Part shown: in pieces, positions 1 through 61,611 of the stretch
Layout of the letters: each line of letters starts with the position of its first letter
Numbering within the stretch: the first letter of the stretch is position 1
From: Kofleriaceae bacterium
GTDB taxonomy: Bacteria > Myxococcota_A > Polyangia > Haliangiales > Haliangiaceae
Length of the DNA stretch: 61,611 bases
NCBI GenBank assembly: GCA_018058095.1
Contig: JAGPCO010000033.1
Location: 1-61,611 of the forward strand
Direction: 5' to 3'
Translations under genes and position numbers: made by a program
Notes under the pieces: generated by a model
The model's input: only the letters and a program-made list of their open reading frames with translations
Databases searched by the model: none
Told to the model about the DNA's origin: nothing

Positions 1-608
1 AGCAGTTCTACCTGCTGTGGCCGGCGCTGGTGCTGCTGGTGGCGCCGCGCCGCATCCCGACCGCGGCAGTGGCCATGCTGGTGCTGGCCCCGCTGCTGCG
101 GGCCCTGGCCTGGCGCTGGGCGCCGATGGCTGACGACGTGGTGATGGAGGCCTACCCATGCGTGATGGACTCGATCGCTGCCGGCTGCCTGCTGGCGTGG
201 ATCCGGCTGCGCCCGGGCGCGCCGGCGGCGCCGCCGCGGTGGGGCTGGGGCGTGCTGGCGCTGATCGGCATCGCCGCCTCGCAGATCCAGACCGACCACG
301 TGATCATCGACTACGTGGTCGACCCGACGGTGATGAACCTGTGTATGGCGGTGCTGGTCGACCACCTGGTCAGCCGGCCGACCGGTCTGGCCACCCGCAT
401 CCTCGAGCTGCGCCCCCTGGTGTGGATCGGCGGACTCAGCTACTCCCTGTACCTGTGGCAGCAACCGTTCCTCAACCACCAGACCGCGACGACCGCGGCG
501 CACTGGCCGCTGAACTTGCTCCTGGCCGTGGGCTGCGCGCTCGGCTCGTACTACCTGGTCGAGCAGCCGTTCCTGCGCCTGCGCGCCCGCCTGCGCGCGC
601 GCGCCTGA
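1..608 (+). CDS. Acyltransferase 3 family membrane protein, C-terminal part
   Basis: The gene enters from the left edge; its reading frame starts at base 3. Translation opens with QFYLLWP, the usual signature of acyltransferase-3 (OafA/YrhL-like) proteins, which move acyl groups onto sugars of surface polysaccharides or lipids in the inner membrane. Several hydrophobic helices follow, then GGLSYSLYLWQQP and the typical ending YYLVEQPFLRLRARL before TGA at 606-608. About 200 residues are visible, so the N-terminal catalytic half lies outside the window. The stop overlaps the proposed start of the next gene. Family assignment is firm; the acyl donor and acceptor cannot be told. Confidence 0.88.
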   Translation, partial: QFYLLWPALVLLVAPRRIPTAAVAMLVLAPLLRALAWRWAPMADDVVMEAYPCVMDSIAAGCLLAWIRLRPGAPAAPPRWGWGVLALIGIAASQIQTDHVIIDYVVDPTVMNLCMAVLVDHLVSRPTGLATRILELRPLVWIGGLSYSLYLWQQPFLNHQTATTAAHWPLNLLLAVGCALGSYYLVEQPFLRLRARLRARA

Positions 609-3055
609 GCGTCGCCGCGCTCGCGCTGGCCGTGGCCGCCGGCTGCGGCGACGACGGCGCCAGCCTCACCCCGGTGCCGCCCGAGGTCAGCGCCGGCCCG
701 GTTCGCATCACCACCGATCCGTTCACGGTGACCGTCGACGACGAGGTGGTGGCCGAGGCCGTCGCCTTCGGCGTGGCCGACCCGGTCGACCCCGACCGCT
801 ACTACGAGCTGGCCGACGGCGCCGGCGTGACCTGGCGGGTGCCGACCCGGGCCATCGCCGCCAGCGCCGACGGCTGGCTGGTGCTCGACACCGGCGGCGC
901 GGTGCGCCTGAGCCCTGGCCCCGACGCCGGCTCGGCCGTGCTCGAGGTCGACGGCCAGACCGTGACCGGCGCGGTGCTGGTGCGGCTGGCGCTGCCGGCC
1001 ACCCCGGGCGAGCCCATCTACGGCTTCGGCGAGAGCCTGGGCGGCGCCGACGCCGCCGGGCAGTGGCGCCAGTTCCAGCTCCGGGTCGACTTCGACAGCG
1101 AGTCGGACACCAACGAGGCGCACGTGCCGGTGCCGGTGGCGCTGTGGCCGCGGCGCGGCCTGGGCGCGTTCATCGAGGATCGCCGGCCCGGCAGCGCCGA
1201 CGTCGGCGCGACCGACCCGACCCGGGTGGTGATGGCGCTGGCCCTGCCCGAGCGCGGCCCGGTCCGCACCCACGTCTTCACCGCCGCCGACCCGCTCGGC
1301 CTGGTCCGCGCCTACGTCGCCCGCACCGCGCTACCGGCGGTGCCACCGCGCTGGGCCTTCGCCCCGCAGCAGTGGCGCAACGAGCACCGCAGCAGTGACG
1401 AGGTGCGGGCCGACGCCCAGGCCATGCGCGCGCTCGGCATCCCGGGCTCGGCGCTGTGGATCGACAACCCGTGGCAGACCGCCTACAACACGTTCACCTT
1501 CGACGAGAGCCGCTTCGCCGGCAGCGCGGCGCTGCTCCAGGAGCTGATCGCGCTCGGCTACCGGCCGATGGTGTGGTCGACCCCGTACGTCGGCGACCAG
1601 GGCCTGACCGCGCCCGAGTTCGACCAGGCGGCCACGCGCCGCTTCCTGGTCACCGATGACGGCGGCCGGGCCCTGGCCTTCCCGTGGCAGAACGGCCCGG
1701 GCGGGCTGGTCGACTTCACCCGGCCCGGGGCGACGGCGTGGTGGCGCGAGCGCATCGCCCGGGTCACCGCGCTCGGCGTGGCCGGGTTCAAGCTCGACTT
1801 CGGCGAGGAGGTCGTGCCCGAGCTGGGCGGCCAGCTGTTCCGCCTGCTGCTGGCCGGCGGCGACAGCCAGGTCATGCACGGCATCTACGCGCGCGGCTAC
1901 CACGACGCCTACCTGGGCGCGCTGCCGGCCGGCGACGGCTTCGTCATCACCCGGGCCGGGGCCTGGGGCGAGCAGGACCGCAACACCGCGGTGTGGCCGG
2001 GTGACCTCGACAACGACTTCTCGCGCCACGGCGGCGCCGACGGCGACGACGGCGAGCGCAACGTCGGTGGCCTGCCGGCGGCCATCGCCGCCGGGCTGTC
2101 GCTGTCGGTGTCGGGCTACCCGTTCTTCGGCTCCGACATCGGCGGCTTCCGCGGCGGCGTACCGACCACCGAGGTGCTCATCCGCTGGAGCCAGTACGCC
2201 GCGCTCGGCACCATCATGCAGCTCGGCGGCGGCGGCGAGAGCCACAACCCGTGGGACGCGGCCCTGTTCGCGCCGCCGGCGCTCGACGTGTACCGGACCT
2301 ACGCCCGCCTGCACATGGACCTGGTGCCGACGCTGTACACCCTGGCGCTGCAGGCCGGGCGTGACGGCACGCCGGTGACCCGGCCGGCCCGCTTCGCCTA
2401 CCCGTGCGCGTGTGACGACGCCATGTTCCTGCTCGGCGACGCCCTGCTGGCGGCGCCGGTGATCGAGGCCGGCGCGACCACCCGCGACGTGGTGCTGCCG
2501 CCGGGCGAGTGGATCGACGTCGCCACCGGCGCCCGCGCCCTCGGCGACGGCGTGGCGACGACCACCGTGCCGGCGCCGCTGACGGCGATGCCGCTGTGGC
2601 GCCGGGCCGGGGCCATGGTCGCAACGTATGCGCGCGCGGCCGACACCCTGGCGGCGGCGACGGCGCCCGGCGTGACCTCGTACCTCGACCCGGCGTTCGG
2701 GCGCGAGCTGGCGGTGACCACCACGCCCGAGCCGGCCGCGGCCGAGGTCGTGTTGCACGACGGCGCGCTGGCCCGGGCCGAGGTCGTGGGCGCGGCCTAC
2801 CGCCTGCAGTTCGCGCCCGGCAGCGAGTACGACGTCGTCACCTTCGTGCTCGACCGCCGGGCGACCACGGTGCCGTCGGTCCAGGCCGCCACCGGCGCGC
2901 GCCTCGGCGCCGGCGGCGCGGCGCTGCCGGCGGCGGCCGATCTCGCCGCCCTGGCCGCCTGCCCCGCCCCCGGCTGCGTGCTGGTCAGCGCCGACGAGGT
3001 GCGGGTGCGGGCCTGGGCCGACGCCGGCCAGCTCGAGCTCGAGCTGACGCCGTAG
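605..3055 (+). CDS. GH31-family glycoside hydrolase, predicted lipoprotein
   Basis: About 816 residues. It begins with a hydrophobic stretch ending in AVAAGC, a lipobox-like signal, so the enzyme is probably anchored on the cell envelope. GH31 features in order: FKLDFGEE (Asp near residue 398, expected nucleophile, of the YicI alpha-xylosidase type), VWPGDLDND (Asp near 467, expected acid/base) and FFGSDIGGF (near 511), then a C-terminal beta domain. GH31 enzymes hydrolyse alpha-glucosidic or alpha-xylosidic bonds, or transfer the glycosyl group; the substrate is not readable. The start is a problem: no ATG, GTG or TTG precedes the signal peptide closely, and I chose the CTG at 605, which overlaps the upstream TGA. 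The frame stays open further upstream but there only shadows the acyltransferase. The TAG stop is the first base triplet of a repeat element. Confidence 0.85.
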   Translation: MSVAALALAVAAGCGDDGASLTPVPPEVSAGPVRITTDPFTVTVDDEVVAEAVAFGVADPVDPDRYYELADGAGVTWRVPTRAIAASADGWLVLDTGGAVRLSPGPDAGSAVLEVDGQTVTGAVLVRLALPATPGEPIYGFGESLGGADAAGQWRQFQLRVDFDSESDTNEAHVPVPVALWPRRGLGAFIEDRRPGSADVGATDPTRVVMALALPERGPVRTHVFTAADPLGLVRAYVARTALPAVPPRWAFAPQQWRNEHRSSDEVRADAQAMRALGIPGSALWIDNPWQTAYNTFTFDESRFAGSAALLQELIALGYRPMVWSTPYVGDQGLTAPEFDQAATRRFLVTDDGGRALAFPWQNGPGGLVDFTRPGATAWWRERIARVTALGVAGFKLDFGEEVVPELGGQLFRLLLAGGDSQVMHGIYARGYHDAYLGALPAGDGFVITRAGAWGEQDRNTAVWPGDLDNDFSRHGGADGDDGERNVGGLPAAIAAGLSLSVSGYPFFGSDIGGFRGGVPTTEVLIRWSQYAALGTIMQLGGGGESHNPWDAALFAPPALDVYRTYARLHMDLVPTLYTLALQAGRDGTPVTRPARFAYPCACDDAMFLLGDALLAAPVIEAGATTRDVVLPPGEWIDVATGARALGDGVATTTVPAPLTAMPLWRRAGAMVATYARAADTLAAATAPGVTSYLDPAFGRELAVTTTPEPAAAEVVLHDGALARAEVVGAAYRLQFAPGSEYDVVTFVLDRRATTVPSVQAATGARLGAGGAALPAAADLAALAACPAPGCVLVSADEVRVRAWADAGQLELELTP

Positions 3056-3140
3056 CAGGGTGCTGAGAAACGCCGCGCAGCGGCGTTTCTCGCGCCCTGC
3101 TCCCGTGCCCGTGCCCGTGCCCGTGCCCGTGCCCGTGCCC
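3056..3140 (+). repeat. TAGCAGG hairpin / (CCCGTG)6 element, copy A
   Basis: Directly after the GH31 TAG stop (3053-3055) comes CAGGG (3056-3060), a 12-bp perfect stem GAGAAACGCCGC (3065-3076) and its complement (3080-3091) with a GCA loop, then CCCTG (3095-3099) closing an outer clamp. Six CCCGTG units follow (3102-3137). It looks like a strong terminator hairpin without a T tract; the template strand of the tail has G3 runs separated by CAC. A further 8-bp hairpin GGTGCCGG/CCGGCACC lies at 3153-3178. Confidence 0.85.
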
Positions 3141-3194
3141 GATCGCTCGGGCGGTGCCGGCCGCGACCGCCCGGCACCCTGGCTCGCGCTCGGG

Positions 3195-3395
3195 AAGATT
3201 GCCGAAGGCGCCGGTGAATCCTCACGGGATGAGAAGCAGCGCTTCTATCGGATGGCGCGACGCTCTGCGACCGAGACTGCGGCGATCCTCGACATCCTCG
3301 ACCGCCGCCAGGCCGTCGCCGCCTCCGTCCTGGCGCCCGCGCTCGCGTTGCTCGAGCGGGTCGTCGCCATGCTGGCTCGTCTGGCCGGAGCCTGA
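3195..3395 (+). pseudogene. Four-helix-bundle (S23 / IVS-encoded) protein, 5'-truncated remnant
   Basis: The translated segment GKIAEGAGESSRDEKQRFYR followed by MARRSATETAAILDIL is the central signature of the S23/four-helix-bundle family (IAEG-x-G-x-S then R-F-Y-x-A-R-x-S-A-x-E). The tail LALLERVVAMLARLAGA fits the last helix and ends at TGA 3393-3395. The N-terminal half, roughly 45-50 residues with the RL-x-VY motif, is absent, replaced by hairpin and CCCGTG-repeat DNA. The family is known from intervening sequences in 23S rRNA genes and as stand-alone genes of unclear function. It sits between two facing repeat elements (A and B). I judge it non-functional because no start and no first helix can be found. 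Confidence 0.65.
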
Positions 3396-3407
3396 CCGCC
3401 CAGACTC

Positions 3408-3489
3408 GGGCACGGGCACGGGCACGGGCACGGGCACGGGGCAGGTCACTGCAAACGCGGCTGCGCCGCGTTTGTCTGCGTCCTGCTAG
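3408..3489 (-). repeat. TAGCAGG hairpin / (CCCGTG)n element, copy B
   Basis: On the minus strand: TAGCAGG (TAG at 3488-3486), stem of 10 bp built from 3452-3461 and 3465-3474 with a GCA loop, outer CAGG/CCTG clamp (3482-3485 with 3442-3445), then CCCGTG units; on the plus strand six G3-4 runs spaced by CAC lie at 3408-3441. Here the TAG is not the stop of the upstream protease gene, which already ended with TGA at 3512-3514. This copy faces copy A. Confidence 0.85.
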
Positions 3490-3511
3490 CGGCGGCGCGT
3501 GGTCGGGCGGC

Positions 3512-4906
<1,395 letters not shown>

Positions 4907-4977
4907 GGGTCGGGCACCCTACCCCGCGGGGCCGGGCGCGCCTAGGGGGTGTCCCCAGTTAGCGTTGACATCGACGT

Positions 4978-5046
4978 GGTCGTCGTCGTGGTCGTGGACT
5001 TTGACGGCGACGGCGACGGCGACGTGGAGGTGGTCGCCACCTTTGA
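4978..5046 (+). repeat. Left arm of ~70-bp inverted repeat flanking a decayed S23 gene
   Basis: This stretch (GTC/GTG triplets, GGACTTTGACGG, (CGGCGA)n, then CGTGGAGGTGG and CCACCTTTGAC) reads almost perfectly as the reverse complement of 5299-5368. By hand there are only a handful of mismatches, mostly in the outer triplet repeats. Internal (GGCGAC)n and (GTCGTC)n make each arm a short tandem repeat as well. It lies just upstream of the Deg-type protease start. Confidence 0.85.
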
Positions 5047-5054
5047 CGCAGCTC

Positions 5055-5266
5055 TCAGCTCATCTTCGTGAGCACTACAACGACACCTTCGAGCAGCTTG
5101 GCGCCGCGTTCGTCGCGCTCCTCGGTGGTGAGCTTGCGCAACTTCATGACGTCGAGCGAGGCCGCGCACTCCATGGCTTCGCCACGAGCGATCGACGAGG
5201 TCGTAGACCAAGGCAAGAGATTTCGATAGCTCGCTGATAGACGTCGAGACGCTGGAAGCTGAGCAT
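5055..5266 (-). pseudogene. Second four-helix-bundle (S23) gene, internally deleted and frameshifted
   Basis: On the minus strand ATG at 5266 opens MLSFQRLDVYQRAIE, the expected S23 N terminus. A one-base shift then gives ELSKSLALVYDLVDR (end of helix 1). After that the frame jumps to SIARGEAMECAASLDVMKL and KLTTEERDERGAKLL, ending LTKMS and TGA at 5055-5057, a good match to the last two S23 helices. About 40-50 residues containing the NIAEG loop are gone. Both ends are preserved and the gene sits exactly between the two inverted-repeat arms, so gene and arms look like one decayed unit. Confidence 0.65.
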
Positions 5267-5298
5267 GCCAAGTGCACCGGCCGGGTCGCGGTGGTTGT

Positions 5299-5368
5299 GT
5301 CAAAGGTGGCGTCCACCTCCACGTCGCCGTCGCCGTCGCCGTCAAAGTCCACGACTACGACTACGACT
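5299..5368 (-). repeat. Right arm of ~70-bp inverted repeat
   Basis: Mirror image of 4978-5046: GTCAAAGGTGG, CCACCTCCACG, (TCGCCG)n, GTCAAAGTCC and then (ACGACT)n. Its outer end runs directly into the TAG stop (5367-5369) of the transposase remnant. Confidence 0.85.
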
Positions 5369-5556
5369 ACGTCCCGGCGGCGAGCCATAGGCAAATGCAC
5401 GCCACCTGGACGATCGCCAGGTAGCTCGCGCGCGTCTTGTCAAAGCGCGTAGCGATTCCACGGAAGCGCTTGTGGCTGTGGAAGAAGAGCTCGTCCAGGT
5501 AGCGCGTGCGGTACAGCGCTCGGTCCTTCGGGATAGCGCGCTTGCGTTCTGAATAG
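5367..5556 (-). pseudogene. IS5-family transposase, C-terminal remnant
   Basis: About 60 residues on the minus strand. SERKRAIPKDRALYRTRYLD, ELFFHSHKRFRGIATRFDKT and ASYLAIVQVACICLWLA reproduce the end of IS5/IS427-group DDE transposases (usual form: RN-x-IER-FN-LK-FR-IATRYDK-x-NFLA-V-LA-x-x-WL), including the Glu expected to be the third catalytic acid. Nothing upstream resembles the first two catalytic Asp regions; the frame only runs antisense into the ArsA gene region. Its stop codon is embedded in the right inverted-repeat arm, suggesting that the arm truncated or ended it. Confidence 0.75.
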
Positions 5557-5569
5557 GGCCAGCCCCTGG

Positions 5570-6748
5570 TCAGCCGACCAGGTACTGGCCCAGGCCGATC
5601 AGCCGGGTCACGTCGTGCACGTCCTCCTGCAGCAACGGCACCAGGGCCAGCGCGGCGCCATCGCCGCCGGCCTGGCGCAGCTTGCCGATGGCGACCTGGT
5701 CGGCCACGGCGCGGGCGTGGATGTCGGTGTGGCTGGCCCGCATCGCCTCGACCGCCATACGCACGCTGGTGGCCGACAGGCCGAGCGCGGCCACCGCCGG
5801 CACCGCCGCCAGGAGCGCGGCCAGGTCGGCGTCGGTGGCCGGCACCGGCTCGTCGGGGTGGACCTTGTTGACGACGAAGCCGACGAACGGCATGGCGGCG
5901 CTGACCAGGCGCTGGTGGAACGCCAGCGCCTCGGCGGTGGCCATCGGCTCCGGGCTGGCCACCAGCACGAACCCGACCTTGTCCTGCCGGAGCAGGGCGA
6001 AGGTCTCCTCGGCCCGCGCCTTGAAGCCGCCCAGCACGTCGTTGAACTCGGTGAAGAACACCGCGAGGTCGTCGAGGAAGCGTGAGCCGACGAACTTCGA
6101 CAGCCGCTTGATCACGAACGAGCCGGTCTTGCCCAGCATCGACCAGCCGCTGCCGCCGCCGCCGCGCATCTTGCGGAACCACTCGACCGCGGGCGAGTCG
6201 ATGGCCGCGCTCAGCTTCTGCGGCGCGTCGAGGAAGTCGAGCGCGTGCGAGGTCGGCGGGGTGTCGACGACGATGAGGTCCCACTGCCCGCTGCGATCGA
6301 AGTCGTGCAGGGCGGCCATGGCCGCGTACTCCTGCGCCCCGGCCAGGGTGCCGGAGATCTGGCCGTACACCGGGTTGGCCAGGATACGCGCGACCGCCTT
6401 GGGGTCGCGCGCGTGGCGGGCGACGACGTCGTCGAAGGCGCGCTTCTGGTCGAGCATCATCGCGTGCAGCGCGCCGCCGCCGCGCGGGCCGCCCTGGAAC
6501 ACCAGGGCCGGATCGATCTCCTGCACCTCGTGCCCGAGCGCGGAAAGGCCGAGCGAGTTGGCCAGCCGCTTGGCCGGGTCGATGGTCAGGACCAGGGTCT
6601 TCCGGCCGGACCGCGCCGCCGCCAGCGCCAGCGCGGCCGCGGTGGTGGTCTTGCCGACCCCGCCCGAGCCGACGCAGACCAGGATGCGCTTGGCGCGGAC
6701 AGCCTGCGTGAGACGAGGATCCGGCACGACGTCGTCGCCATGTAGCAC
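5570..6748 (-). CDS. ArsA/GET3-family anion-transporting ATPase
   Basis: About 392 residues from GTG at 6748; a second GTG at 6727 is equally possible. Deviant Walker A GSGGVGKTTTAAALA sits at residues 27-41, followed by the family signature TIDPAKRLANSLG and a switch II form VDTPPTSHALDFLDAP. The C-terminal segment FVVNKVHPDEP fits the base-binding loop. Proteins of this family are deviant P-loop ATPases; in eukaryotes they target tail-anchored membrane proteins, in bacteria some drive arsenite efflux. No ArsB, ArsD or ArsR gene and no Cys metal-binding triad is visible, so arsenite pumping is unlikely. The frame is open to 7033 upstream, but that part is antisense to the biotin carrier gene and its leader. 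Confidence 0.85.
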   Translation of the reverse strand: MLHGDDVVPDPRLTQAVRAKRILVCVGSGGVGKTTTAAALALAAARSGRKTLVLTIDPAKRLANSLGLSALGHEVQEIDPALVFQGGPRGGGALHAMMLDQKRAFDDVVARHARDPKAVARILANPVYGQISGTLAGAQEYAAMAALHDFDRSGQWDLIVVDTPPTSHALDFLDAPQKLSAAIDSPAVEWFRKMRGGGGSGWSMLGKTGSFVIKRLSKFVGSRFLDDLAVFFTEFNDVLGGFKARAEETFALLRQDKVGFVLVASPEPMATAEALAFHQRLVSAAMPFVGFVVNKVHPDEPVPATDADLAALLAAVPAVAALGLSATSVRMAVEAMRASHTDIHARAVADQVAIGKLRQAGGDGAALALVPLLQEDVHDVTRLIGLGQYLVG

Positions 6749-6884
6749 GGGCCGCGCGCGCGCAGCAAACCCCGGCCCGGCCCGGCGCAGGATCAGGGAT
6801 TCTCCCAGCCGCGGGCCCGCCGGCCGGCTGGGCGGCCCCGCGGGCGCCGGCACCTGGCCAGCAAGATGAGCTATAAGGGCCGCC

Positions 6885-7412
6885 GTGAAGCGCGAGCTCG
6901 TCATCAGCGCCGGCGGGACCGAGGTGACCGTGGTCGTGGCCGGCGACCCGGTGCGCGGCCCGCTCCAGCTCACCGTCGACGGGGTGGCCCAGGACGTCGA
7001 CGCCCGGCGGGTCCGGCCCGGCACCTGGTCCATCCTGGTCGGCGGCCGCTCGTACGAGGTCGACCTCGATCCGCGCCGGGGTCACCTCGCCGCCAGCGCC
7101 GGCTCGGGGGATCTCGACCTCGTGGTCGAGGACGCGCGCGAGCGCCGGCTGCGCCAGGCCGCGCAGCGCCAGGGCGGCAGCAGCCGCGGCGAGACGGTGC
7201 GCGCGCCCATCGCCGGCAAGCTGGTCAAGGTCCTGGTCGAGGTCGGCGCCACCGTCGCCGCCGGCCGCCCGGTCGTGGTGCTCGAGGCCATGAAGATGGA
7301 GAACGAGCTGTGCGCCGAGCGCGGCGGCGTGGTCCGGTCCGTGCTCAAGACCGCCGGTCAGACGGTCGACACCGGCGAGCCGCTGGTCGAGCTGGCGCCC
7401 GCCGAGGCGTGA
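6885..7412 (+). CDS. Biotin carboxyl carrier protein (biotinyl-lipoyl domain)
   Basis: 175 residues from GTG at 6885. The C-terminal half is a biotinyl domain: VRAPIAGKLVKVLVEVG followed by VVLEAMKMENEL, with Lys137 of AMKM as the biotinylation site. The first 90 residues form a beta-rich leader (DVDARRVRPGTWSILVGGRSY) like that next to the carrier domain of propionyl- or methylcrotonyl-CoA carboxylase alpha chains. It should carry carboxybiotin between a biotin carboxylase and a carboxyltransferase. A biotin carboxylase without its own carrier domain is encoded at 30166-31695 and is a plausible partner. mfd starts 7 bases downstream, so they may be cotranscribed. Confidence 0.88.
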   Translation: MKRELVISAGGTEVTVVVAGDPVRGPLQLTVDGVAQDVDARRVRPGTWSILVGGRSYEVDLDPRRGHLAASAGSGDLDLVVEDARERRLRQAAQRQGGSSRGETVRAPIAGKLVKVLVEVGATVAAGRPVVVLEAMKMENELCAERGGVVRSVLKTAGQTVDTGEPLVELAPAEA

Positions 7413-7419
7413 CGGCGCC

Positions 7420-11067
<3,648 letters not shown>

Positions 11068-11098
11068 AAGACGAAAAACCGTGGCAGGAGAAAGAGTT

Positions 11099-12094
11099 AT
11101 GACGCCGAACTCGCCTCGTCGGATGCTGCTGCTGATCGGCCTCGCGGCCGCGCTCGGCGCCTGCCAGCAGAAGGGCGACAAGCGCACGCCGGTGGTCGAC
11201 CGCCCGGGCCCGGCCGCGCCGACGCAGAGCCAGGAGGAGCTGTCGACCCCGCTGGCGCAGATCGAGGACGTCATCATCACCATCGGCGACTTCCAGCAGC
11301 AGCTGGGCCGACAGACACCGTACGTCCGGGCCCGCTACACGTCGCTCGAGCAGAAGAAGGAGTTCCTCGAGAACATGGTCCGGTTCGAGGTCCTGGCCAA
11401 GGAGGCGCAGAAGCGCGGCTTCGACAAGGACCCCGAGGTGGTGCGCACCCTCAAGCAGGTGATGGTGCAGAAGCTGATGAAGGACGAGTTCGAGACCAAG
11501 GTCACGCCGGACTCGATCTCCGACGCCGAGATGAAGACCTACTACGACGCCAACCTGGCCGAGTTCGTCAAGGCCGAGGAGGTGCGGGCCTCGGCCATCA
11601 TCCTCAAGAACAAGGCCCAGGCCGACAAGATCGCGACCGAGGCCCAGGGCGAGGCCGGCCGCACCAACAAGGGCTTCCGCGAGCTGGTCGGCAAGTACTC
11701 GACCGACGAGGAGTCCAAGCTGCGCGGCGGCGACCTGCGCTACTTCACGATCGACAGCAAGGACCTGCCGGCGCCGCTGGTCAAGGCCGCGTTCGCCCTG
11801 GCCCAGACCGGCGACGTGTCGACCACCGTCGACGGCGGCAACGGGCTGTTCTACGTGATCAAGCAGACCGGTCGCAAGCGGGCCATCACCCGCACCTTCG
11901 ACGACGCCAAGCCGCAGATCCGCAACAAGCTGTACCGCGACAAGCGGGTCGGGGCCCAGGACGGCTTCGTCGCCGGGCTGCGCGCCGCCGCCAAGGTCCA
12001 GATCAACGAGGCCAACCTGGCCAAGGTCCGGATCGACACCACCACGCCCGAGCCCGACGACGGCCACGGCCACGACATGCCGGGCAACCGGTGA
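11099..12094 (+). CDS. Parvulin-type peptidyl-prolyl isomerase lipoprotein
   Basis: 331 residues. ATG at 11099 is chosen because AGGAG lies 8 bases upstream; an in-frame GTG at 11057 would overlap mfd. A signal peptide with lipobox LGAC predicts a lipid-anchored envelope protein. A SurA/PrsA-like N-terminal helical region (about 45-150, LEQKKEFLENMVRFEVLAKE) precedes a rotamase-like domain (about 165-275, with YSTDEESKLRGGDLRYF). Proteins of this type chaperone secreted or outer-membrane proteins by proline isomerisation. The stop overlaps the GTG of the next gene (GTGA), so the two chaperones are probably translated together. The rotamase core is less conserved than in its neighbour, so a mainly chaperone role is possible. 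Confidence 0.88.
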   Translation: MTPNSPRRMLLLIGLAAALGACQQKGDKRTPVVDRPGPAAPTQSQEELSTPLAQIEDVIITIGDFQQQLGRQTPYVRARYTSLEQKKEFLENMVRFEVLAKEAQKRGFDKDPEVVRTLKQVMVQKLMKDEFETKVTPDSISDAEMKTYYDANLAEFVKAEEVRASAIILKNKAQADKIATEAQGEAGRTNKGFRELVGKYSTDEESKLRGGDLRYFTIDSKDLPAPLVKAAFALAQTGDVSTTVDGGNGLFYVIKQTGRKRAITRTFDDAKPQIRNKLYRDKRVGAQDGFVAGLRAAAKVQINEANLAKVRIDTTTPEPDDGHGHDMPGNR

Positions 12095-13206
12095 GGCAAC
12101 CCTCGATGCCCAGCCCCGGTCCAACCGTCGTGTCGCCCTCGCCCGCCGCCTTTGCTCCTGGCCCTGGCCCGCGCCGTCGCCGGTCCTGGCCCGCCGCCTC
12201 CCTCGTCCTGATCGTCCTCGGCAGCCTGGTGGCCGGACCGGCCGCGGCGCAGAAGGCGCCGGCCGACGACGACGCGGCCAAGCCGGCGGCACAGCGCCGG
12301 CGCGTGGTCGATCGCGTCGTCGCCGTGGTCGGCGAGGCCATCGTCCTGCAGAGCGAGCTGCGCCGGCGCGCCCTGCCGGCCCTGGCCGACGCCGCCCAGA
12401 TCACCGACCCCAAGGAGCGGGCCCGCCGCGCCAGCAAGCTGTACGGGCAGATCCTCGACGAGATGATCAACGAGGAGCTGATGCTGCAGGCCGCGGTTGA
12501 GGCCAAGATCGAGATCGAGCCGGCCGAGGTCGACGCCGCCATCGACGGCATCAAGAGTCAGAACAAGCTCGACGACGCCGGCCTGGCCGCCGCGCTGGCC
12601 CAGCAGGGCATGTCGATGAGCCAGTACAAGGCCGAGGTGCTGCGCCCGCAGCTGCTCCGGCTGCGGGCGGTCAACCAGCTGGTCCGGCCGCGGGTCAACG
12701 TCACCGACGAGGACGTGCGCGGGCGCTACGATCAGATGCTGCGGCGGTCGGAGTCGGTCAGCGCGGTCCGCCTGGCCCACATCCTCATCCGCGTCGGCGA
12801 CAACCCGAGCGAGCAGGCGGTGGCCGCGGCCAAGGACAAGGCGGCCCAGGCCATCGCCCGGGTCCGCGCCGGCGAGGCCTTCGCCGACGTGGCGGCGGCG
12901 ATGTCCGACGACGAGGGCACCAAGGCCAGCGCCGGCGAGCTCGGCTGGTTCGAGCGTGGCGCCATCAGCCCGGAGTGGGAGGCGGTGGTGTTCACGATGG
13001 AGAAGGGCGACGTGCGCGGCCCGATCAGCGGTCCGCAGGGCCTGCACGTGTTCTACGTGCCGGAGATCAAGCGGACCGAGATCAAGCCGTTCGACGACCT
13101 CAAGGCCCAGCTCAAGGAGGAGCTGCTGCGCCGCGAGATGGACAAGCAGACGACGACCTGGCTCACCGAGCTGCGCAAGAAGGCGTACATCGAGATCAAG
13201 CTGTAG
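12091..13206 (+). CDS. SurA-like periplasmic chaperone / PPIase
   Basis: 371 residues from GTG at 12091 (ATG at 12106 is an alternative). An Arg-rich n-region and hydrophobic stretch ending GPAAAQ form a signal peptide for the periplasm. VVDRVVAVVGEAIVLQSEL is the classic SurA N-terminal opening. One parvulin domain spans about residues 225-335 (RLAHILIRVG, AGELGWFERGAISPEW, GLHVFYV). SurA of E. coli has two parvulin domains, so this is a one-domain version. It likely guides beta-barrel proteins across the periplasm, as does the lipoprotein encoded just upstream. Confidence 0.9.
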   Translation: MRQPSMPSPGPTVVSPSPAAFAPGPGPRRRRSWPAASLVLIVLGSLVAGPAAAQKAPADDDAAKPAAQRRRVVDRVVAVVGEAIVLQSELRRRALPALADAAQITDPKERARRASKLYGQILDEMINEELMLQAAVEAKIEIEPAEVDAAIDGIKSQNKLDDAGLAAALAQQGMSMSQYKAEVLRPQLLRLRAVNQLVRPRVNVTDEDVRGRYDQMLRRSESVSAVRLAHILIRVGDNPSEQAVAAAKDKAAQAIARVRAGEAFADVAAAMSDDEGTKASAGELGWFERGAISPEWEAVVFTMEKGDVRGPISGPQGLHVFYVPEIKRTEIKPFDDLKAQLKEELLRREMDKQTTTWLTELRKKAYIEIKL

Positions 13207-13377
13207 GCGCTGGGCCGACATCGGCGTGGCGGGTGATCACCCACCACGCCGCCGGGCCCGCCCGTTCTTCCAGGTGCGGTCGACGGCGGCCGACCCCATG
13301 ATGCGATCCGTCGCGACGCCGCGTGCGGTTTTCGCGCTGGCCTACTATCATGGAGAGAACCAGCACCGGAGCGCACC

Positions 13378-13680
13378 TTGGGACAGAACCGTCGCACGGC
13401 CACGCGGCACGAAGTCGATCTCGCCGGCACCCTCCTCGAGGGCGAGACCAGCTCGGAGATCCGCGTCCTCAACCTGTCGCTCGGCGGCGCCTTCCTGGCC
13501 CTCAAGCGGGTGATGGGGGACCGGATCAAGTTCTCGTTTCGCATCCCGACCCTCGAGCAGCCGATCACCACCGAGGGCACCGTGCGCTGGGTCGACGGCA
13601 AGGGGATCGGCGTGCAGTTCGACGGCCTGCGGGCCCAGGATGTATGGGGGCTAGGCAAGTACTTCGAGCAGCTGGCCTAG
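13378..13680 (+). CDS. Small single-domain PilZ protein
   Basis: 100 residues from TTG at 13378, with GGAG six bases upstream. It consists only of a PilZ domain: RTATRHEV carries the RxxxR motif and LNLSLGGAF the (D/N)xSxxG motif, both required for cyclic-di-GMP binding. Single-domain PilZ proteins act as c-di-GMP-responsive adaptors, often in motility or polysaccharide control. It follows the SurA-like gene after 171 bases with no recognisable gene and is followed by a hairpin overlapping its last base. Confidence 0.9.
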   Translation: MGQNRRTATRHEVDLAGTLLEGETSSEIRVLNLSLGGAFLALKRVMGDRIKFSFRIPTLEQPITTEGTVRWVDGKGIGVQFDGLRAQDVWGLGKYFEQLA

Positions 13681-13706
13681 TGCTCCGACGGCTGACGGCG
13701 GAGCAC
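13680..13706 (+). terminator. Hairpin after PilZ gene
   Basis: GTGCTCCG (13680-13687) pairs with CGGAGCAC (13699-13706) across an 11-base loop. The stem begins at the last base of the TAG stop. No T tract follows, and the next gene starts 21 bases on, so it may attenuate or stabilise the mRNA rather than terminate fully. Confidence 0.5.
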
Positions 13707-13727
13707 GCACGGCAGCATGTGAAGGTC

Positions 13728-14957
13728 ATGGCACTAGGCGCCGCCTGGGCCTGCGCGCTGCTGGTGCTGGCGCCCGCCGCCAGCGCCCGACCGACCGCGC
13801 CGGCCGCCACCCGCGCCAGCGAGGTCGTCGTCATGCTCGACCTGCGGCCGGGTGATCCGGCCGCGCTGACCAGCAGCCGGCACGCGCTGCAGGCCGACCT
13901 GGCGCGGGTTGGTGGCCTCGATCCGGAGGTCGGGCCCGAGCTCGACGCCGCGCTGGCCGGCGTCGTCACCGACGGGGCCGAGGTCGCGGCCCGGGCCGAG
14001 CTCGACCGGGCCCGAACGGCGTTTGGCGCGCTGGACTGCGCCGAGGCCCTGCGCGCGGTCGGGCGGGCGCTGCCGGCGCTGGCCGCGCGCCAGGCCAGCG
14101 GCGACGCCGACCTGCTGCCGCTGCGCACCGCCTGGACCTACCGCCTGGTGTGCGCCGATCAGGCGGGCGCGCCGCTGCGCGCCGACGCCATGGCCGCGGC
14201 CGCGCAGCTGCGCACCCTCGGCGCCCACCGCGCCGACGACGTCGGTGTCCCGCCGGCGCTGTGGGATCGCTACCCGGAGATCGACGCCACGCTCGACCGG
14301 GACGTCGTCGCCGTCGCGGTCGAGGTCGCGCCCGAGCTGGCCGGCGCCGAGGTCTGGCTCGACCACCGCCGGGTCGGGCCGGCCCCGCGTCAGGTCTTCG
14401 TCAGCGCCGGTCCGCACGTGCTGGCGGTGGCCGGGCCCAGCGCCGCCGGCGCGCTCGAGTTCACCGCCGGCGCCAGCGCGATGACCGTGACCGTGCCGGC
14501 GGCGCCACGGTTGACGGGGCCGTGGGCCACGCTGGCGGCGCAAGTCGCGGCCTGGCGCGCGGGCGGCCCCGGCCCCACCGGCGCCGAGCTGGGTGCGCTG
14601 CTCGGCGCTACCGGCAGCCGGGTCGTGCTGGTCCTGGCCGGGCAACGCACCGTCGAGATCTGGGCCCGCTCGGCCAAGGTCGGGCCAGCCCGCCGGGTCG
14701 ACCGCGCCGCGATCGACCAGCCGATGGAGCTCGGCGCGGTCATCGTCGACCAGGTCGCCAGCTGGGATCAGCGCGGGCCCGAGGCCGGCGTGGCGCTGCT
14801 GCGCGAAGGGGACCACCCCGCCACCGGCCGCCGGATCGATCCCGTGCGGTGGTGGGTCTACGCCAGCATCATCGGCGCCGCCGCGCTCGGCGCCGTCGCC
14901 ATCTACGCCAGCGAGAGCGCCGAGGACGTCCAGCACATCCGGATCACGGGGCCATGA
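13728..14957 (+). CDS. Predicted secreted or membrane-anchored protein with PEGA-like segment
   Basis: 409 residues from ATG at 13728; GTG at 13719 is also possible. A signal peptide (ACALLVLAPAASA) is followed by a helical Ala-rich region. About residues 200-250 (AEVWLDHRRVGPAPRQVFVSAG followed by HVLAV) resemble a PEGA repeat, a small beta domain common on myxobacterial surface proteins. A C-terminal membrane span (WWVYASIIGAAALGAVAIYA) lies near residues 375-395. No catalytic motif is seen. ATGA overlap with the next gene suggests a coupled envelope pair. I do not recognise a named family. Confidence 0.7.
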   Translation: MALGAAWACALLVLAPAASARPTAPAATRASEVVVMLDLRPGDPAALTSSRHALQADLARVGGLDPEVGPELDAALAGVVTDGAEVAARAELDRARTAFGALDCAEALRAVGRALPALAARQASGDADLLPLRTAWTYRLVCADQAGAPLRADAMAAAAQLRTLGAHRADDVGVPPALWDRYPEIDATLDRDVVAVAVEVAPELAGAEVWLDHRRVGPAPRQVFVSAGPHVLAVAGPSAAGALEFTAGASAMTVTVPAAPRLTGPWATLAAQVAAWRAGGPGPTGAELGALLGATGSRVVLVLAGQRTVEIWARSAKVGPARRVDRAAIDQPMELGAVIVDQVASWDQRGPEAGVALLREGDHPATGRRIDPVRWWVYASIIGAAALGAVAIYASESAEDVQHIRITGP

Positions 14958-16018
14958 CCGACCGGCCCTGGACTCACCTCGGCGCCGCCGTGCGCCGCCG
15001 CGTCGTCACGCTCGTGCTGGTGCTGGCGGCCCTGTTCGGCCTGGCCGCCCCGGCCGCGGCCGAGCGCGTGCTGCCGGTGCGCCGGCACGAGGGCCGCATC
15101 ACCGTGGTGGCCGAGCGTGGCCTCGACAGCACGGCCGACCGCCTGCTCGCCAGCAGCGGCAAGCGGTTGGCCCTGATCGAGGCCGACCTGCCCGGGTTGC
15201 CCCGGCCCGACCACGTCGAGATCCGCGTCGTCGACGACGCCGCCGACATGCAGGCGGTGGCGCCGGACGGGCGGCGGGTGCCGGCGTGGGCGGCCGGGGT
15301 CGCCTTCCCCGACCTCGGGGTGCTCATCGTCGCCCGCACCCGCGGTGGCCAGGTGATCGACGTCGGCGAGACGCTGGCGCACGAGCTGGCCCACCTCGCG
15401 CTCGGCGCCGCGGTCGGCGCGCGCGCCCCGCGCTGGCTGCACGAGGGCTTCGCCTACCAGCACTCGGCCGACTGGTCGTGGGACCGGACCGAGACGCTGG
15501 CGCAGATGGCGTGGGCCGGCAACATCCAGCCGCTCGACGAGCTGGAGCGAACCTTCCCGGCGGCCGAGCTGCCGGCCCAGCGGGCCTACGCCCAGAGCTA
15601 CGACTTCGTCGGCTTCCTGGCCAAGCGCGGCCGCTGGGAGGACCGCGAGGACGACGGCGACCGCTGGCCGTTCCGCCGCTTCCTCGGCCAGCTCGCCGCC
15701 GGGGCCGACCTCGACAGCGCGGCCCGCGCCGCCTTCGGCCGCCCGCTCGAGGCGCTGTACCAGGAGTGGCGCGAGGATCTGCGCCGCCGGTTCTTCCTGC
15801 TGCCGGCCGGGGTGTTCGCGTTCCTGCTGTGGGCGGTGTCGGCCGTGTTGCTGGTCCTGGCCTGGCGCCGCCGCCGCCGGCAGAACCGCGAGCGGCTGGC
15901 GCGGTGGGAGCTGGAGGAGGCCGAGGCCATGGCCCGCCGCGCCGAGCGCGAGCGCGAGCTGGCCCTGCTGGCGCAGCTGCAGACGGTGCCACCGGCGCCG
16001 CCGCGCTGGATGAACTAG
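14954..16018 (+). CDS. Zinc metallopeptidase, MA-type (HEXXH), membrane-anchored
   Basis: 354 residues. ATG at 14954 overlaps the upstream TGA. A signal peptide (LVLVLAALFGLAAPAAAE) is followed by a domain with HELAH at 143-147 and WLHEGFAYQ with Glu164, the two zinc-ligand motifs of the gluzincin peptidase_MA group. A membrane span near 280-302 (FAFLLWAVSAVLLVLAW) and an Arg/Glu-rich tail follow, so the catalytic domain faces outward and the tail inward. The substrate is unknown. TAG at 16016-16018 is also the start of a repeat element. Confidence 0.85.
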   Translation: MTDRPWTHLGAAVRRRVVTLVLVLAALFGLAAPAAAERVLPVRRHEGRITVVAERGLDSTADRLLASSGKRLALIEADLPGLPRPDHVEIRVVDDAADMQAVAPDGRRVPAWAAGVAFPDLGVLIVARTRGGQVIDVGETLAHELAHLALGAAVGARAPRWLHEGFAYQHSADWSWDRTETLAQMAWAGNIQPLDELERTFPAAELPAQRAYAQSYDFVGFLAKRGRWEDREDDGDRWPFRRFLGQLAAGADLDSAARAAFGRPLEALYQEWREDLRRRFFLLPAGVFAFLLWAVSAVLLVLAWRRRRRQNRERLARWELEEAEAMARRAERERELALLAQLQTVPPAPPRWMN

Positions 16019-16102
16019 CAGGACGCTGACAAACGCGGCGCAGCCGCGGTTGCCGCGACCTGGCCCGTGCCCGTGCCCGTGCCCGTGCCCGTGCCCGTGC
16101 CC
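16019..16102 (+). repeat. TAGCAGG hairpin / (CCCGTG)6 element, copy C
   Basis: After the peptidase TAG: CAGG (16019-16022), stem CAAACGCGGC (16030-16039) with GCCGCGGTTG (16043-16052, one mismatch) around a GCA loop, CCTG (16059-16062), then six CCCGTG units (16064-16099). It has the same layout and orientation relative to the gene as copy A. Confidence 0.85.
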
Positions 16103-16123
16103 GAGTTCGGGCGGTCAGGCGCC

Positions 16124-16169
16124 CGGTCGAAATAGAAGGCCCGTGGGCAGGTTCGTCCTGCCCACGGGC
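16124..16169 (-). terminator. Intrinsic terminator of the RbfA-like gene
   Basis: A perfect 13-bp stem GCCCGTGGGCAGG (16139-16151) / CCTGCCCACGGGC (16157-16169) with a five-base loop lies two bases past the minus-strand stop. On the transcript it is followed by CTTCTATTTC (16129-16138), a modest U-rich tract. Unlike the TAGCAGG elements this is a conventional terminator. Confidence 0.75.
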
Positions 16170-16170
16170 G

Positions 16171-16518
16171 TCAGCGGTCGTCGTCCGCCGCCACCGGGTC
16201 GATGCGGAACACCAGCTCGGGCACGCGGCGCCGGGACACCTCGGCGGCCACCTCCTGACGCAGCTCGTCGGCCGCCTCGCGCAGCCGGGCGTAGGCGGCG
16301 TCGAGGTCGACGCCGCGCCGGCTCGGCGCGAGGATGGCCAGCACGCGCGACGCGCTGGGGGCGGGCACCACGGTGACCAGCACCAGCTCGTCGACCACGG
16401 GGTCGTCGAGCTCGGCCAGCGCGTAGTGAAGTGCATCGAACACCTGGCGGCAGACCTGCAGATCCTTGCGGTCGGGGGCACCGCGACGGTCTTGGGCCTT
16501 GGCCCTGGATCGGTCCAT
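16171..16518 (-). CDS. RbfA-like ribosome-binding factor domain protein
   Basis: 115 residues from ATG at 16518, with AGGA just upstream. CRQVFDALHYALAEL, DDPVVDELVLVTVVPAPSAS, then LREAADELRQEVAAEVSRRR and VPELVFRID follow the RbfA (KH-like) pattern, including the characteristic ending R-x-VPEL-F-x-D. RbfA binds the 30S subunit during late 16S rRNA maturation. Normally rbfA lies beside infB, nusA and truB; here it stands alone, so it may be a paralogue. The N-terminal basic stretch MDRSRAKAQDRRGAPDRKD is typical of rRNA-binding tails. Confidence 0.65.
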   Translation of the reverse strand: MDRSRAKAQDRRGAPDRKDLQVCRQVFDALHYALAELDDPVVDELVLVTVVPAPSASRVLAILAPSRRGVDLDAAYARLREAADELRQEVAAEVSRRRVPELVFRIDPVAADDDR

Positions 16519-16528
16519 GAGTCCTCGT

Positions 16529-16548
16529 GCGATCGCCGAGGCGATCGC
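16529..16548. promoter_or_regulatory. GCGATCGC double palindrome upstream of RbfA-like gene
   Basis: GCGATCGCC-GA-GGCGATCGC is a 20-bp palindrome with two GCGATCGC-type cores, 10 bases before the start codon. It could be an operator or a 5' untranslated hairpin near the ribosome-binding site. Function is not shown by the sequence. Confidence 0.35.
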
Positions 16549-16854
16549 GCCACGGGGGAACGTGCGGGGTGAACGTGCGCGCCAGGCGGTGGGCGCCGCG
16601 GCGTGACGGCGCGGCGCACGCCGCACCCCGATCCCGGGGCCCGGCGCACGACCACACCACGCCACGCGCAGCGACGCTCACGCGCCCGGCGGGCGCACGA
16701 CTACGTGGGGAGGAGACAGCGGGGCGACATGACGGACCTCCCGCCAGCGGACCCGACCGCAGCGGTCGGCCAGCACCAGGGTGGAGTGTTTCCCTTTTGC
16801 AGCACGCGACCGCGGCGGTCAAGCACATTCCGGAGTCGGGCCGCGCGCGCCGGC
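16549..16854. other. Gene-free stretch between divergently read or unrelated units
   Basis: About 300 bases. It contains a GGAGGAG motif at about 16709-16716 followed 13 bases later by ATG (16730), but the resulting frame soon runs antisense through the kinase-like gene and has no recognisable product. I see no RNA gene or repeat here. It likely holds the promoter for the RbfA-like gene and the end of the kinase-like transcript. Confidence 0.4.
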
Positions 16855-17534
16855 TCAGCTCGTGGTCACCAGGCGGATCTCGAACACGCAGCCGACATCG
16901 GTGGTGATGGCTGCGTCGACCCGGCCGCCCCAGCTGTCGACCACCACCGCCATGGCCTCGACCACCGCACCGTCCCCGACGCCCGCGCCGTTGTCGCCGA
17001 TGCTGATGACCACCGCGTCGGCCTCGGCCCGAGTCCGGACCGACAGCGCGCTGCCCGGGGCCGCTGCCGCCGAGTGCGCCGACACCAGCACCGCGCGGGC
17101 CACCACCAGGGCCAGCGCCCCACGCTCGGCCCGGGCCGGCGGCGTCACGCCCAGATCGACCAGCAGCTCGACCTTGTCGCCGATGCGGTGGCTGGCCAGG
17201 TGCACGCCGATCTCGACGACCTCGCCGACCGCGGTCGGGCTCGGCGGCGCGCCCAGCCCGATCAGCGCGGCGCGCAGGTCCTCGATGCGGCGCGCCGCGG
17301 TCGTCGCCTCGAAGTAGGCCGACGCCAGGTCCTGGCGCAGGCCGCCGAGCGCCTTCCACGGGTACGGCGTCGGCCCGGTCGACGCCGCGACGTGGCGATC
17401 GAGGTGGTCGATCACCAGCGCCAGACGGTCGCGCGCGCCGCTGACCGGCGCCGCCAGATCCAGCACCAGCTCGGCCGCGACCGCGCCGGCCAGCTCGGCC
17501 AGCGCGACCTGCTGGCTCTTGCCGCCCTCGCCCC

Positions 17535-17538
<4 letters not shown>
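16855..17538 (-). CDS. Degenerate sensor-kinase-like protein (HATPase remnants)
   Basis: 227 residues from GTG at 17538, overlapping the upstream TGA (GTGA). The N-terminal helical part (about 10-90) resembles a dimerisation region but shows no HE-x-N/R-x-L phosphoacceptor box. The C-terminal part has ADAVVISIGDNGAGVGD, a G1-like ATP lid strand, and ends GCVFEIRLV as HATPase_c domains do. The N-box Asn (ERGALALVVARAVLVS) and the GxGLGL G2 box are missing, so kinase activity is doubtful. It closes the operon that starts at rpoN and encodes PTS-Ntr proteins; a non-catalytic partner or phosphatase-like role is inference. Confidence 0.6.
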
Positions 17539-20446
<2,908 letters not shown>

Positions 20447-20450
<4 letters not shown>

Positions 20451-22219
20451 GTCGGCCGTCCCGGCAGGCCGCGGGTGGCCGCGAACTCCTCGACCGCGGC
20501 GCGGACCTCGTCGGCGGTCGGCAGCATGAGGATGCGCTCGACCAGGGCGCGGGCGTCGGCGGCGGAGAAGCCACGCACCGCCGCCTTGACCTCGGGGATC
20601 GAGACCGCGCTCATCGACAGGTCACACAGGCCCAGCCCGACCAGCACGGGCGCCAGCATGGGGTCGCCGGCCAGCTCGCCGCACACCGAGGCCGGGATGC
20701 CGGCGGCCCGGGCCGCGGCACCGACGGTGCCGAGCAGGCGGAGCAGCGCCGGGTGCAGCGGCTCGTACAGGTACGACACGTACTCGTTCACGCGGTCGAC
20801 CGCCATCGTGTACTGGATGAGGTCGTTGGTGCCGATCGAGAAGAAGTCGACCTCGCGGGCCAGGATGTCGGCGATGAGGGCCGACGACGGCATCTCGATC
20901 ATGATGCCGATGGGCACGTCGGCGCGGAAGATCGCCCCCTCGGCGGTCAGCTCGGCGCGGACGTCGTCGAGCACGGCGCGCACCGCGCGCAGCTCGGCCA
21001 CGCCGGAGATCATCGGGAACATCAGGCGGAGCGGGCCGTGCACCGCCGCCCGCAGGAGGCCACGCAGCTGGGCCCGGAACAGGCCGCGCCCGAGGTCGTT
21101 GAGGCACAGGCGGATCGAGCGCAGCCCGAGCGCCGGGTTGGCCTCGTCGAGCGCGGCCTCCTCGAGGAACCCGGCCAGCTTGTCGGCGCCGAGGTCGAAG
21201 GTGCGGATCGTGACCGGCCGCCCGCCCAGCTTGCCGAGGATGTCGACCGCGGCCTGGTAGTGGGTCTGCTCGTCGGGCAGCTCGTCGGACACCATGTACA
21301 GGAACTCGGTCCGGACCAGGCCGACCCCGATCGCGCCGTACTCGACCGCGGCGGCGGCCTCGTCGGGTCCGTCCAGGTTGGCCAGCAAGTTGACGGTGAC
21401 CCCGTCGAGGGTGACCGCCGGCAGATCGCGCTGGCCGCGCAGGGCCAACCCGGCCGCGACCTGGCGCCGCTGCGCGTCGCGATAGCGCCCGACCGTGGCC
21501 GCGGTCGGGTTGACCACCACCACCCCCGACGCGCCGTCGACGATGAGCAGGTCGTCCTCCTCGACCACCTCGGTGATGTCCTCGAGCCCGACCACGGCCG
21601 GGAGTTCGTGGGCGCGGGCGATGATCGCGGTGTGCGAGGTCTTGCCGCCGGCGTCGGTGATGAGGCCGGCCACCGCCGCCTTGTGCAGCTGGGCCGCGTC
21701 CATCGGCGACAGGTCGTACGCGACGACGACCGCGTCGGGCGGCGGCGCGAAGGCCAGGTCCTCGCGCCCGAGCAGGTTGCGCAAGATACGCTCGAACACG
21801 AACTCGACGTCGGTCTTGCGCTCGCTGAGGTACTCGTCCTCGATGCTCTGGAACACGACGAGGATGTCGTCGACCGCCTTGCGCAGGCCCCACTCGGCGC
21901 AGATCAGCTCGGCCTGGATGTAGCCCTTGGCCGCCACCACCAGGTGCTCGTCGTGGAGCATCAGCTGGTGGGCCTCGATGATGTGGTAGTCGGTCTCGTC
22001 CTCCGAGGCCAGCTTGGCCTTGACCTTGGCCAGCTGCCGGTCCGAGGCGGTGATGGCGCGGTCGAGCCGCTCGAGCTCGGCCTCGACCTCGTCGGCGGCG
22101 ACGTGGTGGCGTGGGGCCTTGAGGGTGTCGCGGCCAACCAGGTAGGCCCGGCCGATGGCGATCCCGGCCGAGACCGGGATGCCCGAGCGGAGCATCTCGC
22201 CGCGCAGGTCCTCGCTCAT
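20447..22219 (-). CDS. ptsI: PTS enzyme I (PEP-protein phosphotransferase)
   Basis: 590 residues; ATG at 22219 overlaps the HPr stop (ATGA). Phosphohistidine His196 lies in GGKTSHTAIIARAHELPAVVG-type sequence (positions 191-210), and the PEP-binding barrel carries RTEFLYM, GTNDLIQYTMAVDR and SVCGELAGDP. It phosphorylates HPr from phosphoenolpyruvate in the cytoplasm. Length is normal for classical enzyme I (about 575); there is no GAF domain, so it is not the PtsP form. With only HPr and EIIA-Ntr around it and no sugar EIIBC, it probably feeds a regulatory rather than a transport phosphorelay. Confidence 0.96.
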
Positions 22220-22497
22220 CGCTCCTCGCCGAACCGATCGCCGATCAGCTGGGCCAGCGCGGCGACGGCCTCGTCGGCGCGTGGGCCGCGGGCGCGGATG
22301 GTGACGACCGAGCCCTTGGACGCGACCAGCATGAGCACGCCCATGATGCTCTTGCCGTTGACCTCGTGCCCATCCTTGCCGAGGGTGATGTCACACCCCG
22401 CGTACTTGGCGGCCAGCTGCACGAACTTGGTGGCGGCCCGCGCGTGCAGGCCGAGCTCGTTGATGATGGTCAGGGTCCGCTCGGCTGCCTCGGCCAT
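22216..22497 (-). CDS. ptsH: HPr phosphocarrier protein (PTS-Ntr type)
   Basis: 93 residues from ATG at 22497 with GGAG four bases upstream. GLHARAA carries the phospho-His (His18), and NGKSIMGVLML carries the regulatory Ser50 that HprK phosphorylates. Having both sites together with an hprK gene two genes upstream implies dual control: His phosphorylation by enzyme I and Ser phosphorylation by HprK. One base separates it from rapZ and four bases overlap with ptsI. Confidence 0.96.
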   Translation of the reverse strand: MAEAAERTLTIINELGLHARAATKFVQLAAKYAGCDITLGKDGHEVNGKSIMGVLMLVASKGSVVTIRARGPRADEAVAALAQLIGDRFGEER

Positions 22498-22498
22498 G

Positions 22499-23338
22499 TC
22501 ACTCCCCCCGATCGACGTCGCGATGGCGGACCAGCAGCTCCCACTCGTCGCCGAGCCGCCGCCGCAGCTCTTCGACCAGCGCCACCGAACGGTGGCGCCC
22601 CCCCGTACACCCGATGGCGATGGTGACGTACAGCTTGCCCTCCTTCTGGAACTGCGGCAGCGCGAAGCGGAGCAGCCGTTCGATGTGCCCGGTCAACTCG
22701 TCGCCCTCGGCCGAACCGAGCACGAAACGGGCCACCTCGGGGTCGCGCCCGTCGAGGTGGGTCAGGGCCGGCTCGAAGTACGGGTTGGGCAGGAAGCGGA
22801 CGTCGAACACCAGGTTGAACTCGACCGGCAGGCCGTGCTTGAAGCCGAACGAGACGATGGTCACCGCCAGCTTGCCGTCGCGCCCGTACCGGTCCTGGAT
22901 GATGGCCTTGAGCTGGTGGGTCGTGAGGTTGGAGGTGTCGACCACCATCGCCCCGTGCCGCATCTCGCCCATGATCTCGCGGTCGCGCCGGATGCCCTCG
23001 CTGACCTCGCCGCCCGACAGCGGGTGACGGCGCCGGGTCTCGGAGAAGCGGCGCAGCAGCGCCTCGTCGCCGGCGTCGAGGAACAGCACCTCGAGCCGGT
23101 GCCCGACCGCGCGCAGCTGGGCCAGCTGGCCACGCCAGTCGGACAGGTGCCGGCGCTGGCGGGCATCGATGGCGATGGCCAGCTTGTCGCAATCGCCGGC
23201 CTGGGCCATGTGCTCGACCAGCGCCACCACGAACGGCACCGGGATGTTGTCGACGCAGTAGAACTCGATGTCCTCGAGCGCGCGCAGGGCGGTGCTCTTG
23301 CCCGCGCCCGACAGGCCGGTGACGATGACGATCTGCAT
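22499..23338 (-). CDS. rapZ: RapZ-type nucleotide-binding protein
   Basis: 279 residues. Walker A GLSGAGKST lies at 8-16, followed by EDIEFYCVDNIP, and the C-terminal half has SFGFKHGLP, DVRFLPNPYF and GCTGGRHRSV, all hallmarks of RapZ (YvcJ/YhbJ). In E. coli RapZ binds small RNAs GlmZ/GlmY and controls GlmS; in other bacteria the role is less clear. It sits between hprK and the HPr gene, two bases from hprK and one from HPr, as in many rpoN clusters. Start ATG at 23338. Confidence 0.95.
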   Translation of the reverse strand: MQIVIVTGLSGAGKSTALRALEDIEFYCVDNIPVPFVVALVEHMAQAGDCDKLAIAIDARQRRHLSDWRGQLAQLRAVGHRLEVLFLDAGDEALLRRFSETRRRHPLSGGEVSEGIRRDREIMGEMRHGAMVVDTSNLTTHQLKAIIQDRYGRDGKLAVTIVSFGFKHGLPVEFNLVFDVRFLPNPYFEPALTHLDGRDPEVARFVLGSAEGDELTGHIERLLRFALPQFQKEGKLYVTIAIGCTGGRHRSVALVEELRRRLGDEWELLVRHRDVDRGE

Positions 23339-23340
23339 GG

Positions 23341-24397
23341 CTACTCGGCCGCCTCCAGCTCGGCGCCGGCGAGGGGCGCCGGCTCGACCTCGGCCTGGCC
23401 CGGGTGCGTCAGCGCGTGACCGAGGCGGCCGGTCAGCTCGCGCGCCGAGTGCCGGCCACGCGCCTTGAGCAGCTGGTTGCGCGCGGCCACCTCGAGCAGC
23501 GTCGCCAGGTCTCGCCCGGGCCGCACCGGCAGGCGCAGCATCGGCACCGACACCCCGAGGACGTCGAGCTGGGGGTCGTCGATGCCGAGGCGATCGTAGC
23601 TGTCGGCGTCGTTCCACTCGACCAGCTCGACCACGAGCTCGACCCGCTTGGTGTCGCGCACCGCCGACACCCCGAACAGGTCCTGGATGTTGATGATGCC
23701 GAGCCCCCGGATCTCCATGTGGTGGCGGATGAGCCCGACCCCGGCGCCGATCACCACGTCGCCGCGCCGCCACACGTCGACCACGTCGTCGGCGACCAGG
23801 CGGTGGCCGCGCACGACCAGGTCGAGCGCCGTCTCCGACTTGCCGATGCCGCTCTGGCCCAGCACCAGCAGGCCAACCCCGAGCACGTCGACCAGCACGC
23901 CGTGGACCTCGGTCCGGGCCGCCAGGCGGTCGCCCATCCACCCGGTCGCGCCGACGATGAAGTCGGCGGTCGTGAGCGAGGTCGTGACCAGGGGCACCCG
24001 CTCGGCCTCACACGCGCGGACCAGGTCGGGCACCGGCGGCAAGCCGCGGCAGACGACGACGCAGGCCGGGCGGCTGGCCATGACCGTGCCCAGCCCGAGC
24101 GCGCGGGCGCTGGCCGGCGCGGCCGCCAGGTAGTCGATCTCGGTGCCGCCGAGGACCAGGACCCGACCTGAATGCAGCTGCTCGGGGTAGCCGGCCAGGG
24201 CCAGGCCAGGCTTCTGGATGCGCGGCACCTTGATGACGTTGCCGTGGCCGGCCGCGCCGGCGACCAGGCTCAGCGCCAGCGCCGGCGCGTCGACCAGCTG
24301 CTGCACCGTGATCGACGCGGGTGTCCGTGGGCCGCGCAGCGGGGCCACTCCGCCGCCCGGCCCAGGCTCACCGAGCCCACGGCCGCCCACGCCACCG

Positions 24398-24411
<14 letters not shown>
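23341..24411 (-). CDS. hprK: HPr(Ser) kinase/phosphorylase
   Basis: 356 residues from ATG at 24411. The catalytic domain has EVHGVLVDVLGVG (His170), P-loop GQSGIGKSE at 185-193, LVADDVVDV and the signature EIRGLGIINIQDLFG. The N-terminal domain (about 30-160) matches the usual HprK regulatory fold; the first 30 Gly-rich residues are extra. The enzyme phosphorylates and dephosphorylates HPr Ser50 in response to energy state. It overlaps the ptsN end by 14 bases, indicating tight coupling. Presence in Gram-negative bacteria is typical when a truncated PTS is used for regulation. Confidence 0.95.
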
Positions 24412-24859
<448 letters not shown>

Positions 24860-24909
24860 CGGGGCTGCATCGGGGCTAGCTGCGGACGCCTGGGCGACGA
24901 GCCGTCGGC

Positions 24910-25491
24910 CTACTGCGGCGCCGGGGTCTCGATGAGGCCGTAGCTGCCGTCCTCACGCTTGTACACGACGGCGACCCGGCCGCTGACGTCGTGGCTGAAC
25001 ACCAGGAAGGTCTCGGCCTGCAGGTTGAGCTGGACGATCGCGTCGGCCACCGACATCGGCTGGGCGTGGAACTTCTCGGTCTTGACCACGGTGAACTGCG
25101 GCCCACCGCCCTCGCCCGCCTTGGGCTCCTCGAGCACCTGGAACGCCTCGTTGACGATCGAGTGCGACCACGGCATGGGCTCGACGTGGTGCGGGCGAAC
25201 CCGCTGCTCCTCGATCTTGCCCTTGTACTTGCGGACCTGGCGCTCGATCTTGGCGATGCACAGGTCGATCGACGAGTACATGTTCTCGGTCGTCTCGTGG
25301 CCGGCGATGGTCAACCCGTTCGACAGCTGGAAGTTGACGTCGATGCGGTGGTTGTGGCGCTCGGTCGACATCACCACGTGGCAGGCGATGGGATCGGCCA
25401 CGTACTTCTTGATCCGCTCCATGCGCTCGCGCGCGTAGGCCTTGAGCGAGTCGGTCGGCTCCATATGACGAAACGTCACCGAGAATTGCAT
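24910..25491 (-). CDS. hpf: Ribosome hibernation promoting factor, long form
   Basis: 193 residues. ATG at 25491 is set by AGGAGGT six bases upstream; the frame continues upstream without sense. The N-terminal HPF/RaiA domain (residues 1-105) starts MQFSVTFRHMEPTDSLKAYA and contains NVNFQ-like DVNFQLSNGL. A linker is followed by a C-terminal dimerisation domain (about 130-190: VKTEKFHAQPMSVADAIVQL, VFSHDVSGRVAVVYKREDG) that marks the long form able to make 100S dimers alone. Position directly after rpoN is conserved in many proteobacteria. Confidence 0.95.
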   Translation of the reverse strand: MQFSVTFRHMEPTDSLKAYARERMERIKKYVADPIACHVVMSTERHNHRIDVNFQLSNGLTIAGHETTENMYSSIDLCIAKIERQVRKYKGKIEEQRVRPHHVEPMPWSHSIVNEAFQVLEEPKAGEGGGPQFTVVKTEKFHAQPMSVADAIVQLNLQAETFLVFSHDVSGRVAVVYKREDGSYGLIETPAPQ

Positions 25492-25497
25492 CCGGGG

Positions 25498-25504
25498 ACC
25501 TCCT
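25498..25504 (-). promoter_or_regulatory. Strong Shine-Dalgarno of hpf
   Basis: AGGAGGT on the minus strand, six bases before ATG at 25491. It is the most perfect ribosome-binding site noticed in the window and fixes the hpf start against longer in-frame options. Confidence 0.8.
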
Positions 25505-25632
25505 GTCCGTGAGGATAACAAGCGGCGTCGGCCGCGGGTCGGCGGCGGGCGCTTATTTCGTCGCGGCCGGTCGGCGCACACGGCGCGCGTGGCGCGGACG
25601 ATGCCGGCGCATCGGGAACCAGCGCCCGGACC

Positions 25633-25732
25633 GGCACCGGCCACGGCCACGGCACCGGCCACGGCACCGGCACCGGCACCGGCACCGGCGGGCATGGGCA
25701 TGGGCACGGGGCAGGTCGACGGCGTCGACCTG
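25633..25732 (-). repeat. TAGCAGG hairpin / degenerate (CCSGTG)n element, copy D
   Basis: After the rpoN TAG (25735-25733) comes a perfect 9-bp hairpin CAGGTCGAC/GTCGACCTG (25712-25720 with 25724-25732, loop GCC), then CCCCGTGCCCATGCCC and a long run of CCGGTG/CCGTGG units back to about 25633. The clamp and stem have merged here, and the tract is more degenerate than in other copies. It separates rpoN from hpf. Confidence 0.8.
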
Positions 25733-27226
<1,494 letters not shown>

Positions 27227-27302
27227 GGGAACTCCTATTGATTCATGCAGTTAGCCACACGAACAACACGCCAGAGGGGGCTCCACCAGGTCGGTACGGA
27301 GC

Positions 27303-27449
27303 TTGAATGCAACCCTCCGGACCAGCCTAGCGATCGCGTGCCAACATGTAAAGGCCCGTGGCCCGGGTCTTGCAAAGTTCTGGGCCCGAGACGAGGCCCA
27401 CGAGCTGGTGATCGCGCTCGAGCACCTGGCCATCTACGTGGCCGCCTGA
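27303..27449 (+). CDS. Possible small ORF between rpoN and pyrG
   Basis: 48 codons from TTG at 27303 (GGAG one base upstream, poorly spaced) to TGA at 27447-27449, ending in an amphipathic helix FWARDEAHELVIALEHLAIY. It runs opposite to both neighbours. I recognise no family; it may be a gene remnant or chance. Otherwise the 242-base gap 27227-27468 contains only the sigma-54-like site below. Confidence 0.2.
   Translation: MNATLRTSLAIACQHVKARGPGLAKFWARDEAHELVIALEHLAIYVAA
27359..27374 (+). promoter_or_regulatory. Sigma-54-type -24/-12 promoter-like site
   Basis: TGGCCCGGGTCTTGCA matches the sigma-54 pattern TGGCAC-N5-TTGCA with GG and GC exactly 10 bases apart. It is directed rightwards, into the 3' end of pyrG on the antisense strand, and lies 130 bases upstream of rpoN. 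A chance match is quite possible in such GC-rich DNA. Confidence 0.3.
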
Positions 27450-27468
27450 CCACGCGCGCGGGCGCGCG

Positions 27469-29133
<1,665 letters not shown>

Positions 29134-29268
29134 CTATCGGCCTGGCCCATAGCAACGGCCGGACGGGCCGGCCTGCCCGGTGAGATCACGAGGCACGAAG
29201 ACCATTGATCGGCGCGCGCGGACGCGTGATGCTCGTCGTCCTTTCGGCGCGGATCGCCCCCCGGGCGA

Positions 29269-30030
29269 TCAGGTCGGCGGCCACAGCTGGACGGTCCAGC
29301 GCCGCTCGATCGGGCTGGTGACGTCGACGTCCATCTCCGCCCAGTACTGGTTGTACAGCTCGTCGGAGCCGAGCACCCCGAGCGGGGCGGCCCGGGTGAC
29401 GGTCAGCGTCGGCTGCGGCCCGGCGCCGTCCCGACGTATGCGGTAGCTGTCGCTGGACGGCGTCGACCCGGTCCAGGCCTGGGTGTCGTCGACGTGCAGG
29501 TCGGCGTACTCCAGGCCGGCGAGGGCCGCGCCGGGCACCTCGATGCGCCAGGCCACCGTCCACTCGCCCTCGGCGGTGATGACGTTGGTCGCGCGCACCG
29601 AGGCCAGGCGCGACGGCCACGCCAGCTCGAACTCGGCGGTGAACTCGGCCCGGTCCGGGCCGAAGACCGCGGCGGTGATGGACCCGCCCTGGCCGTCGCC
29701 GGCGCCGCGCCACCCCGTGCCGTCGCTCACGAGCAGGCCGCTGACCACGTCCCGGCTGGGATCGGCCAGGGCTGGCATCGGCGCCAGGCTGCGGTCCGGA
29801 TCGGTGGCGTCGCGCCAGTCGACCGCCATCCACTCGCGCGCGGCGGCGAAGCGCAGCAGGAAGCGCCCCTCGACCTCGACCAGGATCTCCGTGCCGGTCT
29901 GGGTGGCGCGGAGCGGCGGCGAGGGGCCATCACCAGGCGCCCCGTCGGTCGGGCTGGCGGACGGGAAGCCGACCACGCCGCACCCGGTGACCCACCACAC
30001 CGCCAAGGCGGCGACCGCGTGCGCCCTCAC
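29269..30030 (-). CDS. Hypothetical lipoprotein
   Basis: 253 residues from GTG at 30030, translated as Met. A short signal with lipobox VTGC predicts lipid anchoring. The mature part begins with a Pro/Ser/Gly linker, then beta-rich sequence (TEILVEVEGRFLLRF, WMAVDWRDATDP, EWTVAWRIEVPGA). No domain is recognised and no Cys pairs or catalytic motif are visible. It has 135 bases to the carboxylase gene upstream on the same strand, so its own promoter is likely. Confidence 0.65.
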   Translation of the reverse strand: MRAHAVAALAVWWVTGCGVVGFPSASPTDGAPGDGPSPPLRATQTGTEILVEVEGRFLLRFAAAREWMAVDWRDATDPDRSLAPMPALADPSRDVVSGLLVSDGTGWRGAGDGQGGSITAAVFGPDRAEFTAEFELAWPSRLASVRATNVITAEGEWTVAWRIEVPGAALAGLEYADLHVDDTQAWTGSTPSSDSYRIRRDGAGPQPTLTVTRAAPLGVLGSDELYNQYWAEMDVDVTSPIERRWTVQLWPPT

Positions 30031-30165
30031 CCCGTGATCCTACACGCGCGACCCCGCGCGCAGGCCGCGATCGCCGCCCGCTGGCCCACGGATCGGCCCA
30101 TGGCCTGGCCCCGGCCGGGCATGGGCCCGTCGCCCGCGCCGAGGCAGGCGCCGGACGTCGCCCGA

Positions 30166-31695
30166 TCAGTCGCGCCAGCCGTTGCCGCCGCCGCGCCAGG
30201 CCGACGGCGCGCTGCTGGCGGGCACCTCGGCGGTCAGGGCGGCGGTCGCGCCGGCCGGGCGGCCGACCACCCGGTCGAGCGCGGCGGCCAGCACCGCGGC
30301 CAGGGTCTCGTCGGCGTCGGCCGACGGCGCCAGCGCCGCCGCCTCGCGGCCGATGAAGCCGGTGTCGTAGTCGCCGGCGACGAAGGCCGGGTGGCGCAGG
30401 CAGCGGCGGTGGAACGGCAGGTTGGTCTCGATGCCGCGCACGATGTACTCGTCGAGCGCGCGCCGCATCCGGGCCACGGCCTGGGCCCGGTCCTCGCCCC
30501 ACACCACCAGCTTGGAGATCATCGGGTCGTAGTGGACCGGGATCTCGGCGCCCTCGTAGCAGCCGCTGTCGTTGCGGATCCACGGGCCGTCGGGCACGCG
30601 CAGGTGGGTGATGAGCCCGGGCGACGGCAGGAACTTGACCGGGTCCTCGGCGTAGACCCGGCACTCGAGCGCGTGGCCGCGCCGGCGCGCGTCGATGCCG
30701 GCCTGATCGAGCGGCAGCGGCTTGCCCTCGGCCACGTCGAGCTGCCAGCCGACCAGGTCGACGCCGTGGATCATCTCGGTCACCGGGTGCTCGACCTGAA
30801 GCCGGGTGTTCATCTCCAGGAAGTAGAAGCTGCCGTCGGCGGCGAGCAAGAACTCGCAGGTGCCGGCGCCGAGGTAGTTCACGGCGCCGGCGGCGGCGAC
30901 CGCGGCCGCGCCCATCCGCGCGCGTAGCTCGGGCCCGACCACCGGCGACGGTGCCTCCTCGATCACCTTCTGGTGCCGGCGCTGGATCGAGCAGTCGCGC
31001 TCGCCCAGGTGGACGACGTGGCCGTGGGCGTCGCCGAACACCTGGATCTCGATGTGGCGCGGCCGCAGGATGGCCTTCTCGACGTACACGGTGTCGTCAC
31101 CGAACGCCCCGGCCGCCTCGCGCCGGGCGCCGTCGAAGGCCGCCGCGAAGTCGGTCGCGGCCGCGACCAGGCGCATGCCCTTGCCGCCACCGCCGGCGGC
31201 CGCCTTGATCAGCACCGGGAAGCCGATGCGCTCGGCCGCGGCCAGCGCCGACGCGGCGTCGGGAAAGCCGGCGCCGCCCGGGCCGTTGTCGCCCGGCACC
31301 ACCGGCGTGCCGGCCGCCGACACCGCGCGCCGGGCCTCGGTCTTGCTGCCCATGATGCGGATGGCGTCGGCGCGCGGGCCGATGAAGGTGATGCCGGCGG
31401 CGGCGCAGGCGTCGGCGAAGTCCTCGTTCTCGGACAGGAAGCCGTAGCCGGGGTGGACCGCGTCGGCCCCGCTGGCCCGGCACGCGGCCAGGATCTTGTC
31501 GATCACCAGGTACGACTCCCGCGCCGGCGCCGGGCCGATGGCCACGGCCTGGTCGGCCATGAGCACGTGCGGGGCCAGCCGATCGGCGTCGCTGTAGACG
31601 GCGACCGTGCCCAGGCCGCGCTCCTTGCAGGTGCGCATGACCCGGACGGCGATCTCTCCTCGGTTGGCGACCAGGACCCGGCGGATGGGCGGCAT
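30166..31695 (-). CDS. Biotin carboxylase subunit of an acyl-CoA/acetyl-CoA carboxylase
   Basis: 509 residues from ATG at 31695. N-terminal RRVLVANRGEIAVRVMRT and HPGYGFLSENEDFA, then the ATP-grasp Gly loop GGGGKGMR, ERDCSIQRRHQKVIEEAPSP and EMNTRLQVEHPVTE are all canonical. It carboxylates biotin with bicarbonate and ATP. The protein stops after the biotin carboxylase C-terminal domain plus a short Ala-rich tail and has no carrier domain, so it needs a separate biotin protein such as that at 6885-7412. No carboxyltransferase is in the window. The frame extends upstream past the ATG but has no conserved sequence there. Confidence 0.93.
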   Translation of the reverse strand: MPPIRRVLVANRGEIAVRVMRTCKERGLGTVAVYSDADRLAPHVLMADQAVAIGPAPARESYLVIDKILAACRASGADAVHPGYGFLSENEDFADACAAAGITFIGPRADAIRIMGSKTEARRAVSAAGTPVVPGDNGPGGAGFPDAASALAAAERIGFPVLIKAAAGGGGKGMRLVAAATDFAAAFDGARREAAGAFGDDTVYVEKAILRPRHIEIQVFGDAHGHVVHLGERDCSIQRRHQKVIEEAPSPVVGPELRARMGAAAVAAAGAVNYLGAGTCEFLLAADGSFYFLEMNTRLQVEHPVTEMIHGVDLVGWQLDVAEGKPLPLDQAGIDARRRGHALECRVYAEDPVKFLPSPGLITHLRVPDGPWIRNDSGCYEGAEIPVHYDPMISKLVVWGEDRAQAVARMRRALDEYIVRGIETNLPFHRRCLRHPAFVAGDYDTGFIGREAAALAPSADADETLAAVLAAALDRVVGRPAGATAALTAEVPASSAPSAWRGGGNGWRD

Positions 31696-31711
31696 GGAGC
31701 CCGTTGGTAAC

Positions 31712-31729
31712 ACAGGTCGAACAGGTCGA
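31712..31729. promoter_or_regulatory. Tandem direct repeat in divergent promoter region
   Basis: Two adjacent copies of ACAGGTCGA lie in the 88-base gap between the divergent carboxylase and OPT transporter genes, with a related GCAGGTCGC at 31760-31768. Direct repeats at this place could be a transcription factor site. Only the repeat itself is seen. Confidence 0.35.
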
Positions 31730-31783
31730 TCCGCGACCCAGCCCGGTGGCCAAGGCGAGGCAGGTCGCGTAAACACCAGCACC

Positions 31784-33562
31784 GTGTTGCCGACCCCGAC
31801 GCCGGCCCCGATCGATCCGACCCTGCGCCAGATCACGGTGCGCGCCATCGTCACCGGCATGCTCATCGGCGCGCTGCTGTCGCTGTGCAACATCTACAGC
31901 GGCCTCAAGATCGGCTGGTCGAACAACATGTCGGTCACCGCCGCGCTGATCGCGTTCGCGGCGTGGCGCGGCCTGGCCCTGGCCGGGGCGCGCCCGTTCA
32001 CCCTGCTCGAGAACAACCTCAACCAGACCGCGGCCTCGTCGGCGGCGGCCGTCTCGTCGGCCGGCCTGGTCGCCGGCGTGCCGGCCCTGACCATGCTGAC
32101 CGGCTACCAGTTCACCTGGCCGGTGCTGGCGACCTGGGTGCTGTCGGTGTGCCTGGTCGGCATCGCCGTCGGCGTCGGCCTGCGCCGGCAGATGATCGAG
32201 ATCCAGCAGCTGCCGTTCCCGAGCGGCATCGCCTCGGCCGAGACCCTGCGCGAGATCCACGCCGCCGGCTCGGGCGCGGCGGCCCGGGTCTACGTGCTGC
32301 TCGCGGCCGGCGCCGCCGCGGCCGGCCTCAAGCTGGTCGAGAAGCTGGCCGGCCTCAAGGCCTGGCTGTTCCCCGGCACCGTCCACCTCGGCGCCGCCGG
32401 CCCGGTCAGCGCCGGCAACCTGACCTTCGGCGTCGAGCCCAGCCTGCTCATGGTCGGCGTCGGCGGGCTCATCGGCCTGCGCGCCGGCCTGTCCATCCTG
32501 TTCGGCGGCCTGGTCGCGTACCTGGTGCTCGGCCCGCTGGCGCTGGCCGAGGGCTGGGTGCCGCGGCCGACCGACCCCAAGGTCGCCGCCGGCGCCTGGT
32601 TCGGCCCGCTCAACAAGTGGCTGCTGTGGCCGGGCGTGGCGATGATGGTGACCGCGTCGCTGACCTCGTTCGCGTTCTCGTGGCGCTCGATCGCCGCCAC
32701 CTTCCGGCGCCGCGACGCCGGCGCCGACGTGGTCGATCGCGGCGACGTGCCGCTGCGCTGGTTCGTCGCCGGCCTGGTGGTGGCCACGATCTTCTCGGTG
32801 ATCATGCAGCGGACCCTGTTCGGCATCGGCGTGTTCATCGCCTTCCTCGGCGTCCTGCTCAGCTTCGTGCTGGCGATGGTCGGGGCCCGGGTCTCGGGCG
32901 AGACCAACACCACGCCGATCGGCGCCATGGGCAAGGTGACCCAGCTGGTGTTCGGCGCGCTCACGCCAGGCCAGGTCGCGCCCAACCTGATGGCCGCCAA
33001 CGTCACCGGCGGCGCCGCCAGCCAGTGCGCCGACCTCATGCACGACTTCAAGACCGGCTACCTGGTCGGCGCGCTGGCGCGGTACCAGGCCATCGCCCAG
33101 ATCTTCGGCGCGCTGGCCGGGGCCCTGGTCGGCAGCGCCGCCTACCTCATCCTCATCCCCGATCCGGCGACGCAGCTCATCACCACCGAGTGGCCGGCGC
33201 CGGCGGTGGCGACCTGGAAGGCGGTGGCCGAGATCTTCGCCCAGGGCTTCCACGCCCTGCCGGCGTTCACGCCGCTGGCGGCGGCGATCGGCGGCGCGGT
33301 CGGCATCGCCCTGGCCATCGCCGAGAAGCTGGCGCCGGCCGCCATCCGCCGCTTCCTGCCCAGCGCGTCGGCCATCGGCCTGGCCTTCGTGCTGCCGTTC
33401 TACAACTCGCTGCAGATGTGTTTCGGCGCCGTGCTGGCCGCGGTGCTGACCCGCTACGCCCGGTCGTGGAGCGAGCGTTTCCTGGTCGCCGCCGCCGCCG
33501 GCATCATCGCCGGCGAGAGCCTGATGGGCGTCGGCATCTCGATCCAGGCCCTCTTCACCTAG
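31784..33562 (+). CDS. OPT-family oligopeptide transporter
   Basis: 592 residues from GTG at 31784. About 14-16 hydrophobic segments cover the protein. NIYSGLKIGWSNNMS near the first helix and LLENNLNQTAASSAAAVSSA match the OPT family, and QQLPFPSGIASAETL is its conserved loop. Such proteins import short peptides or metal chelates across the inner membrane; in bacteria substrates are mostly unproven. It is divergent from the biotin carboxylase. TAG at 33560-33562 opens a repeat element. Confidence 0.9.
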   Translation: MLPTPTPAPIDPTLRQITVRAIVTGMLIGALLSLCNIYSGLKIGWSNNMSVTAALIAFAAWRGLALAGARPFTLLENNLNQTAASSAAAVSSAGLVAGVPALTMLTGYQFTWPVLATWVLSVCLVGIAVGVGLRRQMIEIQQLPFPSGIASAETLREIHAAGSGAAARVYVLLAAGAAAAGLKLVEKLAGLKAWLFPGTVHLGAAGPVSAGNLTFGVEPSLLMVGVGGLIGLRAGLSILFGGLVAYLVLGPLALAEGWVPRPTDPKVAAGAWFGPLNKWLLWPGVAMMVTASLTSFAFSWRSIAATFRRRDAGADVVDRGDVPLRWFVAGLVVATIFSVIMQRTLFGIGVFIAFLGVLLSFVLAMVGARVSGETNTTPIGAMGKVTQLVFGALTPGQVAPNLMAANVTGGAASQCADLMHDFKTGYLVGALARYQAIAQIFGALAGALVGSAAYLILIPDPATQLITTEWPAPAVATWKAVAEIFAQGFHALPAFTPLAAAIGGAVGIALAIAEKLAPAAIRRFLPSASAIGLAFVLPFYNSLQMCFGAVLAAVLTRYARSWSERFLVAAAAGIIAGESLMGVGISIQALFT

Positions 33563-33655
33563 CAGGTTGCTGAAGAACGCCGAAGGCGTTCGAAGCCAAC
33601 CTGCCCCGTGCCCGTGCCCGTGCCCGTGCCCGTGCCCGTGCTCGTGCCCGTGCCC
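33563..33655 (+). repeat. TAGCAGG hairpin / (CCCGTG)8 element, copy E
   Basis: After the OPT TAG: CAGGTTG (33563-33569) pairs with CAACCTG (33597-33603); inner stem GAACGCC (33575-33581) / GGCGTTC (33585-33591) with loop GAA. Eight hexamers follow (33605-33652), the seventh being CTCGTG. Longest tract in the window. Confidence 0.85.
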
Positions 33656-33826
33656 GGATCCAGCGGACCGAACCGCGCGGAGCTCCGTCGGTGCCGACCG
33701 CGGAAGCGACCGCGACTTCGTCGACGATTGTCGCCACCTCGGGACGACGCTGCGGCGTGCTGCGCGTGGCGCGGCTGCGCCCGCCAGCTGCCACATAGAC
33801 CACCACGGCCGGCGCTGCCCGCGATC
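33656..33826. other. Spacer between facing copies E and F, no recognisable gene
   Basis: 171 bases. I compared all frames with the S23 family signature (RL-x-VY, NIAEG, RFY-x-AR) found between copies A and B and saw no match. Only weak frames without start or stop logic are present. It may be an older, fully decayed insert or simple intergenic DNA. Confidence 0.5.
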
Positions 33827-33905
33827 GGGCACGGGCACGGGCACGGGCACGGGCACGGGCGCAGGGCGCGAGCACCGCCGCTGCGCGGCGTTTCTCGGCG
33901 CCCTG
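33827..33905 (-). repeat. TAGCAGG hairpin / (CCCGTG)n element, copy F
   Basis: On the minus strand after the ggt TAG (33908-33906): CAGGGCGCC (33905-33897) opens a 20-bp imperfect stem closed around loop GCA (33884-33882), ending GCGCCCTG (33869-33862). Then CCCGTG units; plus-strand G3 runs at 33827, 33833, 33839, 33845, 33851 and 33857. It faces copy E. Confidence 0.85.
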
Positions 33906-35807
33906 CTAGGGGCCGACGCTGGTCTGGCCGCCGTTACGCGGCGGCGGCGGGCGCAGCTGCGAGGTCGGCATGCCGCCCTTGCGCGGGTCGGACGCGGCCT
34001 CGCGGGTGCCGCTGGGGCCGACCTTGATGAACTGCACGACCGCCTCGCGATCGCCGCGCTCGGCCACCGTGTGGCCGCGCCGGCGCAACCCGGCCAGCTC
34101 GGCCGAGGTCAGGCCGAGCTCCACCACCAGCTCGTCGGGCATCCACTGGTGGTGCACGCGCGGCCGGGCCACCGCCGCGCCGGCCGACAGGCCGTCGGCG
34201 AACGCCGACAGCACCACCTGCAGCGTCGACGAGATGATGTACGGGCCGCCCGAACCACCGACACAGCCGACCACGCGGTCGCCGTCGAGCAGCAGGGTCG
34301 GGGTCATCGACGACAGCGGCCGCTTGCCCGGACCGACCAGGTTGGCCGCGCTCTGGACCAGGCCGAACTGGTTGGTGGCCCCGGCCACCAGGGCGAAGTC
34401 GTCGATCTGGTTGTTGAGGATCACGCCGCCGGCGGTGATCACCTTGCTGCCGAAGTAGCCGTTGACCGTGCTGGTCAAGGCCACGGCGTTGCCCTCCTGG
34501 TCGATCACGCACAGGTGGGAGGTGCCGCCGTCGTCGAGCCGGGCCGGGCTGGCCACGCCGTAGCGCTGGCTCGGGCTGGTGTGTTCGAGGTCGATGGCGC
34601 GGGCCAGCGCACGCAGCCGGGCCGGGTCGAGCATCTCGACCGCGGCGGTGGCGCCGGCCGCGGTGTCGCCGAGGTAGCGGGCGCGGTCAGCGAAGCCGTG
34701 CTTGAGCGCCTCGGTGATGGCGTGCAGCGTGGCGGCGCGTGTGGCCGGCGCCCCGGCGGGCCCGACCGGGGCACGCGCGGCCAGGTCGTCGAGGATCGTC
34801 AGGGCCTCGAGCAGCACCACCCCGCCCGACGACGGCATCGGCATGGTGGCGATCTGCAGGCCGTGCCAGCGCCCGGTCAGCGGCGCCCGCTCGACCACCT
34901 GGTACTCGGCCAGGTCGCGCCGGGTCATCACCCCGCCCTGGGCCCGCACCGCCCGGATCACCTGGTCGGCGATGGGCCCGCGGTAGAACGCCCGTGCGCC
35001 GCCCCGGGCCAGCCGCCCGAGCGTGCCGGCCAGGTCGGCCCGGACCCACGGCGTCCCCGGCGCGCGGATCACCCCGTCGACGGTGAGCTGGCGCCGCAAG
35101 GGGTCGAGCGCGCGGTCGGTCCCGCCCGAGCCGTTGCCCAGGACACGGTCGGCGGCGCGGGCCAGGAACGGCGACACCGGCGCGCCGCCGGCGGCCAGCG
35201 CGCGCGCCGGTTCGACGAGGTTGGCCCAGCCCAGCACGCCGTGTTTGCTCGCCAGGAGGTGCAGGCCGGCCGGCTCACCCGGCACCCCGACAGCGAGCCC
35301 GCCGCGCCGCGCCCGCTCCGGCGCGACCTGGCCCGCGACCACGAAGTCCGACGGGTCGAGCGCACCCGGCGCGACCTCGCGGAAGTCGTACGCCACCAGG
35401 CGGCGCTCGCGCGCCAGGTACACCACGGCGAAGCCTCCACCGCCCAGCCCCGACGAGGCCGGGTTGGCCACCCCGAGCGCGAGCGCGGTCGCCACCGCGG
35501 CGTCGATGGCGTTGCCGCCGTCGTCGAGCACCCGGGCGCCGATGGCCGACGCCACCTGGTGGTCGGCGGCGACGACGCCGTAGTCGGTGACCAGCTCGCC
35601 CGGGATCGGCGCTGGCGGCGCGACTGGCGTGGGCGCGGGGGCCGGGGTGACCGCATCCGCAGGCGCCGCCGGCCCGCCAGGCCCCGGGCCCTCGTCGGGC
35701 AGCGCGACCTGCAGCTGCGGCGCCGGCGCCGGCGCCGTGCCCGCGCAGGCGGCCAGATAGGTGACCAGCAGGGCGATGGTCGAGCGCGTTGCATTCGCGG
35801 GTGTCAT
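33906..35807 (-). CDS. ggt: Gamma-glutamyltransferase, lipoprotein form
   Basis: 633 residues from ATG at 35807. A signal with lipobox LAAC is followed by a Pro/Ala linker (about 25-70). The GGT fold runs from VAADHQVASAIGARVLDDGG through SSGLGGGGFAVVY to the autocleavage site: DDGGTSHLCVID holds the Thr (near residue 427) expected to become the N-terminal nucleophile of the small subunit. GGSGGPYIISS near residue 515 matches the oxyanion-hole loop. It splits gamma-glutamyl bonds such as in glutathione outside the inner membrane. Its TAG stop begins repeat copy F. Confidence 0.93.
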   Translation of the reverse strand: MTPANATRSTIALLVTYLAACAGTAPAPAPQLQVALPDEGPGPGGPAAPADAVTPAPAPTPVAPPAPIPGELVTDYGVVAADHQVASAIGARVLDDGGNAIDAAVATALALGVANPASSGLGGGGFAVVYLARERRLVAYDFREVAPGALDPSDFVVAGQVAPERARRGGLAVGVPGEPAGLHLLASKHGVLGWANLVEPARALAAGGAPVSPFLARAADRVLGNGSGGTDRALDPLRRQLTVDGVIRAPGTPWVRADLAGTLGRLARGGARAFYRGPIADQVIRAVRAQGGVMTRRDLAEYQVVERAPLTGRWHGLQIATMPMPSSGGVVLLEALTILDDLAARAPVGPAGAPATRAATLHAITEALKHGFADRARYLGDTAAGATAAVEMLDPARLRALARAIDLEHTSPSQRYGVASPARLDDGGTSHLCVIDQEGNAVALTSTVNGYFGSKVITAGGVILNNQIDDFALVAGATNQFGLVQSAANLVGPGKRPLSSMTPTLLLDGDRVVGCVGGSGGPYIISSTLQVVLSAFADGLSAGAAVARPRVHHQWMPDELVVELGLTSAELAGLRRRGHTVAERGDREAVVQFIKVGPSGTREAASDPRKGGMPTSQLRPPPPRNGGQTSVGP

Positions 35808-35882
35808 GCTCGTACCATCCAGTCTATTCGAATGTTTGGGAAGCCGGCAGCCCGCCGGTCGCGCCCAGACCCGGAGGATGCC

Positions 35883-37838
35883 TTGGTGGACACCAACACG
35901 CGGCAAGCCAAGCGCGCGCCCGTCACGCTGAAGATCAAGTTCAAGAGCGAGACGCTGGCTCAGTTCATCGAGCGCTACGCGGTCGACGTCAGCCAGGGCG
36001 GGATCTTCATCCGCACCAAGGAACCACTCGGCGCGGGGACCCAGCTCCGGTTCGAGTTCCAGCTCAAGGACGCCTCGCCGCTGATCAGCGGCGAGGGCAC
36101 CGTGGTGTGGACCCGCGAGAACGATCCCAGCCGACCGAGCGTCGCGCCCGGCATGGGCGTCCGCTTCGATCGGCTCGGCGAGGGCAGCCAGGACGTCCTC
36201 GACAAGATCCTGGCCGAGAAGTCCAAGGTCGGCGCCGGCCGGCAACAGGCCGAGACCAAGCCGCCGGTGTTCACCGACGTGCCGACCAAGGTGGCGCCGT
36301 CGCCGCTGATGGCGGCGCTGGGCAAGGCCCCGGGCCGGCCCGGCAGCTTCGGCGACGACCGCCCGGACGCCACGCCGCTGCCGCAGCCGCAGCCGTTCCA
36401 CGGCGACGCCGACGACTTCTCCGAGGAGGCCTTCGAGGAAGCGACCAAGGTCCGCTCGCTCGACGAGCTGGCCGCGGCGTCGACCGGCGCCAGCGACGGT
36501 GACACCGCGACCGACACCCCGCGCGCGCCGACCGACCTGGAGGCGACCAGCCAGCGCCGGGTCGACGACACGGTCGACGACGCGGCCCGCCCCGACGAGG
36601 GCCCCGAGCCGCTCGCTCCGCCGCCCAGCCCGCGCGACAGCCGCCCGCTGGCCGAGGCCGCGGCCCGGACCAGCGACGACAAGAAGGCCGGCGCGCCCCG
36701 CCTGCTCGACACCTCGCCGCCGCCGCGCAACGATCGCAGCAAGGGACCGTCCATCCCGCCGCCGGCGCGGGTCAGCGCGGCGGCCGCGGTGGTCGAGCCC
36801 CCACCCGAGCGCTCGGGCAGCGGGGCCACCGCCATCATCCTCGGGGTGGTGCTGGCCGCCGCCGCCGCCGCCGCCGTGTGGTTCTTCCTGCTGCGCGAGA
36901 AGGCCGCCGACGCAGACAAGCCCACCGCGACCGCGCCGACCGGCCCGGGTGGTGGCTCGGCCGGCGCCGGCGGTGGATCCGCCGTGACCGGTGGTGGCTC
37001 CGCCGTGGCCGGCTCCGGCGCCGCGAGCGGCGTGGGTGACCCTGCCGGGTCAGGTGCGGTGGCCGGCTCGGGTGATCCCGCCGGCGCCGGCTCGGCCGTG
37101 GAGGCGCCAGCCGGCGAGGTCGTGGCGGTCACCATCAACGCCTCCATCGGCGGCAGCTCGGTCAAGGGCGCGACCATCGAGATCCTGGGCGCCGGGGGTG
37201 CGGTACAGACCGGCCCGGCCCCGCTCGTGGCCAGCCTGGCCAAGGGCCAGGCGCACACGGTCCGGGTGTCGGCGCCGGGCTACCTGGCGACCGAGGCGCA
37301 GGTCGACACCAGCAAGCCGACCCTCACGGTCGACCTGAGGCCCAAGGCGCGCCTGCTGCGGATCGAGTCCGATCCGGCCGGCGCCCAGATCTTCATCGAG
37401 GGACGGGCGACCGGCAAGGTCACGCCGGCCGACGTCGAGCTCACTGGCAACCAGGCCAAGCTGGCGCGCTGGCGCCTGTCGGTGCGCCGGGCCGGGTTCG
37501 TCCGCTTCGACAAGGTGCTCGACCAGGCTGCCTTCAGCGAGGAGCCCGAGGTGATGATGGCGAGCATCACGACGTCCCTCACGCCAATGCGCACCCGCCC
37601 GCCCGGCGGCGGCGGTGGTGGTGGTGGTGGTGGTGGCGGTGACACCGGCAGCGGAGATGGCGGCGGCAGCGGCGACGGCTCGGGCGGCGGCACGGCCGAG
37701 CCAGGTGGCGGCAGCGGTGGCGGCGCGGGCAGCGGGGCCTCCACCACCACGACCACGCCGGAGAAGAAGGACCCGCCACCGCCCCCACCCCCCGGTGGCG
37801 GCAGCGGGACCGAGCCGACGCCCGACTGGACGAAGTGA
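35883..37838 (+). CDS. PilZ - membrane span - PEGA protein with Gly-rich tail
   Basis: 651 residues from TTG at 35883 (GTG at 35886 also fits), with GGAGG five bases upstream; ATG at 35832 would add 17 residues. Domain order: PilZ (about 8-115; VDVSQGGIFIRT, GMGVRFDRL), a long acidic/Pro-rich linker to residue 315, one membrane span (AIILGVVLAAAAAAAVWFFL near 318-338), a Gly/Ser/Ala linker, PEGA-like repeats (about 410-570; LLRIESDPAGAQIFIEGRAT), then a poly-Gly and Thr/Pro-rich tail. c-di-GMP sensing inside and PEGA outside makes a transmembrane signalling or structural role likely. The first Arg motif of PilZ is weak (KRAPVTLKIKF), so nucleotide binding is uncertain. Confidence 0.85.
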   Translation: MVDTNTRQAKRAPVTLKIKFKSETLAQFIERYAVDVSQGGIFIRTKEPLGAGTQLRFEFQLKDASPLISGEGTVVWTRENDPSRPSVAPGMGVRFDRLGEGSQDVLDKILAEKSKVGAGRQQAETKPPVFTDVPTKVAPSPLMAALGKAPGRPGSFGDDRPDATPLPQPQPFHGDADDFSEEAFEEATKVRSLDELAAASTGASDGDTATDTPRAPTDLEATSQRRVDDTVDDAARPDEGPEPLAPPPSPRDSRPLAEAAARTSDDKKAGAPRLLDTSPPPRNDRSKGPSIPPPARVSAAAAVVEPPPERSGSGATAIILGVVLAAAAAAAVWFFLLREKAADADKPTATAPTGPGGGSAGAGGGSAVTGGGSAVAGSGAASGVGDPAGSGAVAGSGDPAGAGSAVEAPAGEVVAVTINASIGGSSVKGATIEILGAGGAVQTGPAPLVASLAKGQAHTVRVSAPGYLATEAQVDTSKPTLTVDLRPKARLLRIESDPAGAQIFIEGRATGKVTPADVELTGNQAKLARWRLSVRRAGFVRFDKVLDQAAFSEEPEVMMASITTSLTPMRTRPPGGGGGGGGGGGGDTGSGDGGGSGDGSGGGTAEPGGGSGGGAGSGASTTTTTPEKKDPPPPPPPGGGSGTEPTPDWTK

Positions 37839-38449
37839 CGGTGGTCCGGCGCTGCGGCCGGACACCGGCGCACCTCGCCGCGCTCGCCCTCACCTTCGGT
37901 GGGGCCCTCCTCGGCTGCCGCGATCCAGCGGCGCCACCCGCCCCGACGCCGACGCCGACGCGGCCGGCCACCAGCGCGGCCCGGTCGCCTGACGCCGCCG
38001 CCGCGACCCAGGCCGACGCCGGAACCCGCGCCCGGCCGGACGTGCCGGCCGGCGCCGATCCCGAACTGGCCGCGGCCCTGGTCGGGCTGCCGGTCATCGC
38101 CGGCGCGGCGGTGAGCGCCCCGGCGCGGATCGAGCGGGCCGGCACCCAGCTGGCCACCACCTGGTGCGTGCCCGGCGCCAGCCCGAGCGTCGCCGCGTCG
38201 GCCCTGGCCGCCGCGCTGCGGCAGGGCGGCTACGACGAGGTCGCGGTCCGTGGCGCGCCACCCCAGCTGATGGTGATCGCTGGCAAGGACGGCGTTCGCC
38301 TGGCCGGTCGCGTCGGCGATGGCTCCGGACCCGGCTGCGCCGCCGACGCCCGCGGCTGGCCGATCCGCATCGCCCTGTTCACCGAGCGGGCCCTGTCGGA
38401 ACCGATCGTGCCCGATCTCGATCTCGACGATCCGCCCGACGGCCTGTAG
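37835..38449 (+). CDS. Hypothetical lipoprotein
   Basis: 204 residues from GTG at 37835, overlapping the upstream TGA. A signal peptide with lipobox LLGC, then a Pro/Thr/Ala linker. The mature domain (about 70-204) has alternating hydrophobic and charged stretches (LATTWCVPGASPSVAASALA followed by AALRQGGYDEV) and two Cys near 115 and 165 that could pair. No family is recognised. The coupling suggests a shared function with the PilZ-PEGA protein. Confidence 0.7.
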   Translation: MTVVRRCGRTPAHLAALALTFGGALLGCRDPAAPPAPTPTPTRPATSAARSPDAAAATQADAGTRARPDVPAGADPELAAALVGLPVIAGAAVSAPARIERAGTQLATTWCVPGASPSVAASALAAALRQGGYDEVAVRGAPPQLMVIAGKDGVRLAGRVGDGSGPGCAADARGWPIRIALFTERALSEPIVPDLDLDDPPDGL

Positions 38450-38462
38450 CCCGGCCGACCGG

Positions 38463-39680
<1,218 letters not shown>

Positions 39681-39693
39681 GCGGGGCTCGCGC

Positions 39694-40512
<819 letters not shown>

Positions 40513-40565
40513 CGCCGCACTGTAGCAGGCGGGCGGGCGGCTGCCCCGAGCCGGCGCCGCGCGGA

Positions 40566-41069
40566 TCAGTCGGGCGGGTTCGACAGGGTCTCGTCGACGA
40601 AGCCGAACACCTCGCGCAGCATCTGCTCGAACGAGCCGTAGAACTGCTGATCGACCGCGTTGTCGCGCGCGTCGAACAGCACGACCGGGCACTCGCCCTC
40701 GTCGGACGCCTGCCCGGTGTCGAGGCAGAACCACTCCTGGAACTGGGCGCCCATGCCGACGACGATGAGGTGGCCGCCGAGCCGGCGTTGATCGCGCGCG
40801 GCCAGGGTGTGCTCGACCACGCCGCGGTCGGGCGCGAGGGGCTCGACGCCGACGAAGTGATGGACGATGGCCAGGTGCGGCGGCAGGTCGATCCCGCCGA
40901 CCCGGCGCAGGAAGGCCTTGTACGACGGCGGGAAGGTGCAGCCGAGCGCGACCTCGGCCGCGTCGATGGCGGCGTCCGTCGCCGGGGCGGCGGCGAGCAG
41001 GGCCTTGTCGGCCTGGGCCAGGCGGCGCGTGACTCGTTCGACGAGTTCGATCGTGGCAGGCGTCACCAC
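40566..41069 (-). CDS. SMI1/KNR4-family protein
   Basis: About 167 residues from GTG at 41069 (a second GTG at 41066, ATG at 41114 upstream). The motif LGCTFPPSYKAFLRRVGGID near residue 45 and the later FDARDNAVDQQFYGSFEQML are the SMI1/KNR4 (SUKH) pattern. Members often serve as immunity proteins against contact-dependent or secreted toxins, but many stand alone. No toxin gene is adjacent. It lies 53 bases upstream of the MoxR gene on the same strand. Confidence 0.75.
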   Translation of the reverse strand: MVTPATIELVERVTRRLAQADKALLAAAPATDAAIDAAEVALGCTFPPSYKAFLRRVGGIDLPPHLAIVHHFVGVEPLAPDRGVVEHTLAARDQRRLGGHLIVVGMGAQFQEWFCLDTGQASDEGECPVVLFDARDNAVDQQFYGSFEQMLREVFGFVDETLSNPPD

Positions 41070-41276
41070 CGCATTATGCCCAGCCCGGGCCGAGGTGGGA
41101 ACCGCTGGCGCCATCCCCTCGCCCCCGCCCGCCCGTCACGCCCGGCCCCGGCGATCGCCCGCGGGAGTTGACACCGCCGGCCGGGTCGGCCTCGCTCGCG
41201 CCCCGTCCAACCTCGGTGTATACGATCGGCACCCGCAACCGGCACCAGCAACCCCCACTCGACGGAGCCGCCTCCC

Positions 41277-42860
<1,584 letters not shown>

Positions 42861-42924
42861 CCGGGTGCTGAGAAACGCCGCAGGCGTTCTCAGTCACCCT
42901 GCGCCCGTGCCCGTGCCCGTGCCC
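42861..42924 (+). repeat. TAG-CCGG hairpin / (CCCGTG)3 element, copy G
   Basis: After the pckA TAG: CCGGGTG (42861-42867), GAGAAACGCC (42870-42879) pairing with GGCGTTCTC (42883-42891) across loop GCA with one bulged A, CACCCTG (42895-42901), then three CCCGTG units (42904-42921). It is the only copy with TAGCCGG instead of TAGCAGG and has the shortest tract. Confidence 0.8.
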
Positions 42925-42944
42925 CATCTGAGCGGTCCGGCGCG

Positions 42945-42961
42945 GGGGGGTTCGCCCCCTG
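42945..42961 (-). terminator. TAGCAGG hairpin without repeat tail
   Basis: Minus strand after the VIT/VWA TAG (42964-42962): CAGGGGG, loop CGAA, CCCCCC. It keeps the TAGCAGG start of the repeat family but has a minimal stem and no CCCGTG tract. It probably ends the VIT/VWA transcript facing pckA. Confidence 0.6.
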
Positions 42962-45481
42962 CTAGAACCCGGCCTCCAGCCCCAGCGTGAGGCTGCCGCG
43001 GCGGGTGTCGGCGCCGACGGCGGCGTCGAGCCGGAGCGCGGCGCGCAGCCAGCCCGGGCCCAGCCACAGGCCAGCGCCGGTCGCCAGCGCCGGGGTGGCG
43101 CCGAGCTCGAGGCCGGCGCCGAGGCCTGCGCTGACGGCCCGGCCGGCGCGCCAGCCGACGACGAGCAGGCCGCGGCCGACGGTGGCGCCGCCCCGACCCA
43201 GGCCGAGGCGCAGGCCGAGCTCGGCCCCGAGTTCCAGCCGTTGCTGGCCCATCGTCACCCGCACGTCGCCGGCCAGGACCGGCACCGGGTCCGCGCCCAG
43301 CGTCAGGCCCGCGCCGAGGGTGAGGCCGAGGCGAAGCCCGCGGCCGAGCAGCGGGGTGCGCCCGACCGTGGCCGCCCCGGCCAGCACGTGCCGGCCGGAG
43401 GCCTCGGCGCTCGTGGCGTCCGCCTCGTAGCTGTCGGCCATGGGCGGCGCCGCGGCCGGTGCCACGATGCTGGTGTCGCCGTCGCCCGCGTCCCGATCGT
43501 CGGATGCAGCGCCGGTGACGGCGGTGGACCTGCCACCGCCGCTGGCCGCGCCATCGCCGCCGCCGCCGGACCCGGCGCCGCCATCGACGACGTCGCCACC
43601 GGCACCGAACACCGCCTGCCACTGCATACCGACCGGCAGCGCGACCGGGATGGTCTGGGTCCGGGTCGTGCCGCCCTGCACCACCACCTCCTCGCCGATG
43701 GCCACCATCGCCGTGTACGGCGAGACCAGTCCATAACCGAGCGCGAGCCGGGTGGTCTCGGCGACGCGTGCGCCGCGATCGGCGCCGCCCGCCCCGGCCA
43801 CCAGATCGCGCAGCCGCGCGTGGGCCCAGCGCCGGGCCAGGAGGCCGTGTGGGCTGGTCGCGCCGAGCACGCCGCGGCCGGCCCGTGGGCTGGTCCCGGG
43901 ATCGATCGCGATGGGCGCGCCCAGGGCGCCGACCTGGGCGCCCCGACGCAGGCGGTCGACCCGGGCCAGGATGACCACGCCCTGGCCGACGCCGAGGCGG
44001 GGCCGCCGCGCCGGGGCCACGTCGCGCACCGTCAGCTCGCCCCAGTCGAGGGTCGACCCGGTCGGGGTGGTGCGCAGGTCGGTCGCCAGCGCCGACGCGA
44101 CCACGCCGACGTCGTCGAGGCGGTCGACCAGCCGGGTCGTGCCGCTGGTCGCGGCCGCCACGCTGGTCAGGAGCCCGTGCCCGGCGGCGGCGCCGACGGC
44201 GATGGTGTGGACCGGCAGGCCGAGCGCCCGGCTGGCCTCGACGACCGCGTGGTCGTCGCTGACCAGGCCGTCGGTGATGAGCACCACCTGCGGCGATCGC
44301 CCGGCGGCGGCGGCGGCGGTGGTGCCAGCCGACGCGAGCAAGCCGACCAGATCGCGCGGGCCGCGGACGTCGTCGCCGAGCGCCTCGAGCCGCGCCGGGC
44401 CGCCGGCCTCGACCCACAGCGCGCCCTGGCCGACGTCGAGGGCGACCCGCTCGCCCGGGCGCAGCGCCGCCAGCAGGGCGCGGACGACCTGGCGCGAGAT
44501 CAGCCGGGCCTGGCCGGCGGTGGAGCCCGACACGTCGACCGCCAGCACCACCGCCACCGGCTGCGGCCGGGCTCGACCGGCCCCGCCGCTGATGGCCAGC
44601 GCCACCACCCCGCCCTCGCCGTCGCGTTCGCTGAAGGCCAGCGCCGTCGGCGCCACCCAGCGGACCACGACGTCGCGATCACCCCGCACCTGCGCGGTCA
44701 GGCGCACCGCCTGCTCGTCGCGCGCCAGCACACACGTCACCGTCACGCAGCGGGCGCTGCGCGTGCGCGGGTCGAGCGCGATCGACAGCTGGTGTGGCAC
44801 GCCGGCACCGGCCTCGACCGGGGCGGCGACCCGGGACGCATCGGGGCTGCGCGTGGTGTCCGACGCCGCGCCGGCGCCACGGTCGCGCCCGCCGGTCGGG
44901 CGGCCCGCGACGTAGCGCGGCGCCACCACCAGCGGCACCACCAGCTGCCACTCCCCGGCCCCGCCGGCCCCGGTCGATCCGAACTCGGCCTGCGCGTCCC
45001 AGCGCAGCTCGACCTCGATCGTCGCGCCGGGGGTCAGGCCGGTGACCGACTGGGTGAACACGTCGGGTCGCTCCTGCTCGAGCAGCGCGCCGGCCAGGCC
45101 GCGCGCGACCGCGCGCTCGTAGCGGGCGCGGGCCTCGGCCCGGGGCTCGATCCGCGCGGTGATGGTGCGACCACCGACACGCAGCTGCATGGCGGTCACC
45201 GCGGCGTCGGCGGGCAGCGGGAAGATGTACACGGCCTCGGTCGGGCTGGTCCCGCCGTAGACGAAGCGCTGGCGCAGCACGGCCTCGATCAAGGGCCCGC
45301 GCGCCACCACCTCGAGCTGGCTGTCGACCGCGGCGATCGCGGTCGTGGTCGGCTGCCCGGCCCGGGCCAGGTACAGGCCGCCGCGGCCCGGGAGCGGCTG
45401 GCTGGCGCGAGCCCGTCCTGGCCAGGCCCCCAGCGCGAGCATCGCCACCACCATCACCGTGATCGCGACGCGTCCGGGCAT
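42962..45481 (-). CDS. VIT and VWA domain surface protein
   Basis: 839 residues from ATG at 45481. A signal peptide (VMVVAMLALGAWPGRARA) is followed by a VIT domain (about 40-170: VVARGPLIEAVLRQRFVYGG, EAVYIFPLPADAAVTAM) as in inter-alpha-trypsin inhibitor heavy chains. A VWA domain follows (about 295-470) with an intact metal site LAVDVSGSTAG. After a region with TSPYTAMVAI-like sequence (GLVSPYTAMVAIGEE) comes a Ser/Gly/Ala linker and a C-terminal beta-rich part of about 170 residues with repeated Gly/Leu strands, possibly a small barrel. It is probably a periplasmic or outer-membrane adhesin-like protein. It starts 8 bases after the stop of the histidine kinase gene, so the two form an operon. 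Confidence 0.85.
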   Translation of the reverse strand: MPGRVAITVMVVAMLALGAWPGRARASQPLPGRGGLYLARAGQPTTTAIAAVDSQLEVVARGPLIEAVLRQRFVYGGTSPTEAVYIFPLPADAAVTAMQLRVGGRTITARIEPRAEARARYERAVARGLAGALLEQERPDVFTQSVTGLTPGATIEVELRWDAQAEFGSTGAGGAGEWQLVVPLVVAPRYVAGRPTGGRDRGAGAASDTTRSPDASRVAAPVEAGAGVPHQLSIALDPRTRSARCVTVTCVLARDEQAVRLTAQVRGDRDVVVRWVAPTALAFSERDGEGGVVALAISGGAGRARPQPVAVVLAVDVSGSTAGQARLISRQVVRALLAALRPGERVALDVGQGALWVEAGGPARLEALGDDVRGPRDLVGLLASAGTTAAAAAGRSPQVVLITDGLVSDDHAVVEASRALGLPVHTIAVGAAAGHGLLTSVAAATSGTTRLVDRLDDVGVVASALATDLRTTPTGSTLDWGELTVRDVAPARRPRLGVGQGVVILARVDRLRRGAQVGALGAPIAIDPGTSPRAGRGVLGATSPHGLLARRWAHARLRDLVAGAGGADRGARVAETTRLALGYGLVSPYTAMVAIGEEVVVQGGTTRTQTIPVALPVGMQWQAVFGAGGDVVDGGAGSGGGGDGAASGGGRSTAVTGAASDDRDAGDGDTSIVAPAAAPPMADSYEADATSAEASGRHVLAGAATVGRTPLLGRGLRLGLTLGAGLTLGADPVPVLAGDVRVTMGQQRLELGAELGLRLGLGRGGATVGRGLLVVGWRAGRAVSAGLGAGLELGATPALATGAGLWLGPGWLRAALRLDAAVGADTRRGSLTLGLEAGF

Positions 45482-45488
45482 GCCGACG

Positions 45489-47438
45489 TTACCCACGCAC
45501 GACCCGGCCGGATGATCTATCGCCGCCGCCGCCAGCGTCGGGCCGCGCCGCGGCAGCGTCGACCATGTCCAGCAGGGACGCCTCGTCGAAGGGCTTGAGC
45601 AGGACCAGGTTGTCGAGGCGATCGAGCGAGGCGCCTTGCCCGGGCAGGTAGGCGCCGCCAGTGACGAAGACGATGCGCCGGGCCAGGGCCGGGTCGAGCT
45701 CCGCGACCTGCTGGTGCAGCTCGAGGCCACCCTGGCCGGGCATGACCAGGTCGCACAGGATGACCTCGGGTCGGGCGATGGTGATGGCCGCCAGCGCGGC
45801 CGGGACGCTGGCGACCGCGGTCACCTGGTGGTGACCGTCGAGGCTCATCGTCACCAGCTGCCGGACCAGCGGCTCGTCGTCGACGACCAGGACCTGGCGC
45901 CGGACCCGGGCCGGGCTGGGCGGGGTTGGCGCCAGCTCGGCCCGGGCGCGCACCTCCGGGAGGCGGACCCGCACCACCGTGCCCCGCCCGACCTGGCTGT
46001 CGAGCTCGATCTGACCGCCGGCGGCATCGATGATGCGTCGGCACACGGTCAGGCCCAGGCCGGTGCCCTCACCTGGGCCCTTGGTGGTGAAGAACGGCTC
46101 GAACACCCGCTCGAGCAGCGGCGCCGGGATGCCGACGCCGCGGTCGCCGACCTCACACACCACCGTGTCCGCCTCGGCGCGGACGCGGACGGTGACCACG
46201 ACCCTGGCCTGGCGATCGGCGCCGGTCTGCGCCGACGACTGCGCCGCGTTGATGAGCAGGTTGACGAACACCTGCTCGAGCCGGGCCGGGTCGACCGCGA
46301 CGCGCAGGCCGGCCGTGAAGTCGCGCTCGACCACGCTGGTCGCTCCGAGCCGGTGCGCGACCAGGCGCAGCGCCCGCTCGAACGGCCCGATCGGGTCGAT
46401 CACCATCACCTCGCCGCGGTCGTCGCGCGAGAACACGCGCAAGTCGCGCACGATGCCGGCCACCCGCTCGATGCCGGCGAGCGCGTCGCTGACCAGGCCG
46501 CTGGCGCCAGGGCCGACCTGGCCGCTGGCCAGCTCGCGCCCGAGCCGACCGAGGGCGAGCTGGGCGTAGGTCAGCGGGTTGTTGATCTCGTGCGCGACCG
46601 CGGCGGCCAGGGTCCCGATGGCCGCCAGCCGCTGGGTCCGGACCAGCTCGTCGAGCAGGATCCGGCGCTGCGTCACGTCGCGCGCGAACGCCAGCACGGC
46701 GGGCCCACCCTCCCAGTCGAACGGCATGGCCTTGATCTCCACCACCGTCGACGCCCCGGCCAGCGTGTACTCGGTCATGGGGAAGTCCTCGCCGGTGGTG
46801 AGCATCCGCTGCAGCCGATCGCCAGCTCGCACCGCCTCGGGCCCGGCCACGAACGAGAGGATCGATCGCCCGAGCGCCGACTCGCGATCGTCGAGGCCGA
46901 GCAGGCCGGCGGCGCGGGCGTTGGCGAAGACCATGGTCGGCCCGCGCAGGATGACGATGCCGTCGGGCGCGTCCTCGATGAGGCGGCGGAAGCGGGCCTC
47001 CGACCGGCGCAGCGCGCGCAGCACCTCATGCTGACTGCTGACGTCGCGAAAGTAGCCGATGGTGTACACCGCGCCGCCGTGCGCGACCCGCGAGGCGCCA
47101 CACTCGCACGGCACGATCGTGCCGTCGGGCTGGCAGATGTTGGCCTCGAACACCACCGGCTCCGACTCGGCGGTGCGGCTGCGCGTGAGCTGCTCGAGGC
47201 GGGCCCGATCGGACTCGGCCAGGACCTGCCAGGGCGGACCGCCGACCACGTCGGAGGCCGCGCGCCCGTAGATGCGGGCCGCCAGCGGGCTGACGTACAC
47301 GAAGCGCGGCTCGCCATCGACGCGGGCGACGTACAGCGCCAGCCCGACCTGGGCCGCCGCCGCCTCGAGCGCCCGCACCAGCCGGAGCGGATCGATCCCG
47401 TCCAGGCCCACGTCCCGATCCACCTGGTCCCGGTCCAT
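45489..47438 (-). CDS. PAS hybrid histidine kinase with C-terminal receiver
   Basis: 649 residues from ATG at 47438; ATG at 47576 would add 46 residues of weak sequence overlapping the divergent leader. Order: PAS 1 (about 20-140, RFVYVSPLAARIYGR), PAS 2 (about 150-265, APDGIVILRG), HisKA with AAAVAHEINNPLT (phospho-His near 290), HATPase_c with NLLINAAQSS, GDRGVGIP and GEGTGLGLTV, then a receiver domain (about 525-640) with VVDDEPLVR, CDLVMPG (phospho-Asp) and LLKPFD. There is no membrane span, so it senses a cytoplasmic signal. It is cotranscribed with the VIT/VWA gene and divergent from the macroglobulin gene. Confidence 0.93.
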   Translation of the reverse strand: MDRDQVDRDVGLDGIDPLRLVRALEAAAAQVGLALYVARVDGEPRFVYVSPLAARIYGRAASDVVGGPPWQVLAESDRARLEQLTRSRTAESEPVVFEANICQPDGTIVPCECGASRVAHGGAVYTIGYFRDVSSQHEVLRALRRSEARFRRLIEDAPDGIVILRGPTMVFANARAAGLLGLDDRESALGRSILSFVAGPEAVRAGDRLQRMLTTGEDFPMTEYTLAGASTVVEIKAMPFDWEGGPAVLAFARDVTQRRILLDELVRTQRLAAIGTLAAAVAHEINNPLTYAQLALGRLGRELASGQVGPGASGLVSDALAGIERVAGIVRDLRVFSRDDRGEVMVIDPIGPFERALRLVAHRLGATSVVERDFTAGLRVAVDPARLEQVFVNLLINAAQSSAQTGADRQARVVVTVRVRAEADTVVCEVGDRGVGIPAPLLERVFEPFFTTKGPGEGTGLGLTVCRRIIDAAGGQIELDSQVGRGTVVRVRLPEVRARAELAPTPPSPARVRRQVLVVDDEPLVRQLVTMSLDGHHQVTAVASVPAALAAITIARPEVILCDLVMPGQGGLELHQQVAELDPALARRIVFVTGGAYLPGQGASLDRLDNLVLLKPFDEASLLDMVDAAAARPDAGGGGDRSSGRVVRG

Positions 47439-47602
47439 CCACCGCCAGCATAACGCGTCGAGGGCGAGACACAGGTCGTGTGGCTCACCACCAACACGGG
47501 CTGGATCCGCGGTGCAGCCTCGCGAAATCGCTGAGATCTGCATGGGTACCCCACCTGGCATCGGCGATGCACTCACCCCGGGCGCCCGCCAAGGAGCCCC
47601 CC

Positions 47603-50600
47603 GTGCCCAACGATCCCGACGCCCGTCCCCGCCGCTTCGCCACCCTCGCCCTCATCCTGGCCACCGCGGCCGGGCTGCTCGCCACCGGCCTCGCCTCGTG
47701 CGGCAGCCCGGGCGCGCGCGACCTGACCGTCACCGGGTACTCCCCGCGTCAGCCCATCGACGACGAGGGGCCGATCGAGATCCAGTTCGATCAGCCGGTG
47801 GTCAGCGAGGTCGAGGTCGGCGGCGCCGCCAGCGCCGACGCCGTGACCATCACGCCGGCGCTGCGCTGGACCGGGCACTGGCGCGACCGCCAGACCCTGG
47901 TCATCCAGCCGTCAGAGGCGCTCGACGCCGCCACCCGCTACCAGGTGGTGCTGGCCGGAACCCTGGGCGCGCGCACCGCCGGCTTCTCGTTCGCGTTCGT
48001 GCACAAGCCGCTGGCGATCGACGGCGTGTGGGGCGCCGAGGTCGACGCGCTCGACCCGGCCGGGCCCATCCCGCTGGCGTTCAACCAGCCGGTCAACGCC
48101 GGCGCGGTCGCGGCCGGGTGCGCGCTGGCAGGCACCGGCGACGGCGGCGCCATCACCCTGGGCACCGACAGCCCGAGCGCCAACGAGGCGGTGATCAAGC
48201 TGCGCCCGGGTAAGCCGCTCACGCCGGGCGCCAGCTACACCCTGACGTGCAAGGACCTGACCGGCATCGGCGGCAACGCGCCGCTGGCGCAGCCGTACAC
48301 CCTGTCCCTGACCGCCCGCCCGGCGCTGGCGGTGAGCAAGACCACCCCGGCCGGCACCGACGTCGCCCCCGACGAGGCGGTGATCGAGCTGACCTTCACC
48401 ACCGCGGTCGACCTCGACGCCGTGCGCCGGGCGCTCAGCGCCAAGCCGGTCATCGCCGGGCTCGACCAGGGCTGGCTCGACGGCTCGGGCAAGCGCTACA
48501 AGGTCGCGGTCGACCTCGACACCGAGACCACCTACCAGATCGCGATCGCCGGCCTGTCCGACGTCCACGGCCAGGCCCTGGCCAGCCCGCACCAGTTCGA
48601 GTTCGAGACCGGCGACGCCCGCCCGCGCCTGTCGATGGAGACCGGCATCTACGCGCTGGAGGCCGCGGCCACCGGCTACCCGGTGTGGTCGCGCAACGTC
48701 GCCAGCATCGACGTCTCGTGCGCCGCCATCCCCAAGGCCAAGCTGGTCACGCTCCTGACCGGCGAGATGAACTACGACCCGTGGGGCGGCTCCGACGACG
48801 GCCCGGTCGGCTGGAAGCAGCTCGGGGTGAGCGCGGTCGCCAAGGCCATCACCATCCCCGACGCCAAGAACAAGTGGCACCTGACCGACCTCGACCTCGG
48901 CGCCACCTGCGCCCGCTCGCCCGGCGCGCGCGGCGTGTACCTGGCCGAGCTGTCGTCCAAGGAGATCAAGCCCGACCCCGATCGGCCGTACCTCACGCCC
49001 AACCGGCGCCGGGTCCTGGCCAACGTGACCGACCTCGGCGTGCTGCTCAAGGTCGGCCCGGCCTCGGGCCTGGTCTGGGTCGCCAGCCTGGCCACCGGCG
49101 CGCCGGTCGCCGGCGCCAAGGTCATCCTTTACACGCCGCAGGGCAAGCAGGTCGCGGTCGACACCACCGACGCCGACGGCCTGGTCCGCATCCCCGGCGC
49201 GGCCATCGCCAAGGCGCAGCCGTCGGTCGACGACGCCGGCGCCCAGACCGACGAGGGCGAGCTGGAGGAGGACTGGGACAGCTACCGTAGCCAGCGCCTG
49301 ATCGTCGTGGTCGAGAAGGCCGGCGATCTCGCCGTCGTCGACGGCAACTGGGCCAACGGCATCCAGATCTGGAACTTCGGCGTGCCGGAGGAGCGCGCGG
49401 GCGGGGCCAGCCGCATCCGCGGCTTCATCCAGTCCGACCGCGGCCTGTACCGCCCGGGCGAGACCGTGCACTTCAAGGGCCTGGCCCGCGAGATCGCGCG
49501 CGGCCGCTCGCCCAAGGTCCCGAGCGCGCGCCGGGTCGCGGTCGAGGTGACCGACAGCCGCGGCCAGAGCGTGCTCAAGAAGGACGCCGCGCTGACCCCG
49601 TTCGGCGGCTTCGCGTTCGACCTGGCGCTGACCGCCGAGGCCAACGTCGGCGACTACTACGTCAAGGCCACCCTGGCCGGCCAGACCTTCCGCGAGCGCT
49701 TCACCGTCGAGGAGTTCCGCACCGCGGCGTTCGAGCTGAGCCTCGACGGCAAGCCGGGCAAGCCGGGCGAGCGGCTGACCTTCGGCGGCACCGCCCGCTA
49801 CCTGTTCGGCGCCCCGGTCGCGGCCGGCAAGGTCGAGTGGTCGCTGCGCCGGCGCAAGCACCCGGTGCGGTTCCCCGGCCTGGACCAGTACACCTTCACC
49901 GACGACGGCTGGAGCTGGTGGGGCTGGTACGGCGAGCAGGACGACTACGGCGAGTTCGTCGCCGACGGCGAGGGCACGACCAGCAAGACCGGCGCGTTCA
50001 CCATCGCCACCCGCGACCCCGACGCGCAGTCGCGCGACTACAAGGGCCCGCTCGACTACATCGTGTCGGTCAACGTGACCGACGACAGCGACCAGGTCAT
50101 CGGCAAGTCCAAGGTCGTCACCGCGCACCGCCAGGGCGTGTACCTCGGCGTGCACGCCCAGGAGTGGGTGCAGGCGGTCGGCATGCCGTTCGGCGTCAAC
50201 CTGGTCGCGGTCGACCCCGACGGCAAGCGGGTGGCGCAGCAGGCCACGCTGCGCTTCATCCGCCAGGAACGGCACTGCAGCTGGACCGAGGTCGGCCACC
50301 GCAGCTTCCAGCGTTGCGACGAGCGCGAGGCGGTCGCGCTGGAGAAGACGGTCACCATCGCCGCGACCGGCTCGATCACCGAGCGCATCTACCCCAAGGA
50401 CCCGGGTGACTACCTGGTCAAGCTGGAGACCACCGACGCCGCCGGCGTGAAGGTCAGCGCGGCGCAGATGATCTGGGTCATCGGCAAGGGCGAGGCGTTC
50501 TGGAGCGGCGACGAGGGCGCGCGCATGACCCTCATCGCCAGCAAGCCGAAGTACCAGCCGGGCGACAAGGCGCGCCTGGTGGCCCAGGCCAACCTGGTCG

Positions 50601-53194
50601 CGCCGACCGCGCTCATCACCATCGAGCGCGACGGCATCCTCGACGCCCAGGTCCGCAAGCTCAGCTCGGCCAGCGAGGGCGTCGAGCTGACCATCGCCGA
50701 CAGCTGGGGCCCCAACGTGTTCGCCAGCGTGGCGATGATCTCGGGCCGGCAGGGCCCGGGCGACCGCAAGCGGCCGCAGTTCAAGATGGGCGTGGCCGAG
50801 CTGAAGGTCGCGACCGACCACAAGCAGCTGGCGGTGGCCATCGAGCTCGAGCAGGCCACGGTGCAGCCGGGCCAGCCGGTCGCCGGCGTCATCCGCGTCA
50901 CCAGCGGCGGCGCCCCGGTCCGGGCCGAGCTGTCGCTGTCGGCTGCCGACGAGGGCGTGCTGCAGCTCATCGGCTACAAGACCCCCAACCCGATGGACGC
51001 CTTCTACGCCAGCTACGGCCTGGGCGTCGACAGCGGCACCAACTGGAACCGGCTGGCCCGGCTGGCCGACCCCGAGAGCGGCGACCCCGACGAGGGCGGC
51101 GACTACGCGTCGTCGAACAGCGGCAAGGTGCGCTCGAAGTTCGTGTCGTCGGCGTTCTGGGCCCCGACCCTGGTCACCGACGAGCAGGGCCAGGTCCGCT
51201 TCCACTTCACCGCGCCCGACAACCTGACCGCGTTCCGGCTGATGGCGGTCGCCGCCGACGTCGGTGACCGCTTCGGCTCGGGCGAGCTGCGCCTGACCGT
51301 GAACAAGCCGCTGATGGCGCGGCCGGCCCTGCCCCGCTTCCTCGGCAGCGGCGACCCGACCACGGTCAGCCTGGTCGTGCACAACAACACCGACCGCGCC
51401 GGCGAGGCCACCATCACCAGCGCGGCCCGCGGCGCGACGATCCGCGGCCCGCGCACGCTCAAGGTGCCGGCTGGTGGCGTGGCCCGGGCCCAGTTCGCGG
51501 TGGTCGCGGCCGACAGCGCCAACGCCAAGTTCGAGTTCGGCGTGACCATGAACGGCGAGCGCGACGCGGTCGAGCTGACCGTGCCCATCCGCCGGCCGCG
51601 GGTGATCGAGACCGTGACCGTCGCCGCCGGCAAGCTCGACCCGGGCGGCCAGGCCCGCACCCCGGTCGGCGTCGGCCCGGGCGTGTTGCCGGCCGAGAGC
51701 AGCCTGACCATCACCGTCGATCGCACCGGCATGGGTGACCTCGAGCAGAGCCTGCGTTACCTGGTCGAGTACCCGTACGGCTGCCTCGAGCAGACGCTGT
51801 CGCGTTTCGTCCCGCTGGCCAAGGCCAAGGACCTGTCGACCTCGCTCGGCCTCGACGGCCTGAGCGGCACCAAGATGGACACCTTCATCCGCGCCGGCGT
51901 CGCCAAGGTGGCCCGCCACCAGCAGGGCAACGGCCACTTCAGCCTGTGGCCGCAGTCGCAGCCGTACCCGCACCTCACCACCTACGCGCTGTGGGGCCTG
52001 CTCGAGGCCAAGAAGGCCGGCGCGGTGGTGCCCGACGAGACCGTGGCCCGCGGCAGCGCGGCGCTGCGCGAGTGGCTGACCGGCGCGGTCAAGCCCGACG
52101 GCGACGGCGCGACCATGGCCATGGCCGCCTACGTGCTGTCGCAGCAGAAGGAGGGCGTGCCGGCCGCGGTGCTGGCCCGCCTGTACGACCAGCGCGCCGG
52201 CCTGCCGCTGTGGGGCCAGGCCTTCCTGGCCCGGGCCATGGTGGCCAGCCGCGGCGACCGCGCCCAGATCGACGCCCTGGTCGGCCTGCTGCGCGCCCGC
52301 CTGGTCAAGAAGGGCGCCGGCCTGGTCGTGGCCGACCCGAGCGCGTACGACGACATGCACATGGGTTCGGCCGACCGCTCGACGGCCATGGTCCTGTCGG
52401 CGCTGCTCGACGTGGCCCCGGCCGACCCGGCGGTCGAGCAGCTGGCGACCGGACTGCGCGCGCAGCGGCGCGGCGACGGCCGCTGGACCAGCACGCAGGA
52501 CAACCTGTGGGCGCTGGTCGCGCTGTCGGACTACGCCCGCACGCTGTCGACCGGCGAGACCACGGTGACCATCGCCGTGGCCGGCAAGCAGCTCAGCAAG
52601 AAGCTGCTGCGCGGCAGCGCGGTGCACGTGGTGCGGGTGCCGATGGACAAGCTCGGCGCCGGCGCCCCGGCGCTGACCATCGACGCCAGCGGTGGCGCTC
52701 ACTACGCGGTGCGCGCCACCACCGCCAAGGTCGACGACGGCAAGGCGCAGAGCCGCGGCTTCGTGGTGACCCGGGCCCTGGTCGGCGACGACGGCCAGCC
52801 GGTAAAGGCCATCAAGGTCGGCGACGTCGTCACCGTCGAGGTCACGGTCAAGAATGACGCCGACCGGCGCTGGCTGGCCATGGTCGACCCCATCCCGGCC
52901 GGGTTCGAGGTGGTCAACCCCAAGCTGGCCAGCGGCGTCGACACCACGGTGCGTGGCCCGGCTGGGAACAGCGGCGGCCGCTGGTGGGAGGTCGACTGGG
53001 TCCACCACGAGCTGCGCGACGACCGCGTGCTCTGGTTCGCGGACTACATGCGGGCCGGCGACTACGTGCTGCGTTACAAGGCGCGCGCCACCGTCGCCGG
53101 CACGTTCGCGGTGCCGCCGGCGCGGATCGAGGCGATGTACGCGCCCGAGGAGATGGGCCGCACCGCCAGCAGCACGGTCACGGTGGCGCCGTGA
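47603..53194 (+). CDS. Bacterial alpha-2-macroglobulin, thioester-containing lipoprotein
   Basis: 1863 residues. GTG at 47603 is chosen because AAGGAG lies six bases upstream. The signal ends in lipobox LASC, so the protein is membrane-anchored in the periplasm. Successive MG-type beta domains fill the first 1150 residues (GFIQSDRGLYRPGETVHFKG near 610). The thioester motif YGCLEQ is at about 1393, inside the alpha/alpha toroid that runs to about 1640 (HFSLWPQSQPYPHLTTYALW). It belongs to the E. coli YfhM type, thought to trap proteases entering after envelope damage while PBP1C repairs peptidoglycan. The GTG of pbpC overlaps its TGA, the same pairing as in E. coli. Confidence 0.95.
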   Translation: MPNDPDARPRRFATLALILATAAGLLATGLASCGSPGARDLTVTGYSPRQPIDDEGPIEIQFDQPVVSEVEVGGAASADAVTITPALRWTGHWRDRQTLVIQPSEALDAATRYQVVLAGTLGARTAGFSFAFVHKPLAIDGVWGAEVDALDPAGPIPLAFNQPVNAGAVAAGCALAGTGDGGAITLGTDSPSANEAVIKLRPGKPLTPGASYTLTCKDLTGIGGNAPLAQPYTLSLTARPALAVSKTTPAGTDVAPDEAVIELTFTTAVDLDAVRRALSAKPVIAGLDQGWLDGSGKRYKVAVDLDTETTYQIAIAGLSDVHGQALASPHQFEFETGDARPRLSMETGIYALEAAATGYPVWSRNVASIDVSCAAIPKAKLVTLLTGEMNYDPWGGSDDGPVGWKQLGVSAVAKAITIPDAKNKWHLTDLDLGATCARSPGARGVYLAELSSKEIKPDPDRPYLTPNRRRVLANVTDLGVLLKVGPASGLVWVASLATGAPVAGAKVILYTPQGKQVAVDTTDADGLVRIPGAAIAKAQPSVDDAGAQTDEGELEEDWDSYRSQRLIVVVEKAGDLAVVDGNWANGIQIWNFGVPEERAGGASRIRGFIQSDRGLYRPGETVHFKGLAREIARGRSPKVPSARRVAVEVTDSRGQSVLKKDAALTPFGGFAFDLALTAEANVGDYYVKATLAGQTFRERFTVEEFRTAAFELSLDGKPGKPGERLTFGGTARYLFGAPVAAGKVEWSLRRRKHPVRFPGLDQYTFTDDGWSWWGWYGEQDDYGEFVADGEGTTSKTGAFTIATRDPDAQSRDYKGPLDYIVSVNVTDDSDQVIGKSKVVTAHRQGVYLGVHAQEWVQAVGMPFGVNLVAVDPDGKRVAQQATLRFIRQERHCSWTEVGHRSFQRCDEREAVALEKTVTIAATGSITERIYPKDPGDYLVKLETTDAAGVKVSAAQMIWVIGKGEAFWSGDEGARMTLIASKPKYQPGDKARLVAQANLVAPTALITIERDGILDAQVRKLSSASEGVELTIADSWGPNVFASVAMISGRQGPGDRKRPQFKMGVAELKVATDHKQLAVAIELEQATVQPGQPVAGVIRVTSGGAPVRAELSLSAADEGVLQLIGYKTPNPMDAFYASYGLGVDSGTNWNRLARLADPESGDPDEGGDYASSNSGKVRSKFVSSAFWAPTLVTDEQGQVRFHFTAPDNLTAFRLMAVAADVGDRFGSGELRLTVNKPLMARPALPRFLGSGDPTTVSLVVHNNTDRAGEATITSAARGATIRGPRTLKVPAGGVARAQFAVVAADSANAKFEFGVTMNGERDAVELTVPIRRPRVIETVTVAAGKLDPGGQARTPVGVGPGVLPAESSLTITVDRTGMGDLEQSLRYLVEYPYGCLEQTLSRFVPLAKAKDLSTSLGLDGLSGTKMDTFIRAGVAKVARHQQGNGHFSLWPQSQPYPHLTTYALWGLLEAKKAGAVVPDETVARGSAALREWLTGAVKPDGDGATMAMAAYVLSQQKEGVPAAVLARLYDQRAGLPLWGQAFLARAMVASRGDRAQIDALVGLLRARLVKKGAGLVVADPSAYDDMHMGSADRSTAMVLSALLDVAPADPAVEQLATGLRAQRRGDGRWTSTQDNLWALVALSDYARTLSTGETTVTIAVAGKQLSKKLLRGSAVHVVRVPMDKLGAGAPALTIDASGGAHYAVRATTAKVDDGKAQSRGFVVTRALVGDDGQPVKAIKVGDVVTVEVTVKNDADRRWLAMVDPIPAGFEVVNPKLASGVDTTVRGPAGNSGGRWWEVDWVHHELRDDRVLWFADYMRAGDYVLRYKARATVAGTFAVPPARIEAMYAPEEMGRTASSTVTVAP

Positions 53195-55236
53195 CCGACC
53201 GGGCGGCGATGCGGGCGGCGATGGTGCGAGTCGGGCGGCTCGCCGCCCGGTTCGGCCGCGCCGTCGCCATCGCCGTCCTCTTGCCGACGGTCGCGGTGCT
53301 GCAGCTGACCATCGCCCTGGTGGTGTGCTGGCCGGTGCCCGACGACGTGCTGGCCTCGCGCGGGGCGCCGCTGACGGTGGTCGACCGCCGCGGCGACGTG
53401 CTGGCGGTGGTGCCGGCCGCGGGTGGCGCCGACCGCGATCACTGGGTGACGTTGACCGACCTGCCGAGCGCGGCCATCGACGCCGTGCTGGTGTCGGAGG
53501 ACGGCGGCTTCTTCCGCCACCGCGGCGTCGACGGCGTCGGCCTGGCCCGCGCCGCCTGGCTCAACCTGCGCCAGGGCCGCGTCGGCTACGGCGGCTCGAC
53601 CCTGACCATGCAGCTGGCGCGGATCCTGCTCGGCACCGAGAACGACCGCGGCCTGGTCAACAAGGCGCGCGAGGCAGTGCTGGCGCTCCGGCTCGAGCGC
53701 GCGGTCGACAAGCGGGTCATCCTCGAGCACTGGCTCAACCGGGCCTACTTCGGCAACGGCGCCTACGGGCTCGACGCCGCGGCCCGGCTGTACTTCGGCC
53801 GACCGGCCACGGCGCTGGCGACCGGCGAGGCGGTGCTGCTGGCGGTGTTGCCACGCGCGCCGACGGCGTACGACCCGCTGCGCCACCTGCCGCGCGCGCT
53901 GGCCCGGCGCGACCGCGTGCTGGCCATGATGGTCGAGGCCGGCCTGCTCGGCGCCGACGCCGCCGCGCGGGCGGTGGCGATGGCGGCGACGCCGCGCCGG
54001 CATGACGTCGCGACCGAGGCGCCGCACTTCGTGCGCTGGGTGGTCGAGCAGCTCCCGGCCGACGTACGCGCCGCCGGCGGCGTGGTCCACACCACGCTCG
54101 ATCGCGAGCTGCAGCGCCTGGTCGAGCTGCGCGCGCGTGAGCACCTGGCGACGCTCGACGACCGCAACGTCGACCAGGCCGGCGCCGTCGTGCTCGACGC
54201 CGCCACCTCGGAGGTGCGGGCCATGGTCGGCGCCGCCAGCTTCAGCTCGGCCCCGAGCGAGGTCAACATCACGACCCGGCGCCGCCACCCCGGCTCGGCG
54301 CTCAAGCCGTTCGTGTACGCGGCCGCGCTCGAGCGCGGCGACCACCCGGGCACGATCGCCTACGACCTGCGCGACGTGTCGACCAACTACGTCGTGCAAG
54401 GGCCGGCGCCCGAGCGCGGCCCGGTCCGCTACCGCGCCGCCCTGGCCGCCTCGCTCAACTTCGCCGCCATCGACGTGCTCGAGCGGGTCGGCGTGCCGCG
54501 GGTGATGACCGCGCTGCGCGCGGCCGGGGTGGCCGACGCCGACGGCACCGCCGACGACTACGGCCTGCGCCTGGCCCTGGGCGCGGCCAAGGTCCGCCTG
54601 CTCGACCTCGCCGCCGGCTACGGCTTCCTGGTCCGCGGCGGCACCGTGCGCCCGGCCACCGGGGTCGACTGGGTCGATCGCGCCGACGGCCGGCGCTGGC
54701 AGCCGGCGCCGGCGCACGACCGGCGGGTGTTCTCGCCGGCGACGGCGTGGATGACGATGGACATGCTGGCCGACGGCGCGGCCCGGCACGACGGCTTCGG
54801 CGCCGAGCTGCCGCTCGACCTGCCCTACCCGGTCGCGGCCAAGACCGGCACCGCGCGCGGCTTCGCCGACACCTGGACCGTGGCCGCCACCCGCGAGCTC
54901 ATCGTCGCCGTCTGGGCCGGCAACTTCGACGGCGCGCCGACCCAGGGCGTGATCGCCATGGACGCCGCCGCGCCCATCGTGCGCGACGCGCTGCTGGCGG
55001 CGGCGCGCGGCGCTCGCCTGACCCTGCCGGCCCGGCCCGACGACGTCGTGACCACCGACGTGTGTGCGCTGTCGGGCCTGGTGGCCGGGCCCGGCTGCCC
55101 GCACGTGCGCGACGTCGCCCACAGGGGCCACGCCCCCGGCGCGCCGTGCACCTGGCACGACGCCGACGGCCGCGTCACCTGGCCGGCCCGCCTGACCGAC
55201 TGGCTGCGCCGCAGCCACCGCGTCGCCGCGCGTTAG
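53191..55236 (+). CDS. pbpC: Penicillin-binding protein 1C
   Basis: 681 residues from GTG at 53191 (GTGA overlap). One N-terminal membrane span (VAIAVLLPTVAVLQLTIALV). Glycosyltransferase 51 motifs: SEDGGFFRHRGVDG (about 101-114) and GGSTLTMQLAR. Transpeptidase motifs: PGSALKPF with Ser near 368, SLN near 420, KTGTARG near 551. The tail has CALSGLVAGPGCPH as in PBP1C, but the BiPBP_C domain that follows in E. coli (about 770 residues) is absent. It should polymerise and perhaps crosslink peptidoglycan with the macroglobulin partner. Confidence 0.95.
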   Translation: MTDRAAMRAAMVRVGRLAARFGRAVAIAVLLPTVAVLQLTIALVVCWPVPDDVLASRGAPLTVVDRRGDVLAVVPAAGGADRDHWVTLTDLPSAAIDAVLVSEDGGFFRHRGVDGVGLARAAWLNLRQGRVGYGGSTLTMQLARILLGTENDRGLVNKAREAVLALRLERAVDKRVILEHWLNRAYFGNGAYGLDAAARLYFGRPATALATGEAVLLAVLPRAPTAYDPLRHLPRALARRDRVLAMMVEAGLLGADAAARAVAMAATPRRHDVATEAPHFVRWVVEQLPADVRAAGGVVHTTLDRELQRLVELRAREHLATLDDRNVDQAGAVVLDAATSEVRAMVGAASFSSAPSEVNITTRRRHPGSALKPFVYAAALERGDHPGTIAYDLRDVSTNYVVQGPAPERGPVRYRAALAASLNFAAIDVLERVGVPRVMTALRAAGVADADGTADDYGLRLALGAAKVRLLDLAAGYGFLVRGGTVRPATGVDWVDRADGRRWQPAPAHDRRVFSPATAWMTMDMLADGAARHDGFGAELPLDLPYPVAAKTGTARGFADTWTVAATRELIVAVWAGNFDGAPTQGVIAMDAAAPIVRDALLAAARGARLTLPARPDDVVTTDVCALSGLVAGPGCPHVRDVAHRGHAPGAPCTWHDADGRVTWPARLTDWLRRSHRVAAR

Positions 55237-55389
55237 CCGGCCGTCACGCGAGCGGTGTGCCTCGCCGACCGCGCCTCGCGCGAACCGCTTGGAATGCCAC
55301 AGCCGGTCCGGGCCCTCCGCGTAGTTCAGCGCCCGCCAGGCCCGTCGCTACGCATCGTGACACGCCTGCCATCCGCCATCACTTGGCGC
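55237..55389. other. Gene-free gap after pbpC
   Basis: 153 bases of convergent spacer between pbpC and the HNH gene. No element of the TAGCAGG family, no clear terminator hairpin and no readable gene are seen. Base composition becomes slightly less GC-rich from here into the ATPase gene, compatible with transferred DNA. Confidence 0.4.
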
Positions 55390-56034
55390 TCAGAGTCGGC
55401 CCTGACGCGATAGCTCTGCAGCCACGAACGGCGCCCGCTGCCGGAGGTACGCCAGGCTGATGTCTCCACCCTGGTAGCGGACCACGTACTCCTCGCGCGC
55501 CCTGCAACACTCTGGCTGGTTCAGGCCGACACCCACGATCGTCTGCTCGATCGCGGCACGTTGCCTGGCTGGGGCGTCGGGGCCCACCACGACCTGAAAA
55601 CCAACCAGCTCGAGTCCGAACCACCGCTCACCGATCTCGAACGGATCCAGCATGTCGCTCCGATCACCCTTCGTTGCGTTCACGAGCGAGGCGCAGAGCC
55701 GGTAGTTCAACCATTCGTAGACCTGATCCCATGCCTTCGACTTGGGCAACATGTGATCGACGCTAGGGCTTCCGGTTGCGGGTTCCAAGTACAGCGCGAG
55801 GTAGGCGCACCGTCGTTGGTAGGCCACAAGCAGCTCGTCCAGGGCCAAGCGCCAGAAGTCGGGGAAACACCTCGCCGGAACGTCCTCCGCACGCTTGGCG
55901 ACCGGCTTTCGCCGCGGGCCCGGTCGCGGCCGGCGCGGCTTCCGGCCGATGAGCTCGTCGATAGCAGCCAACCCGCGTTGCCGCACACGGTCGTCGAACG
56001 TGGCGGGCTCTGGCGCCGGCGCCACCGGGATCAT
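55390..56034 (-). CDS. HNH-type nuclease, PtuB-like
   Basis: 214 residues; ATG at 56034 overlaps the ATPase stop (ATGA). A basic Pro/Arg-rich region (30-48, RKPRRPRPGPRRKPVAKR) precedes the core: RCAYLALYLE, then SVDHMLPKSKAWDQ with Asp93-His94, NYRLCASLVNATKGD with Asn110 and Asn119. This is the beta-beta-alpha metal HNH arrangement DH...N...N, as in TIGR02646/PtuB-like nucleases. The zinc-knuckle CxxC seen in many relatives is reduced to one Cys (CAYL). Paired with the ATPase it resembles a two-gene Septu-type anti-phage module, the nuclease cutting once the ATPase senses infection. This role is inferred from gene order and motifs. Confidence 0.75.
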   Translation of the reverse strand: MIPVAPAPEPATFDDRVRQRGLAAIDELIGRKPRRPRPGPRRKPVAKRAEDVPARCFPDFWRLALDELLVAYQRRCAYLALYLEPATGSPSVDHMLPKSKAWDQVYEWLNYRLCASLVNATKGDRSDMLDPFEIGERWFGLELVGFQVVVGPDAPARQRAAIEQTIVGVGLNQPECCRAREEYVVRYQGGDISLAYLRQRAPFVAAELSRQGRL

Positions 56035-57371
56035 CGGCTGCGTCCGTTCCGACTCCTGGTCCCAGTTGCCTGGCTCCCGTGCTTGGCCACGAACTCACCC
56101 CACCTCACCCAGAACGGGTCGAGTTCCGGAATGCGCGAGGCCCGCAGGGATCCATCGACGCGCATGACGTCCTGGCGCGACGGCTGTGGGACTCGAAGCA
56201 GCGCGAACGCCTCGCGGATCGCATCCTCTGCCGGTCGCGACCTCGCGGCCTGCAGATCAAAGGCTTCACTCGTGAGCCAGTTCGACACGTCCCCGTGCCG
56301 GACGAACGGCCGCTTGCGAAGGTGCACCGCACTGTCCTCGAGGTCGAGATCGAACCAGGCGTCGGTCGCGGGATCGAACGATGGTTCGACGGACGCCAGC
56401 ACGAGGGGAGAGTGGGTGGCGGCGATCAGCTGGACGGTCGCTCGCTTGCTCGAGGTCAACGTCTGGACCACCTCGAGCAGCGCCGGGACGATCGCTCGTT
56501 GCCACTTCGGGTGGAGGTGCGCCTCGATCTCATCGAACAGCAAGACGACGCGCGTCGACGGCTCCTCCCCGAGCGCGTCAGCCGCGATGAGGTGCTCGCG
56601 CCAGGCCCAGGCCAGCATGTATGACAGCGCCACGATCCGCCGCACTCCGAGCGATGCGTGCAGGATGGGGACGTCTTGCCCGTACCCCATGTGCACGGTC
56701 GGGATGTCGCGTGCGTCGCTGACAGACAGGCGAGCGAACCCCTTGCCGGGCTGGACGACCTCACCGGCAACATCGGGCGCCAGAGTCCTGAGCACGCCGG
56801 CCATCCGCTCGGCATCGGCGCCTCGCTCGCGAATCCATGAGGCCCAGTCGCGCAGCAGTCCGTTGCACACGACCGTGTCGACGTCATCGACGGCGGCAAC
56901 CAGGCCGTCCCAGACCTCCTTGGCGCCGAAGACATACGCGGGCACCCGCTCCTGAACATCGACCCCACCCCGCTTGCGCCAGTAGTTTCGCGCCGGGTCC
57001 CAGACAGCAAAGCCGCCGTCGGCCAGGGCGTAGAGCACGAGGCCGGGGTTGCCTGGGCGACCGGCCTTCCCCTGCCAGGACTGGTCGCGCCGCAGGTACT
57101 CGCTCTCATATCGGATCGAGCGCGACTTCGCCTTGACGGAGAACGCGAGGGTGGCCTTGCTCTTGAGGTCCCTCGGTCGCGCCGCGTACCCAGAGTTGAG
57201 GTTGGCGTTGAGATCTTGCGGCCACCTTCGGGTCAGCGCCCACCAGGCGACGTCGAGCAAGAAACTCTTGCCCAGGCCGTTGTCCCCGGTGATGAGGTTC
57301 AGGCGTGATCCAAACTCCAGGTCCATCTCGGCCGCAGGGCCGACGTTTCGCAGGGCCAGAGACTCAAGCAT
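56031..57371 (-). CDS. AAA15/ABC-type ATPase of a defence-like pair (PtuA-like)
   Basis: 446 residues from ATG at 57371 with GGAAGG eight bases upstream. The N-terminal ATP lobe reads LRNVGPAAEMDLEFGSRLNL, Walker A GDNGLGKS at 29-36. A middle region of about 200 residues, without an obvious coiled coil, is followed by a signature-like ASLGVRRIVALSY (239-251), Walker B VVLLFDEIEAHLHPKWQ (275-291) and the switch ATHSPLVL (318-325). This is the RecF/AAA15 family layout of PtuA and OLD-like proteins, with no TOPRIM domain. Codon use is somewhat looser (more A/T in third positions) than in housekeeping neighbours. It precedes the HNH gene in a coupled operon. Confidence 0.8.
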   Translation of the reverse strand: MLESLALRNVGPAAEMDLEFGSRLNLITGDNGLGKSFLLDVAWWALTRRWPQDLNANLNSGYAARPRDLKSKATLAFSVKAKSRSIRYESEYLRRDQSWQGKAGRPGNPGLVLYALADGGFAVWDPARNYWRKRGGVDVQERVPAYVFGAKEVWDGLVAAVDDVDTVVCNGLLRDWASWIRERGADAERMAGVLRTLAPDVAGEVVQPGKGFARLSVSDARDIPTVHMGYGQDVPILHASLGVRRIVALSYMLAWAWREHLIAADALGEEPSTRVVLLFDEIEAHLHPKWQRAIVPALLEVVQTLTSSKRATVQLIAATHSPLVLASVEPSFDPATDAWFDLDLEDSAVHLRKRPFVRHGDVSNWLTSEAFDLQAARSRPAEDAIREAFALLRVPQPSRQDVMRVDGSLRASRIPELDPFWVRWGEFVAKHGSQATGTRSRNGRSR

Positions 57372-57551
57372 CGGGTTCGCCTTCCAGGCAACGTGCGCGA
57401 CCGTCGCCGCGCCAGGCAGCGACGTTAGCCCGCGCTACTCGTCGAACCAAGTGTTGGAACACCTGGAATGGCTCGGCCGCGCCCGCCGATCTGGCGGTGG
57501 CGCGTCACGGCTCCCGCCCGGGCGGCGCTGAGATCGACGGCGACGCCACAT

Positions 57552-57659
57552 GCCACGGCCCAGTCGGCGGCGTCCGCCTACAGCCTGTGGACGGCCGCCG
57601 CAAAGCCGGCGCCCGCCCACAGGCTGCGACCGGGCCTGCGCTGGCTCCTCAGACGGAAC
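57552..57659 (+). repeat. Left 108-bp arm of inverted-repeat element
   Basis: Aligned without gaps to the reverse complement of 57882-57989 with about 11 mismatches by hand count. Each arm also folds on itself: CAGCCTGTGG (57581-57590) pairs with CCACAGGCTG (57617-57626). The outer end reads GCCACGGCC. Confidence 0.88.
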
Positions 57660-57881
57660 CTTCGGTTCTGGCCCTGAGGTTTGCCGCGCATGGGCGACCC
57701 CGTTCGATCTCGCCGATGTCGCGAGGGCCTCCCCGCGGGTTTGATTTCGCCGATCTCAGGAGCGCCTGGAGGCGCGAGTATCGAGCGACCGACGGCACGG
57801 TTTGATTTCGCCGAGATCGCGTGTCGGTGCCTATGCTCGACGCGCCGTCGCTCGTCGACGCCTCCGGGATGGAACGGAAAC
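57660..57881. repeat. Core of inverted-repeat element with three 18-bp direct repeats
   Basis: 222 bases. Three related copies of TTTGATTTCGCCGATNTC lie at 57703-57720, 57740-57757 and 57801-57818, all in the same direction, with a GCGCCT/AGGCGC hairpin at 57762-57775. No protein family is recognised on either strand. The copies and spacing are too irregular for a CRISPR array. Confidence 0.75.
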
Positions 57882-57989
57882 GTTCCGGCTGGGAAGCCGA
57901 CGCAGGCCCGGCCGCAGCCTGTGGGCGGGCGCCGGCTCGGCGGCGGCCGTCCACAGGCTGTAGGCGAACGCCGCCGGCCGGGCCGTGGC
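57882..57989 (-). repeat. Right 108-bp arm of inverted-repeat element
   Basis: Mirror of 57552-57659: inner end GTTCCGGCT, internal hairpin CAGCCTGTGG (57915-57924) with CCACAGGCTG (57951-57960), outer end GGCCGTGGC. Another GCCACGGCC occurs at 58022-58030, just outside. Confidence 0.88.
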
Positions 57990-58071
57990 GGAGCGCTTGC
58001 TGGATCCGCCTGACGAAGCGCGCCACGGCCCGGCACGCGCCGCGGTCTCCCCGCGCCGGCCCTGCCGCGCC

Positions 58072-58089
58072 CTGTCGCACCTGTCGCAC
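58072..58089. promoter_or_regulatory. CTGTCGCAC tandem direct repeat upstream of M16 gene
   Basis: Two adjacent copies of CTGTCGCAC and a partial third (GTGTCGCC) end about 50 bases before the M16 peptidase start. It could be an operator. Nothing else in 57990-58147 is recognised. Confidence 0.3.
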
Positions 58090-58147
58090 CGTGTCGCCGG
58101 CGGATCGGCGGTGCGGGCGGCGGGGTTCGCTGCTAGGTTCCGCGGCG

Positions 58148-61048
58148 ATGCGCACGACCCTCCATACGCTCCGCACCTCCCTGGCCACCGCGCTGCTGGC
58201 GCTGGTCACCTCCAGCGCCGTGGCCACCGCGGCGCCGCCGACCGCGGTCGCGCCGACGGCGACGCCGGCCGCGGCGACCGCGCCCGCGCGCCCGGGCAAG
58301 CTGCCCAAGGTCGACGTGCCGTTCCAGGAGTTCCGGCTGGCCAACGGCCTGCGGGTGATCGTGCACACCGATCGCAAGGCGCCGATCGTCGCCGTCAACC
58401 TCTGGTACCACGTCGGCTCGAAGGACGAGCCGAAGGGGCGCAGCGGCTTCGCCCACCTGTTCGAGCACCTGATGTTCCAGCGCTCGGAGCACCACCAGGA
58501 CGAGTTCTTCACCCCGTTCACCAAGGTCGGCGCGACCGACCAGAACGGCACCACCAACTCCGACCGCACCAACTACTTCCAGAACGTGCCGACCACCGCG
58601 CTCGACATGGCGCTGTGGATGGAGTCGGACCGCATGGGCCACCTGCTCGGCGCCATCGACCAGGCCGTGCTCGACGAGCAGCGCGGCGTGGTCCAGAACG
58701 AGAAGCGGCAGGGCGAGAACCAGCCGTACGGCCAGGTGTTCGATCGAATGCTCGCCGCGGTGTACCCCGAGGGCCACCCGTACCACCACACCACCATCGG
58801 CTCGATGGCCGATCTCAACGCCGCCACCCTCGACGACGTCAAGAACTGGTTCCGCAGCTGGTACGGCCCCAACAACGCCGTGCTGGTGCTGGCCGGCGAC
58901 ATCGACCTGGCCACCGCCAAGGCCAAGGTCACGCGCTACTTCGGCGACATCACGCCGTCGGCCGCGGTCGCCAAGATGAAGGCGCAGGTCGCGCGGCGCA
59001 GCAAGACCACCCGCGAGGAGGTCACCGACAACGTGCCGCAGACCCGCCTGTACCGGGTGTGGAACGTGCCGGGCGCCGGCACCACCGACGGTGATCGGCT
59101 GCAGCTCCTCGGCTACGTGCTCGGCGGCGCGCGCTCGTCGCGCCTCGACCGCCGCCTTCTGCACCAGGACAAGCTGGTCGACAGCATCTCGGCCAGCGCC
59201 TGGCAGTCTGAGCTGGGCGGGCTGTTCTTCATCCAGGCCGACGTCAAGAAGGGCGTCGACGTGGCCACCGTCGAGAAGGCCATCGACGAGGAGCTGCAGC
59301 TCCTGCTCAAGAAGGGCGCGACCGCGGCCGAGCTGAGCCAGGCCGCCACCCTGACCAGCGCCGACTTCATCCGCGGCCTCGAGCGGATCGGTGGTTTCGG
59401 CGGCAAGGCCGACGTGCTGGCCGAGTGCGCCGTGTTCACCGGCAAGGCCGACTGCTTCAAGGCCTCGCTCCGTATCCTCACCACCACCACGCCGCGCCAG
59501 CTCACCGCCACCGCCAAGGCCTGGCTGAGCAAGGGCGACCACGTGCTGGTGGTCAAGCCTGGCGCGCGCACGCCGCTGCCGGAGGCGCCGGCGGTGACCG
59601 GCCTGGCCCCGACCAAGGTGCCGCCGCCGGCCAAGGGCCTCAAGGCCGTGGCCTCCGACGTCGACCGCAAGGCCGGCGTGCCGGCCACCGCCAGCTTCCC
59701 GTCGCTGGTGTTCCCGACCCTCGAGCGGGCCACGCTGAGCAACGGCCTGCAGGTGGTGCTGGCGCACCGCCCGGGCGTGCCGGTGGTGCAGCTCCGCCTC
59801 GACGTGCGCGGCGCCGGCATCTCGTCCGACCCGGCCGGCAAGCAGGGCCTGGCGTCGTTCGCGATGGGCATGCTCGACGAGGGCGCCGGCAGCTACTCGG
59901 CGCTGGCCCTGGGTGACCGGGTCGAGGCGCTCGGCGCGCGCCTGAGCACCGGCGCCTCGCTCGATCAGGCCAACGTGTACCTGTCCTCGCTCACCACCAA
60001 CCTCGAGCCGTCGCTGGCGGTGATGGCCGACGTGCTGCTGCGGCCGACCTTCGACGGCGCCGAGCTCGAGCGCGTGCGCGCGACCTGGCTGGCCGGGCTC
60101 GCGCAGGAGAAGGCGCGCCCCAACTCGCTGGCCCGCCGAGTTGCGTACCCGGTCCTGTACGGCGCCGGTCACCCGTACGCCGTGCCACCGAGCGGCACCG
60201 GCACCGAGGCCTCGATCAAGTCGCTGACCGCGGCCGAGCTCAAGGCGTGGGCCAAGGCCAAGCTGCGGCCGGACCAGGCCACGCTGGTGGTGGTGGGGGA
60301 CATGCGCCTGCCCGAGCTTCAGCCCAAGCTCGAGGCCGCCCTGGCCAGCTGGACCAAGCCGGCTGCCTCGCCGTCGGTGGTGCTGCTGCCGGTGGCCAAG
60401 CTGCCGAGCAAGCCGCGCGTGTTCCTGCTCGACCAGCCGGGCGCGGTCCAGGCCACGCTCATCGCCGCCCAGCTCGTGCCGCCGACCTCCGACCCGGCCG
60501 CGCTCGACTTCGACATCGCCAACGGCGTGCTCGGCGGCGAGTTCAGCTCGCGCCTGAACATGAACCTGCGCGAGAACAAGCACTGGGCCTACGGCGCCTA
60601 CTCGGGCGCGGGCGACGTCCTCGGCCAGCGCACCTGGGCCGCCAGCGCCTCGGTCCAGATCGACAAGACGGTCGAGTCGCTGCGCGAGCTGCAGCGCGAG
60701 ATCACCGAGTTCGCGACCGGCAAGGCCAAGACCAAGCCGGAGGAGCTCAGCCTGATCCAGGCCACCGAGGTGCGCAGCCTCCCCGGCGCGTACGAGACCG
60801 GGGCCGCCGTGCTCGGCACCATCAGCGGCATCGTCCAGTTCGGCCGCCCCGACGACTACGCCGCCCGCCGCGCCGCCGCCACCAGCGCGCTCACCCCGGC
60901 CAAGGTCCAGGCCGCGGCCGCGACCATCAAGCCGGCAGCCCTGACCTGGGTCATCGTCGGTGATCTCTCCAAGATCGAGGCGGGCATCCGCAAGCTCGGG
61001 CTGGGCGAGGTCAAGGTCCTCGACGCCGACGGCAAGATCGTCCGCTGA
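58148..61048 (+). CDS. M16-family zinc peptidase, two tandem units
   Basis: 966 residues from ATG at 58148. A signal peptide (LATALLALVTSSAVATAA) directs it to the periplasm. The first M16 unit has the inverted zinc motif HLFEH (near 103-107) and the downstream Glu region VVQNEKRQGEN; its partner domain follows. The second unit (from about 520, ERATLSNGLQVVLAHRPGVP) lacks HxxEH and reads FAMGMLDEG, so only the first is catalytic, as in the PqqL/insulinase-like clam-shell enzymes. It should degrade short peptides trapped in the chamber. It stands alone; GC content returns to the housekeeping level here. Confidence 0.94.
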   Translation: MRTTLHTLRTSLATALLALVTSSAVATAAPPTAVAPTATPAAATAPARPGKLPKVDVPFQEFRLANGLRVIVHTDRKAPIVAVNLWYHVGSKDEPKGRSGFAHLFEHLMFQRSEHHQDEFFTPFTKVGATDQNGTTNSDRTNYFQNVPTTALDMALWMESDRMGHLLGAIDQAVLDEQRGVVQNEKRQGENQPYGQVFDRMLAAVYPEGHPYHHTTIGSMADLNAATLDDVKNWFRSWYGPNNAVLVLAGDIDLATAKAKVTRYFGDITPSAAVAKMKAQVARRSKTTREEVTDNVPQTRLYRVWNVPGAGTTDGDRLQLLGYVLGGARSSRLDRRLLHQDKLVDSISASAWQSELGGLFFIQADVKKGVDVATVEKAIDEELQLLLKKGATAAELSQAATLTSADFIRGLERIGGFGGKADVLAECAVFTGKADCFKASLRILTTTTPRQLTATAKAWLSKGDHVLVVKPGARTPLPEAPAVTGLAPTKVPPPAKGLKAVASDVDRKAGVPATASFPSLVFPTLERATLSNGLQVVLAHRPGVPVVQLRLDVRGAGISSDPAGKQGLASFAMGMLDEGAGSYSALALGDRVEALGARLSTGASLDQANVYLSSLTTNLEPSLAVMADVLLRPTFDGAELERVRATWLAGLAQEKARPNSLARRVAYPVLYGAGHPYAVPPSGTGTEASIKSLTAAELKAWAKAKLRPDQATLVVVGDMRLPELQPKLEAALASWTKPAASPSVVLLPVAKLPSKPRVFLLDQPGAVQATLIAAQLVPPTSDPAALDFDIANGVLGGEFSSRLNMNLRENKHWAYGAYSGAGDVLGQRTWAASASVQIDKTVESLRELQREITEFATGKAKTKPEELSLIQATEVRSLPGAYETGAAVLGTISGIVQFGRPDDYAARRAAATSALTPAKVQAAAATIKPAALTWVIVGDLSKIEAGIRKLGLGEVKVLDADGKIVR

Positions 61049-61054
61049 ACCGAC

Positions 61055-61611
61055 TCACACCCCGCCGGCGACCAGGCCCGTGCCTGGATCGACGGTGAGG
61101 TTGGAGTCGGTGTCGTAGCTGCTGCCGCTGTCGTAGCTGCTGCTGCTGTCGTAGCTGCTGCTGCTGTCGTAGCTGCTGCTGCTGTCGTAGCTGCTGCTGC
61201 TGTCGTAGCTGCCGCCGCTGTCGTAGCTGCTGCCGCTGTCGTAGCTGCTGCTGCTGTCGTAGCTGCTGCTGCTGTCGTAGCTGCTGCTGCTGTCGTAGCT
61301 GCTGCCGCTGTCGTAGCTGCTGCCACTGTCGTAGCTGCTGCCACTGTCGTTGCTGCTGCCGCTGTCGTAGCTGCTGCCGCTGTCGTAGCTGCTGCCGCTG
61401 TCGTAGCTGCTGCTGCCGTCGTAGCTGCTGCTGCTGTCGTAGCTGCTGCCGCTGTCGTCGCTGCTGCTGCTGTCGTAGCTGCTGCTGTCGTAGCTGCTGC
61501 TGTCGTAGCTGCTGCTGTCGTAGCTGCTGCCGCTGTCGTAGCTGCTGCCGCCGTCGTAGCTGCTGCCGCTGCCGTAGCTGTCGCTGCCGCCGCCCAGGTC
61601 GTCGAAGTAGC
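61055..61611 (-). CDS. C-terminal part of a Ser/Gly-Tyr-Asp repeat protein
   Basis: An open minus-strand frame from the right window edge to TGA at 61057-61055, 185 codons, no start inside. It begins YFDDLGGGSDSYGSGSSYD, continues with about 28 copies of SSYDSS/SSYDSG (15- or 18-base units such as GTCGTAGCTGCTGCTGCT on the plus strand), and ends YDTDSNLTVDPGTGLVAGGV. All unit lengths are multiples of three, so the frame is selected. Low-complexity acidic, Tyr-rich repeats suggest a flexible surface or linker region; no function can be given. A different minus frame here reads AAATT repeats and is only a shadow. Confidence 0.7.
   Translation of the reverse strand, partial: YFDDLGGGSDSYGSGSSYDGGSSYDSGSSYDSSSYDSSSYDSSSYDSSSSDDSGSSYDSSSSYDGSSSYDSGSSYDSGSSYDSGSSNDSGSSYDSGSSYDSGSSYDSSSSYDSSSSYDSSSSYDSGSSYDSGGSYDSSSSYDSSSSYDSSSSYDSSSSYDSGSSYDTDSNLTVDPGTGLVAGGV

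What the first reader, a model, noticed from the sequence alone, without database searches (positions are those of the whole stretch)
4978..5368. Second S23 gene inside a different pair of ~70-bp inverted, tandem-repeat arms
A decayed S23 gene with both termini readable (MLSFQRLDVYQRAIE and the ending LTKMS) fills exactly the 250 bases between arms 4978-5046 and 5299-5368. The arms contain short tandem repeats (GGCGAC, GTCGTC) of a sequence unrelated to CCCGTG. Together with the remnant at 3195-3395 this gives two independent cases of 'S23 gene between inverted tandem-repeat arms' within 2 kb. I propose a non-autonomous cassette type: S23 ORF plus repeat arms whose sequence varies but whose layout is kept.
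Basis: partly seen in the sequence, partly recalled or inferred. Interest (0 to 1): 0.7.

Follow-up and report, generated by a model that had tools for sequence, protein, structure and literature searches.

The report
S23 gene between clade-specific repeat arms
The window holds a broken copy of a small mobile unit, a gene of the long-unexplained S23 family sitting between two mirror-image arms of short repeated DNA words; across many bacterial phyla the word length (6 or 7 letters) follows the type of S23 gene, so the protein probably works on its arms.

Summary
In detail: arms 4973-5050/5296-5373 (78 nt, 94% complementary) flank a broken S23 gene (125-bp internal deletion). It belongs to a family: six more copies in this Kofleriaceae genome (one intact) plus dozens of remnants, ending in CTAGGGGGTGTCCC beside an IS5-type transposase remnant.

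Of 73 testable S23 genes from many phyla, 48 have strong inverted arms, against 0 of 640 random positions and 0 of 151 control ORFs. The arms are short tandem repeats whose letters differ between loci but match within a locus. Their period is 6 (63 genes), 7 (47) or 8 (10). On the S23 tree 6 versus 7 needs one change (shuffled minimum 25), and one genome can hold both.

Between genomes, homology stops at the outer arm ends and S23 is under purifying selection (dN/dS 0.05-0.21 in 13 of 14 pairs); within-genome copies evolve at about 1. A Baikal genome has at least 40 copies with 9-bp target duplications, and S23-deleted derivatives still moved.

So: a mobile S23/repeat-arm module, often carried by non-autonomous DDE transposons. 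That S23 reads the repeats is inferred. No published description was found in the open-access library searched.

The parts
4942..4972 (+). terminal inverted repeat end CTAGGGGGTGTCCCCAGTTAGCG... (outer end beyond the 3' arm of S23)
   Evidence: exact CTAGGGGGTGTCCC at five places of the genome, all at ends of this family or its remnants; both ends seen in L002 and L019
4973..5050 (+). arm on the 3' side of S23: inverted copy of 5296-5373, with GTCGTC and GACGGC hexamer repeats
   Evidence: (78 nt, 94%)
5055..5266 (-). broken S23 (PF05635-type) gene; about 125 bp missing at 5193/5194 plus a 1-nt insertion
   Evidence: intact homologue L001 matches PF05635 at 1.4e-22
5296..5373 (+). arm on the 5' side of S23 (CGTCGC and ACGACT hexamers)
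5370..5549 (-). C-terminal remnant of an IS5-type DDE transposase directly outside the 5' arm
   Evidence: PF01609 E 0.0018, below Pfam's own cut-off; three more remnants in the genome next to the same arm type, one inside a CTAG-ended element
3056..3489 (+). second family: (G/C)TAGCAGG terminal repeat, hairpin, (CCCGTG)n arms 3102-3141 / 3407-3440, S23 C-terminal half 3195-3395
33560..33909 (+). S23-less relative of the second family: CTAGCAGG ends and (CCCGTG)n / (CGGGCA)n arms around what reads as a transposase fragment
   Evidence: transposase similarity by eye only

Best explanation
The feature is a decayed copy of a mobile S23 module: one gene for a small Avd-like four-helix-bundle protein, framed by inverted arms built of short tandem repeats. 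SHOWN: the layout, its spread over many phyla, the fixed period of the arms (6, 7 or 8) and its link to the S23 clade, mobility of the arm-S23-arm unit between genomic contexts, neutral decay of within-genome copies against long-term purifying selection on S23, and amplification of some families as non-autonomous transposons with 9-bp target duplications. INFERRED: the S23 oligomer binds its arms in register, one repeat unit per step, so protein geometry fixes the unit length while the letters drift; pairing or bridging of the two arms brings the element's ends together for copying or insertion by enzymes supplied in trans (a resident DDE transposase where terminal repeats are present; an unknown enzyme elsewhere). 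Selection for arms that can still pair, plus slippage, keeps the arms matched. The window copy was probably carried in an IS5-type element (CTAG ends) and then lost its inner S23 part and one end.
For: Arms: 48/73 S23 loci versus 0/640 random positions and 0/151 ORFs. Period, required in both flanks: 63 p6, 47 p7, 10 p8, none at 4, 5, 9, 10 or 11; controls 294 none, 6 p6, 1 p9. Period and clade: 53 p6 and 47 p7 proteins, 1 change on the tree (shuffled minimum 25, mean 33); with p8, 10 changes (shuffled minimum 32); nearest neighbour under 70% identity: p6 to p6 51, p7 to p7 45, p6-p7 swaps 0; genomes G024, G023 and G020 hold both types. Units agree within a locus and not between loci, mostly inverted. 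Mobility: homology ends at the outer arm ends for L001/L069/L095/L096/L097 and is confined to the unit for L134/L130 and L067/L072; 9-bp duplications in 6 of 11 Baikal copies versus 0 of 110 permuted pairs. Selection: dN/dS 0.05-0.21 between genomes in 13 of 14 computable pairs (one very close pair 0.48), 1.04-1.15 between copies in one genome, 1.08 in the Baikal burst. Fold: TM 0.93 to XCC0516, about 0.8 to Avd of the DGR reverse-transcriptase complex.
Against: No binding or movement experiment exists. In the Baikal family, S23-deleted derivatives moved again, so S23 is not needed in cis there. Ends differ between families (TIR with 9-bp duplication; CTAG; no TIR in Co_bin.49), so no single insertion mechanism is shown. 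No clean empty site was found for a TIR-less unit. p8 is not a single clade. 83 of 233 S23 genes have no detectable arms, and one well-supported S23 clade is almost wholly armless.
Confidence: 0.6

Rival explanations
1. S23 is only a passenger gene of ordinary non-autonomous transposons (mobile insertion cassettes or MITEs), and the arms are their subterminal repeats.
For: Window and Baikal families have terminal repeats and (Baikal) target duplications; in the window's genome transposase remnants adjoin or sit inside the elements; S23-deleted derivatives still move; within-burst dN/dS about 1.
Against: Does not explain why unrelated elements with different ends, in different phyla, all frame S23 with period 6, 7 or 8 arms, nor why the period follows the S23 clade, nor purifying selection between genomes.
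Confidence: 0.2
2. The arms work as an RNA stem, as in 23S rRNA intervening sequences: the transcript folds, RNase III cuts it out, and insertion is harmless.
For: Coxiella 23S IVS has an S23 ORF inside a 28-bp inverted-repeat stem cut by RNase III (PMC4990558); the window element folds strongly.
Against: Arm mismatches show no RNA-strand bias (G-U 152, A-C 139); no rRNA or other Rfam match in the window and 11 other S23 loci; intergenic positions gain nothing from excision.
Confidence: 0.08
3. The arms are laid down by a template-copying polymerase (a reverse transcriptase partnered by the Avd-like S23 protein); the unit length is the template length of that partner, and S23 merely co-evolves with it.
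For: S23 resembles Avd, which sits in the DGR reverse-transcriptase complex; unit letters drift while unit length is fixed.
Against: No reverse transcriptase was looked for systematically; unit number variation is also expected from simple slippage.
Confidence: 0.12

Closest known systems
23S rRNA intervening sequence (IVS) with S23 ORF (Coxiella, Leptospira)
   Same: S23-family ORF between inverted repeats in a unit of similar size (Coxiella 428 nt); proposed to be a relic of transposition (PMC4990558)
   Different: IVS lie in 23S rRNA; the described Coxiella stem is 28 bp, with no tandem repeats mentioned in the passages read; none of the 12 sources checked here lies in rRNA, and the arms are period-6/7/8 repeats
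Mobile insertion cassettes (MIC) / MITEs
   Same: terminal inverted repeats, target duplication, passenger gene, no transposase (Baikal; in part the window family)
   Different: S23 units in other genomes lack such ends, and the inner arms are tied to the S23 clade
REP/REPIN-RAYT systems
   Same: one small protein gene framed by inverted short repeats, with solo repeats scattered in the genome (resemblance from general knowledge)
   Different: RAYT is a Y1 transposase; S23 is an Avd-like helical bundle with no known catalytic site; letters of the repeats are not conserved
Avd of diversity-generating retroelements
   Same: same fold (TM about 0.8)
   Different: no template/variable repeat or reverse transcriptase seen beside these genes; not searched systematically

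Membership tests
Mobile insertion cassette / MITE | terminal inverted repeats, no transposase gene inside | tested here: met
   Baikal GGGTGCTTAAC ends, 278 exact copies, control 2; Kofleriaceae CTAGGGGGTGTCCC ends in L002 and L019. In the window copy only one end survives. Not met in Co_bin.49
Mobile insertion cassette / MITE | target-site duplication | tested here: met
   9 bp in Baikal, 6 of 11 at 8/9 or better versus 0 of 110 permuted; in the window's genome CTAG is at both ends, so a duplication cannot be told from a terminal repeat
23S rRNA IVS | location inside a 23S rRNA gene | tested here: not met
   no Rfam match in the window and 11 other loci
23S rRNA IVS | S23 ORF between inverted repeats | tested here: met
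S23 / PF05635 protein family | profile match and four-helix-bundle fold | tested here: met
   L001 PF05635 E 1.4e-22; model TM 0.93 to 2GSC. The window copy itself is too broken (E 0.12)
REPIN/RAYT | Y1 transposase with HUH motif | not tested
   the S23 model matches no such fold, but the motif was not searched in the genomes
DGR Avd | adjacent reverse transcriptase and template/variable repeats | not tested
   none noticed in annotated plasmid neighbourhoods; no systematic search

The most novel reading that the evidence does not exclude
S23 proteins are the repeat-reading component of a widespread, so far undescribed class of minimal mobile elements, in which protein geometry fixes the unit length (6, 7 or 8 nt) of freely drifting inverted repeat arms; 23S rRNA intervening sequences are rRNA-inserted members of that class.
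Probability: 0.4. Interest if true: 0.95.

Novelty: categorically new. Interest (0 to 1): 0.86.

Why it matters
The function and origin of 23S rRNA intervening sequences, which carry S23, are described as unclear 25 years after their discovery (PMC4990558). A rule that ties protein clade to the repeat unit length of the gene's own arms makes the function directly testable: bind two purified proteins to two repeat lengths. If right, it adds a kind of mobile element whose recognition is by repeat spacing rather than by sequence, and explains part of the unexplained short tandem repeats between bacterial genes.

Tried and rejected
RNA-stem function: no G-U bias, no rRNA. S23 needed in cis for the Baikal burst: rejected, deleted derivatives moved. 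Empty sites: the genus search found the protease gene without the element in 14 relatives, but the other neighbour differs; Sorangium flanks gave no two-sided empty site. Autonomous parent of the Baikal elements: not found in the first 100 listed end matches. Plasmids and phages as carriers: 3 of 72,556 and 0 records with the Kofleriaceae protein, 28 plasmids with a cyanobacterial S23. Sorangium L128 first looked like a period exception; its inner arms are period 6, outer ones period 7. Literature: ten searches found the IVS and mobile-insertion-cassette papers, none describing these arms.

Full report
Observation. The inverted arms are in the window: 4973-5050 and 5296-5373, 78 nt, 94% complementary, with hexamer tandem repeats. 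Between them the minus strand reads MLSFQRLDVYQRAIE... and ends LTKMS, but the gene is broken: against the intact copy L001 it lacks about 125 bp at 5193/5194 and has a 1-nt insertion, so Pfam sees it only weakly (E 0.12).

Own genome. G000 (7.6 Mb, 227 contigs) has 16 PF05635 hits, one of them the neighbour at 3195 and none the broken copy at 5055. L001, L002, L003, L010, L011 and L019 are sister copies of the window element; for the first five, arm scores are 114-144 against a 99th percentile of 47 at random positions. The window element matches 94 stretches of the genome, most of them solo arm pieces. The ends read CTAGGGGGTGTCCC. An IS5-type DDE transposase C-terminus lies directly outside the 5' arm in the window and recurs at C11, C119 and C223, at C11 inside a CTAG-ended element. 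The second family at 3056-3489 has CTAGCAGG ends and (CCCGTG)n arms; in its relative L016 S23 is joined to a DDE transposase, and the translation beyond the transposase runs into the same repeat again. The S23 copies L004-L009 and L012 belong to another clade without arms.

S23 genes from a search of 84,980 species genomes and from relatives were tested for inverted arms. In the set, with 300 bp on each side, 48 of 73 score 45 or more; 0 of 640 random positions (maximum 43) and 0 of 151 ORFs do. Some of the 73 are copies from one genome (Baikal, Co_bin.49), and the random positions are mostly coding. The arms have identity 0.63 at lag 6 and 0.24 at other lags.

The period law. With a rule that looks for one tandem period in both 250-bp flanks, 233 S23 genes give 63 p6, 47 p7, 10 p8, 30 inverted arms of other kind and 83 none; no period 4, 5, 9, 10 or 11; 301 control positions give 6 p6 and 1 p9. 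On a tree of 189 S23 proteins p6 and p7 are separated by one change (shuffled minimum 25); with p8 it is 10 (shuffled minimum 32). The tree is from about 110 columns and many forks are open, so the result was checked without a tree: among neighbours under 70% identity no p6/p7 swap occurs. Genomes G024, G023 and G020 hold both p6 and p7 genes, so genome composition is not the cause. Units of the two arms agree within a locus (0.85) and not between loci (0.52-0.58), so the shared period is not shared sequence. Two caveats: L128 carries both periods and was labelled p6+7 after inspection, and the thresholds were set by me after a first look at the data.

Mobility. Between genomes, homology stops at the outer arm ends for L001/L069/L095/L096/L097 and covers only the unit for L134/L130 and L067/L072; other pairs are syntenic. 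In the Baikal MAG at least 40 copies about 95% identical were scored of 421 candidates, with 9-bp duplications; derivatives with shared internal deletions in S23 have their own duplications. In Co_bin.49 the ends are not inverted repeats. The window element is absent at the equivalent position upstream of the protease gene in 14 of 14 genus relatives.

Selection. dN/dS between genomes is 0.05-0.21 in 13 of 14 computable pairs (0.48 for the nearly identical Thiosymbion pair) but 1.04-1.15 between copies of this genome and 1.08 within the Baikal burst: copies decay, the lineage is kept.

Protein. The L001 model (pLDDT 97) matches XCC0516 (TM 0.93) and Avd of the DGR complex (TM about 0.8). Positions R39, S43, N47, E50 and E73 are conserved in both p6 and p7 sets, while 29, 31, 46, 60 and 75-79 differ most; these are candidates for period choice, nothing more, since they also simply mark the clades.

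Interpretation. Shown: layout, period law, mobility, selection pattern. Inferred: S23 acts on its arms and sets the unit length; the two arms are brought together for movement by enzymes in trans. Not shown: binding, an insertion enzyme for units without terminal repeats, a clean empty site. The closest known kinds (23S IVS, mobile insertion cassettes) each cover part of the picture. Ten literature searches of an open-access library found no description of these arms; most subscription papers and bioRxiv preprints were not covered.

Noticed in passing
L290 (Picosynechococcus PCC 7003 plasmid), L377, L378 (Pseudanabaena, Anabaena plasmids): S23 genes sit inside CRISPR operons, between cas10 and cmr3 (type III-B) or between cas6 and cas4; L377 and L378 keep period-7 arms, L290 has none.
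   Followed up: partly
L257, L265, L270, L275 (G037); L005/L007 (own genome): An armless S23 clade occurs as closely spaced inverted gene pairs repeated several times in a genome.
   Followed up: no
window 16013-16120, 25626-25738, 42859-42965: Further remnants with CTAGCAGG-type ends and hexamer repeats but no S23.
   Followed up: no
window 61111-61580: An 18-bp tandem array of 26.6 copies (94% matches) at the contig end.
   Followed up: no
L028, L002, L029 flanks: Another short repeat (GGACCGAGCGGAGCC...) and nested CTAG-ended palindromes recur beside the S23 remnants.
   Followed up: no
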